This document shows, piece by piece, positions 1 to 64,000 of a stretch of 64,000 nucleotides of DNA (positions within the stretch are counted from its first letter, which is position 1; each line of letters begins with the position of its first letter). Below the pieces are notes generated by a model. It was not told the DNA's origin and did not search any database. It saw only the letters and a list, made by a program, of their open reading frames with translations. The DNA comes from Pseudomonas sp. C2B4. GTDB taxonomy: Bacteria > Pseudomonadota > Gammaproteobacteria > Pseudomonadales > Pseudomonadaceae. The translations under genes and the position numbers were made by a program. The stretch is taken from positions 124,001 through 188,000 of the forward strand of contig NZ_JABFMU010000006.1 in NCBI RefSeq assembly GCF_013359695.1, given 5' to 3'.

Positions 1-85
1 CCGAGCTTTTTACTGTGTTCATAGTGGTCCGCCTGGATGAAAGAATGGGAACGACAGCTCCGGAGCGGGAGCGATGTGGGGCTGG

Positions 86-919
86 TTAAAGGCCCTTGAG
101 ATACAGCTGCTCATAACAGAAGTTGGTCGCGTCGATGTAGCCTTCCGCACTACCGCAATCAAAGCGCAGGCCGTCGAACTTGTAGGCCAGTACGCAACCG
201 TTTTTCGCCTGCTTCATGAGCGCATCGGTGATCTGGATTTCGCCGCCCTTGCCGGGTTGAGTGTCCGCGATCAAGTCAAAAATATCCGGGGTCAGAATGT
301 AGCGCCCGATGATCGCCATATTGGACGGCGCGTCTTCGGGAGCCGGCTTTTCCACCATGGTATTGACCCGGTAGATGCCCTCTGAAATCAGGTCTCCGGC
401 GATCACACCGTATTTATGCGTCTGATCGCGAGGCACTTCCTGGATCGCCACGATCGAGCAGCGGAATTTTTTGTAGAGCTTGATCATCTGCGCCAGGACA
501 CCGTCGCCGTGCAGGTTCAGGCACAGGTCGTCGGCCAGCACCACGGCAAAGGGTTCATCACCGATCAACGGTCGACCACTGAGAATGGCATGCCCCAGAC
601 CCTTCATTTCGACTTGGCGGGTGTAGGCAAAGGTGCAGGTTTCGATCAGCTCCCGGGTACTGGCGAGAAACTTTTCTTTCTCGGTGCCGCGAATCTGATG
701 TTCCAGTTCATAACTGATGTCGAAATGATCTTCCAGCGCCCGCTTACCCCGACCGGTCACGATCGCCATGTTCTGAAGGCCGGCATCCCGTGCTTCTTCA
801 ACGGCATATTGAATCAAGGGCTTGTTGACGATCGGCAGCATTTCCTTGGGCATTGCTTTTGTTGCAGGCAGGAAACGCGTGCCGTAGCCAGCGGCGGGGA
901 ACAAGCATTTACGAATCAT
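86..919 (-). CDS. galU: UTP-glucose-1-phosphate uridylyltransferase GalU
   Basis: Cytosolic enzyme that makes UDP-glucose from UTP and glucose-1-phosphate, feeding LPS and exopolysaccharide synthesis and the neighbouring epimerase. The 277-residue protein opens with the nucleotidyltransferase signature GYGTRFLPATKAMPKEMLP (about residues 11-29) and has a VEKP motif in the second half, as in bacterial GalU of this length. I chose the ATG at 919 because AGGAA lies a few bases upstream and the protein then begins just before the conserved core; an in-frame ATG at 940 would add seven residues with no family support. It is divergent from galE. Confidence 0.95.
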   Translation of the reverse strand: MIRKCLFPAAGYGTRFLPATKAMPKEMLPIVNKPLIQYAVEEARDAGLQNMAIVTGRGKRALEDHFDISYELEHQIRGTEKEKFLASTRELIETCTFAYTRQVEMKGLGHAILSGRPLIGDEPFAVVLADDLCLNLHGDGVLAQMIKLYKKFRCSIVAIQEVPRDQTHKYGVIAGDLISEGIYRVNTMVEKPAPEDAPSNMAIIGRYILTPDIFDLIADTQPGKGGEIQITDALMKQAKNGCVLAYKFDGLRFDCGSAEGYIDATNFCYEQLYLKGL

Positions 920-1232
920 AGTGAGTTCCTGGGAAGTCATTGTTCACGACCCGATGGGATATGACTTAACTTGGGTCGTGAGTTGCGATGTATTGCCAAG
1001 TTTACTTAATACATGAGGCGATTGTGGGTGGCAATTGTTAGAGGGAGGGTAGTGGGTAATTGTTATTAGTTGTCGGCATGAATGTTATTTAGTTAGTTTT
1101 AGTCGGTATGTGTTCGTGGTGTCGGGTTCTGCAAGGTGCTAATTAAGCAGGATGTTTAATTGCGGTGAGTGAGTGTTTTAAACACGGCGCTTGCTAGTTA
1201 GTCCTTCAAATATCCCCATTATGGACCGTTTT
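920..1232. other. Divergent galU/galE intergenic region
   Basis: About 310 bases without a convincing ORF. The part from about 1000 to 1190 is clearly AT-richer than the flanking genes and must hold both promoters. No operator or RNA structure could be named with confidence. Confidence 0.5.
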
Positions 1233-2249
1233 ATGAAAATACTCGTAACGGGTGGGACCGGTTATATCGGTTCGCACACTGCACTTGCGCTGCTTGAGTC
1301 GGGCGCTGAAGTGATTGTGCTGGATAACCTGAGTAATAGTTCCGCTGCCGCCTTGCATGCGGTGGAAGCCATCTGCGGTAAAACCGCATTAATGATTCAA
1401 GGGGATGTCTGCGACCGGGCCTTGCTGGACCGGATTTTCCAAGAGCATTCCATTGATGCCGTGCTGCATTTCGCCGGGCTCAAGGCGGTCGGCGAAAGCG
1501 TGCGCAAACCGCTTGAGTATTACCAGGCCAACGTCAGTGGCAGCGTCACGCTCTGCCAGGCGATGGCGGCGGCCGGCGTATTCCGCCTGGTGTTCAGTTC
1601 GTCGGCGACGGTTTACGGCGCCCCTGAGCAGATGCCGATCCGTGAAGATTTCCCCACCGGTTCCCCCACGAACCCTTACGGGCAGTCCAAGTTGATCGTG
1701 GAGAACGTGTTGCAGGATCTGTGTAAGACGGACCCGCGCTGGAGCATCGCGTTGTTGCGCTATTTCAATCCGGTCGGGGCGCACCCCAGTGGGCTCATGG
1801 GTGAGGACCCCCGCGGCATTCCGAACAACCTGGTGCCCTATATCAGCCAGGTTGCCGTAGGTAGCCTGCAAGAACTGTCGGTGTTCGGTGACGATTACCC
1901 CACGGTCGATGGCACCGGTGTGCGCGACTACATTCATGTGGTGGACCTGGCGGACGGACATCTCAAGGCATTGCAGGCGATCTCGGGGCGCACCGGCATC
2001 AACATCTGGAACCTGGGCACGGGTGACGGCTACAGCGTCCTGCAAGTGCTGCAGGCATTCGAACAGGCTTCGGGCCGACCAGTGCCTTATCGCGTGATGC
2101 CGCGCCGCCCGGGCGACGTCGCCGAGTGTTGGGCCGATCCCTCCAAGGCGGCGCAGGAGCTGGGCTGGAAGGCCACCCGGGATTTGCGGCAGATGATGAT
2201 GGACACCTGGCGCTGGCAATCCGGGCATCCCGGGGGGTACCAGGGGTAA
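1233..2249 (+). CDS. galE: UDP-glucose 4-epimerase GalE
   Basis: Interconverts UDP-glucose and UDP-galactose using bound NAD; cytosolic. The 338-residue length is exactly that of typical GalE. The Rossmann motif GGTGYIG is at residues 7-13, SSSATVYG at about 122-129, and the catalytic YxxxK is Y149/K153 in NPYGQSK. The ATG at 1233 places the Rossmann strand at the N terminus; ATG at 1221 or earlier codons would add an unsupported leader. With divergent galU it supplies UDP-sugars to the polysaccharide genes that follow. Confidence 0.96.
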   Translation: MKILVTGGTGYIGSHTALALLESGAEVIVLDNLSNSSAAALHAVEAICGKTALMIQGDVCDRALLDRIFQEHSIDAVLHFAGLKAVGESVRKPLEYYQANVSGSVTLCQAMAAAGVFRLVFSSSATVYGAPEQMPIREDFPTGSPTNPYGQSKLIVENVLQDLCKTDPRWSIALLRYFNPVGAHPSGLMGEDPRGIPNNLVPYISQVAVGSLQELSVFGDDYPTVDGTGVRDYIHVVDLADGHLKALQAISGRTGINIWNLGTGDGYSVLQVLQAFEQASGRPVPYRVMPRRPGDVAECWADPSKAAQELGWKATRDLRQMMMDTWRWQSGHPGGYQG

Positions 2250-2485
2250 GGTTTTTCGCGCGAATGTTATTTCCGGTGGAAACGTTAAGGATCGTCGGAA
2301 AAATTGACTGGTCATGGGGGCGGTAAGCCCGTACATATAAAGACTGCCGTTCAACGTGTGTCAGTCATGCGGTGTTGGCGACGAATAACGGATTCGATTC
2401 GACACCCTGCGGCTTGATCATGTTCTGTAATTAACCGGACACCTGGTATCAATCCAAAGGGGCGAGTATCAGGGAGGAGTTTGAT

Positions 2486-2722
2486 ATGCAAAGAATGATG
2501 GTAATAGCCCTGTTATCCCTGACCAGCAGTTGGGCGCTCGCCGCAGAAGAACCGCTGACTACGGACACGGCAGTCGTCGGTAGCGTAACCGCCACGGAGG
2601 CCGTCCTGGCCGGTACGGCATTGGTTGCAGCGGGAGTTGCAGCGTCCAACAGTGGTGGAAGTTCCAATGGCGGAACCACCGGCACCACTGGCACTACCGG
2701 GACCACCGGTACAAGTAACTGA
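2486..2722 (+). CDS. Small Thr/Gly-rich secreted protein, YjbE/GfcA-like
   Basis: A 78-residue protein with a cleavable signal peptide (hydrophobic to about residue 18, cleavage likely after ALA), a short Ala/Val-rich segment, then a low-complexity tail of repeated Gly-Thr-Thr units encoded by a short tandem repeat at about 2682-2709. Size, composition and position (first gene before a Wza-like protein and YjbF/G/H relatives) match YjbE/GfcA in the E. coli yjbEFGH and gfc operons, whose exact role is unknown. A strong GGAGG lies 8 bases before the ATG. A terminator-like hairpin follows, so this gene may be transcribed far more than the rest of the operon. Family assignment rests on context more than on sequence. 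Confidence 0.75.
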   Translation: MQRMMVIALLSLTSSWALAAEEPLTTDTAVVGSVTATEAVLAGTALVAAGVAASNSGGSSNGGTTGTTGTTGTTGTSN

Positions 2723-2743
2723 AAAATCCCGCAGGTTTAAATA

Positions 2744-2779
2744 CAAGATCGCCCGGTTAATCCCGGGTGATCTTGTTTT
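2744..2779 (+). terminator. Intra-operon terminator/attenuator after the YjbE-like gene
   Basis: A 13-bp stem (CAAGATC at 2744-2750 pairing with GATCTTG at 2769-2775, extended by CCCGG/CCGGG with one G-U pair) with a 5-base loop, followed by TTTT. It sits between the first small gene and the Wza-like gene, 30 bases before the next start codon, so it would reduce rather than abolish downstream transcription. Confidence 0.75.
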
Positions 2780-2808
2780 GGTTTGCCCTTGAATAGCGTA
2801 GTGCCATT

Positions 2809-3918
2809 ATGAATCGTCGTTTTCCTTTTTTAATGCTGGCAAGTATTGCTTTGCAAGGTTGCATGTTTTCGCCGGGTCAACATCTAAGTACCAGTGATAT
2901 CACTCGTGAAGGGTCCAGCGAAAGCAGTCGGGTCGAGCTGATTCCTATCACCCCAAAGCTGATTGCCATGGAAAGAGCCACACCTGCGCGCGATTCACTG
3001 CCTGCGGAATTGCTGGCGGCACCGGCCGAGTACCTCATCGGCAATAACGATGTCTTGTACATCACGGTTTGGGATCACCCCGAACTCACCGCGCCTTCGG
3101 GGGCGCAGCAGCAGATCGATGCGAACGGACGCCTGGTCCGGTCCGATGGCACGCTCTATTACCCTTACATCAAAGAAATCCGGGCCGCTGGCAAGACCAT
3201 CCAGCAACTGCGATCCGATATCGCCGAGAAGTTGTCGACGTTCATTTCCGATCCGCAAGTGGATGTCGCCGTGTTGCGCTTTGCCAGCCAGAAAGTCGTG
3301 GTGTCGGGCGCTGTGCTGAAGGCCGGTCCGCAGCCGATTTCCACCAACCCGCTCAGCGTTGTCGAAGCCTTGGGTTCCGCGGGTATCGATCCGTTGAATG
3401 CCGATCTGTCCGGGTTGCTGTTGACGCGCAACGGTCGGGTCTATCCGCTGAATCTCGATGCGCTCAATCAACAGGACTCCGAGTTGCAGAAGGTCTACCT
3501 GCGAGGCGGTGACCAGTTGTACCTGCCGTACAACGACAACAAAAAGATTTATGTGATGGGTGAGGTCAATCAGCCGCGCGCGTTGACGTTCAAGACCCGC
3601 ACCATGAACCTGTCCGACGTTATCGGTTCGGTGGGCGGGTTGAATCAGACCACGTCCAACGGCAACGCCGTGTATGTCATCAGGGGTGTGGAAAACCTGG
3701 ATGTGGAACCGGCGAAAATCTTTCAGCTGCAAGCCGAATCGCCTACCGCCATGGCCCTCGCTACGCACTTTGATGTCCACCCCAAGGACATTGTTTACGT
3801 TGGACCTGCCAACGTCACCCGCTGGAACCGCTTTATCAGTCAATTGGTGCCATCGGCTTCGATTATCGGCATCGGCGCAGCCGCGCAAAACAACATGAGC
3901 GAAGCCAACAACCGATAA
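2809..3918 (+). CDS. wza: Wza-family polysaccharide export outer-membrane lipoprotein
   Basis: Outer-membrane component of a Wzy-type capsule/exopolysaccharide exporter. The 369-residue protein has a lipobox ALQGC (lipidated Cys18), then a poly_export domain beginning near residue 75 (YLIGNNDVLYITVWDHPEL) and SLBB-like repeats (for example VVVSGAVLKAGPQPIS and IYVMGEVNQPRAL). Length and order match Wza/GfcE. The inner-membrane tyrosine kinase Wzc and phosphatase Wzb are not in the window, so they may lie elsewhere. The next genes follow closely, suggesting one transcript. Confidence 0.92.
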   Translation: MNRRFPFLMLASIALQGCMFSPGQHLSTSDITREGSSESSRVELIPITPKLIAMERATPARDSLPAELLAAPAEYLIGNNDVLYITVWDHPELTAPSGAQQQIDANGRLVRSDGTLYYPYIKEIRAAGKTIQQLRSDIAEKLSTFISDPQVDVAVLRFASQKVVVSGAVLKAGPQPISTNPLSVVEALGSAGIDPLNADLSGLLLTRNGRVYPLNLDALNQQDSELQKVYLRGGDQLYLPYNDNKKIYVMGEVNQPRALTFKTRTMNLSDVIGSVGGLNQTTSNGNAVYVIRGVENLDVEPAKIFQLQAESPTAMALATHFDVHPKDIVYVGPANVTRWNRFISQLVPSASIIGIGAAAQNNMSEANNR

Positions 3919-3932
3919 GGCCTGATCCAACT

Positions 3933-4598
3933 GTGAGAACGTTGAATGTTAGCGTCTGCTTGATGGCGGCCTTGCTGTTGTGTGGATGTAATCCCCTGAT
4001 GACGGCCACGTTGACCAACCTGAAAGGGGCGGTCAGCGGGCCCGACGAACTGGACGTGACACCGGCCCAGGTGGCCGCGATTCGTTATCCCCAACTCAAA
4101 CTGACCACCCCTTCCGGCGAGGGGGTGTTGGCGATGGTGCGCCAGCGAGATGACTTGCAGTACTGGGTAGCGTCCGGCAAGCAAGTGCTGTTGCTGCGCG
4201 ACGGTTTGGCGGTGCGCAGCGTTGGCCTTGGTCTGGAGGGCGATCTGGACGGCACTCGTGTGGCCGACACCTCGCCTTTCAAGCAAGGCCTTCATCGCGT
4301 GCCCGATGGCTACAGCAGTCAACGCTGGATCGATCTTTATCACGGCTATGAAACGGGTGTGGCGTTGAACAGCCGTTTTGTGCGACAGCCCATGGAAACC
4401 ATCAGGATTCTGGACAAGGAATACGCTGTGCTGCGTGTCGATGAGCAGATTGATGCACCGGCGATTGGCCTGCATGCGACCAATCATTATTGGGTCGACC
4501 CGGACAACGGTTTCATCCTGCAGAGTGAGCAGCAGCTGACGAAGCGATTGCGGGTGAAGATCGTTCGACTGACCTCTGAACGCGAGGTTGTCCGTTGA
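3933..4598 (+). CDS. yjbF: YjbF/GfcB-family lipoprotein
   Basis: A 221-residue predicted lipoprotein: short hydrophobic N terminus ending in LLLCGC (Cys19). The body resembles YjbF/GfcB, a beta-rich periplasmic protein of group-4 capsule and Yjb exopolysaccharide operons with unproven biochemistry. The start is GTG at 3933 (TTG at 3942 is the only near alternative), 14 bases after the previous stop. Its TGA overlaps the TTG start of the next gene (TTGA), so translation is probably coupled. Confidence 0.8.
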   Translation: MRTLNVSVCLMAALLLCGCNPLMTATLTNLKGAVSGPDELDVTPAQVAAIRYPQLKLTTPSGEGVLAMVRQRDDLQYWVASGKQVLLLRDGLAVRSVGLGLEGDLDGTRVADTSPFKQGLHRVPDGYSSQRWIDLYHGYETGVALNSRFVRQPMETIRILDKEYAVLRVDEQIDAPAIGLHATNHYWVDPDNGFILQSEQQLTKRLRVKIVRLTSEREVVR

Positions 4599-5359
4599 AG
4601 TTTTCCTCCCTGTTATGGACATGCCTGCTGCTCGTCACCAGCGGTGTGAGCGTGGCGGCAGTGACCGTCAGTGGCGATGTACGCAATCCGGGGCCGGTCG
4701 ACCTGCCTGCCGGCGCGCGCGTACTGGACGTGATCCGCTCAGCGCAACCCAATCCCGAGGGCTACTGGCTGGCCGCCGCCTGGTTGCGCGAGCCGTTGCT
4801 CGATGAGCAGACGCGCCTGAAAGCCGGTGTCCTGTTCGATTTGAAAGTCTTGCAACGTACCGCGTTGCTCTTCGAGCAAACCGGTCGCGCTGCGTTAGCG
4901 ATGCAATTGCATGAGCAAGTCAGCCGCTGGCCGGTCACGGGACGTCAGGTTGCCATACTGGACCCGATCGCTGTGGAGGTTGGGTTTGCTCGCAACTTCC
5001 GTCTCGATGACGGCGACAGCCTGGTCTACCCCATGCGTTCGAACGTGGTTGAAGTGCTGGGCGCCGTCGCGCAGCCGTGCCGGTTCGAGCATCGCGCCAT
5101 GCTGCAGGCCCGTGATTACCTGCAGGCGTGCGCGCCCCTTGCCGATGCCGACCCCGATTACCTGTGGCTCATCCAGCCCGATGGCGTGACCCGCCGCGTC
5201 GGCATTGCGCCGTGGAATCGCGAGAGCGGCCAGGTGCCTGCCGCCGGCAGCAAAATCCTGGTTCCCGTGAGAACCGACGATCTAAATCCGCCCATACCTG
5301 AACTGAATCAGCAGTTGGCTGAATTTCTTGCCACACAAACGGCTGAGGTGGTTCCTTGA
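4595..5359 (+). CDS. yjbG: YjbG/GfcC-family periplasmic polysaccharide protein
   Basis: A 254-residue secreted protein with a signal peptide (to about residue 22, VSVAA) followed by an SLBB-like beta-grasp segment (VTVSGDVRNPGPVDLPAGARV), a helical middle, and a second beta-grasp-like segment near 155-230, the layout known for GfcC. GfcC-family proteins are periplasmic partners of capsule export; the molecular role is unsettled. It begins with TTG inside the TTGA overlap with the upstream gene and ends in another TTGA overlap with the next, so the three genes are translationally coupled. Confidence 0.82.
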   Translation: MKFSSLLWTCLLLVTSGVSVAAVTVSGDVRNPGPVDLPAGARVLDVIRSAQPNPEGYWLAAAWLREPLLDEQTRLKAGVLFDLKVLQRTALLFEQTGRAALAMQLHEQVSRWPVTGRQVAILDPIAVEVGFARNFRLDDGDSLVYPMRSNVVEVLGAVAQPCRFEHRAMLQARDYLQACAPLADADPDYLWLIQPDGVTRRVGIAPWNRESGQVPAAGSKILVPVRTDDLNPPIPELNQQLAEFLATQTAEVVP

Positions 5360-7434
5360 GTTTACGTTTTGCAGCCGTGTTGTTATTGCCTTGTGGATTG
5401 GCCCATGCCGAACCGCGATGGACTCAGAATGATTTTGGCGGGGTCGGGTTGTTGCAGACCCCCACGGCCCGAATGGCGCCTGCGGGCGAGTTGAGCGTCA
5501 ATGCCAATCGCACCCGTCCGTACAGTCGCTACAGTGTTTCATTGCAGCCATTCGAATGGCTTGAAGGTTCGTTCCGCTACACCGCGATCACCAACCGTCC
5601 CTACGGCCCGGAGTCGCTCAGTGGCGACCAGAGCTATAAAGACAAGGCCGTGGACGTCAAGCTGCGCCTGTGGCAGGAAAGCTACTGGGCGCCCGAGCTG
5701 GCCCTGGGGTTTCGCGACGTGGGGGGCACCGGGTTGTTCTCCAGCGAATTTCTGGTGGCTAACAAACGCTATGACGACTTCGATTTCAGCGCCGGCATTG
5801 CCTGGGGATACCTGGGTAATCGGGGTGACTTCGATAACCCGGCGGGCTGGATCGACGATCGCTTCAAGACCCGGCCTGAGGGCGAGGGCACCGGTGACGT
5901 CAACACCAATGCCTATTTTCGTGGAAGGCCCTCGTTCTTCGGTGGCGTGAGCTACCAGACGCCCTGGGATCCTCTCAGCCTGAAGCTCGAATACGAAGGC
6001 AACGACTACAAGAACGAGCCCAAGGACAACGCCATCAAGCAGGACTCGCCGATCAACATTGGCGCGGTGTTCAAGCTGACGGATTCGGTGGATCTCAGCG
6101 CCGCCTGGGAGCGCGGCAACACCGCGATGTTCGGCATCACGTTGCACACCAATTTCGTCAGCCGCAAGGCGCCGGCCAAGACCTACGACCCGCCGGCTGA
6201 ACGCCTGCCTGCGCAAGCACCGACCACCGCACCGGATCAGGTCAACTGGGCCGACGTGTCCCAACGCCTGCAGAAAAATGCCGGTTACAAGGTCGAGCGC
6301 ATCACTCAGCGGGGGCCGGAACTGTTCGTGTACGGCGAGCAGGCGAATTACTTCCATTCGGCAAAAGCCGTTGGCCGCGCCAGCCGTATCCTGGACAACA
6401 GCGTCAACGACGACATCGACTGGTTCACCCTGGTGAACAAGCGCTATGACATGCCGCTGGAAGAAACCAGCGTGCCTCGTCAAACGTTCCGCGAAGTGGT
6501 CAACAATGAAGAGCCGCTGCAAAGTCTGCATCGCACCACCGAGGTCAACGGGGCGATGCCGCACGCGGAGACGACGCTTTATACCCAGGCGCGTGATCCC
6601 TTCAACTACGGTGTCGGCCTGGGCTACAAACAGAACGTCGGTGGTCCTGACGGGTTGCTTTATCAGGTGACGGCCGATGCGGATGCCGAGTACCGCTTCA
6701 CCCGCAATACCTGGTGGAGCGGCCTGCTCAGCGTCAATCTGCTGAACAACTACGACCACTTTACCTACGATGCACCGAGTGGATTGCCACGGGTGCGCAC
6801 GGATCTGCGCCAGTACCTGACGACTTCCGACGTCACCATGCCCACCTTCCAGTTCAACCACGCCAAGCAGTTGGATAAGGACCTGTATGGCATGGTTTAC
6901 GGTGGCTATCTGGAGTCCATGTTTGCTGGCGTCGGTGGTGAAGTGCTTTTTCGCCCGGCGGGTGAGCGCTGGTCGGTCGGCGCAGACCTGAACTACGTTC
7001 GCCAGCGTGACTTCGACCAGGGCTTTGGCCTGCGTGACTACTCGACCGTTACCGGCCACGTCACCGGTTATACCGACTTGCCGTTCGATGCCCAGGCAGC
7101 CGTCAGCGTCGGACGCTACCTGGCGCGGGACTGGGGGGCCACGGTCGACCTGTCGCGCGAATTCTCCAACGGTGTGCGCTTCGGTGCCTGGGCCACCATC
7201 ACCACCGCGACTAGTGCGGAGTACGGTGAGGGCAGCTTCGACAAGGGCATTTACCTGTCCATTCCTTTCGACGAAATGATGAGCATGTCGACGATGCGCC
7301 GCGCCAATATCGTCTGGTCGCCATTGACCCGGGACGGCGGTGCCCGGCTCAACCGCAGCTACTCGCTGCACGCCATGACCGATAGCCGTGACAGTGACCT
7401 GTTCTACCGTAACTTCGAGAAAATCACTGAGTGA
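5356..7434 (+). CDS. yjbH: YjbH/GfcD-family outer-membrane beta-barrel protein
   Basis: A 692-residue protein with a signal peptide (ending near HAEP) and the N-terminal YjbH signature FGGVGLLQTPTARMAPAGEL at about 27-46, followed by many amphipathic beta strands rich in aromatic residues and ending in a strand-like segment. YjbH/GfcD proteins are outer-membrane proteins, probably porin-like, of Yjb/group-4 polysaccharide secretion. TTG start in the TTGA overlap with the previous gene. It is last in the operon and is followed by a long hairpin at 7441-7473. Confidence 0.9.
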   Translation: MSLRFAAVLLLPCGLAHAEPRWTQNDFGGVGLLQTPTARMAPAGELSVNANRTRPYSRYSVSLQPFEWLEGSFRYTAITNRPYGPESLSGDQSYKDKAVDVKLRLWQESYWAPELALGFRDVGGTGLFSSEFLVANKRYDDFDFSAGIAWGYLGNRGDFDNPAGWIDDRFKTRPEGEGTGDVNTNAYFRGRPSFFGGVSYQTPWDPLSLKLEYEGNDYKNEPKDNAIKQDSPINIGAVFKLTDSVDLSAAWERGNTAMFGITLHTNFVSRKAPAKTYDPPAERLPAQAPTTAPDQVNWADVSQRLQKNAGYKVERITQRGPELFVYGEQANYFHSAKAVGRASRILDNSVNDDIDWFTLVNKRYDMPLEETSVPRQTFREVVNNEEPLQSLHRTTEVNGAMPHAETTLYTQARDPFNYGVGLGYKQNVGGPDGLLYQVTADADAEYRFTRNTWWSGLLSVNLLNNYDHFTYDAPSGLPRVRTDLRQYLTTSDVTMPTFQFNHAKQLDKDLYGMVYGGYLESMFAGVGGEVLFRPAGERWSVGADLNYVRQRDFDQGFGLRDYSTVTGHVTGYTDLPFDAQAAVSVGRYLARDWGATVDLSREFSNGVRFGAWATITTATSAEYGEGSFDKGIYLSIPFDEMMSMSTMRRANIVWSPLTRDGGARLNRSYSLHAMTDSRDSDLFYRNFEKITE

Positions 7435-7440
7435 TGGCGG

Positions 7441-7473
7441 GCGATCTACAGGGCGACAAGCCTTGTAGATCGC
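7441..7473 (+). terminator. Long hairpin at the end of the yjb-like operon
   Basis: Perfect 10-bp inverted repeat GCGATCTACA / TGTAGATCGC, extended by GGG/CCT pairing, with a 7-base loop, seven bases after the last stop codon. No T-run follows, so it may stabilise the 3' end rather than terminate alone. Confidence 0.5.
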
Positions 7474-7671
7474 AGGGCCCACACGCGAAAGGGAAGACCG
7501 TGGCCGGTCGTACCCTGAGCCTCCAGCGCGGCGCTCGCTGCGTTTCGACCCCCTATGAAACGATGCCTTGGACAGTCTGTGCCGGGAACGGGCACGCGTC
7601 GCTGATCCTGCGGTTTCGTGTGGCTGGCGCGGCAGCTCAACGCCGCCAGCGGAACTCAATCCTTACCCATG

Positions 7672-7694
7672 AAAAAGGGGACTTGCGTCCCCTT
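7672..7694 (-). terminator. Intrinsic terminator of the WcaJ-like gene
   Basis: On the minus strand the stem AAGGGGAC / GTCCCCTT (loop of 4) is followed by five T. It lies about 30 bases after the stop codon of the sugar transferase. Confidence 0.8.
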
Positions 7695-7725
7695 GATGTG
7701 TTGCCTGTGCCCGACTATCCGCCCA

Positions 7726-9120
7726 TCAATAGATGTCCTTGGAGAGCAAGGTGAAAGGGGTCTTCACCAGGATTTTCAGGTCCAGCCACAACGACCAGTT
7801 GTTGATGTACTTGAGGTCGATCTCGACGCGCTGCTGCATCTTGTCGAGGGTGTCGGTCTCGCCGCGGCATCCACTGATTTGAGCCAGGCCGGTGATGCCC
7901 GGTTTGATTCGGTGGCGAGCCATGTAGGCGAGAATTTTGCCGGAGTAGTAGTCATTGTGAGCAACGGCATGCGGACGCGGCCCGACAAGGGCCATGTGGC
8001 CTTGCAAGACATTGAACAACTGCGGCAACTCATCGAGCGAGGTACGACGGATGAAGCGTCCGACCGGTGTAATCCGCGAATCGTTACGGCTGGCCTGTTT
8101 CACCTCGTGATCGTCATGGACGCGCATCGAGCGAAACTTCCAGACCTTGATCACCTTGCCGTTCCAGCCATGACGGTCCTGTTTGAAGAAGACCGGACCC
8201 TGGGAGGTGAGTTTGACCGCCAGGCCGATGGCCAACAGCAGCGGGCTCAGAACCACGATAGCCATCAGTGCCACGCTCTTGTCGAGCAGGCTTTTGCTTA
8301 GCGCGGCGGTGGGTTGGCTGGTGAGCGGGCTTTCATTCAAATGGATCGCCGGAAGGCCATCCACATCACTGACCGAGTGATTGAGCAGGGTCAGGCTATT
8401 CAGGTCCGGCACCCAGACAACATCGACGTGTGCATCGAGCAAGTCGCCGTACATGGCTTCGATCTGTGCCGCCTCGCTCAGGGGCAGCGTGATGTACAGG
8501 CGTCGGATCTCGTGGGCCTTGATCAGGTCCAGCAGCGCTTCTTGCGGGCCAACGACAGGAGGTGCACCCGCCTCCAGCAGGGGCGTGGAGTCGGAACTGA
8601 CCAGGCCAACCAGCGGGAAGTGCTCGAGTGTTCGAAGTTTGCTGGCCAAGCCCAAAGCCAGCTCGCCAGTCCCCACGATGAGCGTTTTGCGCTCACGTTG
8701 AAGCGAGCGTTGGTAGTACTTCGAGAAACCCTGCAGCGGGACATACAGCAGTGCCTGCCCGACATAACTGCCGATTGCCCAGACCAGAATGATTTGACGG
8801 GAAAACAGTTCGTTGGCCTTGCACAGGAAGGCCACAATAGCCAACGCCGCCAAAGTCATTGCCCAACCCATCAATAATCGGATCAACCCTTCCAGGTAAT
8901 TATCCTTCTTGGCATAAACACCACACCATGTATAGGCGGGCACCGATGCCAGTACCGTCAGTGTTGCGCACACACGATAATAAAACTCTACCGTTCCCGT
9001 CTGGTTATAAACCAATAGAAGTAACAGGGTGACAACAAAACCCTGACCCAATGCCCACTGTCCCCAGAAGGTCAATCCTTTGAGAGTGGTATTTCGATTG
9101 ATACGAAGATTGTTAACCAT
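7726..9120 (-). CDS. Undecaprenyl-phosphate glucose-1-phosphate transferase, WcaJ-like
   Basis: Integral membrane enzyme that starts a polysaccharide repeat unit by moving a sugar-1-phosphate from a UDP-sugar to undecaprenyl phosphate. 464 residues: four N-terminal membrane helices (about 15-135), a CoA-binding-like Rossmann segment (TLIVGTGELA), a re-entrant membrane helix, and the C-terminal bac_transf domain with KFRSMRV, RRTSLDELPQLFNVL and GLAQISGCRGET. ATG at 9120 is preceded by GGGGA; upstream in-frame codons lack support. It points away from uppP and toward the yjb-like operon, and most likely primes the polymer that operon exports; glucose as substrate is inferred from the galU/galE context. 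Confidence 0.92.
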   Translation of the reverse strand: MVNNLRINRNTTLKGLTFWGQWALGQGFVVTLLLLLVYNQTGTVEFYYRVCATLTVLASVPAYTWCGVYAKKDNYLEGLIRLLMGWAMTLAALAIVAFLCKANELFSRQIILVWAIGSYVGQALLYVPLQGFSKYYQRSLQRERKTLIVGTGELALGLASKLRTLEHFPLVGLVSSDSTPLLEAGAPPVVGPQEALLDLIKAHEIRRLYITLPLSEAAQIEAMYGDLLDAHVDVVWVPDLNSLTLLNHSVSDVDGLPAIHLNESPLTSQPTAALSKSLLDKSVALMAIVVLSPLLLAIGLAVKLTSQGPVFFKQDRHGWNGKVIKVWKFRSMRVHDDHEVKQASRNDSRITPVGRFIRRTSLDELPQLFNVLQGHMALVGPRPHAVAHNDYYSGKILAYMARHRIKPGITGLAQISGCRGETDTLDKMQQRVEIDLKYINNWSLWLDLKILVKTPFTLLSKDIY

Positions 9121-9472
9121 GCGATATCCCCAAAATACGTCCATACGCGAGTCGACAGACAAGAACCAAAGTTGATCTGGCAAGTGTTATTGTTTTTATA
9201 AGAGGGCCATCCGTTGACGAACTGAAACGCCAAAGGGCGGCGCTGTCGTCAGTAAACAGATTAAGTTATTGCCGTGAGGGGTGTCTGACGACTTCTAACG
9301 GGGCGTTAGTGTGGGTGGCCGGCATATCAGGGTGGCGGGGCGCGTTATAAATAGTCGATGTTGTAGCAGGGTGACGTGGGTTTTTATCGAAGGAGAGGCC
9401 AGGGTGATAGAGAAAGCAGGCCGGTGTGCATTATTGTTATTGTAGTGCACGGCCAGTGAATGTTTTATTTGT
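9121..9472. other. Promoter region upstream of the WcaJ-like gene
   Basis: About 350 bases with no credible ORF between the end of the regulator cluster and the sugar transferase, both on the minus strand. It must contain the transferase promoter if the regulators are a separate transcript. No clear -35/-10 pair could be fixed by eye. Confidence 0.4.
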
Positions 9473-10141
9473 TTAGATCAGGTTTTTTCCACGTACGATT
9501 TTTTGTATCAGGCAATACCCGCGATTTCTGACTGCACGAAAAAGACGCTCGCCATTGCTGGCATTCTTGAACTTCTCCTGCAGTCGACTCAGGCACATTT
9601 CGAGACCTCGATAGTGTTCGGGTTCTCTACCGATACTACGGATAAGGTCATCCTTGCTGACGACACGATCATCATGATGCAGCATTTTCTTGAGCAGTGT
9701 GGCCTCCAGGCCAGTCAAGACAATCTCGATATCATCCTTGATCAAAGCGCCGTTGCCATTGCTTAATCGCCAGGTTTCGGCGGCCGAATGAGCGAGGCGA
9801 TCCCGCGTGTCATCCTTGGCTTCAACTGTAATGGAGGCGATGTTATTGCGCTGAGTAGCGGACTGGGCCGCTTGCCACTCGGACTTGAATGTCGAAAGAA
9901 TGCGCTGTGTATCATGCTTGATAACAGGTGAGACCATTCTTTCCACGTGGGGGTAAATAAACTCCATGAGTTTAGGGGCGGAGGAGGGTGGGGTCACGCC
10001 TTCAACAAACATTTTTGCCTGTGAGGTACCGAACGCGTTATAGCGCTTGCTCGATAACAGTGCCTCCAGCTCAAGTTGAAGTGCAGGGCTATGGGTGACT
10101 ACGACAAAGTATTTTCTCGGGAGGTTTGTGCTGCTTTCCAT
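9473..10141 (-). CDS. Winged-helix regulator without a canonical receiver (third gene of the trio)
   Basis: A 222-residue protein. The C-terminal ~90 residues form an OmpR/PhoB-type winged helix: beta segment WRLSNGNGALI, then LTGLEATLLKKML, KDDLIRSIG, a recognition-helix region EMCLSRLQEKF and the wing LFRAVRNRGYCLI. The N-terminal ~120 residues (KYFVVVTHSPALQLELEALL and onward) only faintly resemble a receiver and show no Asp-Asp/Asp/Lys phosphorylation pattern. ATG at 10141 has AGGAGAGA before it. It follows the degenerate-EAL gene by about 34 bases and reads the same way, so probably shares its transcript. Target unknown; the nearby polysaccharide and fimbrial genes are candidates. Confidence 0.8.
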   Translation of the reverse strand: MESSTNLPRKYFVVVTHSPALQLELEALLSSKRYNAFGTSQAKMFVEGVTPPSSAPKLMEFIYPHVERMVSPVIKHDTQRILSTFKSEWQAAQSATQRNNIASITVEAKDDTRDRLAHSAAETWRLSNGNGALIKDDIEIVLTGLEATLLKKMLHHDDRVVSKDDLIRSIGREPEHYRGLEMCLSRLQEKFKNASNGERLFRAVRNRGYCLIQKIVRGKNLI

Positions 10142-10175
10142 GTCTCTCTCCTGAATTGCACGCCTGGACGTTGGT

Positions 10176-10961
10176 TTAAAGGTTGTCGGCAGGGGAGTAA
10201 TGGCTCCCTTGAAAGTAATCAAAGGGCAACGCTCGCGCCAGTACATGGCTAGCAGCATGCTCGACGCTGTCCGCTATAAAGCAGACTTTGGTGTTATGAG
10301 CCTGCAGGGTCATACGTTCATAAAGTCGATTGAAGAGTTCCGGGTTACTCGTAAGCTTGAGGCTCAAGTCTAGGGATGAAATAGAGATCTTGATATAGTC
10401 GAATAGATTCAAGGTTGTAAATATCTCGATACTTTCATCGTAGATATTGAAGCCGTCGAATGCGATTTCAATGCCGTGATCTTTCAATTGATACACGTTG
10501 TGGAGGATTTTCTTTTTATCGGTGAAGCTGACCGCCGGCAGGGGCAGCTCGTTTAGCGCGACCACCAGTGTCTGGCCGAAACCACGCAGGGCGTCACTGC
10601 ACTGGATCAGCTCCTCGGTGAGGGCGGCATGGGCGAGCGCTGACTGCTCCACGCAGACAAAACGACGGCTCAGGTATTTGTTTTGGCTAGACAGGTTGCG
10701 ATCTTTCAATGAGAAAGCGATCAGACGGGTCTGCATCAGTGCTTCACTGTAGATGCCATTCATCTGATGTGTCGCCGGTGCGTAGGATGCAAGGGCGGAC
10801 AGGACCTGACTGTCGTCAGATTTTATTTTGATCTCGCTGCCAAATGGGCAGTCATCGCGTGTAAGAATCAATTGCCGAGACAAGTAATGATTCGCACGCT
10901 CGAAGCGAGGCACGCATTCGGTTGCGTTCATGATGCAAAAACTCCATTGCATATTGGTCAT
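10176..10961 (-). CDS. Degenerate EAL-domain protein (middle gene of the trio)
   Basis: 261 residues. The C-terminal half has the backbone of an EAL c-di-GMP phosphodiesterase: HGIEIAFDGFNIYDESIEI replaces the usual DDFGTGYSS region, DYIKISISS replaces the KID region, CFIADSVE replaces AEGVE, and DYFQGSHYS matches the terminal QGY loop. The metal-binding acidic residues of DDFG and the EAL motif itself are missing, so catalysis is unlikely; a sensor or protein-binding role like YdiV is my inference. The start at 10961 overlaps the upstream stop as TGATG, implying coupling; ATG at 10931 with GGAG before it is an alternative. Confidence 0.75.
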   Translation of the reverse strand: MTNMQWSFCIMNATECVPRFERANHYLSRQLILTRDDCPFGSEIKIKSDDSQVLSALASYAPATHQMNGIYSEALMQTRLIAFSLKDRNLSSQNKYLSRRFVCVEQSALAHAALTEELIQCSDALRGFGQTLVVALNELPLPAVSFTDKKKILHNVYQLKDHGIEIAFDGFNIYDESIEIFTTLNLFDYIKISISSLDLSLKLTSNPELFNRLYERMTLQAHNTKVCFIADSVEHAASHVLARALPFDYFQGSHYSPADNL

Positions 10962-11701
10962 CAGGTGGTAGAAATAAAACCCCTGATCAGGCGATATCCA
11001 TGCCCGCGAATACTTTGAATGGCGTTGGTGCCATACAGATCTTTAATTTTGCCGCGAAGGCGGCTGATCGATTTTTCCAAGGCTCTTGGGTCATAAAAAT
11101 TTATATTAAGGCCCATGACGTTGGCGATTTCGTCATGACTTAATATGTGGCTTTTCGTCTGAGAGAACGCTTCAAGAATCCGCATTTCTGCAAACGATAC
11201 ATCAAGCTTTTTATCGTCCCCGATCAGGCACATGCGCGTGGGGTCCAAAAGCAGAAGGTCTTTTTTCTGCCATTCCGGACTGCTGAAGATCCCGGAAAAT
11301 ACCTCGGTGTTTTCCTCGGGCATATTGTTGAATTTCATGCAGTAATCGGCGCCGGCTAGATAGTATTTCATCTTGTTGTAGGTGCCCGGCCCGGTGATCG
11401 CTGCAAAAATGATCGACCCGATATTGTCTGAGCGAAGATCTTCAATCAGGGCAATGCTGTCAGTAATCGCCTGTGGGCTATCAATGATCACAAAAATCCC
11501 GCGATACAACTCCAGGTGCTTGTTTCTATTGAACGAGTTGCTGTAGCACGTTGCTACTACTGGCATATCGGAACCAGCGTGCCTGGTGACTAATTCCTTG
11601 AAATTCTCCGCCAGCATGTGGGTCCGCCCAATGGTGAGAATCCCTGTCTGCTCCTTTGCCTGGTTGTGATATGAAGTCGTTGTATTTCCTGTAAGCATCA
11701 T
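10961..11701 (-). CDS. Winged-helix regulator with pseudo-receiver N terminus (first gene of the trio)
   Basis: 246 residues. The C-terminal domain from about 150 is an OmpR/PhoB-type winged helix: VSFAEMRILEAFSQT, LSHDEIANVMG, the helix LEKSISRLRGKIKDLY and the wing IQSIRGHGYRLI. The N-terminal part has receiver-like alternating strands (GILTIGRTHMLAENFKEL, GIFVIIDSP, IGSIIFAAI) but no acidic pocket or phospho-Asp in the expected places, so control is probably not by a histidine kinase, and none is adjacent. It is first in the three-gene set, next to a 609-bp AT-rich region. The two winged-helix proteins differ too much to be recent duplicates. Confidence 0.8.
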   Translation of the reverse strand: MMLTGNTTTSYHNQAKEQTGILTIGRTHMLAENFKELVTRHAGSDMPVVATCYSNSFNRNKHLELYRGIFVIIDSPQAITDSIALIEDLRSDNIGSIIFAAITGPGTYNKMKYYLAGADYCMKFNNMPEENTEVFSGIFSSPEWQKKDLLLLDPTRMCLIGDDKKLDVSFAEMRILEAFSQTKSHILSHDEIANVMGLNINFYDPRALEKSISRLRGKIKDLYGTNAIQSIRGHGYRLIRGFISTT

Positions 11702-12310
11702 GCTTTGATCCGGCTGGGTGCTGACATCTGGATGTTAAAGCACCGATTCTCATTTGTGACTGACAATTGGTAACATTTCATCGAAATTTGAAGTGGTCGG
11801 CTGGTTTTTTTAACGTTGCGGGTGAATCTGGCGTGATCGTTGGCGTTCTTGAGGTTTGGATGGAGAACTCTACAGCTAAATTTCCCACGTCAAAGCAAAC
11901 ATAGCACTATGCCATCCTTTTCCCGATCTCCCGATTTTCCGGCGCCATAAGCTTGACGCACGGCTGAGTGTTGGTATCGATTCTAAATTGCTATCGAAAA
12001 TTAATATCCACTGAAATTTTGTGTGTTTTGGCATTAGCTGATGCTGTCTCCGTTAGAGGTGTTTCGTACGAATGAGGGATATATAACTTTTCTTTCGTTA
12101 GTTCTGGCGGTGGACATTTGATAACAAACGGTTTTATTGCACGGCTTGATGCGTTTTACTCTCGCGTTCGCCAAGTAGTCATTGTCAGGTCTTGATTGGA
12201 ATCAGGCTCGATTTGTTCTTTTCGAGTGGATCCTGTTGCAATGAACTTCAGGCGTTTAAATTGGCAGCAGGCCCTTCATGGGATGTTCATGAGGGTCTAA
12301 CGGGGGATTG
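11702..12310. other. AT-rich divergent intergenic region
   Basis: About 600 bases between the regulator trio (-) and uppP (+), clearly richer in A+T than its surroundings, with no ORF that has both a ribosome binding site and a plausible protein. It should carry the promoter of the trio and of uppP. No named motif found. Confidence 0.5.
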
Positions 12311-13144
12311 ATGGATCTTTGGACCACTGTATCGGTGTTGATTCTGGGATTGGTTGAAGGGCTCACCGAGTTTTTGCCCATCTCCAGCACCGGGCACCAG
12401 ATTATCGTTGCAGACTTGCTCGACTTCGGCGGTGAGCGGGCAATGGCCTTTAATATCATTATTCAACTGGGCGCCATCCTTGCGGTCGTCTGGGAGTTTC
12501 GACACAAGATCCTCGAAATCGTCAGCGGTTTACCCACCCAACGCAATGCACAGCGTTTTACCTTGAACCTGTTGATCGGTTTCATGCCGGCAGTTGTCCT
12601 GGGGGTATTGTTCGCCGACAAGATTCACGAATACCTGTTCAACCCGATCACCGTGGCGATGGCCTTGGTGGTGGGGGGGATCGTCATGTTGTGGGCCGAG
12701 GAGCGCAACCATGTGGTGTACGTCGATCATGTCGATGATATGCGCTGGCCAGATGCTCTCAAGGTCGGTTTCGCACAATGCCTGGCGATGATTCCCGGCA
12801 CCTCGCGCTCCGGATCGACCATTATCGGTGGACTGTTGTTCGGTCTGTCACGCAAGGCAGCGACCGAGTTCTCGTTCTTCCTGGCCATGCCGACCATGGT
12901 CGGCGCCGCCGTCTATTCCGGCTACAAGTACCGGGATCTGTTCCAGGCGGGCGACTTGCCCGTATTTGCCCTCGGCTTCGTGACGGCGTTCCTGTTCGCC
13001 ATGATCGCCGTTCGAGGCTTGCTCAAGTTCATTGCCAACCACAGTTACGCGGCATTCGCCTGGTACCGAATCGTATTCGGTCTACTGATCCTGGCCACAT
13101 GGATATTCGGTTGGGTCAACTGGACGGAAGCAGCGGCGCTCTGA
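12311..13144 (+). CDS. uppP: Undecaprenyl-diphosphatase UppP (BacA)
   Basis: Membrane phosphatase that converts undecaprenyl diphosphate to the monophosphate carrier used for peptidoglycan, LPS and exopolysaccharide; overexpression gives bacitracin resistance in known bacteria. 277 residues, with the two family signatures [14 protein letters not shown] (about 17-30) and [20 protein letters not shown] (about 160-179), and about eight hydrophobic segments. ATG at 12311 is preceded by GGGGG; a TTG one codon earlier is unlikely. Its place beside a carrier-using sugar transferase fits a role in polysaccharide synthesis. Confidence 0.95.
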
Positions 13145-13152
13145 ATGTGTGC

Positions 13153-13180
13153 ACTCGGCCGTGGTGTCCCACGGCCGAGT
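13153..13180. terminator. Bidirectional hairpin between uppP and dusA
   Basis: Perfect 12-bp stem ACTCGGCCGTGG / CCACGGCCGAGT with a 4-base loop between two convergent genes. No T-run on either side. Confidence 0.6.
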
Positions 13181-13185
13181 CACGC

Positions 13186-14181
13186 TTAACGTCCCTCGAG
13201 CAACTGCGCCGCCTGATCCAGCAACGCCAACGGTTCCTTGGCCTTGTGAATGTCCACCGACAACAACTGCCGAAACTTGCGCGCCCCCGGAAACCCGGTG
13301 CCCAGCCCCAACACATGTCGAGTGATGTGGTGCATCGAACCGCCGGCATCGATGTGCGCAGCGATGTAAGGCCGCAACTGCGCCAGTGCTTCGGCTCGAG
13401 TGATCACCGGGGCGGTGCTGCCGAACAGCTGCTGATCCACCTCAGCCATCACATAAGGATTGTGATACGCCTCGCGGCCCAACATCACACCATCGAAGGT
13501 CTGCAAATGCTCGTGGCAGGCCTCGAGCGTCTTGATTCCACCGTTGAGAATAATCTCCAGTTCCGGAAAGTCCGCCTTCAACCGCGCCGCCACGTCATAA
13601 CGCAGCGGCGGAATGTCCCGGTTCTCTTTCGGCGACAACCCCTCCAGAATCGCAATCCGCGCATGCACGGTAAAACTGGTGCATCCGGCCTCACGAACCG
13701 TACCGACGAAATCACACAACTCTTCGTAACTGTCGCGCCCATTAATCCCGATGCGATGCTTCACCGTCACCGGAATCGACACCGCATCGCGCATCGCCTT
13801 CACACAATCGGCCACCAACTGCGGATGCCCCATCAGGCACGCGCCGATCATATTGTTCTGCACCCGATCACTCGGGCAGCCGACATTCAGATTCACCTCG
13901 TCGTAGCCGTGTTCCTGGGCCATGCGCGCGCAGGCGGCTAGATCCAGCGGAACACTGCCGCCCAGCTGCAACGCGAGCGGGTGCTCGGCTTCGTTGTGGC
14001 GCAGAAAGCGGTCGTGATCACCGTTGAGCAGCGCGCCAGTGGTGACCATTTCGGTGTAGAGCAGGGCGTTTTTCGACAGTAGGCGCAGGAAAAAACGGCA
14101 GTGGCGGTCAGTCCAATCCATCATCGGGGCGACGGAGAAGCGGCGGGAAAGCGGAGCGGGTGTGGCGGTGATTGGGGGCAT
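13186..14181 (-). CDS. dusA: tRNA-dihydrouridine(20/20a) synthase DusA
   Basis: FMN enzyme that reduces uridine 20/20a in the D-loop of tRNA with NADPH. 331 residues; N-terminal FMN motif SVAPMMDWTDRHCR (about 16-29), NVGCPSDRVQNNMIGACLM with catalytic Cys115, and HARIAILEGLSPKENRDIPP, which is specific to DusA. Start ATG at 14181; no strong Shine-Dalgarno sequence is visible but the protein begins just before the core domain. A second Dus enzyme, DusC, is at 52275. Confidence 0.95.
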   Translation of the reverse strand: MPPITATPAPLSRRFSVAPMMDWTDRHCRFFLRLLSKNALLYTEMVTTGALLNGDHDRFLRHNEAEHPLALQLGGSVPLDLAACARMAQEHGYDEVNLNVGCPSDRVQNNMIGACLMGHPQLVADCVKAMRDAVSIPVTVKHRIGINGRDSYEELCDFVGTVREAGCTSFTVHARIAILEGLSPKENRDIPPLRYDVAARLKADFPELEIILNGGIKTLEACHEHLQTFDGVMLGREAYHNPYVMAEVDQQLFGSTAPVITRAEALAQLRPYIAAHIDAGGSMHHITRHVLGLGTGFPGARKFRQLLSVDIHKAKEPLALLDQAAQLLEGR

Positions 14182-14355
14182 TGGGGATCTGGAATCGGTG
14201 GGGCGAAAGGCAGGAGTTTATCAGGAATGGGTGAGTAGGGTTGAGGCGAGTCCTGCGGCAGTGGTCCTTTGGATGTCGGGAATGAGCGAGACAGGTCCTG
14301 GAGCGGCTGATAGCATCTAGCCACTAACTACAAGGCTGTTCGAGGAAGGGATCCC

Positions 14356-15015
14356 ATGTTGAAGAAAATTGCGTCATTTGCGTTAGTCACCGCCAGCATT
14401 TTTGCATTCGCGCAAAGCGCAGCCGCCGAAGACAAGCTCTTCAAGAATTATGTCTATCAATCCCCTCTCGCGAACTACACCGAAGCCGCTGGTTACTACG
14501 ACTGTTCCGAAGATGTCGGCGGGACGGCCAGGTGCATCGACGGTGTCGATTTCCTGGAAGAGAAATTCACTGTGGCGTTGGTGTTCTCGGGGGACAAGTT
14601 GATCATGGTATCGCTGATCAGCCCGCTCGATCAGGATTTGTATGGCAAAGCCATTGCCGGGCTTTCCAAGACATTCACGTTGGTATCCATGACGGATGAT
14701 AAGTCGATGCTGGACGTGGTCGAAGTCTCAAGGAAAGTGAGTAGCCGAGACGAGTTGACAGCGAAATTATCCAATTATGAACAGGTAGGCCTGACCTCTG
14801 GGAGTTTGACCTACACGTTTCTGGAAGGTGTGAATGCCAAGGGGCAGTCGAATGCAATTGCTGCGTTGAACGCATCGCCTGAGAATACGAGGTCTGCTGA
14901 GTTGGTGCTTGCCGGGGAAGGGGCTGACGCGGGGCTGTTGATCCGGTTTTCGTTTCCTCGGTTGGAGGCCAACAAGATTATTCAGGCGGCCAAGAAGCCT
15001 GTTGAGGCTTTCTAG
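14356..15015 (+). CDS. Secreted protein of unknown function
   Basis: 219 residues with a clear Sec signal peptide (MLKKIASFALVTASIFAFAQSAAA, likely cleavage after residue 24). The mature part is mixed alpha/beta, has one Cys pair (CSEDVGGTARC, about 50-60), and no motif I recognise. A strong ribosome binding site (GAGGAAGGG) precedes the ATG, and a terminator with T-run follows, so it is a single-gene transcript. Probably periplasmic. Confidence 0.85.
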   Translation: MLKKIASFALVTASIFAFAQSAAAEDKLFKNYVYQSPLANYTEAAGYYDCSEDVGGTARCIDGVDFLEEKFTVALVFSGDKLIMVSLISPLDQDLYGKAIAGLSKTFTLVSMTDDKSMLDVVEVSRKVSSRDELTAKLSNYEQVGLTSGSLTYTFLEGVNAKGQSNAIAALNASPENTRSAELVLAGEGADAGLLIRFSFPRLEANKIIQAAKKPVEAF

Positions 15016-15028
15016 CCTGGGTTTGGAG

Positions 15029-15060
15029 AGGGGACGGATTAAATAAATCTGTCCCCTTTT
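15029..15060 (+). terminator. Intrinsic terminator after the secreted protein gene
   Basis: Stem AGGGGACGGATT / AATCTGTCCCCT with one G-U pair and a short AT loop, followed by TTTT. Confidence 0.85.
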
Positions 15061-15064
15061 CTTC

Positions 15065-15157
15065 TCAGTTGGACAGTTCGAGGATCGCCGCTTCTAGGGC
15101 GAGCTGGTTTTCGTTGAGTTTGTGTAGTAACGGCGGCAACAGATCTGTGTGGGGCAT
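15065..15157 (-). CDS. Small 30-codon ORF, possible truncated Pseudomonas small protein
   Basis: Encodes 30 residues (begins MPHTDLLPPLLHKLNENQ, ends ILELSN) with GGAG about ten bases before the ATG. The LLxxLNENQLALEAA pattern resembles the start of a ~65-residue hypothetical protein I recall as common in Pseudomonas, where a Trp follows the position of this stop; the TGA here could be a changed TGG. The ORF ends against the terminator of the convergent gene. Either a very short protein or a broken copy. Confidence 0.4.
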   Translation of the reverse strand: MPHTDLLPPLLHKLNENQLALEAAILELSN

Positions 15158-15237
15158 GGCGCATTCTCCGTGGCGCCTTCAGCGTAGCAGGCGGTCACGG
15201 AGAGAGTCTGATCATCGGGTCACACCGGAGCCTGGCC

Positions 15238-16179
15238 TTATTCCAGGACTGTCTCAAACACTAACAGGGTATTGATTGCTCCCGGTGTTTGAGCTTCATC
15301 GGGATTACGGTGAAGTTCTGCAGTAAAACTCTGTCTAAAACCATCAGCGGTAAAGGCCAAGCCATTGTCCGCTAGTGAATTTTTCTTCGATAGATCGAGG
15401 TATTGACCGTTATTGTTTTTCAATCGGACCTGAATACCCTTTGCGCAGTTTGTGCAAGTGCCATTTCTGAGTGCTGTCCCATCGCTCCTGATCCGCGGGG
15501 AGCGGAACGTTAGCGCGGTAGAGAACACGTAATCCACTACATTATTCGCTCCTCCACAATTACCAAATTCGATAGAAAACGGCTGACTGCCCCCCACGTT
15601 GGAAATTTCGCCAAAATCAACTTTGATATCGGTGCTGACTAATGAACATGAGTTGACCGGAGTTTCTCCGCCGTCAAATGGTAGGATTTCGTGCCTGATT
15701 AAAGTTTCAGGGCGGCGATAGTTGTCGCGTGAATAGAGATGATTGTATGTAGGTTTCAATGTGTGGGGGCCCACGGGGACCGAACCGACCTTGACAAAAC
15801 GGTATGGGCCAGCCTGCGAATTACCGACAGCCCCAGTCCCGTTAACGAGAAAGAATGCGTGCCCAGCAAGGGTGGGATTTCTGCACGTATCTCCCCATAA
15901 TTCGATACCTGGTACAGTTGTCAAACATCTACCTCCGGCGGAACCAGGTGTCTGCTCTCCAGCGAATAACACTACTTGTGCTCCGCGTGTGCAAGTATGG
16001 GTAGCCTTGAAGTAGTACTCCCCTACGGTAGACCCGATAGGGGCTGTGGCTAAATCGGCAAAAAGCGTTATCTCCCCTCTAACGTTTTCGAAGTTACAAC
16101 CACCGTTTGAAAATGACAGTGCGCTTGCTGTTTGACTATACCCGCAGGCAAAAATCAGTAGTATAAAATAGCGATACAT
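15238..16179 (-). CDS. Two-domain fimbrial adhesin-like protein, copy 1
   Basis: 313 residues with a signal peptide (to about residue 20, ASA). The N-terminal ~150 residues are a variable, Cys-containing domain in the place of a FimH-like receptor-binding domain; the C-terminal ~145 (from CSLVSTDIKVDFGEI) look like a chaperone-usher pilin, with the paired Cys and terminal beta strand NTLLVFETVLE. GGGG lies about eight bases before the ATG. It is a paralogue of the gene at 16977: C-terminal domains and 3' flanks are nearly the same and the N-terminal domains diverge. No chaperone or usher gene is adjacent. Confidence 0.8.
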   Translation of the reverse strand: MYRYFILLIFACGYSQTASALSFSNGGCNFENVRGEITLFADLATAPIGSTVGEYYFKATHTCTRGAQVVLFAGEQTPGSAGGRCLTTVPGIELWGDTCRNPTLAGHAFFLVNGTGAVGNSQAGPYRFVKVGSVPVGPHTLKPTYNHLYSRDNYRRPETLIRHEILPFDGGETPVNSCSLVSTDIKVDFGEISNVGGSQPFSIEFGNCGGANNVVDYVFSTALTFRSPRIRSDGTALRNGTCTNCAKGIQVRLKNNNGQYLDLSKKNSLADNGLAFTADGFRQSFTAELHRNPDEAQTPGAINTLLVFETVLE

Positions 16180-16976
16180 CGTGACCCCGACTAATGTGCT
16201 TAAGTTATTCTGTTCGGCTGTATTTTTAAAAAGCTAGCCGGTGAATCCTGGGGTTGGTTGTGGAGCGCAGCCGCGTGGGTGGCGCTGAAGATATTTAAAC
16301 TTATGATGTTTTAGTATTTACGGGAAGCGGAAATATCTGCGCATTGCGTAGGATGTGGACTACATTGAGTAGAGCAACAGCTGTTATATGCATGATCGCG
16401 TCGTTGGCGTTTGTAATCGTGTAACGGTGGGGCAATCTAATAAAGCGATATAGGACTGACCCTACAAAAAATAGGAATTGTCGACTTTATTTGGAACAGT
16501 TCATCAGGAAACCTTGTGTTTGATTTTTTCAGAAAGTTTGCAGATTCGTGCAAGCAGCAGAGCGTGAAGGATAAACACGGAGAATTTTTTTGCTTTCACG
16601 GATAGCTTCGGAACGGTCCTACAGGCTCAGTGTTTAAAACTCTTTAACGTACAGATCTGGCCGTAATGGAGAGGAAGTGGAGAGGGGAGGCAGGTCGGGT
16701 CGAGCGTCTCGGCGGATCAAGGCGTTGTCGGTAATCTCTAGAAAGTCTCGATCGTGTCTTGCTTAAACTTTGATACACGCGGTGTAGCAAATGGCCGTGC
16801 CGGGCCAAGCGGGCCGGGAGGCGGATGGTTAAATGCACCCCATCCATCATGGGTGCAACGGAAACCTCCGAGTTGGAGCAGCAGGTGAGATTGAGGCGGA
16901 GGATAACAAGGCATACCGAGTGGTATCTGGATGAAATGGAGAAGCTCCGATCGAGAGATAAAGGTCAGGCCTGGCC
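16180..16976. other. Long intergenic region between the two adhesin-like genes
   Basis: Nearly 800 AT-richer bases with no supported gene. It holds the promoter of copy 1 and one copy of GTCCTACAG (16616-16624). Near 16830-16855 (minus strand) a seven-residue reading SVAPMMD matches the DusA N terminus, probably by chance. The last ~20 bases match the sequence after copy 1, marking the duplicated unit. Confidence 0.4.
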
Positions 16977-17954
16977 TTAATCCAGGACGGTCTCAAACAC
17001 TAGTTGGGTATTGATCGTCCCCGGTGTTTGCGCCTCATCGGGATTACGTTCAAGTTCTGCGGTAAAGTTCTGTCTAAAGCCATCGTCGGTAAAGCTCGTG
17101 CCGTTGCCCGACAATGAATTCAATTTCGACAGATCGATGTATCGACCATTCGCGTTTTTCAATCGGATCTGAATACCTTTCGCACAGTTGGTGCAGGTAC
17201 CATTTCTCAGCGCTGTCCCATCGCTCCTGATCCGCTCGGAACTGAACTTTAACGCTGTAGCAAACACGTAATCCACTGCATTATTTATGTCGCTGCAATT
17301 ACCGAACTCCAATGAAAATGGTTGCGTGCCCCCCACGTCGGAAACTTCGCCAAAATCCACATTCACGTTGGTGCTGACCAGTGAGCAGGCATCACTACCA
17401 GCACTGCCTCCATCACTAGGTAGGTTAACTCCAAGTCGTTTGACCACATCATTGCGTACTACGGGTACTACAGCTACAAGACTAGTGTCGATTGGAGCCA
17501 GATTGTAGTTTCCTGGGGGGACGGGGCCAACTTTTATAATGGCCGCGGGATCTGATTTTAAATATTGGGGGAACGTACCCAGAGAGTCAGCTACAATCAG
17601 TGTGGGGCCGTAAGCGGCATTGCCCTCCAAGCAAGCTCCATTAAACCTTAGTTCAATATTGGGTATCGTGGTTCTGCAAGGTAAAGCGTGGCCGGTGGTG
17701 TATGGCAACTGCTTCTCCAAAGCAATACGTACATATCTATAGGCGTCACCGGGTTGTCGTACACAGTGAGTGACTGTGCCAGATGCTTCAAAGGTTCCCA
17801 CCTGGGAGCCTATAGGGGCAGTTGCCAAATCAGCAGTGAAGGCGGTGGTGCCTTGAACGTTTTGAAAATTGCAGCCGTAATGCTCAAAGGACAGCGCTGT
17901 GGCTGTTTGGCTGTATAGGCATGCAATGACTAATAGGAGTAAATAGCGGTGCAT
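16977..17954 (-). CDS. Two-domain fimbrial adhesin-like protein, copy 2
   Basis: 325 residues, paralogue of the gene at 15238. Signal peptide to about residue 20 (ATA), N-terminal receptor-like domain with Cys residues, then a pilin-like C-terminal domain from CSLVSTNVNVDFGEV to NTQLVFETVLD. The two proteins are almost identical in the segments around SDGTALRNGTCTNCAKGIQ and differ strongly between about residues 60 and 180, as expected for adhesins with different ligands. ATG at 17954 has GGAGG five bases upstream. Export by a chaperone-usher system encoded elsewhere is an inference. Confidence 0.8.
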   Translation of the reverse strand: MHRYLLLLVIACLYSQTATALSFEHYGCNFQNVQGTTAFTADLATAPIGSQVGTFEASGTVTHCVRQPGDAYRYVRIALEKQLPYTTGHALPCRTTIPNIELRFNGACLEGNAAYGPTLIVADSLGTFPQYLKSDPAAIIKVGPVPPGNYNLAPIDTSLVAVVPVVRNDVVKRLGVNLPSDGGSAGSDACSLVSTNVNVDFGEVSDVGGTQPFSLEFGNCSDINNAVDYVFATALKFSSERIRSDGTALRNGTCTNCAKGIQIRLKNANGRYIDLSKLNSLSGNGTSFTDDGFRQNFTAELERNPDEAQTPGTINTQLVFETVLD

Positions 17955-18530
17955 ATTGGCCTCCATTTAATAGTTTGAGCAGGGAGTTTTTGCTGAACGT
18001 CATCGATAAAAATTGAGATGATGGGTCGCGACTCAACGGTTAGGAGACTAATTAGTGATTAGATTTCTTCGTGCGGATGAGGACGCCTATCGTCTGTGAT
18101 TTGCAGGCTAACGGTTAAGGCTTTGCAGGGGTATAGGATGGGTCTGATAGTGCGGGGTGAAGCGTCCTACAGGGTGGTCGAATCAGCAGTTTTTATAAAG
18201 TGTTTTAACTTCGTCTTTTTGAAGGTTCTGGATTTCAGGTATAGCAATTTAGCAGAAAAATGCACTGAGCTGGAGCTGTGTTTTCTAGTTCCTACGTTAG
18301 ACCAAACCGAAATCAAGTTTGACGTTGGTGGTGCGAGGTTTGTAGCCCGTCGGCGCATTATTAATTTAGATTCAATGCTGGCAGCTGCGCTAACTGGTAG
18401 TAGTCCAGTTCCTACGAAATGATAAGATAGGTCCTACAGCTAACTCGGTTTTTTCCTTCGTGCGTCAAGCAGCTATTTTTTTAGATTGAATCTCGCATGT
18501 TTTGTTACCTGAAAATACTGGAGCTTCATT
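17955..18530. other. Divergent region between adhesin copy 2 and the pilin gene
   Basis: About 575 bases. The only long reading frame (18096-18422, +) has no ribosome binding site and no protein-like composition. The region contains AGTTCCTACG twice (18287-18296 and 18407-18416), GTCCTACAG twice (18164-18172 and 18431-18439) and AACGGTTA twice near 18034 and 18110. These could be regulator sites. Confidence 0.4.
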
Positions 18531-19112
18531 GTGAAAAAAATTTCCATACTGGCATTGAGTCTATTGGCTGCTGCAGCAATGGCGACGAATGCCAATGCTT
18601 CGAATGGCACACTGCAATTCAACGGTAATTTAACCGATGCCACTTGCTCCATCACCGCTGTAGGCGGGGCCGCATCACAGAGTGGTTCGGATGTGATCAT
18701 CGACTTGGGTACTGTTTCGTTTGGGGACTTGCGCACGGCCACTCCAGGCGTTGGAACCGTGACTGGTTTTAATGACTTTTCCTTTCGACTCGATTGCACG
18801 GGCGCTCAACAGTTTCAGAGTTTGGTCCTGAATTTTGATCCGCGCTCCGGGACCGGTGTGGACCGTAACGACAGCCGCCTGCTCGCCTTGGCACCAGGTG
18901 GTGCCAGCGGAGCAGCAGTGGCCGTCACCGACGCTCAAGGCCAAATTATTAATTTGTCCAGCACGCAAAGACTGATAGCGAACCTCACGGGGACCGGCGG
19001 CCCAGGTCGATTTGCTTTTTTTGATATGGGTGCGGCTTACCTCAAGACCTCCGGTCCCGAGATGGTGGGTGTGGCCAATGCCAGCCTGCCGTTTGTGATT
19101 ACTTATCAGTAA
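18531..19112 (+). CDS. FimA-like major fimbrial subunit
   Basis: 193-residue type 1 pilin-like protein: signal peptide to about residue 23 (ANA), donor strand GTLQFNGNLTDATCSI with the first conserved Cys at about 38, second Cys near 87 (RLDCTGAQ), and the typical C-terminal strand ANASLPFVITYQ. Such subunits polymerise by donor-strand exchange after delivery by a periplasmic chaperone. GTG start at 18531 with GGAG eight bases before. Divergent from the adhesin-like genes and closed by a strong terminator; no chaperone or usher follows. Confidence 0.88.
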   Translation: MKKISILALSLLAAAAMATNANASNGTLQFNGNLTDATCSITAVGGAASQSGSDVIIDLGTVSFGDLRTATPGVGTVTGFNDFSFRLDCTGAQQFQSLVLNFDPRSGTGVDRNDSRLLALAPGGASGAAVAVTDAQGQIINLSSTQRLIANLTGTGGPGRFAFFDMGAAYLKTSGPEMVGVANASLPFVITYQ

Positions 19113-19121
19113 ATGTGTACT

Positions 19122-19148
19122 GAGCCTTCTTCTTGAAGGCTCTTTTTT
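19122..19148 (+). terminator. Intrinsic terminator of the pilin gene
   Basis: Stem GAGCCTTC / GAAGGCTC, 5-base loop, followed by TTTTTT. Confidence 0.9.
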
Positions 19149-19501
19149 ATTGGCTTGGCGCCAACAGTAGGATGTTGAGTAAGTAACGGTGGTACGAAAG
19201 TGGTACGGAGAATTCAAAGTACCGACCAGGCCCTTTATTGACGGTGGTGCGCAGAATAGCTTGTCCCATCCATCATCGGGCGGAGCTAACGACCTCGTGT
19301 TGATGAAATCACCCAGATGTAGGACATTTCCCGCCATCTCTGTCGGATTCGCCCATCTTGTGCTCCCTTACCCACCCCGATAGCCTTCTCCTAGTCGCTG
19401 CAAAATCAGCGACAAGGGTGTGGAAGCCCTTCAAAAGATCTAGGCGCACAGGCGCCACCCGAATTTAAGCAGGCGCTTTTTTCATGTCTGCTGTTAAATT
19501 A
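19149..19501. other. Region before the C4-like RNA, with small hairpins
   Basis: No supported gene. From 19394 two hairpins follow each other (GTCGCTG/CAGCGAC at 19394-19413 and AAGGG/CCCTT at 19414-19431), then GCGCC/GGCGC ending in TTTTTT near 19480, which looks like a weak terminator just ahead of the structured RNA. This arrangement is probably part of the leader of the next gene. Confidence 0.4.
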
Positions 19502-19579
19502 TGGCGGCTGTGCGCGGGGCACTTTCGAGTGCGCCGGGTTCCTAGATCCCCGGTCTTCCACACCTGCGCACAGCTGCCA
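19502..19579 (+). ncRNA. C4-like structured RNA (three-way junction)
   Basis: A 14-bp closing stem (19502-19515 with 19566-19579, one G-U pair) encloses two hairpins: GCACT-TTCG-AGTGC at 19519-19532 and CCGGG/CCCGG at 19534-19553 with a 10-base loop. Outline and several bases fit my memory of the C4 antisense RNA family of phages P1/P7, which also occurs in Pseudomonas. The second hairpin carries GTTCCTAGA (19538-19546), exactly complementary to TCTAGGAAC (19621-19629) over the ribosome binding site of the next gene. That is the C4 mode of action, acting on the downstream gene. Confidence 0.65.
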
Positions 19580-19605
19580 CCTATCATGTGGAAGTGATGC
19601 TGGCA

Positions 19606-19629
19606 GTTCCTTTAGTTAATTCTAGGAAC
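19606..19629 (+). promoter_or_regulatory. Sequestered ribosome binding site of the DUF3077-like gene
   Basis: GTTCCT (19606-19611) can pair with AGGAAC (19624-19629), which is the Shine-Dalgarno region of the gene starting at 19637. The same AGGAAC is the target of the C4-like loop, so the two pairings compete. Confidence 0.5.
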
Positions 19630-19636
19630 GCAAACG

Positions 19637-19978
19637 ATGAAAAAAATCACGCCCGATCCACCCGAAGCGCCAAATGCTTCCGACCTCGACGAGCTGTCCA
19701 AAGCCAGTCATCTCGCTGTCAGTAAACGTCTACGCAATCCAAATCACGCCGATCCCATCTGTCATGTGTTTACCATCGTGCCCAACGTTGATACTGAAAC
19801 CTTGCTTTGTCTCGCCTGTGAAACGCTCGCGTCGCTGAATGTCCTCACCACCGATCTGGCCTGTAAGCTCGAAGGCTCACCACGCAGTCTGGCGTTGTCG
19901 ATTCAGCAACTGGCGGTTGTCGGGGAGCTGCTGGTGAATCGGGCATTGGATAATGTCGATCCGCCCGTGGGTGCATGA
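19637..19978 (+). CDS. DUF3077/DUF6124-family small protein
   Basis: 113 residues. The C-terminal half (TLLCLACETLASLNVLTTDLACKLEGSPRSLALSIQQLAVVGELLVNRAL) matches a helical small-protein family frequent in Pseudomonas, with no known function. The N-terminal third is Pro/charged and probably disordered. The mRNA leader contains the C4-like RNA and a sequestered ribosome binding site, so expression looks strongly controlled after transcription. Ends with a terminator at 19998. Confidence 0.82.
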   Translation: MKKITPDPPEAPNASDLDELSKASHLAVSKRLRNPNHADPICHVFTIVPNVDTETLLCLACETLASLNVLTTDLACKLEGSPRSLALSIQQLAVVGELLVNRALDNVDPPVGA

Positions 19979-19997
19979 GTGTACGGCTGTAATAAAG

Positions 19998-20021
19998 AAG
20001 GGCGCCCTTAACGGGCGCCTT
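19998..20021 (+). terminator. Hairpin after the DUF3077-like gene
   Basis: GGGCGCCC/GGGCGCC-type stem closed by AAGG/CCTT, with loop TTAAC, just after the stop codon. Only a weak T-tract follows. Confidence 0.6.
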
Positions 20022-20154
20022 GTTCATTGGAGAAACCACCGCACCTGAACCAACGCTGTCACCCAGCAAAGTTTCATCATCCCCACCCGCTCGGCAGCCT
20101 AGGATGAAGGCATACATTCAAGCCACCACGCCTCCCTCCCACAGGACTCAGAAA

Positions 20155-20373
20155 ATGATCTCACGCCTCGCCAAAGTCGCGCTCATCGCCGGTGTTGTGT
20201 TGTTGAGCGCCTGTTCCGGAGTGAGCACTACAAACCGCTATTCCGCAGAAAGCGTGCCGTCCAGCGGCTTTGGTCCGGGGCCGACCAACACGGCTGGCAA
20301 GATGAGTTTCCATGGCAGTGCGCTCGGCAGCAGCTTTGGTGAGTACAGCTCGGGGCTGTTGCACGACGACTGA
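20155..20373 (+). CDS. Small lipoprotein of unknown function
   Basis: 72 residues with an N-terminal lipoprotein signal (IAGVVLLSAC, lipidated Cys20) and a short Gly/Ser-rich mature part without a recognisable domain. AGGA lies eight bases before ATG 20155; the in-frame region upstream of it does not look like protein. Confidence 0.7.
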   Translation: MISRLAKVALIAGVVLLSACSGVSTTNRYSAESVPSSGFGPGPTNTAGKMSFHGSALGSSFGEYSSGLLHDD

Positions 20374-20457
20374 TTGGATATCAGCTGTTTGACATCGCAA
20401 TGGAGAAGGCTGACGGCAGGAACCAATGCTACTCGCTTAAGCCTGAGCTTCTAAATT

Positions 20458-20517
20458 TGTGGCGACAGACGCAGGGGGCCGCTGTGCGACCCAACGGGGA
20501 TAAATCCCCTCGCCACA
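20458..20517. repeat. REP-like inverted repeat
   Basis: TGTGGCG (20458-20464) pairs with CGCCACA (20511-20517), with an inner GGGGAT/ATCCCC hairpin. It belongs to the GTGGCGAGGGGAT class of dispersed palindromes seen in fluorescent pseudomonads. Confidence 0.6.
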
Positions 20518-20540
20518 GATTGCTTGTTTGACGGTGTTCG

Positions 20541-21332
20541 TTACTTACCCTCTGGTGCCGCGATCCACTGCCCCAGCACCTTCTGATAATTCCCCGTCAC
20601 CTTGGCCAGATGCAGCCACTGATCGACATACAACTTCCACGTCATGTCGTCACGCGGCAGCAGATAAGCCTTTTCCCCATATTGCATGTACTGCGTCGGA
20701 TTCACCGCACACAGTCCCGGTTTGAGTTTCTGCTGGTAGAGCGCCTCCGAAGCGTCAGTGATCATCACGTCGGCCTTCTTGTCCAACAGCTCCTGAAAGA
20801 TGGTGACGTTGTCGTGCAGCTGCAGTTGCGCCTTGGGCAGGAAGGCGTGGACGAAGGCTTCGTTGGTGCCGCCGGCCGGTTCGACCAGGCGGACTGTAGA
20901 TTGGTTGATCTGGTCGATGGTTTGGTACTTCGCTTGGTCTTCACAGCGTACCAGCGGGATTTTTCCGTCGACGTCCAGGGTGGTGCTGAAGAAGGCTTTT
21001 TTCTGCCGTTCCAGGGTGACCGAGATGCCACCCATGCCGATATCGCATTTGCCGGCGAGCATGTCGGGCATCAGGGTTTTCCAGGTGGTTGGCACCCACT
21101 GGACCTTGACGCCGAGGCTGTCGGCCAGGGTGCGGGCCATGGCGATGTCGATGCCTGAGTATTCGCCGTCCTCGGCTTTGTAGGTATAGGGTTTGTAGTC
21201 GCCCGTGGTGCAGACGCGCAGTTGGCCTTGTTGAATGACGCTGTCCAGGTGCGATGGGGCTTCCTGTGCCTGGGTGCCGAGTGATAGCGCCAGGAGGCCG
21301 CTGAGCATCAGGGTGTTGTTGATGTTTTTCAT
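20541..21332 (-). CDS. pheC: Periplasmic cyclohexadienyl dehydratase PheC-like / family 3 binding protein
   Basis: 263 residues: signal peptide (to about residue 22) and a two-lobed solute-binding fold of family 3. RVCTTGDYKPYTY, DIAMARTLADSLGVKVQWVPTTW, GGISVTLERQKKAFFST and EKAYLLPRDD closely follow P. aeruginosa PheC, a periplasmic enzyme that converts prephenate or arogenate to phenylpyruvate or phenylalanine. PheC evolved from amino-acid binding proteins, so a pure binding role cannot be excluded. No ABC transporter genes are adjacent, which favours the enzyme. Confidence 0.72.
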   Translation of the reverse strand: MKNINNTLMLSGLLALSLGTQAQEAPSHLDSVIQQGQLRVCTTGDYKPYTYKAEDGEYSGIDIAMARTLADSLGVKVQWVPTTWKTLMPDMLAGKCDIGMGGISVTLERQKKAFFSTTLDVDGKIPLVRCEDQAKYQTIDQINQSTVRLVEPAGGTNEAFVHAFLPKAQLQLHDNVTIFQELLDKKADVMITDASEALYQQKLKPGLCAVNPTQYMQYGEKAYLLPRDDMTWKLYVDQWLHLAKVTGNYQKVLGQWIAAPEGK

Positions 21333-21407
21333 TGTTATCGGGCTTTTGTGGTGGGTGGTGTCGAACGGGGGGAGTGTAGTGAAATTTTCAGGAAAATCGG
21401 TGGCCCG

Positions 21408-22325
21408 CTACAGATCGCCGATTTCTGTTTCTGGACTCAAGGTCCCGAGCCACGCCACCAATCCCACAATCAACACAGCTGCCATCAGTTCCACCATGAC
21501 GCTGCGCCGCAACGCATTCGCCGCCACTCGATACTGCCCCTCCCGTAATGAGCGCTCGAGAGTCGGCCCCAAATGAAAGCGGTTCAGCGCGGCGAGTACG
21601 AGCATGCCGGCAAACAGCGCGACTTTGACGAACAGTAAAACCCCGTAAGTACTGAGGAACAGTGTCGGGCCGGCGATAAAGAGGTAGTTCACAATCCCAG
21701 TCACCGCGATGACAACAACGATGACTGCGCCGATGGATTCAAACCGGGTGACGGCGTGGGCCAGCAGGCGAATGCGATCTTCGGTTTGCAATGCATCAGT
21801 GCGTGACATCCAGGCAAAGGCGACCAGCGCACCCAGCCAGGCGCCACCGGCCACCAAATGCAGAATGTCCGCCGTGAAGTGCCAGATGCCTTCATCCATC
21901 GCCCCGTGGCCACTCCAGGCCAGGGAGGCGAGGGCGATGCCACCAGCAAGCGTCGCAACGAGCAAGCTGACGCCGGGGGCGCGCCGGTGAAGCATCATGG
22001 CGACTCCAGCGACAACCAGTGCAATGATCCGTACCGTCCAGGCCAACCCGACATCCGTTTCCAGGACCATCATTTCCATGTGCGGGCGCAGTGCCGCGAA
22101 GTCTGTTTCACCGCTCATGGCACTTGCCAGCACAATCATGCCGGCAACGGACAGCAACGCACCGAGGATGGTGGTTCCCGTCAACAGCGAGCGAAACGGC
22201 AATACTGCCCCCGAGATCCGTTCGGGTCCTTTAAGGCTATACAGCCCAAAGAGCGGCATCCCGAACATCAGCATCAAATCCGTGTACAGCGCAAAACGCA
22301 GGGCGATGTTGGCCAGTTCGCTCAT
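21408..22325 (-). CDS. copD: Copper resistance membrane protein CopD
   Basis: 305 residues with about eight membrane helices, matching CopD, an inner-membrane protein that works with periplasmic CopC in copper handling. His and Met residues suited to copper binding are visible near membrane boundaries (HMEMMVLETD, SGHGAMDEGIWHF, DILHLVAGG). Last gene of copABCD, starting four bases after the copC stop. Confidence 0.9.
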   Translation of the reverse strand: MSELANIALRFALYTDLMLMFGMPLFGLYSLKGPERISGAVLPFRSLLTGTTILGALLSVAGMIVLASAMSGETDFAALRPHMEMMVLETDVGLAWTVRIIALVVAGVAMMLHRRAPGVSLLVATLAGGIALASLAWSGHGAMDEGIWHFTADILHLVAGGAWLGALVAFAWMSRTDALQTEDRIRLLAHAVTRFESIGAVIVVVIAVTGIVNYLFIAGPTLFLSTYGVLLFVKVALFAGMLVLAALNRFHLGPTLERSLREGQYRVAANALRRSVMVELMAAVLIVGLVAWLGTLSPETEIGDL

Positions 22326-22328
22326 TGA

Positions 22329-22712
22329 TCATTTCACTTTGAACGTGACGTTACCGGTGATCGGGTGGGTGTCCGATGACACCGCACGCCATTCGACTTT
22401 GTAAGTGCCCGCGGGCAGCGGCGAGGCTGGGGTGATGAGCATGGTTTTCGGATCGCTGCCGCCGCTGACTTTGGCTTTCATGGGCATGGGTGAGTGAGCC
22501 ATGCCGGGCATTTCGGTCATGACCAGTTTCGCCCCGGAGAACTGGGTGACGAGGTTTTCGGAGAAGTGCAATTCGATGGTCCCCGGCGCTGCGCCATCCG
22601 CGCCTTCGACGGGGATGGAGGAGAGCAGTTTCGGGTGGGCCTGGGCGAGGCTGCTCAGCAGCAGACTGGTAGAAAGTACGACGGTAACAGCGATGGTTTT
22701 GAACGTGCGCAT
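22329..22712 (-). CDS. copC: Periplasmic copper-binding protein CopC
   Basis: 127 residues with a signal peptide ending in AQA, so mature CopC begins HPKLLSSIP; this N-terminal His is a Cu(II) ligand in the family. The Met-rich loop MTEMPGMAHSPMPMKAK gives the Cu(I) site, and SDTHPITG the second His region. Start at 22712, preceded by AGAGG, gives the normal CopC size. Third gene of copABCD. Confidence 0.94.
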   Translation of the reverse strand: MRTFKTIAVTVVLSTSLLLSSLAQAHPKLLSSIPVEGADGAAPGTIELHFSENLVTQFSGAKLVMTEMPGMAHSPMPMKAKVSGGSDPKTMLITPASPLPAGTYKVEWRAVSSDTHPITGNVTFKVK

Positions 22713-22766
22713 GCAAGGCCTCTTGCCGCTCGAAGCGGTCAATTGTTGGTGATTGGATTAATGGCG

Positions 22767-23645
22767 TCAGAACCACATCCGCACGCCGAGTACCAGGCGT
22801 GCTTCGCTGCGGTCCTCGCCGTCGGCGGTGGCGTAATCGGCGGTCTTGCCGTAACTGCGGTTCCAGGTCACGCCCAGGTACGGCGCGAATTCCCGGCGGA
22901 TTTCATAGCGCAGGCGCAGGCCCGCTTCGCTGTTGGACAGGCCCGAACCGATCCCCCGTTGCGGATCGTTTTTGCCATGGACATTGAGCTCGGCGGTCGG
23001 CTGCAGGATGAGCCGGTTGGTCAGCAGGATGTCGTAGTCGCCCTCCAGTCGCAGTGCGCTCTGGCCGCCTTCGCCGAGGAAGGCGGTGGCCTCGGCTTCG
23101 AAGTTGTACAGCGCCATGCCTTGCACGCCAAAAGCGGCCCAGGTTTGCGGGGCGCCGGGTTTGAAGTCCTGGCGCACGCCGCTCACGACGTCCCACCACG
23201 GCGAGATGGCGTGGCCCCAGAGTGCCTGGATTTCGGCGTCGTCGGTCTTGCCATTGGTGCGCTCGCCTTCGGAGCGCAGCCACAGGCGATCGATGTCGCC
23301 GCCGATCCACCCCGACAGATCCCAGGCCAGGGTGCTGCCGTCATCGGCGTCCTGCCATTCCAGCTTGTCGGCGAGGAAGAGTGAGTTGAGCGCGCTGTCG
23401 TGCACGGTATGGCCGTGGGGACTTGCGTAGACGGCGGCGCGGTCGGCGTCGGTCAGCGGTGGGATGGGCGTGCGGCTTTCGGTCGGTGCCGCGGGCTGCA
23501 TCTGGCCGTCGTCCATGGGTTGCATCTGGCTGTGGTCCATCTGGCTATGGTCCATGCCCTGCATGTCGTCGGTGGCGGCTATCGCCGAAGAGAGCGTCAA
23601 TCCGGGGATGACGAGGGCCAAAGCGATGGGGGAGAGTCTGATCAT
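22767..23645 (-). CDS. copB: Copper resistance outer-membrane protein CopB
   Basis: 292 residues: signal peptide, then a short copper-binding Met/His-rich segment ([19 protein letters not shown], about 25-43), then a beta-barrel ending in a terminal aromatic strand (VLGVRMWF), as in CopB/PcoB. ATG at 23645 is preceded by GAGG. It begins ten bases after the copA stop. Confidence 0.93.
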
Positions 23646-23655
23646 GGGTAGCGCC

Positions 23656-25353
23656 TCATTCTTCCACGCGAACTTCACGGAACATGCCCATTTCCATGTG
23701 GTACAGGAGATGGCAGTGATAGGCCCAGCGACCGAGCGCATCGGCGGTGACCCGATAGCTGCGTCGTGAGCCGGGCGGCATGTCGATGGTGTGCTTGCGC
23801 ACCATGAAGTCGCCGTTCTCGTCTTCGAGGTCGCTCCACAGGCCGTGCAGGTGGATGGGGTGCGTCATCATGGTGTCGTTGACCAGCACCACCCGGACGC
23901 GCTCGCCATACTTGAGGCGCAGCGGTTCGGCGTCGGAGAACTTCACGCCGTTGAACGACCAGGCGAATTTCTCCATGTGTCCGGTGAGGTGCAATTCGAT
24001 GGTGCGGCCGGGCTCCCGGCCATCCGGGTCTTCGAAGGTGCTGCGCAGATCGGCATAGGTCAGGACCCTGCGCCCGTTGTTCCTCAAGCCAAGGCCCGGG
24101 TCGTCGAGTTTGGGCGAGGTGGACATGGCCTGCATGTCCACCAGCGGGTTGTCGTTTTCCGATGCCGGATGGGATTGCATGCCGGGCATGGCCATGTTGC
24201 CGTGATCCATGCCGGCCATGCTGCCGTGGTCCATCCCGCCCATGCCCATGTCGTCCATGGTGACCAGGGGGCGCGGATCCAGTGGCGGCACCTGCGCTGA
24301 CGAGCCGGCCTTCACGGACAGCGTGCCGCGCGCGTAGCCGGTGCGATCCATCGATTGGGCGAAGAGGGTGTAGGTCTCCAGCGTCGGCTCGACGATCACG
24401 TCGAAGGTCTCCGCCACCGCGATGCGAAACTCGTCGACGCTCACCGGTTTGACGTGCAACCCATCCGCCGCCACCACGGTCATTTTCAAACCGGGAATGC
24501 GCACGTCGAAGTAGGTCATCGCGGAACCGTTGATAAACCGCAACCGCAGCTTTTCGCCGGGACGGAACGCGCCGGTCCAGTTGGCGTCCGGCGTCTGGCC
24601 GTTCATCAAGAAGGTGTAGGTGGCGCCGCTGACGTCGGCCAGATCGGTGGGGTTCATCTTCATCTCGGCCCACATGGTGCGATCGGCGACTGTCGCGCCC
24701 CAGCCTTTCTCGCCGACGTCCTGGATGAAGTCGCCCACGGTGCGCTTGTTGTAGTTGTAGTAATCGGATTGTTTTTTCAGGGTTTTCATCAGGCCGACCG
24801 GGTCTTCGTCGGTCCAGTCGGTCAGCATCACCACGTAATCGCGGTCGTATTGGAAAGGCTCGGGGTCTTTCGCGTCGATCACCAGCGGCCCGTAGACGCC
24901 GGACTGTTCCTGGAAACCCGAATGGCTGTGGTACCAGTAGGTGCCGTTTTGCCGGACCTTGAATTGATAGACGTAAGTGCCGCCCGGCTCGATGCCTTTG
25001 AAGCTCAGCCCCGGCACGCCGTCCATGTTGGCGGGCAGCAGGATGCCGTGCCAGTGAATGGAGGTGTTGTCCTTGAGCCGGTTTTTCAACCGCAACGTCA
25101 CCGTGTCGCCTTCACGCCAGCGCAGGAGCGGGCCGGGCAGGCTGCCATTGATGGTCATGGCGGTGCGCGGATTGCCCGTGAAGTTGACCGGGGTTTCGCC
25201 GATGAACAGCTCGAAATTGCTGCCGGCCAGCACCTGCGGTTCGCTGGGGCTGGTGATTGCCCAGACCGGTGTTCGCCATAATCCGAGGCCGCCCAACAGC
25301 CCGCCGGCGGCCAGTCCCTTGACGAAGGTGCGTCTTGAAGTGTTGGAGTGCAT
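23656..25353 (-). CDS. copA: Multicopper oxidase CopA
   Basis: Periplasmic copper-resistance oxidase, 565 residues, folded in the cytoplasm and exported by Tat: twin-arginine signal SRRTFVKGL at about 6-14. Four copper motifs are present: HWHG (about 100), HSHSG (about 142), HPIHLHG (about 500) and [12 protein letters not shown] near the C terminus. A Met-rich stretch ([20 protein letters not shown]) before the last cupredoxin domain is typical of CopA. First gene of copABCD; a candidate CopR-type site lies upstream. No copRS pair is in the window. Confidence 0.96.
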
Positions 25354-25424
25354 GCCGTTTTTCCCGTCAGCCTGGTGAACGTGTCGACGAGGCTAACGGG
25401 CGGGGCCTTTCAGAAGGCTGAGGC

Positions 25425-25445
25425 GGGGATTACAGTTTTGACAGG
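25425..25445 (-). promoter_or_regulatory. Candidate CopR-type box upstream of copA
   Basis: Reading toward copA, CTGTCAAAACTGTAATC contains a direct repeat of TGTMA spaced by about one helical turn, the general look of copper-responsive CopR/CusR sites. It lies 70-90 bases upstream of the copA start. Weak evidence by eye. Confidence 0.35.
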
Positions 25446-25456
25446 TAGAGCGCTGA

Positions 25457-26161
25457 TTACTGGCGTTTGGTGGTCTTGTCCGACGACGCCACGGTACCGC
25501 TCCCACAATTGATGTAGGAGGAGGACTTCAACCAGCGCTGATCCGGATAGTAGGAAAACAGCAACTGCCCGTCCTTCATCGAGTCGATCAACCGGCGCGC
25601 AATGGCGGGTCGGACAGCCGGGCAACCGAGGCTTCTGCCGATGCGGCCGTTGGCGCGTGCCAGTACCGGACTGACGTACGGTGCGCCGTGAATGACGATT
25701 GCGCGATCAAAGGCGTTATCGTTGAAGCCGGGCTCCAGGCCTTCCATGCGCAAGGAGTAGCCGTTCTGGCCGCGATAGCTTTCCTGGGTGCGGAACAGGC
25801 CGAGGCTGGTGGCGAAGCTTTCGTTCTGGTTGGAGAACTGGGTGGCCATGTTTTCGCCGCTGTTACGGCCATGGGCGACGAGTTCCTGGAAGAGCAATTT
25901 GCGTTTTTTCAGATCGAACACCCACAGCCGTTGTTCGGTTGAAGGCAATGAGTAATCGATCACTGCTAGTCTCTGTGCCGGCGCTGCACCTTGGGCGCGG
26001 GTGCACTGGGTGGCGCGGACCGCCAGGGCAATGACCTTGGCATTGGCATTTGGAGCGGCTTTGGCCAGCGCGACTTCAAGCGAATCGGCGTAGGCTGTGG
26101 GGATGAAGGCCGACGTCAACAGCAGCGCTGTGAGTAGAAAGCCAAAGCGATGTAGCGCCAT
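25457..26161 (-). CDS. Secreted L,D-transpeptidase catalytic domain protein (YkuD_2 type)
   Basis: 234 residues with a signal peptide ending in AYA. The region AIVIHGAPYV ... GRIGRSLGCPAVRP holds the catalytic His and Cys (Cys180) of the murein L,D-transpeptidase catalytic family, a compact YkuD variant. Probably modifies peptidoglycan cross-links or anchors in the periplasm. Divergent from the larger YcbB-type enzyme at 26245 with 83 bases between starts. Confidence 0.85.
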   Translation of the reverse strand: MALHRFGFLLTALLLTSAFIPTAYADSLEVALAKAAPNANAKVIALAVRATQCTRAQGAAPAQRLAVIDYSLPSTEQRLWVFDLKKRKLLFQELVAHGRNSGENMATQFSNQNESFATSLGLFRTQESYRGQNGYSLRMEGLEPGFNDNAFDRAIVIHGAPYVSPVLARANGRIGRSLGCPAVRPAIARRLIDSMKDGQLLFSYYPDQRWLKSSSYINCGSGTVASSDKTTKRQ

Positions 26162-26244
26162 ATGTAAATCTCATCAGGAATATGTCGAGTCTAGCAGCGA
26201 GTGGAACGCTAGCTTTTTGATTTGCGGGAGATTAAGGATTATCC

Positions 26245-27996
26245 ATGGTGCAATTAACAAGGTTATTCGTCATAAGCCGTGCTTTTTTTATGGTCTTTCT
26301 GATCAGCGGCACTGCGTTGGGTGAAACTTCTCCGATCGTGCAGGTATCTCCGCAAACCAGTGTGGTGTCCGCAGCGCCCGACGACGTCGTGGGCCAAGCG
26401 ATCCAGGCCATGCTGGAACCGCTGCAATCCGCGTTCCCGCCGTTGCTCACGTCACGCAAGCATCAGCGCGCGGATATCAACCGCGTGGTGCTGGATTTCT
26501 ATTCTCATCGCAACTACCGCGCCGCCTGGACGAATGGGCGGGACGTCACCCAATTGCTCAAAAGCCTGGGTGAGACTGCAATCGATGGCTTGAACCCCGC
26601 CGATTACCGGACGGCCGAATTGGCCGAGGCGCAACTGGCGATGCAGGCCACCGCGCCGACGCCTGCACAATCGGCGGCATTCGATATCGGGCTGACCCGC
26701 ACCTACATCACGGCGCTGTTGCAATTGCGCCGTGGCAAGGTTGACCCGTCCCGTCTGGACTTTCACTGGAACTTCGACCCGGAGGGGGTGGATCCCCGCG
26801 AGGATGTGAACAGTTTCTTTGCCGCCCTCGACGATCACGACGTGGCACGCGCGTTCGCTCAAGCGCCGCCGCAAGAAGCGGTTTATCGCAGCATGCGCGT
26901 GGCCCTGGCGCAATTGCGTCAGGTTCGGGATGCCGGCGGTTGGCCGAAGGTGGCCGAAGGGCAGTCGCTCAAGCCGGGGATGGACGGTGCCGCAGTCGCA
27001 CAGTTGCGTGCCCGTCTGGTCGCCGGTGGTTATCTGGAGCCGCAAAAAGGCAAGCGAAACGATTACGACGACAAAGTCATCGCGGCGGTGAAGAAGTATC
27101 AGGTCGAGCAGTACCTGGGCGCGGACGGCGTAGCCGGGGCAGCGACGCTTGCGGCACTGAATGTGCCCGTCGAAGCACGGATCGATCAGGTCCGGGTGAA
27201 CATGGAGCGGGCGCGCTGGCTGCTGTACAAACTTCAGGGCACCTTTGTCGTTGTCGATATCGCCGGGTACAAGGTCGCGCTGTATCGCGACGGCCAGCCG
27301 ATCTGGCGTTCCCGGGTACAGGTGGGCAAGCCGTTTCGCAGCACGCCGGTGTTTCAGTCGGAGATCACCTACGTCACCTTCAACCCCACCTGGACGGTGC
27401 CGCCGACGATCCTGGTCAAGGATATGCTGCCCAAGATTCAACAGAACCCGGATTACCTGGCCGCCAACCGGATCAGAGCCCTTGATCGGGAAGGCAACGT
27501 GCTCGATCCGTCGACAATCGACTGGTACAACGCGCGCGGTATCACGTTGCGCCAGGATGCCGGGCCAGAGAACTCATTAGGGCAGGTGGTTATTCGCTTC
27601 CCCAACGATTATGCGATTTACCTGCACGACACCCCCCATCGCGAACTGTTCGCCAAGTCGATACGCGCCACCAGTTCCGGATGCATCCGGGTGGAGAACC
27701 CGCTGCAGCTGGTCGAGTTGTTGTTCAACGACCCGACGCGCTGGAACAGCGAGGGCATTCAAAAGCAACTGGCCAATGGCAAGACCGCAAACATCAGGCT
27801 TCCGGTCAAGGTGCCAGTACTGTTGGCTTACTGGACCGTTGATCTGAGTAAAGAGGGGCGGGTGACATTCAAGCCTGACGTGTATGGCTATGACACGCCG
27901 GTACTTCGGCAATTGAACCTGCCGTCAAAACTGCCGGCCCTGGAGTTGCCGCGGGGGGAAACTGCGATGGTGTCAACAGGACAAAGCCAGCCGTAA
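26245..27996 (+). CDS. L,D-transpeptidase of the YcbB/LdtD type
   Basis: 583-residue periplasmic enzyme forming 3-3 cross-links in peptidoglycan, resistant to most beta-lactams in known cases. N-terminal signal (to about residue 26), scaffold domain, peptidoglycan-binding repeat (LKPGMDGAAVAQLRARLVAGGYL, ~245-267), then the YkuD domain with HDTP near 460 and SSGCIRVENP with nucleophile Cys480. The lid segment between the first strand of the catalytic domain and the active site, a mark of YcbB, is present. Divergent from the smaller transpeptidase. Confidence 0.93.
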   Translation: MVQLTRLFVISRAFFMVFLISGTALGETSPIVQVSPQTSVVSAAPDDVVGQAIQAMLEPLQSAFPPLLTSRKHQRADINRVVLDFYSHRNYRAAWTNGRDVTQLLKSLGETAIDGLNPADYRTAELAEAQLAMQATAPTPAQSAAFDIGLTRTYITALLQLRRGKVDPSRLDFHWNFDPEGVDPREDVNSFFAALDDHDVARAFAQAPPQEAVYRSMRVALAQLRQVRDAGGWPKVAEGQSLKPGMDGAAVAQLRARLVAGGYLEPQKGKRNDYDDKVIAAVKKYQVEQYLGADGVAGAATLAALNVPVEARIDQVRVNMERARWLLYKLQGTFVVVDIAGYKVALYRDGQPIWRSRVQVGKPFRSTPVFQSEITYVTFNPTWTVPPTILVKDMLPKIQQNPDYLAANRIRALDREGNVLDPSTIDWYNARGITLRQDAGPENSLGQVVIRFPNDYAIYLHDTPHRELFAKSIRATSSGCIRVENPLQLVELLFNDPTRWNSEGIQKQLANGKTANIRLPVKVPVLLAYWTVDLSKEGRVTFKPDVYGYDTPVLRQLNLPSKLPALELPRGETAMVSTGQSQP

Positions 27997-28198
27997 GCGG
28001 CCGACGGTATCGGTGGTGCCTCCCCCGAATCCAGGGCGGTATTTCGCTTTTTTTATGAGGGGAAGGCTCTACGGCGGCCTTTGCGCTCCGTCGCAATCTT
28101 GGGGACCGATGAAGCCAGACGGTTGGCTCATCCGTTAAAAACTATCACAATGAAAATTGGTCATAGATGATCAATCTCAATGGATAGGGAATTTGACG

Positions 28199-28987
28199 AT
28201 GGATGTTGCGCAGAAAAACTCGTCACGCATCGCGGGTCCACTTCATGTGCATGACCTCGATGAGTGCCGCAACATTCAAAAAGGATCGGTGTTCATTATT
28301 GCCTCGGGGGCGTCTGCCAGGGATTTTCCGCTGGAGAAGTTTGCCCATGTTCCGATGATCACCATGAATGGTGCGATCACAAAGTTCATCGGGACAGGTA
28401 TCAAGCCGTTTTTTTATGTGTGTACCGACCAGGGTTTTTCCCGGCAGCAGCCCGAGTTGTTTTCAGAGGGCATGCAGCTCAGTGAGCGGGTCGGACTCTG
28501 GGAAGATCATATCTGGCACACAACGGTGAGGCCCAGGGGCGAGTTGTATCTGCTGGGCCGGGCACCCAAGCTGTCCTGGCGCGATTTCTTCCGCACCGAC
28601 AAAGACCTTGTCAGAAGCCGCAAGCTCGGCAATGGGCGTAATCGGACATTGGGTTTCAGCAAGAATCTCAAGCGCGGTTTTTTCGATGCTCGCACGGTGG
28701 CCTATCTGGCGTTACAGCTTGCCTATCACTTGGGGTTTACCAAGGTGTTTCTGGTGGGTGTCGACTTGAATCAGGCAGTGAGTCGCTTCTATGAGGCGCC
28801 AGGGGGGATTGTTTCTCCTTGTCGGCTTGATGAGCATTTCCATACGAGGATCGTACCGTCGTTCGAGATCCTGTCGAAGTACGTCATGAACAAGGATTTT
28901 CAGGTTTACAACCTGTCCGATATCTCCAGAATTCCTGAGGAGCTTGTCCCTCGTGTGGAGATGGATGAACTCGACAGACTCATCTGA
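28199..28987 (+). CDS. Rossmann-like protein, possible polysaccharide biosynthesis protein
   Basis: 262 residues, cytosolic. VFIIASGASARDFPLEKF, VPMITMNGAI and FYVCTDQGF form a nucleotide-binding-like start similar to the DUF115/MptE-like and GT42-type proteins, and LALQLAYHLGFTKVFLVGVDLN is the conserved second half of that fold. Such proteins often act in surface-glycan synthesis, but the reaction here cannot be deduced. ATG 28199 is preceded by AGGGA; an in-frame start 14 codons earlier lacks a binding site. Single-gene transcript closed by a terminator. Confidence 0.7.
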   Translation: MDVAQKNSSRIAGPLHVHDLDECRNIQKGSVFIIASGASARDFPLEKFAHVPMITMNGAITKFIGTGIKPFFYVCTDQGFSRQQPELFSEGMQLSERVGLWEDHIWHTTVRPRGELYLLGRAPKLSWRDFFRTDKDLVRSRKLGNGRNRTLGFSKNLKRGFFDARTVAYLALQLAYHLGFTKVFLVGVDLNQAVSRFYEAPGGIVSPCRLDEHFHTRIVPSFEILSKYVMNKDFQVYNLSDISRIPEELVPRVEMDELDRLI

Positions 28988-29009
28988 CGGTCAACCTGGA
29001 TAGGTAATA

Positions 29010-29038
29010 ACGGGCGCATTTGGAGCGCCCGTTTTTTG
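29010..29038 (+). terminator. Intrinsic terminator
   Basis: Stem ACGGGCGC / GCGCCCGT with a 7-base loop followed by a T-run. Ends the transcript of the gene at 28199. Confidence 0.9.
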
Positions 29039-29058
29039 TTTGTACCCAAGCGGTTGTC

Positions 29059-29382
29059 TCAGGACCAGCGCAGCCCGGCGACACTCACCACAATCAGTCC
29101 CAGCCAGACCAACCTCCAAAAAGAAACCGTGTCACCGAGCCAGTACATGCCGACCACTGCCGTACCGGCGGCACCGATGCCGGTCCAGACGGCGTAGGCG
29201 GTACCAATGGGCAGTTGGCGCAACGCCAGGGTCAATAACGTCAGGCTTCCTGCCAACGCTACCAAAGTGCCGAGTAATAACCAGGGCCTCTGCAAGCCGC
29301 TGGTGGATTTCAAGCCGATCGCGAAAATAATCTCCAGAAGGCCTGCCACTAACAACAAGCCCCAGGAATAGCCGTAAGTCAT
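29059..29382 (-). CDS. SMR-family exporter, SugE/Gdx-like
   Basis: 107 residues, four membrane helices. The first helix has the essential Glu (GLLEIIFAIGLK) and helix 3 the motif GTAYAVWTGIGAAGTAVVG, which fits the Gdx/SugE branch (guanidinium or quaternary ammonium export) better than EmrE, though the substrate is not certain. AAGG precedes the ATG. It follows the SLAC1 gene by 16 bases and is co-oriented, so it is likely second in that operon. Confidence 0.85.
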   Translation of the reverse strand: MTYGYSWGLLLVAGLLEIIFAIGLKSTSGLQRPWLLLGTLVALAGSLTLLTLALRQLPIGTAYAVWTGIGAAGTAVVGMYWLGDTVSFWRLVWLGLIVVSVAGLRWS

Positions 29383-29398
29383 GAAGGTGCCTTGAGGG

Positions 29399-30397
29399 TC
29401 AGTTGGACAGCAGTTTTCCGTTGAACAGGATTTTCAATGTCTTCACGGTGAGTACCGCCAATGCAAGGGTCAGGAAGGCCAGAATCAGATAAGCCACGAC
29501 TGTCAGAACAATGCTTTCCTGTGAGTAGGCGTATTTCAAGGCGGCATTGCTCAGCGCGGCGATGGGAAAGCTGATGGCCCACCAGGCAGGCGAGAAAGGC
29601 ACGTCTTTGCGAAACACTTTGAAAGCCAGTACTACGAACAGAAACAGACCAAAGTAGAACAGCAGGCTGGCGAAGTGATCGATCACCCCGAAGAAGTTGG
29701 TATAGGCCAGGAAGCCGACTTCAAAAGGCGCAATCAGAATCATCAGCGAAGGTGTCATACCTTTGGCCATGGCTGGCTCGTGAACAAGTCGCGCGAAAAT
29801 CCGAGTGAAGAACATCAGCGCCAACACCGTGCCGACGGCAATCGCGAAGACATTGAATTCGTAAGCCCAGGCCATGGGCATTTGGGCGCCGGCCACGGCA
29901 ATGTCGAGCGTGGCGACACCAGGGATCAACCACGCAGGGACGGCATGCTGCGCGTCCTGATTGCCTGACAGCAACCGCGATACCACCACGCCACCCAACA
30001 CCACGGTCAACAGGCTGCCAATGATCCAGAGCGCTTGGCTCAACACGGCGCTGTAGGGGGCTGCGACGGCGGACAGCAGCAACAGGGCAATGGTGACGGC
30101 GCCGAAGAAGTTACCGGAGACCGGGTGATTGAATTCCGCTTTTACCGCTTCGGGGTGCTTGATCCATTTGGTGAGATAGCCCACGGCAAGCAGGACGAAA
30201 ACCAGCCCGGCAAACAGACCAATCCCGTTTGCAATAACACTGGCCTGAGCGGCGTGCTGGCTGACCAGCCTCCAAGCCAGGCTAAGGCCTGCCAAGCCCA
30301 TCACGGAACCGAACAGATTGATGGGGAGGTGCTTGATCGACGTCGATTTCGAGACGGAATCGAGGGCGACGGCAGAAGGCATATTGAGTGAGTTCAT
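29399..30397 (-). CDS. SLAC1/TehA-family anion channel protein
   Basis: 332 residues with about ten membrane helices, matching the SLAC1 anion channel family related to TehA (tellurite resistance) proteins. GGAG lies six bases before ATG 30397. First gene of a likely two-gene operon with the SMR exporter and divergent from an AraC-type regulator that may control it. Transported anion unknown. Confidence 0.82.
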   Translation of the reverse strand: MNSLNMPSAVALDSVSKSTSIKHLPINLFGSVMGLAGLSLAWRLVSQHAAQASVIANGIGLFAGLVFVLLAVGYLTKWIKHPEAVKAEFNHPVSGNFFGAVTIALLLLSAVAAPYSAVLSQALWIIGSLLTVVLGGVVVSRLLSGNQDAQHAVPAWLIPGVATLDIAVAGAQMPMAWAYEFNVFAIAVGTVLALMFFTRIFARLVHEPAMAKGMTPSLMILIAPFEVGFLAYTNFFGVIDHFASLLFYFGLFLFVVLAFKVFRKDVPFSPAWWAISFPIAALSNAALKYAYSQESIVLTVVAYLILAFLTLALAVLTVKTLKILFNGKLLSN

Positions 30398-30511
30398 GAC
30401 GGTCTCCGGTTGACTGAATTAGTCGTCATGGGTAGTTTCTGCCAATATTCATTTGGCTTGAAGCGTCTTGAAACGACGTTTTCAGCCATTAACATTGCGA
30501 GGACAGACACC

Positions 30512-31462
30512 ATGCGAATCGCCTTGCTGGCATTCCCCAGGGTTCAGATGCTGGACATCGTCGGTCCGGCGGATGTGTTTGCCGAAGCCGCCCGGCAACT
30601 GGGCAAGCCACGGGCCTATCAGGTCTCGGTGATCGGTACTGAAACCGGGCCGATCAAGGGCACCAGCGGTTTACGTCTGGCCCTGGATGGCACCATCGAT
30701 ACATTCAAGGGCACGATCGATACGTTGCTGATTGCGGGTAGCCCTGCGGTCAATGAAGTGGCGCAAAGCCCGCAGCTGCAAGCCTGGATACGCCTTCAGG
30801 CAACCAGGGTGCGACGAATCGGCTCGGTTTGCAGCGGCGCTTTTGTGCTGGCGTCAGCAGGGTTGCTGGAGGGGCGGCACGTGACCACCCACTGGAACTC
30901 GAGTGCGCTGCTGGCCAAGGAATTCCCCGACACCATTGTCGAGCCGGACAGCATTTTTATCCGCGACGGCAATATCTACACCTCGGCGGGTGTCACGGCG
31001 GGCATGGACCTGGCACTGGCCATGGTCGAAGAAGACCACGGTCGCGAATTGGCGTTGAGCATCGCCCGGGAAATGGTCATGTATTTCAAGCGTCCGGGCG
31101 GGCAATCGCAATTCAGTGCACAGTTGGCGGCGCAAACGGCGGAACGCACGGTGATTCGCCAGATCCAGACTTACATCGTGGAAAACCTGAAGGCAGATTT
31201 GAGCGTGCCGACCCTGGCCGAGCGCTCGGGCATGAGTGAACGCAACTTTGCCCGGGTATTCAAGGCTGAAGGCGGATTCACCCCGGCTGAGTTCGTCGAG
31301 CTGGCGCGTATCGACGAAGCCCGGCGCTTGATCGAAGGCGCGGACGTATCCCTCAAGCGGCTGGCCGATCAGGTGGGTTACGCCAATATCGATGGGTTCA
31401 GGCGTGCGTTTGTCCGGCGTCTGGGCATCAGCCCCAGTGACTACCGAAAACGATTCTTGTAG
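30512..31462 (+). CDS. GlxA-family AraC-type transcriptional regulator
   Basis: 316 residues: N-terminal DJ-1/PfpI-like (class I glutamine amidotransferase-like) domain, MRIALLAFPRVQMLDIVGPADVF, with a conserved Cys in the nucleophile-elbow region SVCSGAFVLASAGLLEGRHVTTHW; C-terminal AraC double helix-turn-helix from about 220 (LAERSGMSERNFARVFKAEGG and LADQVGYANIDGFRRAFVRRLG). ATG 30512 is preceded by GAGGA; upstream in-frame codons are unsupported. Divergent from the SLAC1/SMR pair. Confidence 0.92.
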   Translation: MRIALLAFPRVQMLDIVGPADVFAEAARQLGKPRAYQVSVIGTETGPIKGTSGLRLALDGTIDTFKGTIDTLLIAGSPAVNEVAQSPQLQAWIRLQATRVRRIGSVCSGAFVLASAGLLEGRHVTTHWNSSALLAKEFPDTIVEPDSIFIRDGNIYTSAGVTAGMDLALAMVEEDHGRELALSIAREMVMYFKRPGGQSQFSAQLAAQTAERTVIRQIQTYIVENLKADLSVPTLAERSGMSERNFARVFKAEGGFTPAEFVELARIDEARRLIEGADVSLKRLADQVGYANIDGFRRAFVRRLGISPSDYRKRFL

Positions 31463-31642
31463 GGGCGCCAAGCGAGATCAGAGGCTATTCAGTCCACGCA
31501 TGGGCAGGTGAGGGGTCATGCGGGGCGCAATCACATGATGTGTGGTTGCCATTTACTGCCCATAACCCCGTAGACTGCGCGCACAAAAAAACAAGGGTTT
31601 TTGGGCCGGTGCCCATGCGTTGCCCTTGAAGGACGAGCTTTT

Positions 31643-33214
31643 GTGCCCACACGCTTTCACGACAGGTACCACGCCCCCGGCGTTGCATTGACCCGCATAC
31701 CGCTGCGCAAGGCTGCGGTTTTGTTTATCGCCACGGTGTGCCTGTGCCTGTGCGCCTTGCTTTATCTGCAATTGGAACAATCCCGGCGTCATGACCTGAG
31801 CCAGGCCCAGGTCGCCTCGTCGAACCTGACGCGGGCCATGGCGCAGCAGGCCGAAGACACCTTCATGAAGGCCGATCTGGTGCTGACCAGTCTGGTGGAC
31901 TGGATTCAGGTCGACGGTTTCGGCCCGTCCTTGAGACCCCGCCTGCAAAAGACCTTCGCCCGGCGCGTGCAGGCGCTGGACCAGTTACACGGGATCCTGC
32001 TGTTCGACCAGAAGGGGCAGTGGGTTGTGACCTCGTTCGAGAGTCTGCCCCGGGGCCCCGGCGTGGCGGACCGTGAGTACTTCAAGTTTCACCAGCAGAA
32101 TGTGTCGTCCGTGGCGCACATCGGCCCGGCCATTCGCAGCCGGGAAAACGGCGAGTGGATCATTCCGGTTTCCAAGCGGGTGAACGACAAAAACGGCCAG
32201 TTCGAGGGTGTGTTACTGGCCGGGATCAAGATGTCGTACTTCGACCAGTTCTTCAAAAGCTTCAGCATCGATGACAACGGCTCGATGTTCGTGGCATTGA
32301 CCGATGGAACGCTACTGGCGCGCCGACCGTTTGTGGAGTCGCAGATCGGCACGTCATTGGCCCAGGGCGAAATCTTTCAGACACTCCTGCCCCAGTCGCC
32401 TTCCGGCAACGCAATGTTCTCGTCGGTGGTAGATGGCATCGTCCGTTTGTATGGGTACCGGCAGTTGGAGGCTTACCCGCTGGTCGTCTCCGCGGCATCG
32501 TCCAGGGATTCGATTCTGGCGGGATGGTATGACACGGCGTTTCGTTCCTGTGCCGTCGTCGCGCTGGTCGTGCTCGTCGTGGGAGTGTTCGGCTGGGTAT
32601 TCATCCGTCAGGTGCGCGTCGGCGAACGGGTCGAGGCGGATTTGCGCCAGGCCCAGCAGGCACTGGAGTTGATCGCCACCCATGACAGCCTGACCGGTCT
32701 GGCCAACCGCCGATTGTTCGAGCGGGCGCTGGATATCGAGTTCGGACGCGGCGCGCGCCAGCAGAGTCCGCTGAGTCTGATCATGCTCGATATCGATTAC
32801 TTCAAGCGCTACAACGATACCTATGGCCATGTGGTGGGGGACCACTGTCTGGCCGAAGTGGCACGGGCGGTGAAAGGTTGCTGTCACCGCAAGGCCGACC
32901 TGGCGGTGCGCTACGGCGGGGAAGAGTTTGCGGTCTTGCTGCCTGACACCGACCTGCACGGTGCCATGACCATTGCCGAACAGATCCGTCGCAGTGTCAT
33001 GGGCAAGAACATCAGCCACACAGGCTCGCCCACGGGGTACATCACGGTCAGCCTTGGCTGCTATTCGTTTATTCCGACGGGGCGTGACAGCATGGACGTG
33101 TTTGTCCAGCGTGCGGACGCGGCGCTGTATCAGGCCAAGCATTCGGGGCGAAACCGCTCGGCGGTGTTGTCGATGGAGGGGGGCGTCGAGGCGCTGTTGC
33201 GTTCGGATCGTTGA
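31643..33214 (+). CDS. Membrane diguanylate cyclase with periplasmic dCache sensor
   Basis: 523 residues from a GTG at 31643 that has AAGGACGAG before it. Membrane helix near 25-45, a ~230-residue periplasmic double-Cache-like domain (GILLFDQKGQWVVTS, REYFKFHQQN, GPAIRSRENGEWIIPVSKRV), second helix near 285-310, then a GGDEF domain with intact RYGGEEFAVLLP and the DSLTGLANRRLF start. An RxxD inhibitory site is not obvious. It should make c-di-GMP in response to a periplasmic small molecule. Confidence 0.92.
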   Translation: MPTRFHDRYHAPGVALTRIPLRKAAVLFIATVCLCLCALLYLQLEQSRRHDLSQAQVASSNLTRAMAQQAEDTFMKADLVLTSLVDWIQVDGFGPSLRPRLQKTFARRVQALDQLHGILLFDQKGQWVVTSFESLPRGPGVADREYFKFHQQNVSSVAHIGPAIRSRENGEWIIPVSKRVNDKNGQFEGVLLAGIKMSYFDQFFKSFSIDDNGSMFVALTDGTLLARRPFVESQIGTSLAQGEIFQTLLPQSPSGNAMFSSVVDGIVRLYGYRQLEAYPLVVSAASSRDSILAGWYDTAFRSCAVVALVVLVVGVFGWVFIRQVRVGERVEADLRQAQQALELIATHDSLTGLANRRLFERALDIEFGRGARQQSPLSLIMLDIDYFKRYNDTYGHVVGDHCLAEVARAVKGCCHRKADLAVRYGGEEFAVLLPDTDLHGAMTIAEQIRRSVMGKNISHTGSPTGYITVSLGCYSFIPTGRDSMDVFVQRADAALYQAKHSGRNRSAVLSMEGGVEALLRSDR

Positions 33215-33354
33215 AGCGCTTGCCGTTGTTTCATCGGCGAAACACCCCGGCGAGCCGGCCGTCCGCCTGTCAGAACTTGTTCATTTGATCGTCTAGAGTT
33301 GCGTTAGCTCTGCCGAGTCCGGCAGGTCTCCCTATCGTACGGACGATCGCCAAT

Positions 33355-34761
33355 ATGTTGATAACCCAAGTATTGACCGCCGTTGCTATCACCGTTGCAG
33401 CCTCCGCTATCTTTCCAATGGCCAGTCACGCGCAATCGAAACTCACAGCCGAAGAGGCTCACGCCATCGGCGTTGACGCCTACGTTTATTTCTACCCGCT
33501 GCTGACCATGGACATCACCCGCCAGCAGTTCACCAACATCGAGCCGGGCAAGGAATTTGGCAAAGGCCCGATGAACATGTTTGTCAGCGTGCCGCAGTAC
33601 CCGCCCGCAAGTTTCAAAGGCGTGGTGCGCTCCAATTTCGACACCTTGTATTCCATCGCCTGGCTCGACTTGACCAAGGAGCCGCTGGTGATTGCCGCGC
33701 CCGACACCGACGGGCGTTTCTATCTGCTGCCCATGCTCGACATGTGGAGCGACGTGTTTGCCTCGCCCGGTTGGCGTACAACGGGCACCGACGCCGGGCA
33801 GTTTCTGGTGACACCTCCGGGCTGGACCGGCGCGGTACCCGCCGGGCTGGATCATCTGCCGGCGCCTACGCCTTATGTCTGGGTCATCGGCCGCACCAAG
33901 ACCGACGGCGCGGCGGACTACGCGGCGGTGCACAAGATCCAGGCCGGTTATACGATCACGCCGCTGTCGCGGCTGGGCAAGGGCGAGGAGCCGGTCAGCG
34001 TCAAGATCGATCCGGCCGTGGACATGAAAACCCCGCCGAAGATCCAGGTCGACACCATGTCGGCGGCCAAGTACTTCGCCTATGCCGCCGAACTGCTCAA
34101 AGTGCATCCGGCCCACAGCACCGATCAACCGATGCTGGCGCAGATCAAGCGAATCGGCATCGAGCCTGGCAAGCCGTTCGACATGGAAGCGCTGGCCCCT
34201 GAAATCAAAGCCGCGTTGCAAACCGTGCCGGAAGAAGCCCAGGCGTTGATGAAGTGGAAAGTGGAAACCCTGGCGCGGGTGGTCAACGGCTGGTCGATGA
34301 ACACCGACACCATGGGCGTCTATGGCAACTACTACCTCAAGCGCGCGATCGTCGCTCAGGTCGGGCTCGGCGCCAACCTGCCGGAGGATGCGATTTATCC
34401 GTTGAACCTGGGCGATGAAAACGGGAAGGCCCTCGATGGGGCGAACAAGTACGTGCTGCATTTTCCAAAGGGCCAGACCCCGCCGGTGAACGCGTTCTGG
34501 TCGGTCACGTTGTACGATCCTGAAGGCTTCCAGGTCGGCAACGAACTCAACCGCTTTGCGGTGAGCAGCTGGATGCCGTTCAAGAACAATGACGATGGTT
34601 CACTGGACATCTATTTCCAGAACGAAAGCCCCGGCAAGGCGCTTGAGGCCAATTGGCTGCCGGCGCCCAAAGGGCCGTTCAACCTGACCATGCGCCTGTA
34701 CGGGCCGAAGGCCGAGGCGTTGAACGGCAAGTGGAACCCGCCGCCGGTCAAGCAGATGTAG
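33355..34761 (+). CDS. Secreted DUF1254/DUF1214 domain protein
   Basis: 468 residues with a signal peptide (ASHAQ, cleavage near 27). DUF1254 from about 35 (AIGVDAYVYFYPLLTMDITRQQ, NFDTLYSIAWLDL) and DUF1214 in the C-terminal third (PVNAFWSVTLYDPEGF, near the end PKGPFNLTMRLYGPK). The double-domain family is widespread and periplasmic or extracellular, with no agreed function. Stands alone. Confidence 0.9.
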   Translation: MLITQVLTAVAITVAASAIFPMASHAQSKLTAEEAHAIGVDAYVYFYPLLTMDITRQQFTNIEPGKEFGKGPMNMFVSVPQYPPASFKGVVRSNFDTLYSIAWLDLTKEPLVIAAPDTDGRFYLLPMLDMWSDVFASPGWRTTGTDAGQFLVTPPGWTGAVPAGLDHLPAPTPYVWVIGRTKTDGAADYAAVHKIQAGYTITPLSRLGKGEEPVSVKIDPAVDMKTPPKIQVDTMSAAKYFAYAAELLKVHPAHSTDQPMLAQIKRIGIEPGKPFDMEALAPEIKAALQTVPEEAQALMKWKVETLARVVNGWSMNTDTMGVYGNYYLKRAIVAQVGLGANLPEDAIYPLNLGDENGKALDGANKYVLHFPKGQTPPVNAFWSVTLYDPEGFQVGNELNRFAVSSWMPFKNNDDGSLDIYFQNESPGKALEANWLPAPKGPFNLTMRLYGPKAEALNGKWNPPPVKQM

Positions 34762-34792
34762 CTATCCGGTAACGGAAGCAGCCGACGATTGC

Positions 34793-35110
34793 TTACCATC
34801 GGCTGCCTGTCCCGCCGCCGGCACCACCGGTTCCACCGCCCGCCGGTCCGGTGCCGCCACCGGCACCCGAGCCTGAGCCAAATCCGTTGGCGCTACCTGC
34901 ACTGCCGCGTGATGAGCCGGTTGCGCCACCGTCACCGGCATTACCGCCAGAGGGGGCGGTGGGCGTGTTGTCAGGTGGCATGACAGGGCCACTGGTTGCA
35001 CTGGACTTGATGCCTGTCGCATCAGCGTCATCGCCGGATGCTGCGAAGGTCACCAGGGATGCCGCGCAGAGAAGTCCGCCCAATACCAGCGAAGTGATTT
35101 TGATGTTCAT
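34793..35110 (-). CDS. Small Gly-rich secreted protein
   Basis: 105 residues: signal peptide to about 23 (TFAA), then a low-complexity mature region of Gly, Ser, Thr, Ala and Pro with repeated GGGTG units at the end. A strong GGAGG lies nine bases before the ATG, supporting translation. No domain; likely extracellular or periplasmic and disordered. The 3' end overlaps a hairpin at 34778-34806 that may serve as terminator for both convergent genes. Confidence 0.65.
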   Translation of the reverse strand: MNIKITSLVLGGLLCAASLVTFAASGDDADATGIKSSATSGPVMPPDNTPTAPSGGNAGDGGATGSSRGSAGSANGFGSGSGAGGGTGPAGGGTGGAGGGTGSRW

Positions 35111-35226
35111 CAGAGTCCGCCTCCAGAAATTGAGTCGTTACCTGACATTGGTGTGACGGGCGGGGAGATTGGTGCCGGCTGGATGACGAGTGGCCATCAT
35201 TGTCGGCAAAGGTTGGCGAACAACAC

Positions 35227-35299
35227 TGTGGGAGCGAGCCTGTCAGTCGACATCCAGGCTGGATGATGCACCGCTTTCGCGACCAGCCTCGCTCCCACA
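35227..35299. repeat. REP inverted pair
   Basis: TGTGGGAGCGAGCC at 35227-35240 faces its inverted copy ending TCGCTCCCACA at 35299, the REP doublet found repeatedly in this window. Located between two minus-strand genes. Confidence 0.85.
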
Positions 35300-35323
35300 C
35301 ATTGGCTTGCACCTGTGAGGACG

Positions 35324-35902
35324 TTATTCCGCCAGCTTCAGCTCCAGATTCTGCCTGACCTGCGGCCACTCCTCTGCAATGATGCTGAACCGCACCGAAT
35401 TGCGCTTGCGCCCGTCGGGCATGATGCGTTCGTGGCGCACGATGCCTTCCTGCTGCGCCCCAAGCCGCAGGATCGCCTGGCGCGATGCCTGGTTGTTTTC
35501 GTCGGTGGTGAACTGCACACGCACGCACTCCAGTGCCTCGAACGCATGGCGCAGCAGCAGATACTTGGCTTCGGTATTGACGAAGGTTTTCTGCCAGCGA
35601 GCCGAGATCCAGCTACTGCCAATTTCCAGCTTGCGGTTGATCCGGTCGATCTTCCACAGGCGGGTCGAGCCAATCACCTCGCCAGTCTCTTTCAACACAA
35701 TGACGAAGGGCAGCACTGTGCCGGCATCGCGGCCATCCAGAGCTTTTTTCAGGTAGGTGTCGACGGTGCCGGATGAGGGGACGACGGTGACCGTCAGGTT
35801 CCACAGTTCACCATCCGCCGCGGCGTGCACGAGGGCGTCGGCATCGGTGTATTGCAGCGGGCGCAGGCTGATTCGGCTGCCTTGCAGGGTGGTCTCTATC
35901 AT
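35324..35902 (-). CDS. GNAT N-acetyltransferase, RimJ/RimL type
   Basis: 192 residues. GNAT fold of the RimJ/L branch: ISLRPLQYTDADAL, TGEVIGSTRLWKID, NRKLEIGSSWISARWQKTFVNTEA (acetyl-CoA loop region) and VRVQFTTDENNQASRQAILRLGAQQEG. Acceptor unknown. Start ATG 35902 matches the usual N terminus; a 37-codon in-frame extension is not protein-like. Confidence 0.9.
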   Translation of the reverse strand: MIETTLQGSRISLRPLQYTDADALVHAAADGELWNLTVTVVPSSGTVDTYLKKALDGRDAGTVLPFVIVLKETGEVIGSTRLWKIDRINRKLEIGSSWISARWQKTFVNTEAKYLLLRHAFEALECVRVQFTTDENNQASRQAILRLGAQQEGIVRHERIMPDGRKRNSVRFSIIAEEWPQVRQNLELKLAE

Positions 35903-36027
35903 CTGGGGGTTTCTCGGCAGACGGATCGGGTGTCGGCGTCTATTACGCCGTACCAGTGTCAGCCAACGCAACCACTGAAAAGCATCGCGGTCACAACCTC
36001 GACACCCAGCCAAACGGACCGGTGGCC

Positions 36028-36822
36028 ATGAAAAAACTGCGAATCGCGACCTTCAACATCAACGGCATGCGCGCCCGGTTGCCGAACCTGCTGGCCTGGC
36101 TTGAGCGCGAACAACCCGATATCGCCTGTTTGCAGGAGCTCAAGTCGCTCGACAGCGCCTTTCCCGCCGCCGAACTCGAGGCGGCAGGTTACGGCGCGAT
36201 CTGGCAGGGGCAGGCATCCTGGAACGGGGTGGCGATTCTGGCGCGGGATGCGCAGCCGCTGGAGAGTCGACGCGGGTTGCCGGGCGATGACAGCGACACT
36301 CACAGTCGGTATCTGGAAGCCGCCGTGCATGGGGTGCTGGTGGGCTGCCTGTACCTGCCCAATGGCAACCCGCAGCCGGGACCGAAGTTCGATTACAAAC
36401 TGGCGTGGTTCGAGCGGCTGATCCGCCACGCGCAGACGCTGCAGGGCAGCGACCATCCCGTGGTCCTGGCTGGAGACTACAACGTGGTACCCACCGATCT
36501 GGACATCTACAACCCGCGCTCCTGGCTCAAGGACGCGTTGCTGCAACCGGAAAGTCGCGCGTGTTATCAGCGTCTGCTGGATCAGGGATGGACCGATTCC
36601 TTGCGACATTTGTATCCGGAGGATCGCCTCTACACCTTCTGGGATTATTTTCGCCAGCACTGGCAGAAGAACTCCGGGCTGCGTATCGACCATCTGCTGC
36701 TCAACCCGGTGCTGAGCCCTTACTTGCAGGACGCTGGCGTCGATGCCTGGGTGCGCAACGAACCCCATGCCAGCGATCATGCGCCGACCTGGATTCAACT
36801 GGACTCGCGCAAGCGCCGTTGA
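36028..36822 (+). CDS. xthA: Exodeoxyribonuclease III XthA
   Basis: 264-residue Mg-dependent 3'-5' exonuclease and AP endonuclease of base-excision repair. Motifs in order: ATFNINGMRAR, CLQELK (catalytic Glu), GDYNVVPTDLDIY, and NEPHASDHAP with the terminal Asp-His. Start ATG 36028 gives the usual N terminus. Stands alone between divergent acetyltransferase and a downstream NAT gene. Confidence 0.95.
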   Translation: MKKLRIATFNINGMRARLPNLLAWLEREQPDIACLQELKSLDSAFPAAELEAAGYGAIWQGQASWNGVAILARDAQPLESRRGLPGDDSDTHSRYLEAAVHGVLVGCLYLPNGNPQPGPKFDYKLAWFERLIRHAQTLQGSDHPVVLAGDYNVVPTDLDIYNPRSWLKDALLQPESRACYQRLLDQGWTDSLRHLYPEDRLYTFWDYFRQHWQKNSGLRIDHLLLNPVLSPYLQDAGVDAWVRNEPHASDHAPTWIQLDSRKRR

Positions 36823-36935
36823 TTTGTTCTGCAGGGCGATTGGCTAAATCAATTGTCGGCGACAACGCTTCATCCCTTATACATAGCGTCCATTGGCGGA
36901 ACGATCCGCAGCCTCCCGTGCATAAGGACTGAACG

Positions 36936-37763
36936 ATGAGCGAACCACGCCTGACGAACCTTGCGCTGTACCTGCAACGGCTGGGTTTTGATGCGCCCCC
37001 CGCGCCGACCCTGGAGACCTTGCGACTGCTTCAATGGCGTCACACTGGCGCTTTCCCGTTTGAAAACCTCACAACGCTGTCGGGGGAGCCGGTGTTGATC
37101 GATTTGCCATCGATTGAACGCAAGGTCCTGCACGACGGGCGCGGCGGGTACTGTTACGAACTCAATAATCTGTTCCTGGCCTTGCTTCAAACATTGGGAT
37201 TCGATGCGCGTGGCATCAGTGGTCGCGTTGTCATGGGCCAACCTGAAGGCGCCTGGACGGCCCGTACCCATCGCCTGAGCCTGGTGACGCTGGGCGGCGT
37301 GCGCTACATCACCGACGTCGGCTTCGGCGGCATGGTGCCCACCGCGCCGTTGTTGCTCGATAGCGCGGCTGAGCAGGCCACTCCCCACGAGCCCTATCGC
37401 ATCGAGCAACATATCGATGGCTACACTCTTCGCGCCAAGGTGGGGGATGAGTGGCGTGCGATGTACATCTTCGACCTGCAACGCCAGGAAGACATCGATT
37501 ACACCGTCGGCAACTGGTACGTCTCGACCCATCCCGAATCATCGTTCGCCAGACAGTTGATGGTGGCGCGGACCGGGGAAGGGTGGCGACGTACGCTGAA
37601 CAACGGCAGTTTTGCGATCCATCGAATGGGCCAGGACAGCGAACGCCAGCAAGTGGCCAACGTGCAGGAATTGGTCGCTTTGCTGGAAAGCGAATTCGGT
37701 ATTCGTGTGCCCACCAGTGCGACATTGCTGCGTACGCTCGGGCGCTTGATCGAGCCGCAATAA
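36936..37763 (+). CDS. nat: Arylamine N-acetyltransferase
   Basis: 275 residues. Acetyl-CoA-dependent transfer to arylamines or hydrazines. The Cys-His-Asp triad is visible: Cys73 in RGGYCYELN, His112 in ARTHRLSLV, Asp127 in ITDVGFGG, and FPFENL near 40. Closed by a strong bidirectional terminator at 37782. Confidence 0.94.
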   Translation: MSEPRLTNLALYLQRLGFDAPPAPTLETLRLLQWRHTGAFPFENLTTLSGEPVLIDLPSIERKVLHDGRGGYCYELNNLFLALLQTLGFDARGISGRVVMGQPEGAWTARTHRLSLVTLGGVRYITDVGFGGMVPTAPLLLDSAAEQATPHEPYRIEQHIDGYTLRAKVGDEWRAMYIFDLQRQEDIDYTVGNWYVSTHPESSFARQLMVARTGEGWRRTLNNGSFAIHRMGQDSERQQVANVQELVALLESEFGIRVPTSATLLRTLGRLIEPQ

Positions 37764-37781
37764 ACACCTGATCGTGCACAC

Positions 37782-37817
37782 AAAAAAGGGGCAGATTGAT
37801 TCAATCTGCCCCTTTTT
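37782..37817. terminator. Bidirectional intrinsic terminator
   Basis: AAAAAAGGGGCAGATTGA pairs with TCAATCTGCCCCTTTTT, so both strands end a stem with a T-run. Serves nat (+) and brnTA (-). Confidence 0.9.
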
Positions 37818-37820
37818 GCG

Positions 37821-38153
37821 TCAGGTCTGGGGGCGAGCATCAGGCTCCATCACGCGCTGGATTTCCCTGAGGGCTTCCGACAGTTTTTTCTCCAGGCTTT
37901 TCAACTCGGAAGATTTGATCCCGCTTTTGAGGTGCCCGGTCGTGTCGGACGCTGTGACTTTGCTCTGGTCTGCCAACAGCGCCCGGCGCAGGGTGTGGTT
38001 GATGGCGGTCTGGTAGCCATACCCCTCACTTTCGGCCAGTGCGCGTGCAGCCTCGATGACGACATCATCGAGCATGATGGTGATTCGGGTCTTGCCTTTG
38101 GCGGAGGCAATTGCCCCGCGCCTGGCATGGCTGAAGTCGTACTCATCTTTCAT
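37821..38153 (-). CDS. brnA: BrnA-type antitoxin
   Basis: 110 residues. TRITIMLDDVVIEAARALAESEGYGYQTAINHTLRRAL is a ribbon-helix-helix DNA-binding region, in the usual position of BrnA antitoxins, which bind BrnT and repress their own promoter. Follows the toxin gene by three bases, the usual BrnT-BrnA order. The extra C-terminal helical tail (SLEKKLSEALREIQRVM) is longer than in many BrnA proteins. Confidence 0.88.
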   Translation of the reverse strand: MKDEYDFSHARRGAIASAKGKTRITIMLDDVVIEAARALAESEGYGYQTAINHTLRRALLADQSKVTASDTTGHLKSGIKSSELKSLEKKLSEALREIQRVMEPDARPQT

Positions 38154-38156
38154 CGG

Positions 38157-38438
38157 TCAAGCCTCCAGATACTGGCGGCGCTCGTTTTTGCTGGCGAGGC
38201 GCGCAGAAATTACTCGAACGAAATTCGGCTCTCGGTAGGTGTACGCAACCACTAGCAAACGCCCTTTTCCATCCAGGCCGATGGTGATCCAGCGCGGTTC
38301 ATCATGGTGATCGTCCCGAAGCGTCAGGGCACGTTCGTCATGAAACACAGGTTCTGTCTCGGCAAGGCTGAGGCCCTTGTGCTTGAGTTTGTTGGCTGCG
38401 TTCTTTGCCTTGTGGTACTGAATTTCGAATGACTTCAT
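38157..38438 (-). CDS. brnT: BrnT-type ribonuclease toxin
   Basis: 93 residues. Matches BrnT, a RelE-like ribonuclease toxin: N-terminal EIQYHKAKNAANKLKHKGLSLAET, EPRWITIGLDGKGRLLVVAYTYR and a C-terminal RVISARLASKNERRQYLEA with the conserved RxISAR. No Shine-Dalgarno sequence lies before the ATG; a TATAAA-like -10 about ten bases upstream suggests a very short or absent leader. Confidence 0.9.
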   Translation of the reverse strand: MKSFEIQYHKAKNAANKLKHKGLSLAETEPVFHDERALTLRDDHHDEPRWITIGLDGKGRLLVVAYTYREPNFVRVISARLASKNERRQYLEA

Positions 38439-38605
38439 TATGCATACTTTATATGTATATGAAAGGAGAGGACCACGACCGATGGTCGACAGGAGCTGAA
38501 AAGACTAGCGGGCGGAGGAGAATGGCCCGGGAGGATGTATTTCAAGGTTTGATGCGCAGTGGCACACAGTCTGCATGACCAGCCGTTCATAATTTGAATG
38601 GCAAG

Positions 38606-38615
38606 TTGTATACAA
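38606..38615. promoter_or_regulatory. GntR-type palindrome upstream of the NCS2 permease
   Basis: Perfect palindrome TTGTATACAA 69 bases before the permease start. Such TTGTATACAA-like operators belong to FadR-type GntR regulators in purine catabolism and other pathways. A related half site TTGCATAC lies at about 38639. No GntR gene is nearby. Confidence 0.45.
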
Positions 38616-38683
38616 GTCTATGGACATTTGTCCTGACTCTTGCATACAGTGTGCGCATAACAAAAACCAGGGAACCCCCTAAC

Positions 38684-40201
38684 ATGAAAACGCCCCATGT
38701 TTCACACCAACGGCCCGAAGACGAAAACCTCGGGATCGGCGCGAATATGGCTTACGGCCTGCAACATGTTCTGACCATGTACGGTGGCATCGTCGCGGTG
38801 CCTTTGATCATTGGTCAGGCTGCCGGGCTGTCGCCGGCGGACATTGGTTTGTTGATTGCTGCTTCATTGTTTGCGGGGGGGCTGGCCACGTTGCTGCAAA
38901 CCCTGGGCTTACCGTTTTTTGGTTGTCAGTTACCACTGGTTCAAGGCGTGTCTTTTTCTGGCGTCGCGACCATGGTGGCGATTGTCAGCAGTGGAGGTGA
39001 GGGCGGGTTTCAGTCGATTCTGGGGGCGGTGATTGCGGCGTCCCTGATCGGGTTACTGATCACGCCGGTGTTCTCTCGGATCACCAAGTTCTTCCCGCCG
39101 TTGGTCACGGGGATCGTGATCACCACCATCGGTCTGACGTTGATGCCGGTGGCGGCGCGCTGGGCCATGGGGGGCAACAGCCATTCCCCGGAATTTGGCA
39201 GCATGGCCAATATCGGCCTGGCGGCGGTGACGCTGGTTCTGGTGCTGTTCTTGAGCAAGATCGGCAGTGCGACCATCTCCCGCCTGTCGATCCTGCTGGC
39301 GATGGTCATCGGCACGATCATCGCGGTGTTCCTCGGCATGGCTGACTTCTCGTCCGTGACCCAGGGGCCGATGTTCGGTTTCCCCACGCCGTTCCATTTC
39401 GGCATGCCCACCTTCCACTTCGCCGCGATCCTGTCGATGTGCATCGTGGTGATGGTGACCCTGGTGGAAACCTCGGCGGACATCCTGGCGGTCGGTGAAA
39501 TCATCGACACCAAGGTCGACTCCAAGCGCCTGGGCAACGGCCTGCGTGCCGACATGTTGTCGAGCATGATCGCACCGATCTTCGGCTCCTTTACCCAAAG
39601 CGCCTTCGCCCAGAACGTCGGGCTGGTGGCCGTGACTGGCATCAAGAGTCGTTATGTGGTGGCCACCGGCGGCCTGTTCCTGGTGATTCTCGGCCTGCTG
39701 CCCTTCATGGGGCGGGTCATCGCCGCCGTGCCGACTTCCGTCCTGGGCGGCGCCGGGATCGTGCTGTTCGGTACCGTAGCCGCCAGTGGCATTCGTACGC
39801 TGTCCAAGGTTGACTATCGCAACAACGTCAACCTGATCATCGTCGCCACCTCCATCGGTTTCGGCATGATCCCGATTGCCGCACCGAACTTCTACGACCA
39901 CTTCCCAAGCTGGTTCGCCACCATCTTCCACTCGGGCATCAGTTCCTCGGCCATCATGGCTATCGTGCTGAACCTGGCCTTCAACCACCTCACGGCCGGC
40001 AACTCCGACCAGCAATCGGTGTTTGCGGCAGGGACCGAGCGGGTCTTGCGTTATCAGGATCTGGCGGCATTGCGCGAAGGGGATTACTTCAGCGACGGCA
40101 AGCTGCACGACTGCGACGGCAAGGAGATTCCGGTGGTGGAGTTGGATCACGGGCATGGCGAGCCACGACCTGTGCATGCCAAAAGCAGTGAGCATGTCTG
40201 A
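38684..40201 (+). CDS. NCS2-family xanthine/uracil/urate permease
   Basis: 505-residue inner-membrane symporter with about 12-14 helices. Signatures: HVLTMYGGIVAVPLIIGQAAGLS near the start, PFFGCQLPLVQGVSFSG, and VTLVETSADILAVGEI, the helix-8 Glu region of the NCS2 fold. The SADILAVGEI variant points to a purine (xanthine/urate-type) rather than uracil carrier, but this is not conclusive. ATG 38684 with AGGGA upstream. Confidence 0.9.
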   Translation: MKTPHVSHQRPEDENLGIGANMAYGLQHVLTMYGGIVAVPLIIGQAAGLSPADIGLLIAASLFAGGLATLLQTLGLPFFGCQLPLVQGVSFSGVATMVAIVSSGGEGGFQSILGAVIAASLIGLLITPVFSRITKFFPPLVTGIVITTIGLTLMPVAARWAMGGNSHSPEFGSMANIGLAAVTLVLVLFLSKIGSATISRLSILLAMVIGTIIAVFLGMADFSSVTQGPMFGFPTPFHFGMPTFHFAAILSMCIVVMVTLVETSADILAVGEIIDTKVDSKRLGNGLRADMLSSMIAPIFGSFTQSAFAQNVGLVAVTGIKSRYVVATGGLFLVILGLLPFMGRVIAAVPTSVLGGAGIVLFGTVAASGIRTLSKVDYRNNVNLIIVATSIGFGMIPIAAPNFYDHFPSWFATIFHSGISSSAIMAIVLNLAFNHLTAGNSDQQSVFAAGTERVLRYQDLAALREGDYFSDGKLHDCDGKEIPVVELDHGHGEPRPVHAKSSEHV

Positions 40202-40222
40202 CGCTCGTTGCCAATGAAAAGG

Positions 40223-40254
40223 GCCGATCTGTTGAATAGACAGATCGGCTTTTT
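40223..40254 (+). terminator. Intrinsic terminator of the permease gene
   Basis: Perfect 10-bp stem GCCGATCTGT / ACAGATCGGC, 7-base loop, then TTTTT. Confidence 0.92.
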
Positions 40255-40272
40255 ACTTTTTCAAGCGACCAC

Positions 40273-40304
40273 AAAAAAGCCCCTGAATCTTTCGATTCAG
40301 GGGC
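40273..40304 (-). terminator. Intrinsic terminator of tRNA-Asn
   Basis: On the minus strand GCCCCTGAATC pairs with GATTCAGGGGC across a 4-base loop, followed by six T. Confidence 0.92.
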
Positions 40305-40320
40305 TTTCAGTATTGCTGTC

Positions 40321-40396
<76 letters not shown>

Positions 40397-40405
40397 ATGG
40401 CGCCT

Positions 40406-40433
40406 ATGTTACTGATTCAAAAAGAGAAGTCAA
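40406..40433 (-). promoter_or_regulatory. Sigma-70 promoter of tRNA-Asn
   Basis: On the minus strand TTGACT and TAACAT separated by 16 bases, about 10 bases ahead of the mature tRNA 5' end. Confidence 0.7.
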
Positions 40434-40579
40434 GCATCTGATCGCAAATGACGGATTCGATGGGACGGGCGGTGGTTTATCGGTCATTGGCGGTTACCAG
40501 AATTGCACCAGAGGACTACCATGGCCGCCCGGAAGTGGTCACACGCGCTACCGGCCATTCGCCGATAAAGGTACGCGCC

Positions 40580-40854
40580 ATGATTGACCCAAGCATCACA
40601 TCCGCAATCACCGAGGTGATCGCAAGAACCTCGCACAGATCAGCCTGCCCAAAGGGGTCGGCCCGCACGCCGAGAAACTGTTCGATGCGATCACTCAGGC
40701 CAGCACTGCGGACCAATTGAACCGCGCAGGCGGCAAGGCCGAAGGTTTTGTCCTGGGTCTTGAAAGCACCAAGGCGATCAAGAGTCAGGTGGCTGAATCT
40801 CTCTATGTCGCCTTTGACGATGCGGCCACTGAGCGTGCGACTGAACTGGTCTAG
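40580..40854 (+). pseudogene. Frameshifted small gene of unknown function
   Basis: Reading from ATG 40580 (AAAGGT before it) gives MIDPSITSAITEVI; at 40621 the frame that continues as protein is offset as if one base were missing, giving RKNLAQISLPKGVGP ... AGGKAEGFVLGLESTKAIKSQVAESLYVAFDDAATER to TAG 40852. Restoring one base yields one 91-residue, mostly helical protein. I recognise no function; the AGGKAEGFVLGLES centre looks like a conserved block of small Pseudomonas proteins. True pseudogene, sequencing error or programmed shift are all possible. Confidence 0.6.
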
Positions 40855-41063
40855 CCACCGAAGGTAATCGTGCCCAGCATCAGTTTGGCGTAAAGCGCCG
40901 TGGCGCCCAGTTGCACCAGCCACAGCGCCAGGCCGCCAAGAAACACGCCGGCTGCGACTTGCATCACCAGGTTGTTGCCGCCGCGTTTGGCCGGGGTGCG
41001 GGGGATGAAGTCATCCAGGTCGTCACGGTCACCGCGGTCAGCGCGTAGGTCATCGATTTTCAT
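40851..41063 (-). CDS. Small single-pass membrane protein
   Basis: 70 residues: acidic/basic cytoplasmic N terminus (DDLRADRGDRDDLDDFIP) and one hydrophobic segment of about 25-30 residues to the C terminus (NNLVMQVAAGVFLGGLALWLVQL). AGAGAA precedes the ATG. Its stop codon overlaps the stop of the convergent frameshifted gene. Function unknown. Confidence 0.65.
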   Translation of the reverse strand: MKIDDLRADRGDRDDLDDFIPRTPAKRGGNNLVMQVAAGVFLGGLALWLVQLGATALYAKLMLGTITFGG

Positions 41064-41102
41064 GTGGGTTCTCTTGGAAATTCAGGGTGTACGCAAATTC
41101 AA

Positions 41103-41191
41103 TGTGGGAGCGAGCCTGCTCGCGAAGGCGATAGTCAATTCAAAACGTCATCAACTGGACTGACGCTTTCGCGAGCAGGCTCGCTCCCACA
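41103..41191. repeat. REP inverted pair
   Basis: TGTGGGAGCGAGCCTGCTCG at 41103-41122 and its inverted copy ending at 41191, arms about 25 bases. Lies between a small membrane protein gene and the terminator of the aminotransferase. Confidence 0.9.
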
Positions 41192-41255
41192 GTTGATCTG
41201 CGTAGAGTTTAGAGGGCTTGGTTGGCGGTTTGAGAAATTTCTGGAGCACATAAAA

Positions 41256-41285
41256 AACGGGAAGCCCGCAAAGGCTTCCCGTTTT
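41256..41285. terminator. Terminator of the aromatic aminotransferase gene
   Basis: Stem AACGGGAAGCC / GGCTTCCCGTT with a 6-base loop; on the minus strand it is followed by TTTT. About 17 bases past the stop codon. Confidence 0.88.
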
Positions 41286-41301
41286 CATGTCACAACGCGG
41301 T

Positions 41302-42498
41302 TCAGATCACCTGAACGATCGCATCCGTCACCACCTTGATGTTGCTCTGGTTCAGCGCAGCCACGCAGATGCGTCCGGTGTCCAGGGCATAGATGCCGAA
41401 CTCGTTGCGCAGGCGGTGAACCTGTTCAACGCTCAGGCCGGAGTAGGAGAACATGCCGCACTGACGACCGACGAAGCTGAAATCGCGCTGAGGCGCTTTC
41501 TGTGCCAGCAGGTCGACCATCTGGGTGCGCATGCCACGAATGCGCAGGCGCATTTCGGCCAGTTCGGCTTCCCACTGGGCGCGCAGTTCCGGGCTGTTCA
41601 GCACCGCGGCGACAACGCTGGCACCGTGAGTCGGCGGGTTGGAGTAGTTGGTGCGGATCACGCGTTTGACTTGCGACAACACGCGTGCGCTTTCTTCTTT
41701 CGATTCGCTGACGATCGACAGGGCGCCAACGCGCTCGCCGTACAGCGAGAACGACTTGGAGAACGAGCTGGAAGCGAAGAAAGTCAGGCCCGACTCAGCA
41801 AACAGGCGTACGGCAGCGGCGTCTTCGTCGATGCCATCGCCGAAGCCCTGGTAGGCCATGTCGAGGAAAGGCACGTGGCCTTTGGCTTTAACGACTTCCA
41901 GGACGTTTTTCCAGTCCGCCGGGCTCAGGTCCACGCCGGTCGGGTTGTGGCAGCAGGCGTGCAGCACAATGATGGAGCCGTTCGGCAGCGCGTTCAGGTC
42001 TTCCAGCATGCCGGTACGGTTCACGTCGTGGGTAGCGGCGTCGTAGTAACGGTAGTTCTGCACCGGGAAACCGGCGGTTTCGAACAGTGCGCGGTGGTTT
42101 TCCCAGCTCGGGTCGCTGATCGCCACGACGGCGTTCGGCAGCAGTTGCTTGAGGAAGTCGGCACCGATTTTCAGTGCGCCAGTACCGCCAACGGCCTGGG
42201 TGGTGATGACACGACCAGCGGCGATCAGTGGCGAATCATTGCCGAACAGCAGTTTTTGCACAGCCTGGTCGTAGGCGGCGATGCCGTCGATTGGCAGGTA
42301 GCCACGGGAAACGTGTTGAGCGGCGCGAATGGTTTCGGCTTCGACAACGGCGCGCAGGAGTGGAATTTTCCCCTCCTCGTTGCAATAAACACCGACTCCC
42401 AGGTTGACCTTGTTGGTACGGGTATCGGCGTTGAATGCTTCGTTGAGGCCCAGGATTGGATCGCGTGGTGCCATTTCGACAGCGGAGAACAGGCTCAT
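41302..42498 (-). CDS. tyrB: Aromatic-amino-acid aminotransferase TyrB
   Basis: 398-residue PLP enzyme transferring the amino group of tyrosine, phenylalanine or aspartate to 2-oxoglutarate. Motifs: N-terminal NLGVGVYCNEEGKIP, ACCHNPTGVDL at about 181-191, DMAYQGFG at 213-220, PLP Lys248 in SSSFSKSFSLYGERVG, and the C-terminal FGIYALDTGRICVAALN. Length and sequence fit the aspartate/tyrosine family Iα. Single gene, divergent from uvrB. Confidence 0.93.
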   Translation of the reverse strand: MSLFSAVEMAPRDPILGLNEAFNADTRTNKVNLGVGVYCNEEGKIPLLRAVVEAETIRAAQHVSRGYLPIDGIAAYDQAVQKLLFGNDSPLIAAGRVITTQAVGGTGALKIGADFLKQLLPNAVVAISDPSWENHRALFETAGFPVQNYRYYDAATHDVNRTGMLEDLNALPNGSIIVLHACCHNPTGVDLSPADWKNVLEVVKAKGHVPFLDMAYQGFGDGIDEDAAAVRLFAESGLTFFASSSFSKSFSLYGERVGALSIVSESKEESARVLSQVKRVIRTNYSNPPTHGASVVAAVLNSPELRAQWEAELAEMRLRIRGMRTQMVDLLAQKAPQRDFSFVGRQCGMFSYSGLSVEQVHRLRNEFGIYALDTGRICVAALNQSNIKVVTDAIVQVI

Positions 42499-42849
42499 TT
42501 TTGCGGCGGCTCTGAATGGAGAGTGGAGGGACGTGTCGCGCTCCAGCCGAATGCACTAGAGCGGTGCACAAACGGGGAGCTAGTATAGAGGCCATCGGCG
42601 ATCGATGGCGACAGACGATTCGGCTTTTACGGTAAGTTTTTCCTATTATTTTTCGACCGTTAGTCGATTGGCTGCGGCGAAGACATTGAGGGATGTAGGA
42701 CGTTTGCCTTGAAAGCGCGGGCAATCGACACCACATTGAGCACAATCCAGTTTTTTCCTCGGGCGACCTGTGTCGTTTGCGGCCTTTTCCGTTCCTGCCG
42801 GTTTGACTGCGCGGGAGCGATTCCCTGCTCCGAGAACCGAGAGGTATGC
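42499..42849. other. Divergent tyrB/uvrB intergenic region
   Basis: About 350 bases with no supported gene. A SOS box (CTGT...ACAG) was sought for uvrB but no good match was seen. A small inverted repeat CCATCG/CGATGG occurs near 42591-42607. Confidence 0.4.
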
Positions 42850-44865
<2,016 letters not shown>

Positions 44866-44888
44866 GATGTGCGTTGAGTGCGCGGGCC

Positions 44889-44957
44889 CCTTCGCGAGCA
44901 GGCTCGCTCCCACAAGGTTTCGCGTGAGCCCTGTGGGAGCGAGCCTGCTCGCGAAGG
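44889..44957. repeat. REP inverted pair
   Basis: CTTCGCGAGCAGGCTCGCTC and the inverted GAGCGAGCCTGCTCGCGAAG flank a short loop. Between convergent uvrB and the emrB-like gene. Confidence 0.9.
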
Positions 44958-44970
44958 GAGCGACTCGGTC

Positions 44971-46521
44971 TCAATGCGCTTCCCCGGCCTTCAATCCCGC
45001 CGGCAGCTTTTTGGTCAACAACACCGCCAGCATGCTGATCCCCAGCGCAATCCCGACAAAATGAAAGGCATCGTTGTAAGCCATGATCGACGCCTGCTGG
45101 TGGGCAATCTCGCTGAGCTTGCCCAGCGCCGCCGTTTCATTGCCCAACGTATTGGTCAATGACGCCAGGCGCTCGGCCACCTGCGGGTTGCTCGGCACAA
45201 TGGACTCGCGCAGATAATCAAAGTAGGTCTTGGTGCGCGCATCCAGCAGCGTGGCAAGGAGGGCGATGCCGATGGCGCCGCCGAGGTTGCGCAGGATGTT
45301 GAACAGGCTCGACGCCGAGCCCGCATCCTGGGGCAGGATGTACGCCGTGGCGATCAACGAAATGGTGACCATGATCAGCGGTTGCCCCAGCGCGCGGATG
45401 ATCTGGATCTGATTGAACTGCGGCCCGGCGAAGTCCGGGTTCAGCACCCCCGATGAAAAACTCGCCAGCCCGAACAGGCCGAAGCCAATGGTGCACAGCC
45501 ATTTCGGCGACACAACCTTCATCAGCTTGGGCACCAGCGGAATCAAAAACAGCTGTGGCACACCCATCCACATGATCACTTCACCGATCTGCAGGGCGTT
45601 GTAGTTCTGGATCTGCGCCAGATACAGCGGCAGCAGATAGATCGAGCCATACAGCCCAACCCCCATTCCGACACTGGAAATGCTCGATAAACCGAAATTC
45701 CTATTACCAAGGATGCCGAGGTTGATCAGCGGATTGGGTTTGGAAAACTGCACGATCACAAAGGTGATCAGGCTGATCAGGGCGATGCTGCCAAGCATCA
45801 CGATCAGGTCCGATTCGAGCCAGTCCTTGCGATGGCCTTCCTCCAGAAATACCTGCAAGCAGCCGAGGCCGACGCCGAGGGTGACGATGCCCATGTAGTC
45901 AGTGCTTTTGAGCAATTCCCAATGCGCTTCTTTCTTCTCCAGGCCATACATCAGGCCGGCGATCATGATCAGGCCGGGCGGTATGTTGATGTAGAAAATG
46001 TATTCCCAGCCCCAGTTCTCGGTCAGCCAGCCGCCGAGGGTCGGGCCGATGGAGGGGGCGAAGGTGGCGGTCATGGCGAACATCGCCATGCCTTTGGCGC
46101 GGTGATGCTCGGGCAGTTTGATCAGGGTCAGGGTGAACGCCAGCGGAATCAGCGCGCCGCCCGTGAAGCCTTGCAGCGCACGAAAGACGATCATGCTTTC
46201 CAGGCTCCAGGCCATGGAACACAGCAGCGAGGCGACGAGAAAACCGAGGGACACCCACACTGCCAGGCGCCGCGCCGACAGCAGCTGCACCAGCCAGGCG
46301 GTCAGCGGGATCATGATGATCTCCGCGACCAGGTACGAGGTGGAAATCCACGAGCCTTCTTCGAGGGTCGCCGACAGCGCGCCCTGAATATCCTTGAGCG
46401 AGGAGTTGGTGATCTGGATGTCGAGCACCGCCATGAAGGCGCCGAGCATCACACTCATCACCGCAATCCAGTCCCGCCGGGTCGGTTCCCCGACCGGGCG
46501 GATCAGTTGATCACCGGCCAT
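44971..46521 (-). CDS. EmrB-type DHA2 multidrug transporter
   Basis: 516 residues, 14 membrane helices of the DHA2 major facilitator family. N-terminal AFMAVLDIQITNSSLKDIQ, motif A RRLAVWVSLG, and motif C GPTLGGWLTENWGWEYIFYINIPPG are as in EmrB. Works with the adaptor encoded upstream, with which it overlaps by 11 bases, and normally an outer-membrane channel, here not adjacent. Substrate unknown; no regulator is nearby. Confidence 0.92.
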   Translation of the reverse strand: MAGDQLIRPVGEPTRRDWIAVMSVMLGAFMAVLDIQITNSSLKDIQGALSATLEEGSWISTSYLVAEIIMIPLTAWLVQLLSARRLAVWVSLGFLVASLLCSMAWSLESMIVFRALQGFTGGALIPLAFTLTLIKLPEHHRAKGMAMFAMTATFAPSIGPTLGGWLTENWGWEYIFYINIPPGLIMIAGLMYGLEKKEAHWELLKSTDYMGIVTLGVGLGCLQVFLEEGHRKDWLESDLIVMLGSIALISLITFVIVQFSKPNPLINLGILGNRNFGLSSISSVGMGVGLYGSIYLLPLYLAQIQNYNALQIGEVIMWMGVPQLFLIPLVPKLMKVVSPKWLCTIGFGLFGLASFSSGVLNPDFAGPQFNQIQIIRALGQPLIMVTISLIATAYILPQDAGSASSLFNILRNLGGAIGIALLATLLDARTKTYFDYLRESIVPSNPQVAERLASLTNTLGNETAALGKLSEIAHQQASIMAYNDAFHFVGIALGISMLAVLLTKKLPAGLKAGEAH

Positions 46522-47599
46522 CGTCTGGCGTGTCTTGGCTGTTCACCTTGGCCGTGACAACTTCAGGGGCGTCCTTGATGTTCACTGTGGCAGTGACCGA
46601 CATGCCCGGCCGGATCTTGCCGCGCAGCGGATTGTTGGCGGCGAAGGTCAGTTTGACCGGAATTCGTTGTACGACTTTGGTGAAGTTGCCCGTGGCATTG
46701 TCCGGCGGCAGCAGGCTGAACTGTGCACCCGAGGCGGCGAACAGGCTGTCGACCCGCGCTTCGATCGGCGTGTCGCCGTAGGCGTCGAAGGTCAGCTCGG
46801 CTTTCTGGCCGGGTTGCATGTGGCCGATCTGGGTTTCCTTGAAGTTGGCCTGAATCCAGATGTCTTCATCGGGCACGATCGACAGCAAGTAGGCGCCGGC
46901 CTGCACGTACTGGCCTTCGCGGGCCGAGCGTTGGCCGATCAAGCCACTTATAGGGGCGTGAATTTCACTGCGGGTCAGGTTCAATTCGGCCTGGGCCAGA
47001 TCGGCCTTGGCGTTGGCGATCTGCGCGTCGAGGCGTTTGATCTCGGCGCCCAACGCGTTGACTTGCTGGCGCTGAGCCTGGGCATCGGCCTGGGCTTTGC
47101 TCAGTTGCGATCGGGCGATATGGGATTCGGCGGAGAGGGTGGTCACCCGTTCTTCCGACACATAGCCGGGTTTGCGCAAGGTCTCTGCCCGGTTCAAGTC
47201 AATCTGCGTGCGACCCAGGCTCGCCTGGGTGGAGGCGACCTGCGCATCGCTGGCGGCAATCAGGCTGGCTTGTTGAGTCAGTTTGCTCTGGGCCTGCAGG
47301 CGTTCGGCCTGGCGAGTGGCGAGAGCGGCGTTGGCACGGTCGACGGCGAGGCGGAAATCATCGCCTTCGAGCCTGATCAGCAACTGGCCTTTCTCGACGT
47401 GCTGGTTGTCCTGTACCAGCACCTGATCGATACGTGCGCCCAACTGGCTCGACACGCGGGTGATCTCGCCCTGGACATACGCGTTGTCAGTGCTTTCGTA
47501 GAACCGTCCTTTTAAAAACCAATGGGCAAAAAAGCCCCCGGCAACCAGCAGGACAATCAACAGGAACAGAAACAGGCGACGCTTGAGTTGGGCAGGCAT
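46511..47599 (-). CDS. EmrA-type HlyD-family membrane-fusion protein
   Basis: 362 residues: single N-terminal membrane helix (FLFLLIVLLVAGGFFAHWFL), biotinyl-lipoyl halves (GEITRVSSQLGARIDQVLV and SGLIGQRSAREGQYV), a long coiled-coil between about 90 and 205, and a beta-barrel (WIQANFKETQIGHMQPGQ). Periplasmic adaptor of a tripartite pump with the DHA2 protein. Start ATG 47599 gives the usual N terminus but lacks a clear binding site. Confidence 0.92.
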   Translation of the reverse strand: MPAQLKRRLFLFLLIVLLVAGGFFAHWFLKGRFYESTDNAYVQGEITRVSSQLGARIDQVLVQDNQHVEKGQLLIRLEGDDFRLAVDRANAALATRQAERLQAQSKLTQQASLIAASDAQVASTQASLGRTQIDLNRAETLRKPGYVSEERVTTLSAESHIARSQLSKAQADAQAQRQQVNALGAEIKRLDAQIANAKADLAQAELNLTRSEIHAPISGLIGQRSAREGQYVQAGAYLLSIVPDEDIWIQANFKETQIGHMQPGQKAELTFDAYGDTPIEARVDSLFAASGAQFSLLPPDNATGNFTKVVQRIPVKLTFAANNPLRGKIRPGMSVTATVNIKDAPEVVTAKVNSQDTPDDGR

Positions 47600-47830
47600 G
47601 GGGCAAACTGTAGTCGAGAATATGTAAGGAAAGTTATCAGCAGGTGAATCTGGCATACAGCCGATAAACGGTAAATGCCATCGGCTGATATTCGGTCATT
47701 CACCACGGCATACGGACATTACAGTCGCAACCTTGGCTTAAATGCCCTGTTCGCTGGAGCGGGGCGGGTGTCGCCTGTTACCATTCGCCTCTTGTTAAAT
47801 CTTTGCTTTTTATTCTTTTCGAGACATGCC

Positions 47831-49312
47831 ATGACCACCGTCCGCACTCGCATCGCGCCATCGCCTACCGGGGACCCCCACGTAGGCACCGCTTACATCG
47901 CATTGTTCAACTACTGCTTTGCCAAGCAGCATGGCGGTGAGTTCATCCTGCGGATCGAAGACACCGACCAGTTGCGTTCGACCCGCGAATCCGAGCAGCA
48001 GATTTTCGACGCCCTGCGCTGGTTGGGCATCGACTGGAGCGAAGGCCCGGACGTTGGCGGTCCGCACGGTCCATACCGTCAAAGCGAGCGTGGCGACATT
48101 TATCAGAAGTATTGCCAGCAACTGGTCGATATGGGCCATGCGTTCCCATGCTTCTGCACCGCCGAAGAGCTGGACCAGATGCGCGCCGAACAAATGGCCC
48201 GTGGCGAAACCCCGCGGTATGACGGTCGCGCCTTGCTGCTGTCCAAGGAAGAAGTCGCGCGTCGCCTGGCCGCTGGCGAGCCGCACGTGATCCGCATGAA
48301 GGTGCCGAGCGAAGGCGTCTGCGTGGTCCCGGACATGCTGCGTGGCGATGTCGAAATTCCATGGGATCGCATGGACATGCAAGTCCTGATGAAGACCGAC
48401 GGCTTGCCGACGTACTTCCTGGCCAACGTGGTCGATGACCACCTGATGGGCATCACCCACGTATTGCGTGGCGAAGAGTGGCTGCCTTCGGCGCCGAAGC
48501 TGATCCTGCTGTACGAATACTTCGGTTGGGAACAGCCGGAGCTGTGCTACATGCCGCTGCTGCGTAACCCGGACAAGAGCAAGCTGTCCAAGCGCAAGAA
48601 CCCGACCTCGGTGACGTTCTACGAGCGCATGGGCTTCATGCCCGAAGCGATGCTCAACTACCTGGGTCGCATGGGCTGGTCGATGCCGGACGAGCGCGAG
48701 AAGTTCTCGTTGCAGGAAATGGTCGACAATTTCGACCTCAAGCGCGTTTCCCTGGGTGGGCCGATTTTCGACATCGAGAAGCTGTCGTGGCTCAACGGCC
48801 AATGGCTGCGCGACCTGCCTGTGGAAGAGTTCGCCGCACGCGTGCAGAAGTGGGCATTCAATTCCGAATACATGATGAAAATCGCGCCGCACGTGCAGGG
48901 CCGGGTTGAAACCTTCAGCCAGGTCGCGCCGCTGGCCGGGTTCTTCTTTGCCGGTGGTGTGAATCCGGACGCCAAGCTGTTCGAGTCGAAGAAGCTCTCG
49001 GGTGATCAGGTGCGTCAATTGATGCAGTTGATCCTGTGGAAGCTGGAAAGCCTGCGTCAGTGGGAGAAGGACAGCATCACGGCCACGATCCAGGCCGTTG
49101 TCGAGTCCCTGGAACTGAAGCTGCGTGATGCCATGCCACTGATGTTTGCTGCGATTACAGGGCAAGCCAGTTCGGTATCGGTACTCGATGCGATGGAAAT
49201 CCTCGGTCCGGACCTGACCCGTTTCCGCTTGCGCCAGGCGATTGACCTGTTGGGCGGCGTGTCGAAGAAAGAAAACAAAGAGTGGGAAAAGCTTCTCGGC
49301 GCGATCGCCTGA
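47831..49312 (+). CDS. gltX: Glutamyl-tRNA synthetase GltX
   Basis: 493-residue class I synthetase charging tRNA-Glu (and in many bacteria tRNA-Gln). HIGH-type motif [12 protein letters not shown] at about 10-21, zinc-binding-like CFCTAEE, and KMSKS-type KLSKRKN at about 251-257. ATG 47831; the in-frame extension upstream is not protein-like. It is followed by a tRNA cluster that includes tRNA-Glu, its substrate. Confidence 0.97.
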
Positions 49313-49330
49313 GACGCTGTATGAAGGATT

Positions 49331-49373
49331 GATGGCCATTGTGCGTGCCGACATTGGACGCAGAGTGGCCATC
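49331..49373 (+). terminator. Imperfect hairpin after gltX
   Basis: GATGGCCA ... TGGCCATC with extended but imperfect pairing; no clear T-run. Possible gltX terminator. Confidence 0.4.
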
Positions 49374-49451
49374 AGACCCCGGATTTTCGGGGGAGGGCGG
49401 TAAGTGGTTGTTATGTCGGCAAAAAATTTTAAATTTTTTGAAAAATAAGTT

Positions 49452-49480
49452 TGACAGCCTTTCGATACACCCTTAAGATT
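49452..49480 (+). promoter_or_regulatory. Sigma-70 promoter of the tRNA operon
   Basis: TTGACA (49452-49457), 17-base spacer, TAAGAT (49475-49480), then a GC-rich discriminator, typical of stable-RNA promoters under stringent control. Confidence 0.85.
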
Positions 49481-49512
49481 CGCCCCGTCCTCAGCGATGA
49501 CATCAACGATGA

Positions 49513-49588
<76 letters not shown>

Positions 49589-49667
49589 ATTTACACTTCA
49601 AGGCCTGGCCACACCGGCCTTGAAGCGATCAACACTCAGCGTTGATCAGTTGTATAGAAGGGTTTGC

Positions 49668-49743
49668 GTCCCCTTCGTCTAGTGGCCTAGGACACCGCCC
49701 TTTCACGGCGGTAACAGGGGTTCGAGTCCCCTAGGGGACGCCA
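49668..49743 (+). tRNA. tRNA-Glu (TTC), copy 1
   Basis: 76 nt: GTCCCCT acceptor, D-arm CGTCTAGTGGCCTAGGACA, anticodon loop with TTC, T-arm GGTTCGAGTCC, encoded CCA. Confidence 0.97.
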
Positions 49744-49796
49744 GTTTTACAGAAGTGATGTTGCAAGATGTCGCTCCGCCGAGAGGCGAAAAATCC

Positions 49797-49872
49797 GGGG
49801 CTATAGCTCAGCTGGGAGAGCGCCTGCATGGCATGCAGGAGGTCAGCGGTTCGATCCCGCTTAGCTCCACCA
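49797..49872 (+). tRNA. tRNA-Ala (GGC), copy 2
   Basis: 76 nt, same anticodon GGC as copy 1 but with paired changes in the anticodon stem (CCTGC/GCAGG instead of CTTGC/GCAAG) and T-stem, so the fold is kept. Confidence 0.97.
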
Positions 49873-49951
49873 ATTTACAGTTCAAGGTCTGGCCACACTG
49901 GCCTTGAATCGATCAGCTCTCAGCACTGATCAGTTGTATAGAAGGGTTTGT

Positions 49952-50027
49952 GTCCCCTTCGTCTAGTGGCCTAGGACACCGCCCTTTCACGGCGGTAACA
50001 GGGGTTCGAGTCCCCTAGGGGACGCCA
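49952..50027 (+). tRNA. tRNA-Glu (TTC), copy 2
   Basis: 76 nt, sequence identical to the first tRNA-Glu as far as I can see. Confidence 0.97.
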
Positions 50028-50033
50028 CGATTA

Positions 50034-50083
50034 CCCGCTATGCGGGATTTTATAAGGGTCATTCAATTATTGAATGGCCCTTT
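50034..50083 (+). terminator. Two hairpins ending the tRNA operon
   Basis: CCCGC/GCGGG followed by ATTTTAT, then GGGTCATTCAA/TTGAATGGCCC followed by TTTTG. Confidence 0.75.
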
Positions 50084-50175
50084 TGTTTGTCTGGCGTTTG
50101 GCCAAATCTCCCTATTTCTCTCAAACTGTTCTTCAGACCAGCGGTCACATCCACGACTTGCAGAAAATTATTATG

Positions 50176-50201
50176 AGAATAATATTCTAGTCGTAATATT
50201 C
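50176..50201. promoter_or_regulatory. Candidate TetR operator
   Basis: AGAATA-A-TATTCT palindrome at 50176-50188, plus TAATATTC repeated directly at 50180-50187 and 50194-50201, immediately before the TetR gene. Likely autoregulatory site. Confidence 0.5.
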
Positions 50202-50211
50202 GGAGGCAACG

Positions 50212-50751
50212 ATGAACGATAAAAAAGCTCAAACCCGCGAACGCATCCTCAAGGCCGCCAGCGCAGCGCTGATCCAGCGCGGCCCGGCCGAACCGAGCGT
50301 GGGCGAAGTGATGGGCGCGGCCGGCCTGACCGTCGGCGGTTTCTATGCGCACTTCGAAAGCAAGGACGCGATGATGCTGGAGGCCTTCAAGCAATTGCTG
50401 GGTCGCCGTCGTGACTTGATTGCCGACATGGATGCCGAGTTGACCGGTGAAGAGCGCCGCGCCCTGGTCGCTGCGTTCTATCTGTCGCGCAAACATCGTG
50501 ATTCCAGCGAGTCTGCGTGCCCGATCCCGGCCTCGATCGGAGAACTCGGACGTTTGCCCGAGACGTTCCGGATCGCGCTGAACGAGCATTTGGAGCTGAT
50601 GGTCGCGCAGTTGGCGGCCAGTCCTGAAGATACCGATAAAGCATTGGCCGACATGGCCTTGATGGTGGGCGGTCTGGCGCTTGCACGGGCGCTGGGGCCA
50701 GGTGATTTATCCGATCGATTGCTGCGCGCTGCCAAGTCGGCGGTGCGTTGA
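50212..50751 (+). CDS. TetR-family transcriptional regulator
   Basis: 179 residues. N-terminal helix-turn-helix TRERILKAASAALIQRGPAEPSVGEVMGAAGLTVGGFYAHFESKDAMMLEAF is a textbook TetR DNA-binding domain; the rest is the helical ligand domain with Cys at about 104. GGAGG precedes the ATG. The next gene, a hydrolase, starts 29 bases after its stop, so it may be its co-transcribed partner. Confidence 0.93.
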   Translation: MNDKKAQTRERILKAASAALIQRGPAEPSVGEVMGAAGLTVGGFYAHFESKDAMMLEAFKQLLGRRRDLIADMDAELTGEERRALVAAFYLSRKHRDSSESACPIPASIGELGRLPETFRIALNEHLELMVAQLAASPEDTDKALADMALMVGGLALARALGPGDLSDRLLRAAKSAVR

Positions 50752-50780
50752 CCTGAAGGCAGCAGCCTGAGGAGAGAGCG

Positions 50781-51614
50781 ATGAGCACGTTGAAGTGGGT
50801 TCGTGGCGTTAATGGCACCTTGGGTTGGTTTGCTCCAAAACTGGTCGCAAGTAAAATGCGACTGGCGTTCATGACGCCGCGGGACTTTCCACCGCGTGAC
50901 TGGGAATTGCCGCTCCTGGCGAAATCCGAACGAATCACTTTGCGTTTCGGCCTCTCGGCATTGCGCTGGGGGCAAGGGCCGACGGTGATGCTGATGCACG
51001 GCTGGGAAGGCCGGCCGACACAATTTGCCAGTCTCATCACCGCGCTGGTTGATGCCGGTTACACCGTGGTTGCCCTCGATGGTCCGGCACACGGTCGCTC
51101 GCCAGGCACCGAGGCCAATGTGGTGTTGTTTGCACGCGCCATGCTCGAAGCCGCCGCTGAATTACCGCCGCTGCAAGCCGTCATCGGTCACTCCATGGGC
51201 GGTGCCAGCGCCATGCTTGCCGTGCAATTGGGCTTGCGTACCGAAACCCTGGTCAGCATTGCTGCACCGGCACGGATCCTTGGCGTGCTGCGTGGGTTCG
51301 CCCGTTATGTGCGATTGCCACCCAAGGCCCGCTCCGCCTTCATTCGCCAGGTCGAGAAAGACGTCGGCATGCGCGCAGCGACGCTGGATGTCGCGCACTA
51401 TCAACTCGACATGCCCGGCCTGATCGTCCATGCCGAAGACGATGATTTCGTCCCGGTCAAGGAATCGCAATTGATCCACGAAGCCTGGTTCGACAGTCGC
51501 CTGTTGCGCCTGGAAGAGGGCGGTCATCAGCGGGTACTTGCTGATCCCCGGGTGATTGATGGCGTGTTATCACTACTGGCCGGCCGCAGCCTGCAATCGC
51601 GCCAATCGGCCTGA
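50781..51614 (+). CDS. Alpha/beta hydrolase
   Basis: 277 residues. MLMHGWEGRPTQF (oxyanion region), nucleophile elbow GHSMGG with Ser at about 138, and a C-terminal Asp (DDDFVPVKES) and His (EEGGHQRVL) complete the triad. GAGGAGAGAGCG precedes the ATG. Substrate unknown; likely controlled by the TetR protein. Confidence 0.88.
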   Translation: MSTLKWVRGVNGTLGWFAPKLVASKMRLAFMTPRDFPPRDWELPLLAKSERITLRFGLSALRWGQGPTVMLMHGWEGRPTQFASLITALVDAGYTVVALDGPAHGRSPGTEANVVLFARAMLEAAAELPPLQAVIGHSMGGASAMLAVQLGLRTETLVSIAAPARILGVLRGFARYVRLPPKARSAFIRQVEKDVGMRAATLDVAHYQLDMPGLIVHAEDDDFVPVKESQLIHEAWFDSRLLRLEEGGHQRVLADPRVIDGVLSLLAGRSLQSRQSA

Positions 51615-51662
51615 GCTTCCGTTACACTGCCCCGGTCGAAATCATCTGACCGGGAGTGGGGC

Positions 51663-52118
51663 ATGGGCTGGGATCGGGCAACGCCATTTATCATTGATCT
51701 GCAAGTAGGCGCCGAAGACATCGACGGGCTGGGGCATGCCAATAACGCGGTGTACGTGACCTGGCTCGAGCGCTGTGCCTGGCGCCACTCCCAGCGCCTT
51801 GGCCTGGACCTGGTCGAATATCGTCGACTGGACCGGGCAATGGCGGTGGTGAGGCACGAGATCGATTACCTGGCAGCCGCCTATGAAGGTGACGAACTGC
51901 AATTGGCGACCTGGATCGTCGATTGGGATCAGCGCCTGAAAATGACCCGTCACTTCCAGTTGAAGCGCCCCAGCGATAATTCGACGCTGTTGCGTGCGCA
52001 AACCACCTTCGTCTGCATCGAACTGTCCACCGGCAAGCCCAAGCGCATGCCGGCGGAGTTCATCGAGGGCTATGGCCCGGCGTTGCTGTCGCAGAATCCG
52101 GAAGCAGCCAAAATCTAA
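51663..52118 (+). CDS. Acyl-CoA thioesterase, 4HBT hotdog family
   Basis: 151 residues of the YbgC/FadM-type hotdog fold: DIDGLGHANNAVYVTWLERCAWRHS is the active-site helix region with the conserved Asp and Asn, followed by IDYLAAAYEGDELQLATWI. Hydrolyses acyl-CoA or related thioesters. GGGAGTGGGGC before the ATG. Confidence 0.9.
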   Translation: MGWDRATPFIIDLQVGAEDIDGLGHANNAVYVTWLERCAWRHSQRLGLDLVEYRRLDRAMAVVRHEIDYLAAAYEGDELQLATWIVDWDQRLKMTRHFQLKRPSDNSTLLRAQTTFVCIELSTGKPKRMPAEFIEGYGPALLSQNPEAAKI

Positions 52119-52119
52119 A

Positions 52120-52209
52120 TGTGGGAGCGGGCTTGCTCGCGAAAGCGGCGTGTCAGTCGACATCATTGTTGAATGTTCACCCGCCTTCGCGAGCAAGCCC
52201 GCTCCCACA
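52120..52209. repeat. REP inverted pair
   Basis: TGTGGGAGCGGGCTTGCTCG and its inverted copy, arms about 27 bases with one changed position relative to the other pairs (GGGCTTG in place of GAGCCTG). Located between thioesterase and dusC. Confidence 0.9.
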
Positions 52210-52274
52210 AGGAATCTGCGGTCTTTCGCATAATCCAGTAAACTGCCGCACGTTTTTCGTTGAGTGTGTTTTTC

Positions 52275-53234
52275 ATGCAAATTGCTTTGGCGCCCATGGA
52301 GGGGTTGGTCGACAACATCTTGCGCGATGTGCTGACCCGTGTGGGCGGTATCGATTGGTGCGTGACCGAGTTCATTCGGATCAACGATCAGTTGCTGACA
52401 CCTGCCTATTTCCACAAGTTCGGTCCTGAGTTGCTGACCGGTGCCCGCACGGCGTCAGGCGTGCCGCTGCGTGTGCAACTACTCGGATCGGACCCGGTGT
52501 GCCTGGCGGAAAACGCCGCGCTGGCCTGCGAGTTGGGCTCCGAAGTGATCGACCTTAACTTCGGCTGCCCGGCCAAGACCGTGAACAAGTCCCGTGGCGG
52601 CGCGGTGCTGCTCAAGGAACCCGAGCTGCTGAATCGGATCGTCGAACATGTCCGTCGCGCTGTTCCAGCGCACATCCCGGTCACTGCCAAGATGCGCCTG
52701 GGCTTCGACAGCCCTGATGGTTCGCTGGTATGCGCCACGGCACTGGCCGAAGGCGGCGCGGAGCACATCGTAGTTCATGCGCGTACCAAAACCGATGGCT
52801 ACAAGCCACCGGCGCACTGGGAATGGATTCCCCGGGTGCAGGACGTGGTCAAGGTGCCGGTGTTTGCCAATGGCGATATCTGGAGTGTCGAAGACTGGCG
52901 CCGCTGCCGCGAGATCAGCGGCGTGGAAGACATCATGTTGGGGCGCGGCCTGGTTTCGCGTCCGGACCTGGCCCGGCAAATCGCCGCGGCGCGGGCGGGC
53001 GAGGAGGTCGTGGAGATGACCTGGGCCGAGCTGCTGCCGCTGCTCCAGGACTTCTGGTTGCAAGCCAAGGCGCAAATGACGCCGCGCCAATCCCCGGGTC
53101 GCTTGAAGCAGTGGCTGGCGATGCTGACCCGTAATTATCCCGAGGCGGTAGAGCTGTTCACCGTCCTGCGTCGTGAGACCGAACTGGATCAGGTCTCGCG
53201 TTTGTTGGGATTGCAGGTAGCTGAAGCGGCCTGA
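52275..53234 (+). CDS. dusC: tRNA-dihydrouridine(16) synthase DusC
   Basis: 319-residue FMN enzyme modifying U16 of tRNA. Starts [37 protein letters not shown] holds catalytic Cys98; [18 protein letters not shown] is the DusC-type FMN-binding stretch. ATG 52275; a GTG five codons upstream in frame is not needed. Confidence 0.95.
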
Positions 53235-53253
53235 AAAAATCTGAAAACACTCT

Positions 53254-53281
53254 CTTGAAAAGTAATCAGCGGTCCCTATCT
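53254..53281 (+). promoter_or_regulatory. Sigma-32 heat-shock promoter of ibpA
   Basis: CTTGAAA at 53254-53260, 13-base spacer, CCCTATCT at 53274-53281, close to the heat-shock consensus CTTGAAA / CCCCATNT. Confidence 0.85.
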
Positions 53282-53289
53282 AAGGGTTA

Positions 53290-53354
53290 CGCGATGCCGA
53301 ATTCGGGTCGCGGAGACAAAAAACCTTGCTGATTGTTTTCAGGAGATTTGAACC
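53290..53354 (+). promoter_or_regulatory. ROSE-type RNA thermometer of ibpA
   Basis: The 5' leader of about 65-75 nt has an upstream hairpin (GCGA ... TCGC near 53291-53311) and a 3' hairpin in which CTTGCTG pairs with CAGGAG (ribosome binding site 53341-53345) leaving a bulged G, the hallmark of ROSE elements that melt on warming. Small heat shock genes of pseudomonads are known to carry such elements. Confidence 0.8.
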
Positions 53355-53801
53355 ATGACTACTGCATTTTCCCTGGCGCCTCTGTTCCGTTCCTCGGTAG
53401 GTTTCGATCGTTTCAACGATCTGTTCGAAACTGCCCTGCGCAATGAGCCTGGCAGCACTTACCCTCCCTACAACGTCGAAAAACATGGCGACGATCAATA
53501 CCGCATCGTTGTGGCGGCAGCCGGTTTCCAGGAAGAAGACCTGGAGCTGCAAGTGGAGAAGGGTGTGCTGACCATCAGTGGCGGCAAACGTGATGCCAGT
53601 GAAGGCGTGACCTTCCTGCATCAAGGCATCGCCCAGCGGGCCTTCAAACTGTCCTTCCGTCTGGCGGACCATATCGAAATCAAGGCCGCCGACCTGCGCA
53701 ACGGTCTGTTGAGCATCGACCTGCTGCGAGTCATCCCGGAAGAGGCGAAAGCCAAGCGCATCCCGATCAACGGAGCGCAAAAACCGGCTCTGCAACACTA
53801 A
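53355..53801 (+). CDS. ibpA: Small heat shock protein IbpA
   Basis: 148-residue Hsp20 holdase. Short N-terminal arm (FSLAPLFRSSVGFDRFNDLFE), alpha-crystallin domain from about 40 to 125 (NVEKHGDDQYRIVVAAAGFQEEDLELQVEKGVLTISG), C-terminal IPIN motif (IxI/V type) near 137. Controlled by a sigma-32 promoter and a ROSE thermometer. Confidence 0.95.
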   Translation: MTTAFSLAPLFRSSVGFDRFNDLFETALRNEPGSTYPPYNVEKHGDDQYRIVVAAAGFQEEDLELQVEKGVLTISGGKRDASEGVTFLHQGIAQRAFKLSFRLADHIEIKAADLRNGLLSIDLLRVIPEEAKAKRIPINGAQKPALQH

Positions 53802-53812
53802 GCCGGAATAAC

Positions 53813-53841
53813 AAAAAGGGCGCCATTGGCGCCCTTTTTTG
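53813..53841. terminator. Terminator of ibpA / norB
   Basis: AAGGGCGCC-ATT-GGCGCCCTT with T-run on the plus strand and T (from AAAAA) on the minus strand. Confidence 0.92.
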
Positions 53842-53850
53842 TGTCTGGAA

Positions 53851-56127
53851 TTAACGTTGTCCAGTCGACGTTGCAGCCTTCACAGCACGCGGATGCCGGG
53901 ACGAAAACAGCAGGCCGCTCGCGATCTGCCAGATCACCGCAAACGCACCCACCAGAAACACAATGTCGCCGAAAGTGCGAACCCAGCGCAGCGTTTGCAA
54001 CAGGTCTTGCTGCATGAACGCTTCGCTGCGGGCATACCACAAGCCCTGGCTGGCGCTCGCGTAGAACTGCAGGATACCGATGGGCAACAGGCTGGTGACG
54101 ATCATCAGCATCAGGCCGCCATTGAGCCACCAGAAGCCGGTGCTCATCAGGCGATCATTGAACTGCAGGTTCGGTCGCAGGTAGCGCAGGATCAACAGGC
54201 TGAAACCCAGCGCCAGCGAGCCGTAAACCCCGAACAGGGCCGCATGTGCGTGCAAGGGCGTGGTGTTCAGGCCCTGAATGTAATACAGCGCAATCGGCGG
54301 GTTGATCAGGAAGCCGAATACGCCGGCACCCAGCATGTTCCAGAACGCGGTGGCGATGAAGAACTGCAACGGCCAGCGAATCTGCGCCATCCACGCGGCG
54401 CGCTCCTTGAGGCGCCAGTTTTCCCAGGCTTCATGGCCCAACAGGATCAAGGGCACTACTTCCAGGGCGCTGAAGGTGGCGCCCACGGCCATTACCGGCG
54501 TGGTGGTGCCGGCAAAGTAGATGTGGTGAAAGGTGCCGGGTACGCCGCCGAGCATGAACAGCGAGGCCGAGCCGAGGGTGGCGGTGGTGGCCAGGCGTTT
54601 GGAGACCAGCCCCATACTGGTGAAAATGAAGGCCAGTGCGGTGGTGGCGAAGACTTCGAAGAATCCTTCGACCCACAGATGCACCACCCACCAGCGCCAA
54701 TATTCCATGACCGAAAGGTTGGTACGCTCGCCATAGAACAGGCCTGCGCCGTAGAACAGACCAATAGCCACCACGGACGCCGCGAGCAGCGCCAGCAGGT
54801 TCTTGTCGCCGGGCTGGCGCAGGGCAGGGACCATGGCGCGCAACATCAGCACCAGCCAGAACACGATCCCGGCGAACTTGGCGATTTGCCACAGGCGGCC
54901 CAGGTCGACGTATTCGTAACCCTGGTGACCGAGCCAGAAGCTCCATTGCGCCGGCATCAGTTGTGCGATGGCGAGGAAGTTGCCCGCGTACGAACCGACG
55001 ACCACCAGCACCAGCGCCCAGAACAGGATGTCAACGCCGAGTTTCTGCCATTTCGGGTCTTTGCCGCCGTTGATGAACGGCGCCAGAAACAGCCCCGCCG
55101 CGAGGAACCCGGTGGCGATCCAGAACATGGCGCTCTGCAAATGCCAGGTCCGCGTCAGCGCATAGGGGAACCATTGCGACAGCGGCAGCCCATAGAAATC
55201 CTGGCCCTCGACCGTGTAGTGCGCGGTCACGCCGCCCATCAGCACCTGAAAGCCGAACAGCGCACCGACCAGCAGCAGGTATTTGCCCAGGGCCTTTTGC
55301 GAAGGCGTGAGTTTGATCAGGCTCAGCGGGTCCTTGGCTGGAACCTTGGGCTCGCCTTCTTCGTGGTTGCGCAGGAACGCCCAACCCCAGACCAGAAAAC
55401 CGATGCCCGCCAGCAGCACGACAATGCTGACAATCGACCAGACCACGTTTTCGGCGGTCGGGTGGTTGTCGATCAAGGGTTCGTGGGGCCAGTTGTTGGT
55501 AAAAGTCGCGGTCTGACCGTCGCGTTCGGTGGCGGCGGCCCAGGCCGTCCAGAAGAAAAAGTACGTCATCTGCTGGCGCCGGGCGGCGTCGGGCAGGGTG
55601 TTTTCTTTCATGGCAAAGCTTTTGCGGCTGCCCTGCAGCGACACGTCGTTGCCAAACAGTGCGTGGTAATACGCAGCGGTTTGCGCGATGGCCTGGACGC
55701 GCCGCTCGCTGAGCACCAGCGTGCCATCGACCAGCCGATTGCCACGGTACTCGCGTTTGAGTTGATGACGCAGCAGGGCCTGCTGATCGTCATCGATGTC
55801 CCGATACGCCTTGGCGTAGTTCTGCTGCGCCGCCAGGTCCAGCCAGGCGAGCAGTTCGCGGTGCAGCCAGTCGGCCGTCCAATCCGGCGCCTGATAGGCG
55901 CCATGGCCCCAGATCGAGCCTAGCTGCATGCCACCGATGCTCTGCCACGCGGTTTGACCGTCGAGAATGTCGGCGGACCGGAACAGGATTTTTCCTTCGG
56001 CGTTTTGCACCTGTTCGGGAATCGGCGGCGCCTGCCGGTAAATCTCGTGGCCGAACCACCCGAGCAGGCAGAAGGTCACGCCGAGGACGCCAATCAGCGA
56101 CCACCATAATTTGCGGTATTCACCCAT
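53851..56127 (-). CDS. norB: Quinol-dependent nitric oxide reductase NorB (qNOR)
   Basis: 758-residue inner-membrane enzyme reducing NO to N2O with electrons from quinol. The N-terminal ~220 residues form the extra cytochrome-c-like extension and helix that distinguish single-subunit qNOR from cNOR; the rest is a 12-14-helix heme-copper oxidase relative. Ligands include HLWVEGFFEVFATT and HHIYFAGTTTP. No norC and no norR activator are adjacent. The start has an exceptionally strong ribosome binding site (GGAGGTGATCC ending at the ATG) right behind a terminator hairpin. Probably serves NO detoxification rather than full denitrification. Confidence 0.95.
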   Translation of the reverse strand: MGEYRKLWWSLIGVLGVTFCLLGWFGHEIYRQAPPIPEQVQNAEGKILFRSADILDGQTAWQSIGGMQLGSIWGHGAYQAPDWTADWLHRELLAWLDLAAQQNYAKAYRDIDDDQQALLRHQLKREYRGNRLVDGTLVLSERRVQAIAQTAAYYHALFGNDVSLQGSRKSFAMKENTLPDAARRQQMTYFFFWTAWAAATERDGQTATFTNNWPHEPLIDNHPTAENVVWSIVSIVVLLAGIGFLVWGWAFLRNHEEGEPKVPAKDPLSLIKLTPSQKALGKYLLLVGALFGFQVLMGGVTAHYTVEGQDFYGLPLSQWFPYALTRTWHLQSAMFWIATGFLAAGLFLAPFINGGKDPKWQKLGVDILFWALVLVVVGSYAGNFLAIAQLMPAQWSFWLGHQGYEYVDLGRLWQIAKFAGIVFWLVLMLRAMVPALRQPGDKNLLALLAASVVAIGLFYGAGLFYGERTNLSVMEYWRWWVVHLWVEGFFEVFATTALAFIFTSMGLVSKRLATTATLGSASLFMLGGVPGTFHHIYFAGTTTPVMAVGATFSALEVVPLILLGHEAWENWRLKERAAWMAQIRWPLQFFIATAFWNMLGAGVFGFLINPPIALYYIQGLNTTPLHAHAALFGVYGSLALGFSLLILRYLRPNLQFNDRLMSTGFWWLNGGLMLMIVTSLLPIGILQFYASASQGLWYARSEAFMQQDLLQTLRWVRTFGDIVFLVGAFAVIWQIASGLLFSSRHPRAVKAATSTGQR

Positions 56128-56138
56128 GGATCACCTCC
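56128..56138 (-). promoter_or_regulatory. Full-length Shine-Dalgarno sequence of norB
   Basis: GGAGGTGATCC on the minus strand is complementary over 11 bases to the 3' end of 16S rRNA (GGATCACCTCC) and directly abuts the ATG. Such a complete match is unusual. Confidence 0.75.
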
Positions 56139-56140
56139 AT

Positions 56141-56174
56141 AAAAAAAGCGCCCGCATAACGGGTATGCGGGCGC
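56141..56174 (-). terminator. Intrinsic terminator directly upstream of norB
   Basis: On the minus strand GCGCCCGCATA / TATGCGGGCGC forms an 11-bp perfect stem with a 5-base loop and is followed by seven T, only three bases before the norB ribosome binding site. There is no room for a promoter between, so either norB transcripts read through it or it acts as an attenuator. Confidence 0.8.
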
Positions 56175-56524
56175 AGAAAACCCGGCCCTGTGATCGGGAA
56201 GAGTGGCCGGGGTGTAACGCGGGAGAATGATCGGCTGCCGCGATCACTCATCGGCGGATCGGGATGTTGGTCCGTTGGCCGATTGCGTGGGATCCAATTT
56301 ACGGCGCGACAGCAATGGCGTCACTCGTACACAGGGTCAGCGGGGTTATGTGTGGGTTTAAGCAATTCATACATAGGTATGAAGGGGGCTTACTCGTAGG
56401 AACACCCGACGCCAATGTGGGAGCGAGCCTGCTCGCGAAAGCGGTGAGTCAGTCAATCTTGATGTCGACTGACACGCTGCCTTCGCGAGCAGGCTCGCTC
56501 CCACCTATGATCGGTGCCCGGACT
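56175..56524. other. Region upstream of norB with two palindromes and a REP pair
   Basis: About 350 bases, no gene. Contains TGATCG-N7-CGATCA at 56228-56246 and TTCATAC-ATAG-GTATGAA at 56366-56383; neither is a clear NorR, Anr/Dnr or sigma-54 site. Confidence 0.45.
56416..56504. repeat. REP inverted pair
   Basis: TGTGGGAGCGAGCCTGCTCG and its inverted copy ending GCTCCCAC, arms about 25 bases, near the 3' end of the PAS/GGDEF/EAL gene. Confidence 0.9.
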
Positions 56525-59500
56525 TTATCTCAGCAGTTTCTGAAACTCTTCCACCGGCAACGGCTGGCTGTGCAGATAGCCCTGATAGAAATGACAGCCC
56601 AACCCCTGCAGGAACTCAAGCTGCTCGGGCGTTTCCACACCTTCGGCAATCACTTTCAATTCCAGGCTGCGGGCCATGGCAACGATGGCGCGGATGATTT
56701 CGGCGTCGTTGGGGTCGGTGGTGGCATCGCGAATGAACGACTGGTCGATTTTCAGCGTGTCCACCGGCAGGCGCTTGAGATAGGTCAGTGAGGAGTAACC
56801 GGTGCCGAAGTCGTCCATGGCAAAGCTCACGCCGAGTTTTTTCAGGCGGCGCATTTTATTGATGGTGTCTTCCAGGTTCTGGATGACGATGCCTTCGGTG
56901 ATTTCCAGCTTCAGCATCGAGCAGGGCAGGCCGTAGTGGGCGAGGCTCTCTTCGATGTGTTCGACGAAGTCATTCTGGCGGAATTGCCTCGGGCTGATGT
57001 TCACGCACAGGCTGAAATCCTGAGGGTCCACCAGGCCGTTGGCAATCAGTTGCCTGAAGGCCTGGCAGGCTTCATCGACGATCCAGGTGCCAACCTCCAG
57101 GATCAAGCCGCTGTCCTCCAGCACCTTGATGAACTCCGTGGGCGATTGCGCGCCGAGTTCCGGATGGTTCCAGCGCACCAGTGCTTCGGCGCCGACGATG
57201 CGGTTGTCCCGGGCATCGAGTTGGGGCTGGTAGTGCACGCGAAATTCGCCCCGGGACAGGGCCAGGCGCAGATCGGTCTCCATGCGCAGGCGTTCGCTCG
57301 CGGCCTTCTGCATGGTGTTGTGGTACATCTGCGCGGTATTGCGTCCCGAATCCTTGGCGCGATAAAGCGCGATGTCGGCGCGCTTGAGCAGGTCGGTCGG
57401 CGTCGAGCCGTGATCGGGAATCAGTGCGATGCCGATACTTGGCGTCACTTGCAGGCGCTGGCCGTCGAGGAACATCGGCTCGGACAGCAGTTCGCGCAAG
57501 GTGTCGGCCAATTCCCGCACCTGGATGGTGACATCGTTGCGCGACCCTTCGAGGCCGCTGAGCAGGACAACGAATTCGTCACCGCCCAGGCGCGCGACGG
57601 TGTCTTCCATGCGCACGCTGGCCTCAAGGCGCGCGGTGATGATTTTCAGCACGGTATCGCCCACCGGGTGCCCGAGCGAATCGTTGATGTGCTTGAAGTG
57701 GTCGAGGTCGAGAAACATCAGGGCGCCGCGCAGGTTGTGGCGTTTGAGCAGGGCAATCTGCTGGCTCAGGCGATCCATCAGCAGTGCGCGGTTGGGCAGG
57801 TTGGTCAGCGGGTCGTGGTAGGCCAGGTGACGGATCTGTGCCTCGGCGTTTTTCAGCAGGCTGACGTCCCGCGCAGTCAGCAGCAGGCATGCGGTTTCGT
57901 TGAGGGTGATCGGCTCCACCGAGACTTCGACGGTCAGCAACTCGCCGCGCTTGTTGCGCCCGAGCATCTCCTGGTGATGCACCCGGCCCTTGATCTGCAG
58001 CTCGGCCAGCAGCGCCGAGCGTTGTTTCTCTTCGGCCCAGATCCCGACCTGGTACACCGTGCGGCCGATCACTTCATCGGCGCGATAACCGGTCAGGCGG
58101 CAGAAACCATCATTGACCTCCAAATAGCGTCCGGTATCGCGCTCGGTGATGGTGATGGCGTCGGGGCTGGAGTGAAACGCCTTGGCGAACTTCTCTTCGC
58201 TGGCCTTGAGTGCCGCTTCCGAACGTTGCTGCTGGGTAATGTCGCGCAAGGTGGTGACGATGCATGGCTGGTCGCCGACGCTGATCTGGCGGCTGGAAAT
58301 CACGCAGGTCAGTGATTCCCCATCCTTGTGCTGGACAATGATCGCCACGTTGTTCAGCGCTTGTTCGCGGATCACCTGTTCGATGCGTTGCAAGCTCTTC
58401 GCCGAGGCGTCCCACAGGCCGATTTCGTCGGCGCTGCGACCAATCACATCGGCCGCGGTCCAGCCGAAGGTCTGGGTGAAGCTTGAGTTGATCTCAATGA
58501 ATTGCCCGGTGTCCTGGTGGGTCACGCAGATCGGATCCGGACTGACCTGGAACAGCGTGGCGAATTTCTCTTCCGAGGACACCAGCTGTTGTTCGCGTTC
58601 GACCTGGTCGGTGATATCGAGCAAGGTGCCGGCCATGCGCAGCGGCACACCGTTTTCATCACGGTAGAGCCGGGCACGGCTTTCCAGGTAGCGCGAAGTG
58701 CCATCGGGCAGTTGCACGCGATACGTCAGCTGATAGTTGCCGGCCGGGCCTTCGCGCAGAGTGCGATAGGCGTCGCGCATGGAGCTGCGCTCTTCGCCGG
58801 GCACACCTTCGAAAAATTCTTCGAAGGACTCATGGAAGGGCTTGGCTTCCAGCCCGTGCAATTGCGCGGCGCGGGCCGAGCCATAGAGCATGCCGCTGGG
58901 AATGTGCCAGTCCCAGGTGCCCAGTTGCGCCGAATCCAGCGCCAGGTCGAGGCGTTCCTGGCTGTCTTTCAGCGCGTGCTCGGCCGCTTTGCGTTCGGTG
59001 GTGTCGAGGAAGGTGCTCAGCAGATAGGGTTGACCTTCGAGTTCGACCTTTTGCGCGCTGAGGATGCCATCGTGGATCTGGCCGTTGCTGGCACGGAACT
59101 GCACCTCCATGCTGGTCAGTTCGCCTTTGGCCTTGGTGGCCTTGACCAGTTCTGCCCGTTGTTCAGGGTGAACCCATAGACCCAGTTCCAGGGTGGTGCG
59201 GCCAATGGCATCCTGCACCGGCCAGCCGAAGAGGCTTTCGAAATACTGGTTGGCTTCGGTGATCAGGCCGTCTTCCTGGCGAGTGAGCAGTACCATGTTC
59301 GGGCACAGGTGAAACAGCGTGGCGAAGCGCTTTTCGGAACTGCTCAGCGCCTGCTCGCGCTGGCGTTGGTGGGTGATTTCGCGGATCACGCCGATCATCC
59401 GTGGCCGACCATGCTTGTCCGGCAGCAGGCTACCGTTGATTTCGAGCCAATGCAGGCTGCCGTCAGGCCAGCGAATGCGGTGATGCATGGCCTGCTCAAG

Positions 59501-59803
59501 CGGTGCGCCGGCGATCACTGCATGGAAGGCGCGCACGGTTTTTGCCCGGTCCTCCGGTGGCAACAGGTCGAGGTATTCCAGATCGGCCGGTAAGGGTTGG
59601 CGCGGATCGAAGCCGAACAACGCCTGCGTACCCCGCGACCAACTGATCTGTCCGCGCTCGATATCCCAGTACCAGGCACCCAGACGCGCACCGTTCAGGG
59701 CGGCCAGCAGTTGAGGGGCACTCTCCCAGCTCTGCTCGGAACGTCTGGGGTCAATTGCCTGAATTCGCGGCATCGGCGGAATACGGTCAACAGATTTCGG
59801 CAT
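56525..59803 (-). CDS. Multi-PAS GGDEF-EAL c-di-GMP protein
   Basis: 1,092 residues, no membrane helix seen. Five PAS domains in roughly the first 640 residues (for example GAWYWDIERGQISWS, FHLCPNMVLLTRQEDGLI, FQVSPDPICVTHQDTGQF, FHSSPDAITITERDTGRY), then GGDEF with RLGGDEFVVLLSG and EAL with AEALVRWNHPE, MDDFGTGYSSLTYLKRLP and VIAEGVETPEQ all intact, so both activities may work. Start ATG 59803 has AAGG eight bases before; a GTG at 59836 is an in-frame alternative. Convergent or independent of norB. Confidence 0.92.
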   Translation of the reverse strand: MPKSVDRIPPMPRIQAIDPRRSEQSWESAPQLLAALNGARLGAWYWDIERGQISWSRGTQALFGFDPRQPLPADLEYLDLLPPEDRAKTVRAFHAVIAGAPLEQAMHHRIRWPDGSLHWLEINGSLLPDKHGRPRMIGVIREITHQRQREQALSSSEKRFATLFHLCPNMVLLTRQEDGLITEANQYFESLFGWPVQDAIGRTTLELGLWVHPEQRAELVKATKAKGELTSMEVQFRASNGQIHDGILSAQKVELEGQPYLLSTFLDTTERKAAEHALKDSQERLDLALDSAQLGTWDWHIPSGMLYGSARAAQLHGLEAKPFHESFEEFFEGVPGEERSSMRDAYRTLREGPAGNYQLTYRVQLPDGTSRYLESRARLYRDENGVPLRMAGTLLDITDQVEREQQLVSSEEKFATLFQVSPDPICVTHQDTGQFIEINSSFTQTFGWTAADVIGRSADEIGLWDASAKSLQRIEQVIREQALNNVAIIVQHKDGESLTCVISSRQISVGDQPCIVTTLRDITQQQRSEAALKASEEKFAKAFHSSPDAITITERDTGRYLEVNDGFCRLTGYRADEVIGRTVYQVGIWAEEKQRSALLAELQIKGRVHHQEMLGRNKRGELLTVEVSVEPITLNETACLLLTARDVSLLKNAEAQIRHLAYHDPLTNLPNRALLMDRLSQQIALLKRHNLRGALMFLDLDHFKHINDSLGHPVGDTVLKIITARLEASVRMEDTVARLGGDEFVVLLSGLEGSRNDVTIQVRELADTLRELLSEPMFLDGQRLQVTPSIGIALIPDHGSTPTDLLKRADIALYRAKDSGRNTAQMYHNTMQKAASERLRMETDLRLALSRGEFRVHYQPQLDARDNRIVGAEALVRWNHPELGAQSPTEFIKVLEDSGLILEVGTWIVDEACQAFRQLIANGLVDPQDFSLCVNISPRQFRQNDFVEHIEESLAHYGLPCSMLKLEITEGIVIQNLEDTINKMRRLKKLGVSFAMDDFGTGYSSLTYLKRLPVDTLKIDQSFIRDATTDPNDAEIIRAIVAMARSLELKVIAEGVETPEQLEFLQGLGCHFYQGYLHSQPLPVEEFQKLLR

Positions 59804-59868
59804 TGGCAAGCCTTGGGCTGAATGGGCATTTGGCACAGGATTTCACGGCTTTACAGGCGTAGCACACG

Positions 59869-60759
59869 TCAGCCTTGAGTCCCTGGCAGATCGATTTGAG
59901 CGTCCAGCAAGGCCATGAAGGCCCGTGCTGCATTCGATAGCGTCCTTTCGGTGTGCAGGATATAGCCTAGCTGGCGAGACAGTTGTATGCCCGGCAAGGG
60001 TATTCGTGCAACCTGATCATCGAGCATGGTGCGCGGCAGGACGCTCCAGGCCAGGCCAATCGACACCATCATCTTGATGGTTTCCAGGTAGTTGGTGCTC
60101 ATGGCGATGTTCGGCGTCAGGCCCTGGGCTTCGAACAGGCGCTGGACGATATGGTGGGTAAAGGTGTTGCCGCCGGGAAACACCGCCGGATGGCGGGCGA
60201 TGTCCGCCAGGCTGACCTTGCCGTTGTTGAGCAGTGAATGTTCCGGGGCGACCACGAAATCCAGCGGGTCGTCCCACACCGGCGTCGCCTTGACCAGTGC
60301 GTGGGGTTCGGGCGCCAGGGTGATGACCGCCAGTTCCGCGCGGCCATGCAGGATTTCCTCGTAGGCCACTTCCGAATCCAGGAACTGGATATCCAGTGCG
60401 ACATCGGGGTAGCGGCGGGTGAACTCCCTTAATAAAGGTGGCAATCGGTGCAGGCCGATGTGGTGACTGGTGGCCAGGGTCAGACGACCGGTCACCTCAC
60501 CCGTGAGGTTGGTCAGGGCGCGGCGCGTATCATCAAGGACGTTGAGAATCTGGTAGGCGCGGGGCAACAGGGCGCGGCCGGCCTCGGTCAGGCCGACTTC
60601 GCGACCCAGGCGATCGAACAGGCGCACCTTCAATTGTTGCTCCAGGCCGGCGATGCGCTTGCTGATGGCAGGCTGAGTCAGATGCAGGCGTTCGCCCGCG
60701 CCGGAGAAGCTGCCAGTCTCGGCGATGGCAATAAAGGCATTGAGATTGGCCAGGTCCAT
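59869..60759 (-). CDS. LysR-family regulator beside leuC
   Basis: 296 residues. HTH of LysR type: MDLANLNAFIAIAETGSFSGAGERLHLTQPAISKRIAGLEQQLKVRLFDR, then a substrate-binding-like effector domain. Divergent from leuC, with a TTAT-N7-ATAA box in the shared region, as in known Pseudomonas leu loci; it probably controls leuCD and may sense a pathway metabolite. ATG 60759 matches the family start. Confidence 0.92.
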   Translation of the reverse strand: MDLANLNAFIAIAETGSFSGAGERLHLTQPAISKRIAGLEQQLKVRLFDRLGREVGLTEAGRALLPRAYQILNVLDDTRRALTNLTGEVTGRLTLATSHHIGLHRLPPLLREFTRRYPDVALDIQFLDSEVAYEEILHGRAELAVITLAPEPHALVKATPVWDDPLDFVVAPEHSLLNNGKVSLADIARHPAVFPGGNTFTHHIVQRLFEAQGLTPNIAMSTNYLETIKMMVSIGLAWSVLPRTMLDDQVARIPLPGIQLSRQLGYILHTERTLSNAARAFMALLDAQIDLPGTQG

Positions 60760-60776
60760 GGATGTATTCCAGTTGG

Positions 60777-60791
60777 TTATCCAAAGCATAA
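60777..60791. promoter_or_regulatory. LysR-type binding box between the LysR gene and leuC
   Basis: TTAT-N7-ATAA palindrome with T-N11-A spacing, lying 18 bases upstream of the LysR start and 117 bases before leuC. Likely site for the divergent regulator. Confidence 0.5.
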
Positions 60792-60907
60792 AAAATATGA
60801 ATTTGAGTTATTTAATGTAACCCCATAGGATCAGCCTCACAAGCCAAAGGGTTATTGAATCACTCAAGACCCAGGGCATAGAAACAAGCTGATGAGGAAA
60901 CCGTCTG

Positions 60908-62326
60908 ATGGCCGGCAAAACGCTCTACGACAAGCTCTGGGATTCGCATTTGGTCAAGCAGCGCGACGATGGCTCTGCGCTGATCTACATCGATCGTCAC
61001 ATCATTCATGAAGTGACCTCGCCGCAAGCCTTCGAAGGCCTGCGTCTGGCCGGGCGCAAGCCGTGGCGCATCGATGCCAACATCGCGACCCCGGACCACA
61101 ACGTACCGACCACGCCGGAGCGCAAGGGTGGCATCGAAGCCATTGCCGACCAGGTCTCGCGTTTGCAGGTCCAGACCCTCGACGATAACTGCGACGAATA
61201 CGGCATCGTCGAATTCAAGATGAATGACGTCCGCCAGGGCATCGTCCACGTCATCGGCCCGGAGCAGGGTGCCACCTTGCCGGGCATGACCGTGGTCTGC
61301 GGCGACTCCCATACCTCGACCCACGGTGCGTTCGGTGCCCTGGCCCACGGTATCGGCACTTCCGAGGTCGAGCACGTGCTCGCCACCCAGTGCCTGGTCG
61401 CCAAGAAAATGAAGAACATGCTGGTGCGCGTCGAAGGCCAATTGCCGTTTGGCGTGACCGCCAAGGACATCGTCCTCGCCGTGATCGGCAAGATCGGCAC
61501 CGCCGGTGGTAACGGCCACGCCATCGAATTCGCCGGCAGCGCGATTCGCGATCTGTCCGTCGAAGGCCGCATGACCATCTGCAACATGTCCATCGAGGCC
61601 GGCGCTCGCGTAGGTCTGGTGGCCGCGGACGAAAAAACCGTGGCTTACGTGAAGGGCCGTCCATTTGCCCCGAAAGGCGCGGAATGGGATTTGGCCGTCG
61701 AAGCCTGGAAAGACCTGGTGTCTGACGCTGATGCGGTGTTCGACACCATCGTCGAACTGGACGCTACCCAGATCAAGCCACAAGTCAGCTGGGGCACCTC
61801 GCCCGAGATGGTCTTGGCTGTGGATCAGAATGTGCCGGACCCGGCCAAGGAAATGGACCTGGTCAAACGCGGATCCATCGAACGCGCCTTGAAATACATG
61901 GGTTTGACCGCCAATCAGGCGATCACTGACATTCAGCTGGACCGCGTGTTCATCGGTTCCTGCACCAATTCGCGGATCGAAGATTTGCGCGCTGCTGCCG
62001 TTATCGCCAAGGGCCGCAAAGTGGCATCGACCATCAAGCAGGCCATCGTGGTGCCGGGCTCGGGCCTGGTGAAGGCACAGGCGGAGTCCGAAGGTCTGGA
62101 CAAGATTTTCCTCGAAGCCGGTTTCGAATGGCGTGAGCCGGGCTGCTCGATGTGCCTGGCGATGAACCCGGACCGTTTGGAGTCGGGCGAGCATTGCGCT
62201 TCCACGTCGAACCGCAACTTCGAAGGCCGTCAGGGTGCCGGTGGTCGTACCCACCTGGTCAGCCCGGCCATGGCCGCCGCCGCCGCTGTAAACGGTCGTT
62301 TCGTCGACGTCCGTGAATTGATCTAA
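60908..62326 (+). CDS. leuC: 3-isopropylmalate dehydratase large subunit LeuC
   Basis: 472 residues. Aconitase-family [4Fe-4S] subunit converting 2-isopropylmalate to 3-isopropylmalate. [31 protein letters not shown] is the substrate-site region; the cluster Cys are in [11 protein letters not shown] (about 350) and CSMCLAMN (about 413 and 416). GAGGAAA precedes the ATG. Works with LeuD, whose gene follows by 11 bases. Confidence 0.97.
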
Positions 62327-62337
62327 AGGAGCGCAGC

Positions 62338-62982
62338 ATGAAAGCTTTCACCCAGCACACTGGACTTGTCGCGCCTCTGGATCGTGCCAACGTCGACACT
62401 GACCAGATCATTCCGAAACAGTTTTTGAAGTCGATCAAGCGCACCGGTTTTGGTCCGAACCTGTTCGACGAATGGCGCTACCTGGACGTGGGCCAGCCGT
62501 ATCAGGACAACTCCAAGCGCCCGCTGAACAAGGATTTCGTCCTCAACGCCGAACGCTATCAGGGCGCCAGCGTATTGCTGGCCCGCGAGAACTTCGGTTG
62601 CGGTTCCAGCCGCGAACACGCCCCATGGGCACTGGAAGAATACGGTTTCCGCAGCATCATCGCGCCGAGCTACGCCGACATCTTCTTCAACAACAGCTTC
62701 AAGAACGGCTTGCTGCCGATCATCCTGAGCGACGCTGAAGTCGATGAGTTGTTCAAGCAGGTCGAGGCCAACCCGGGCTATCAGTTGCAGATCGATCTGC
62801 AAGCCCAGACCGTGACCCGTCCGGACGGCAAGGTGTTGAATTTTGAGATCGATGCCTTCCGCAAGCACTGCCTGCTCAATGGCCTGGACGATATCGGCCT
62901 GACCTTGCAGGACGGTGATGCGATTGCGGCGTTTGAAGCCAAGCACCGTGCGAGCCAGCCTTGGTTGTTTCGCGACGCGTGA
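62338..62982 (+). CDS. leuD: 3-isopropylmalate dehydratase small subunit LeuD
   Basis: 214 residues, swivelling subunit of the LeuCD complex. [16 protein letters not shown] near 18-33 and [15 protein letters not shown] near 84-98 are the family signatures. AAAGGAG before the ATG. Confidence 0.97.
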
Positions 62983-63005
62983 TTTTGCGTAAGGCGTGAT
63001 GACGC

Positions 63006-63072
63006 CTTCGCGAGCAGGCTCGCTCCCACATTTGAAATGCATTCCATTGTGGGAGCGAGCCTGCTCGCGAAG
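63006..63072. repeat. REP inverted pair
   Basis: CTTCGCGAGCAGGCTCGCTC with its inverted copy, short loop. Inserted between leuD and the methyltransferase gene, which may separate or stabilise messages of the locus. Confidence 0.9.
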
Positions 63073-63120
63073 AGGCCCGAACAGACACAGCAAGACTCAA
63101 CCCCAAAAAGGAAGTCCCCC

Positions 63121-63888
63121 ATGACCAGCACCGCCCAGCACAGTCAGGTAGTCCAGAAGCAATTCGGTGAACAGGCCGCGGTCTACCTGAGCAGCGCCGT
63201 CCACGCTCAAGGCACCGAATTCGCACTGCTACAGGCCGAACTGGCGGGGCAGGGCGATGCCCGTGTGCTGGACCTGGGCTGCGGGGCAGGGCACGTGAGT
63301 TTTCACGTGGCTTCGCTGGTGAAAGAAGTGGTGGCCTACGATCTGTCCCAGCAAATGCTCGACGTGGTGACAGCGGCTGCGATTGAGCGTGGCTTGAGCA
63401 ATGTGACAACGGTCAACGGTGCCGCCGAGCGCCTGCCATTCGCCGATGGTGAGTTCGATTTCGTATTCAGCCGCTATTCGGCGCACCATTGGAGCGATCT
63501 CGGCCTGGCCCTGCGGGAAGTGCGCCGGGTGCTGAAGCCGGGTGGCGTGGCGGCGTTCATCGACGTGTTGTCACCGGGCAGCCCGTTGTTCGACACTTAC
63601 CTGCAAAGCGTCGAAGTGCTGCGCGACACCAGCCATGTGCGCGATTATTCCGCCGGCGAGTGGTTGCGTCAGGTCAGCGAGGCGGGGTTGCATACCCGCA
63701 GTACCACCCGTCAACGGCTGCGCCTGGAGTACAACTCCTGGGTCGAACGCATGCGCACTCCGCAGGTGATGCGCGCGGCGATCCGCGAGTTGCAGCAGTC
63801 GATGGGCAACGAAGTACGCGAATATTTTGAGATTGAGGCCGATGGTTCGTTCAGTACAGATGTATTGGTGCTGTTCGCCGAAAAATGA
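63121..63888 (+). CDS. SAM-dependent methyltransferase between leuD and leuB
   Basis: 255 residues, class I methyltransferase of the UbiE-like type: SAM motif VLDLGCGAGHVS (about 50-61), DLSQQMLD (motif II), AERLPFADGEFDFVFSRYSAHHW and VLKPGGVAAFID. AAGGAAG before ATG 63121. The leuC-leuD-methyltransferase-leuB order also occurs in P. aeruginosa; substrate and link with leucine synthesis are unknown. Confidence 0.9.
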   Translation: MTSTAQHSQVVQKQFGEQAAVYLSSAVHAQGTEFALLQAELAGQGDARVLDLGCGAGHVSFHVASLVKEVVAYDLSQQMLDVVTAAAIERGLSNVTTVNGAAERLPFADGEFDFVFSRYSAHHWSDLGLALREVRRVLKPGGVAAFIDVLSPGSPLFDTYLQSVEVLRDTSHVRDYSAGEWLRQVSEAGLHTRSTTRQRLRLEYNSWVERMRTPQVMRAAIRELQQSMGNEVREYFEIEADGSFSTDVLVLFAEK

Positions 63889-63954
63889 GCCCCGAGCGAT
63901 AAGAATTTTTCCGGGCGCGCCCTCGGGCGCACCGACTGATGACATGAGGAAAGC

Positions 63955-64000
63955 ATGAGCAAGCAGATTCTGATTCTCCCAGGTGACGGTATTGGCCCGG
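63955..64000 (+). CDS. leuB: 3-isopropylmalate dehydrogenase LeuB (partial, cut by window end)
   Basis: First 15 codons only: MSKQILILPGDGIGP matches the start of LeuB. AGGAAAGC precedes the ATG. Confidence 0.9.
   Translation, partial: MSKQILILPGDGIGP

Follow-up and report, generated by a model that had tools for sequence, protein, structure and literature searches.

Introduction

Among the described relatives of the RNA considered here is the C4 antisense RNA of phages P1 and P7. RNase P processes this RNA, whose segment b' partly occludes a ribosome-binding site and whose segment a' confers specificity, as summarised in PMC5320573. In P1, icd is apparently required for the expression of ant, according to the lines of PMC8201110 on this operon. 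The passages of PMC4825925 on related phage elements state that orf45 of IsrK is translationally coupled to anrP, that the short IsrK switches the read-through mRNA on in Gifsy-1, and that the CI RNA of P4 pairs with sites on either side of itself. The relevant part of Weinberg 2010 (PMC2864571) places c4 in Proteobacteria and phages and c4-a1b1 in gamma-Proteobacteria and phages; the same work predicted C4 in Pseudomonadales too, according to the summary in PMC5320573. The c4-a1b1 family (RF03163) is, in Rfam's words, 'a1, b1 targets of C4 antisense RNA'. In Acinetobacter baumannii, the section of PMC5320573 on C4-like sRNAs (Group 1) reports 21 of them in one strain, with a read coverage consistent with RNase P processing. 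The RNA class, its occurrence in Pseudomonadales and chromosomal multicopy C4 are already known. In the open-licence literature, we found no paper tying C4 to DUF6124 or DUF3077 genes, or describing an expansion in Pseudomonas or a locus-specific matching of C4 with its targets.

In the present study, we analysed a 64-kb stretch of Pseudomonas DNA (64,000 nucleotides, here called the window) in which an original prediction, made from the letters alone, had placed a C4-like RNA antisense to the next gene. We are confident that positions 19358-19978 form one autonomous C4 cassette, one of many paralogous copies, in which C4 would block the translation of a DUF6124 gene.

Results and Discussion

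The RNA of the window is a genuine member of the Rfam C4 family of antisense RNAs. The Infernal run that the original prediction had proposed as a check gave a match to the Rfam C4 model (RF01695) at 19497-19584 of the plus strand, with 82.3 bits against a gathering cut-off of 45 and an E-value of 1.3e-14, and the alignment spans the full model (1-87). Among the cmscan matches listed for the 64-kb window, this was the only C4. The 88-nt RNA folds at -51 kcal/mol (z = -6.8), and its three-way junction of P1 with the P2 and P3 hairpins was confirmed by both the covariance model and folding.

All elements of the locus lie on the plus strand. The P3 loop (19538-19549) carries the antisense segment b' GTTCCTAGA (19538-19546), which is the exact complement, over 9 nt, of the target b2 TCTAGGAAC (19621-19629); 74 bases lie between the two, b2 covers the Shine-Dalgarno sequence, and the gene starts with ATG at 19637. 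This is the loop match that had been predicted, and it stood in position and in bases. Further elements had been missed. In the linker from P3 to the 3' strand of P1 lies a second antisense segment, a' CTTCCACA (19555-19562), and its exact complement over 8 nt, a2 TGTGGAAG (19587-19594), is found directly 3' of the C4 match. Complement tests further located upstream repeats of both targets, a1 GGTGTGGAAG (19417-19426, complementary to a') within a region that can form a hairpin AAGGG..CCCTT (19414-19431), and b1 GATCTAGG (19437-19444, complementary to b'), so that the order of elements is a1b1-C4-a2b2. A promoter-like site and a terminator-like hairpin, described below, had also been overlooked. 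The RF03163 model stayed below its cut-off in the window, though the a1 and b1 complements are present; it exceeded the cut-off at 8 of the 16 C4 loci of the window genome, two of which (L004 and L014) also match RF01394.

For comparison across units, 213 model matches were reduced to 191 by removing opposite-strand and overlapping ones and to 181 by removing identical ones. These comprise 28 units from outside the genus and 153 genus units, which are a non-random sample (16 from the window genome, 50 from another genome of the genus, G049, and 87 mostly high-scoring matches). RNase P-like signs were seen as a GG at P1 in 153/153 genus units and a CACC at the 3' end in 144/153, both at positions that fall within the covariance model that found these units. 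The swap test compared the longest exact complement of each unit's own elements with that of partners swapped among units. In the 153 genus units, the own and swapped means were 7.71 and 4.87 for loop to downstream, 7.03 and 4.70 for linker to downstream, 6.56 and 4.75 for loop to upstream, and 7.02 and 4.89 for linker to upstream. In the same order, the values for the 28 units outside the genus were 8.04/4.84, 7.36/4.72, 7.54/4.77 and 7.64/5.04. In both sets the observed means were reached by 0 of 2000 permutations. A sample assembled from the protein side, starting with the best 80 of 141 relatives of the DUF6124 protein (79 loci in named Pseudomonas records, 74 of them with a C4 at most 300 nt directly upstream, and 70 unique units after identical ones were dropped), gave 7.20/4.52, 7.51/4.76, 6.20/4.69 and 7.67/5.13.

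Matches of the loop to the downstream stretch reached nine bases in 51/153 genus units when own pairs were compared and in 0.9% of swapped pairs, and the loop of the window found matches of at least 8 bases in the downstream 75 nt of 0/180 other units. The b'/b2 match is beyond chance. In 35 of the 153 genus units, the loop-to-downstream match within 75 nt is shorter than 7 bases; in the window genome, both downstream sites have been lost from L009, and the b2 of L010 is weak. Where a match of at least 7 bases and an ORF were both available, the end of b2 lies 5-10 nt 5' of the chosen start in 89/120 genus units; the start codons were assigned by a script-based score, and among the ORFs a few (e.g. 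L055, L085, L190) are probably wrong or frameshifted.

The prediction had named joint variation of loop and ribosome-binding site among homologues as a test, and the two do covary. In a fixed register, the loop was aligned by its CCT and the target by the AGG ahead of the start, each independently; 82/153 units could be counted, the rest lacking either the CCT at loop positions 4-6 (66 units) or an AGG ahead of a start (5 units). Watson-Crick pairs at positions 1-5 past the CCT were present in 74/82, 69/82, 73/82, 71/79 and 53/75 units (71-90%), against shuffled means of 25.9 to 31.8 units (35-39%), and position 6 was at chance (17/70, shuffled mean 14.0). All four Watson-Crick pair types occur at positions 2-5 and three at position 1, and the result was unchanged when one unit was kept per distinct loop ending. 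The units share kinship, so that the shuffles are not strict probabilities, but with 47 such endings and several pair types per position the pattern is hard to ascribe to descent alone. Relatives of the window gene illustrate it most clearly. In L195-L202 and L209, the loop and the core of b2 are those of the window, and in L203, L204, L207 and L208 the loop differs and both targets fit the differing loop (b2 over 6-8 nt, b1 over 6-10 nt), with a' and its partners a1 and a2 nearly constant.

The original prediction had also pointed to a local GTTCCT (19606-19611) able to pair with the same site. This element is real and able to pair with AGGAAC. The minimum free energy (MFE) fold of the 269-nt leader (z -5.5) has that hairpin together with C4; the a1 hairpin and the terminator-like hairpin are both absent from the fold, in which the bases of the latter pair otherwise. 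The arm could be scored in 127 of the 153 genus units, where it exceeds same-base shuffles (mean 4.34 versus 3.38) and is without locus specificity (own 4.34, swapped 4.35). The swap control thus gave no support to GTTCCT as a locus-specific element, a reading that was dropped; it is a generic anti-SD arm that does not covary.

The suggestion of a whole family of such leaders proved correct. The window genome has 16 matches to C4 and 14 to DUF6124, and 11 of these 14 genes have a C4 at most 500 nt upstream, against an expectation of about 0.0006 per gene. C4 was present in 54 of the 59 genus genomes searched (53 above cut-off) and in 18/274 genomes of a class-level draw, the window's own genome being included in both counts. 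G049 contains 55 C4 matches, 52 of them above cut-off; 40 of the 55 lead into a DUF6124 or DUF3077 gene, and seen from the gene side a C4 lies at most 500 nt upstream of 35/41 DUF6124 and 5/6 DUF3077 matches. C4 was not found upstream of 3/14 DUF6124 matches in the window genome, 6/41 in G049 and 5/79 in the protein-first sample. At four DUF6124 genes (L024:1290-1430, L205, L206 and L213), the promoter-like site and the 5' hairpins described below are kept and no C4 was found, which makes them natural variants lacking the antisense RNA; L024 also matches RF03163. At L028, a DUF6124 match without C4 adjoins a PrrF iron sRNA (1282-1428, minus strand, 147.5 bits). The small genome of G319 (1.5 Mb) has six matches in total, with four C4 units in about 1.4 kb (L106:548-1940).

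The copies within one cell are insulated from each other strongly but incompletely. For G049, 50 of the 55 matches were compared, the five weakest being left out, and the loops differ in 50/50 units. By summed duplex energy, the own target was the best for 42/50 C4s and among the best three for 46/50; from the target side, the own C4 was the best for 34/50 and among the best three for 49/50. In the window genome, the own target was the best for 15/16 C4s, the exception being L009 with its lost downstream sites.

Promoter-like and terminator-like signals accompany the antisense elements. A promoter-like site TTGTGC-N17-TAGCCT is present at 19358-19386, and the pattern TTGN3-N16-18-TAN3T occurs in 132/153 genus units (4.65 in shuffles), nearly always 65-70 nt ahead of the end of a1. 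In many DUF6124 units (L006, L007, L008 and others), a conserved stretch around GCCAGAATCCGCCGGCTTGTGCG overlaps the -35 element about 62-85 bases ahead of the a1 end. Near the predicted transcript start lies a 5' hairpin GTCGCTG..CAGCGAC (19394-19413), and visual inspection of 60 upstream stretches showed 5' hairpins in most of them. Between a1b1 and C4, our own script called a terminator-like hairpin GGCGCCA..AGGCGCT followed by T6 (19451-19482); a strict scan of the cassette, which permitted hairpin loops of 3-8 for terminators, called no promoter and no plus-strand terminator. In the proposed mechanism, the cassette's own promoter would give a transcript running through a1-b1, C4 and the DUF6124 gene, from which RNase P would excise C4. 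Acting as an antisense RNA, C4 would place b' of the P3 loop on b2 over the ribosome-binding site and the a' linker on a2, and translation would be blocked. Since a' and b' are also able to pair with the upstream a1 and b1, an end at the terminator-like hairpin could yield a short a1b1 RNA that would titrate C4 or turn the mRNA on, as the short IsrK does in Gifsy-1. By homology with the phage systems, we infer the processing, the translational silencing and the decoy or activating action of a1b1. The pairing of C4 with the ribosome-binding site very probably silences its own gene, as in phage P1.

A different use of the same pairings would be transcription attenuation in the manner of the P4 CI RNA, in which pairing with a1/b1 and a2/b2 leads to premature termination instead of, or besides, a ribosome block. 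The targets on both sides of C4 recall seqA and seqC, which flank CI in the P4 passage of PMC4825925, and our script found terminator-like hairpins between a1b1 and C4 in 48/153 genus units (1.7 expected in shuffles) and in 24/28 units outside the genus. However, the other 105/153 genus units are without such a hairpin by the same script, and b2 lies on the Shine-Dalgarno sequence with a tight gap to the start codon, which fits a translational block. We consider attenuation as the chief mode rather unlikely; a P4-like termination role may act alongside the translational block that we prefer.

The target gene (19637-19978, plus strand) encodes a DUF6124 protein of 113 aa (PF19619, 94.7 bits, E 3e-27). 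A DUF3077 protein reached 14.3 bits against the DUF6124 model, whose cut-off is 27; the original prediction had called the gene DUF3077-like, and DUF3077 is at most a weakly related family. The nearest named relatives, within the best 80 of 141, are from Pseudomonas sp. Irchel 3A7 and P. fluorescens PS918. AlphaFold2 gave a helical hairpin in the C-terminal half (pLDDT 79.4, pTM 0.53). A Foldseek search of this model against the PDB and viral models returned nothing at E 0.001, and VIA-align gave Z up to 9.7, with hairpins of encapsulated ferritin and rubrerythrin first. We read no function from the latter, because a Z under about 13 may be the mere common arrangement of helical bundles; the helical hairpin matches many unrelated proteins, and a functional reading from the predicted fold was rejected. 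Searching PDB sequences with the family profile gave one row (E 0.6), which is no convincing relative.

The genes downstream of C4 are of several kinds. Among 178 units with a predicted ORF, BLAST clustering put 107 in the DUF6124/DUF3077 group, 16 in a group encoding a 52-57-aa protein, 15 in an 'MNRYMPLTG' family and 11 in a Bro-N-like family, one representative of which has Pfam and PHROG antirepressor matches. Outside the genus, the genes downstream of C4 are also of the AntA, Bro-N-HTH and SymE families. C4 was likewise seen upstream of a protein gene at L113 and L094 (G135), the L113 copy being CsrA-like by a weak match (E 2.6e-4, below cut-off). In 22 genus units the main start is late, and in 16 of these 22 a leader ORF has its stop in a 4-nt overlap with that start. 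These 16 are DUF3077-like by sequence, and their leader starts 6-10 nt past the b2 match in 13/16, a figure to be read with the choice of leader ORF having partly used nearness to b2. As described in the relevant lines of PMC9630843, a DUF3077 pseudogene of P. putida KT2440 (PP_RS01475) had gained one base in an evolved strain tolerant of furfural, an insertion that restored its frame.

The cassette could also be read as a toxin-antitoxin-like module, with DUF6124 harmful when made and C4 as its RNA antitoxin. In favour of this, the copies are numerous and largely locus-specific, and P1 Icd blocks cell division, according to the lines of PMC8201110 on it. Outside the genus, L108 (1501-1832) has a C4 ahead of a toxin gene of the SymE family (PF08845, E 7.4e-13), and the C4 loop finds a 10-nt match on the downstream side; this gene is possibly a toxin under C4 control. 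Nevertheless, the three C4-less DUF6124 matches of the window genome are free of internal stops, and L024 is an open gene with a promoter-like site and an a1-like leader and no C4 found; open genes of this kind argue against strong toxicity. PADLOC had no match for six cargo proteins, by which a defence system was rejected as well, and NCBIfam had none for the DUF6124 protein, to which no toxin family was matched in the Pfam scan either. We regard the toxin-antitoxin reading as improbable, and silencing of a small-protein gene by its own C4 is preferred.

A prophage remnant, that is, a leftover phage immunity region in the chromosome that is functionless at present, would account for an RNA of a phage family and for other units standing ahead of Bro-N or AntA antirepressor-like genes. 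The surroundings speak otherwise, as the four neighbouring ORFs scanned were two fimbrial genes and two without a Pfam match. Neither PHROG nor plasmid records gave a match to the DUF6124 protein and 50,697 phage records gave a single one, on which account phage or plasmid cargo was rejected. Furthermore, the base pairing is kept in most units despite sequence change, which points to selection, and we judge a functionless remnant to be very improbable. That C4 loops, by bearing the anti-SD consensus (TTCCT), would match any Shine-Dalgarno sequence by chance agrees with the CCT at loop positions 4-6 in 87/153 genus loops, which fits the AGG of the Shine-Dalgarno, but has next to no probability in view of the swap and shuffle controls, the covariation beyond CCT and the coordinated changes in relatives.

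The flanks were compared with a mobile element in mind, a reading that we did not adopt. In L196-L202, the left flank of the window (to about 14252) directly precedes the unit, without the stretch of two fimbrial genes, and the segment from about 14252 to 19300 was likely gained here or lost in those relatives. In G049, the left flank joins window position about 20033 with 48 nt between them, a site without the unit. The conserved gene beside the window unit has other C4 units near it (L276, L277 and L278 on the minus strand and L281 on the plus strand), three of these four on the opposite strand; the site may be a hotspot. Elsewhere in the window, a ROSE_3 RNA thermometer (53288-53360, plus strand, 68.4 bits) runs into an AUG and presumably precedes a small heat-shock gene. 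Four tRNA genes stand in a row at 49513-50024 (plus strand) with starts 129-155 bases apart, and two of them, compared as alignments, are very alike.

Conclusion

Taken beyond the single cassette, the family may be a phage immunity switch that Pseudomonas has domesticated, giving up to about 55 small-protein genes across the genome that are self-silenced and largely insulated from one another. Every such gene would have its own promoter, antisense RNA, anti-antisense decoy (a1b1) and key sequence, together making a bank of threshold switches; new specificities would arise by coordinated change at b', b1 and b2, and the cargo would be exchangeable (DUF6124, DUF3077, the 52-57-aa proteins, Bro-N-like proteins and, elsewhere, SymE). 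We offer this wider reading tentatively, at somewhat less than an even chance. C4 is usually cast as a phage immunity RNA; in Pseudomonas, it is a common chromosomal unit of probable control whose target is adjacent and can be read from the sequence. This suggests a testable function for many uncharacterised small genes (DUF6124, DUF3077), offers dozens of natural antisense/target pairs in one cell for the study of RNA specificity, and makes the stretch just downstream the likely place for the targets of other chromosomal C4s, e.g. in Acinetobacter.

The cassette shares with C4 of P1/P7 (c4-icd-ant) the three-way junction, the segments a' and b', the position of b' over the ribosome-binding site and the targets beside C4, and the leader ORF of the DUF3077-like units, overlapping the main gene, would allow coupling as in P1. 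Unlike the phage RNA, C4 of Pseudomonas is chromosomal, with up to 55 matches per genome and loops that differ between copies. Its cargo is mostly DUF6124/DUF3077 and other small proteins, whereas the target in P1/P7 is the antirepressor Ant; by the antirepressor that marks a P1-type immI operon, the window target, a DUF6124 protein lacking any PHROG match, falls outside that type. In having an a1b1 segment upstream of C4, the locus resembles c4-a1b1 (RF03163) and IsrK (RF01394), the latter featuring, in the IsrK account, a short RNA produced by termination alongside a read-through mRNA whose leader ORF is coupled; the window copy differs in lying under both cut-offs. Like the CI RNA of P4, as its seqA/seqC arrangement is outlined, C4 has complementary sites both upstream and downstream, but P4 acts by transcription termination and b2 of the window covers the ribosome-binding site. 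A chromosomal counterpart is Group 1 of A. baumannii, likewise multicopy C4-like RNAs; the section of PMC5320573 on them names no bacterial targets, whereas each C4 of Pseudomonas has its targets next to it in cis.
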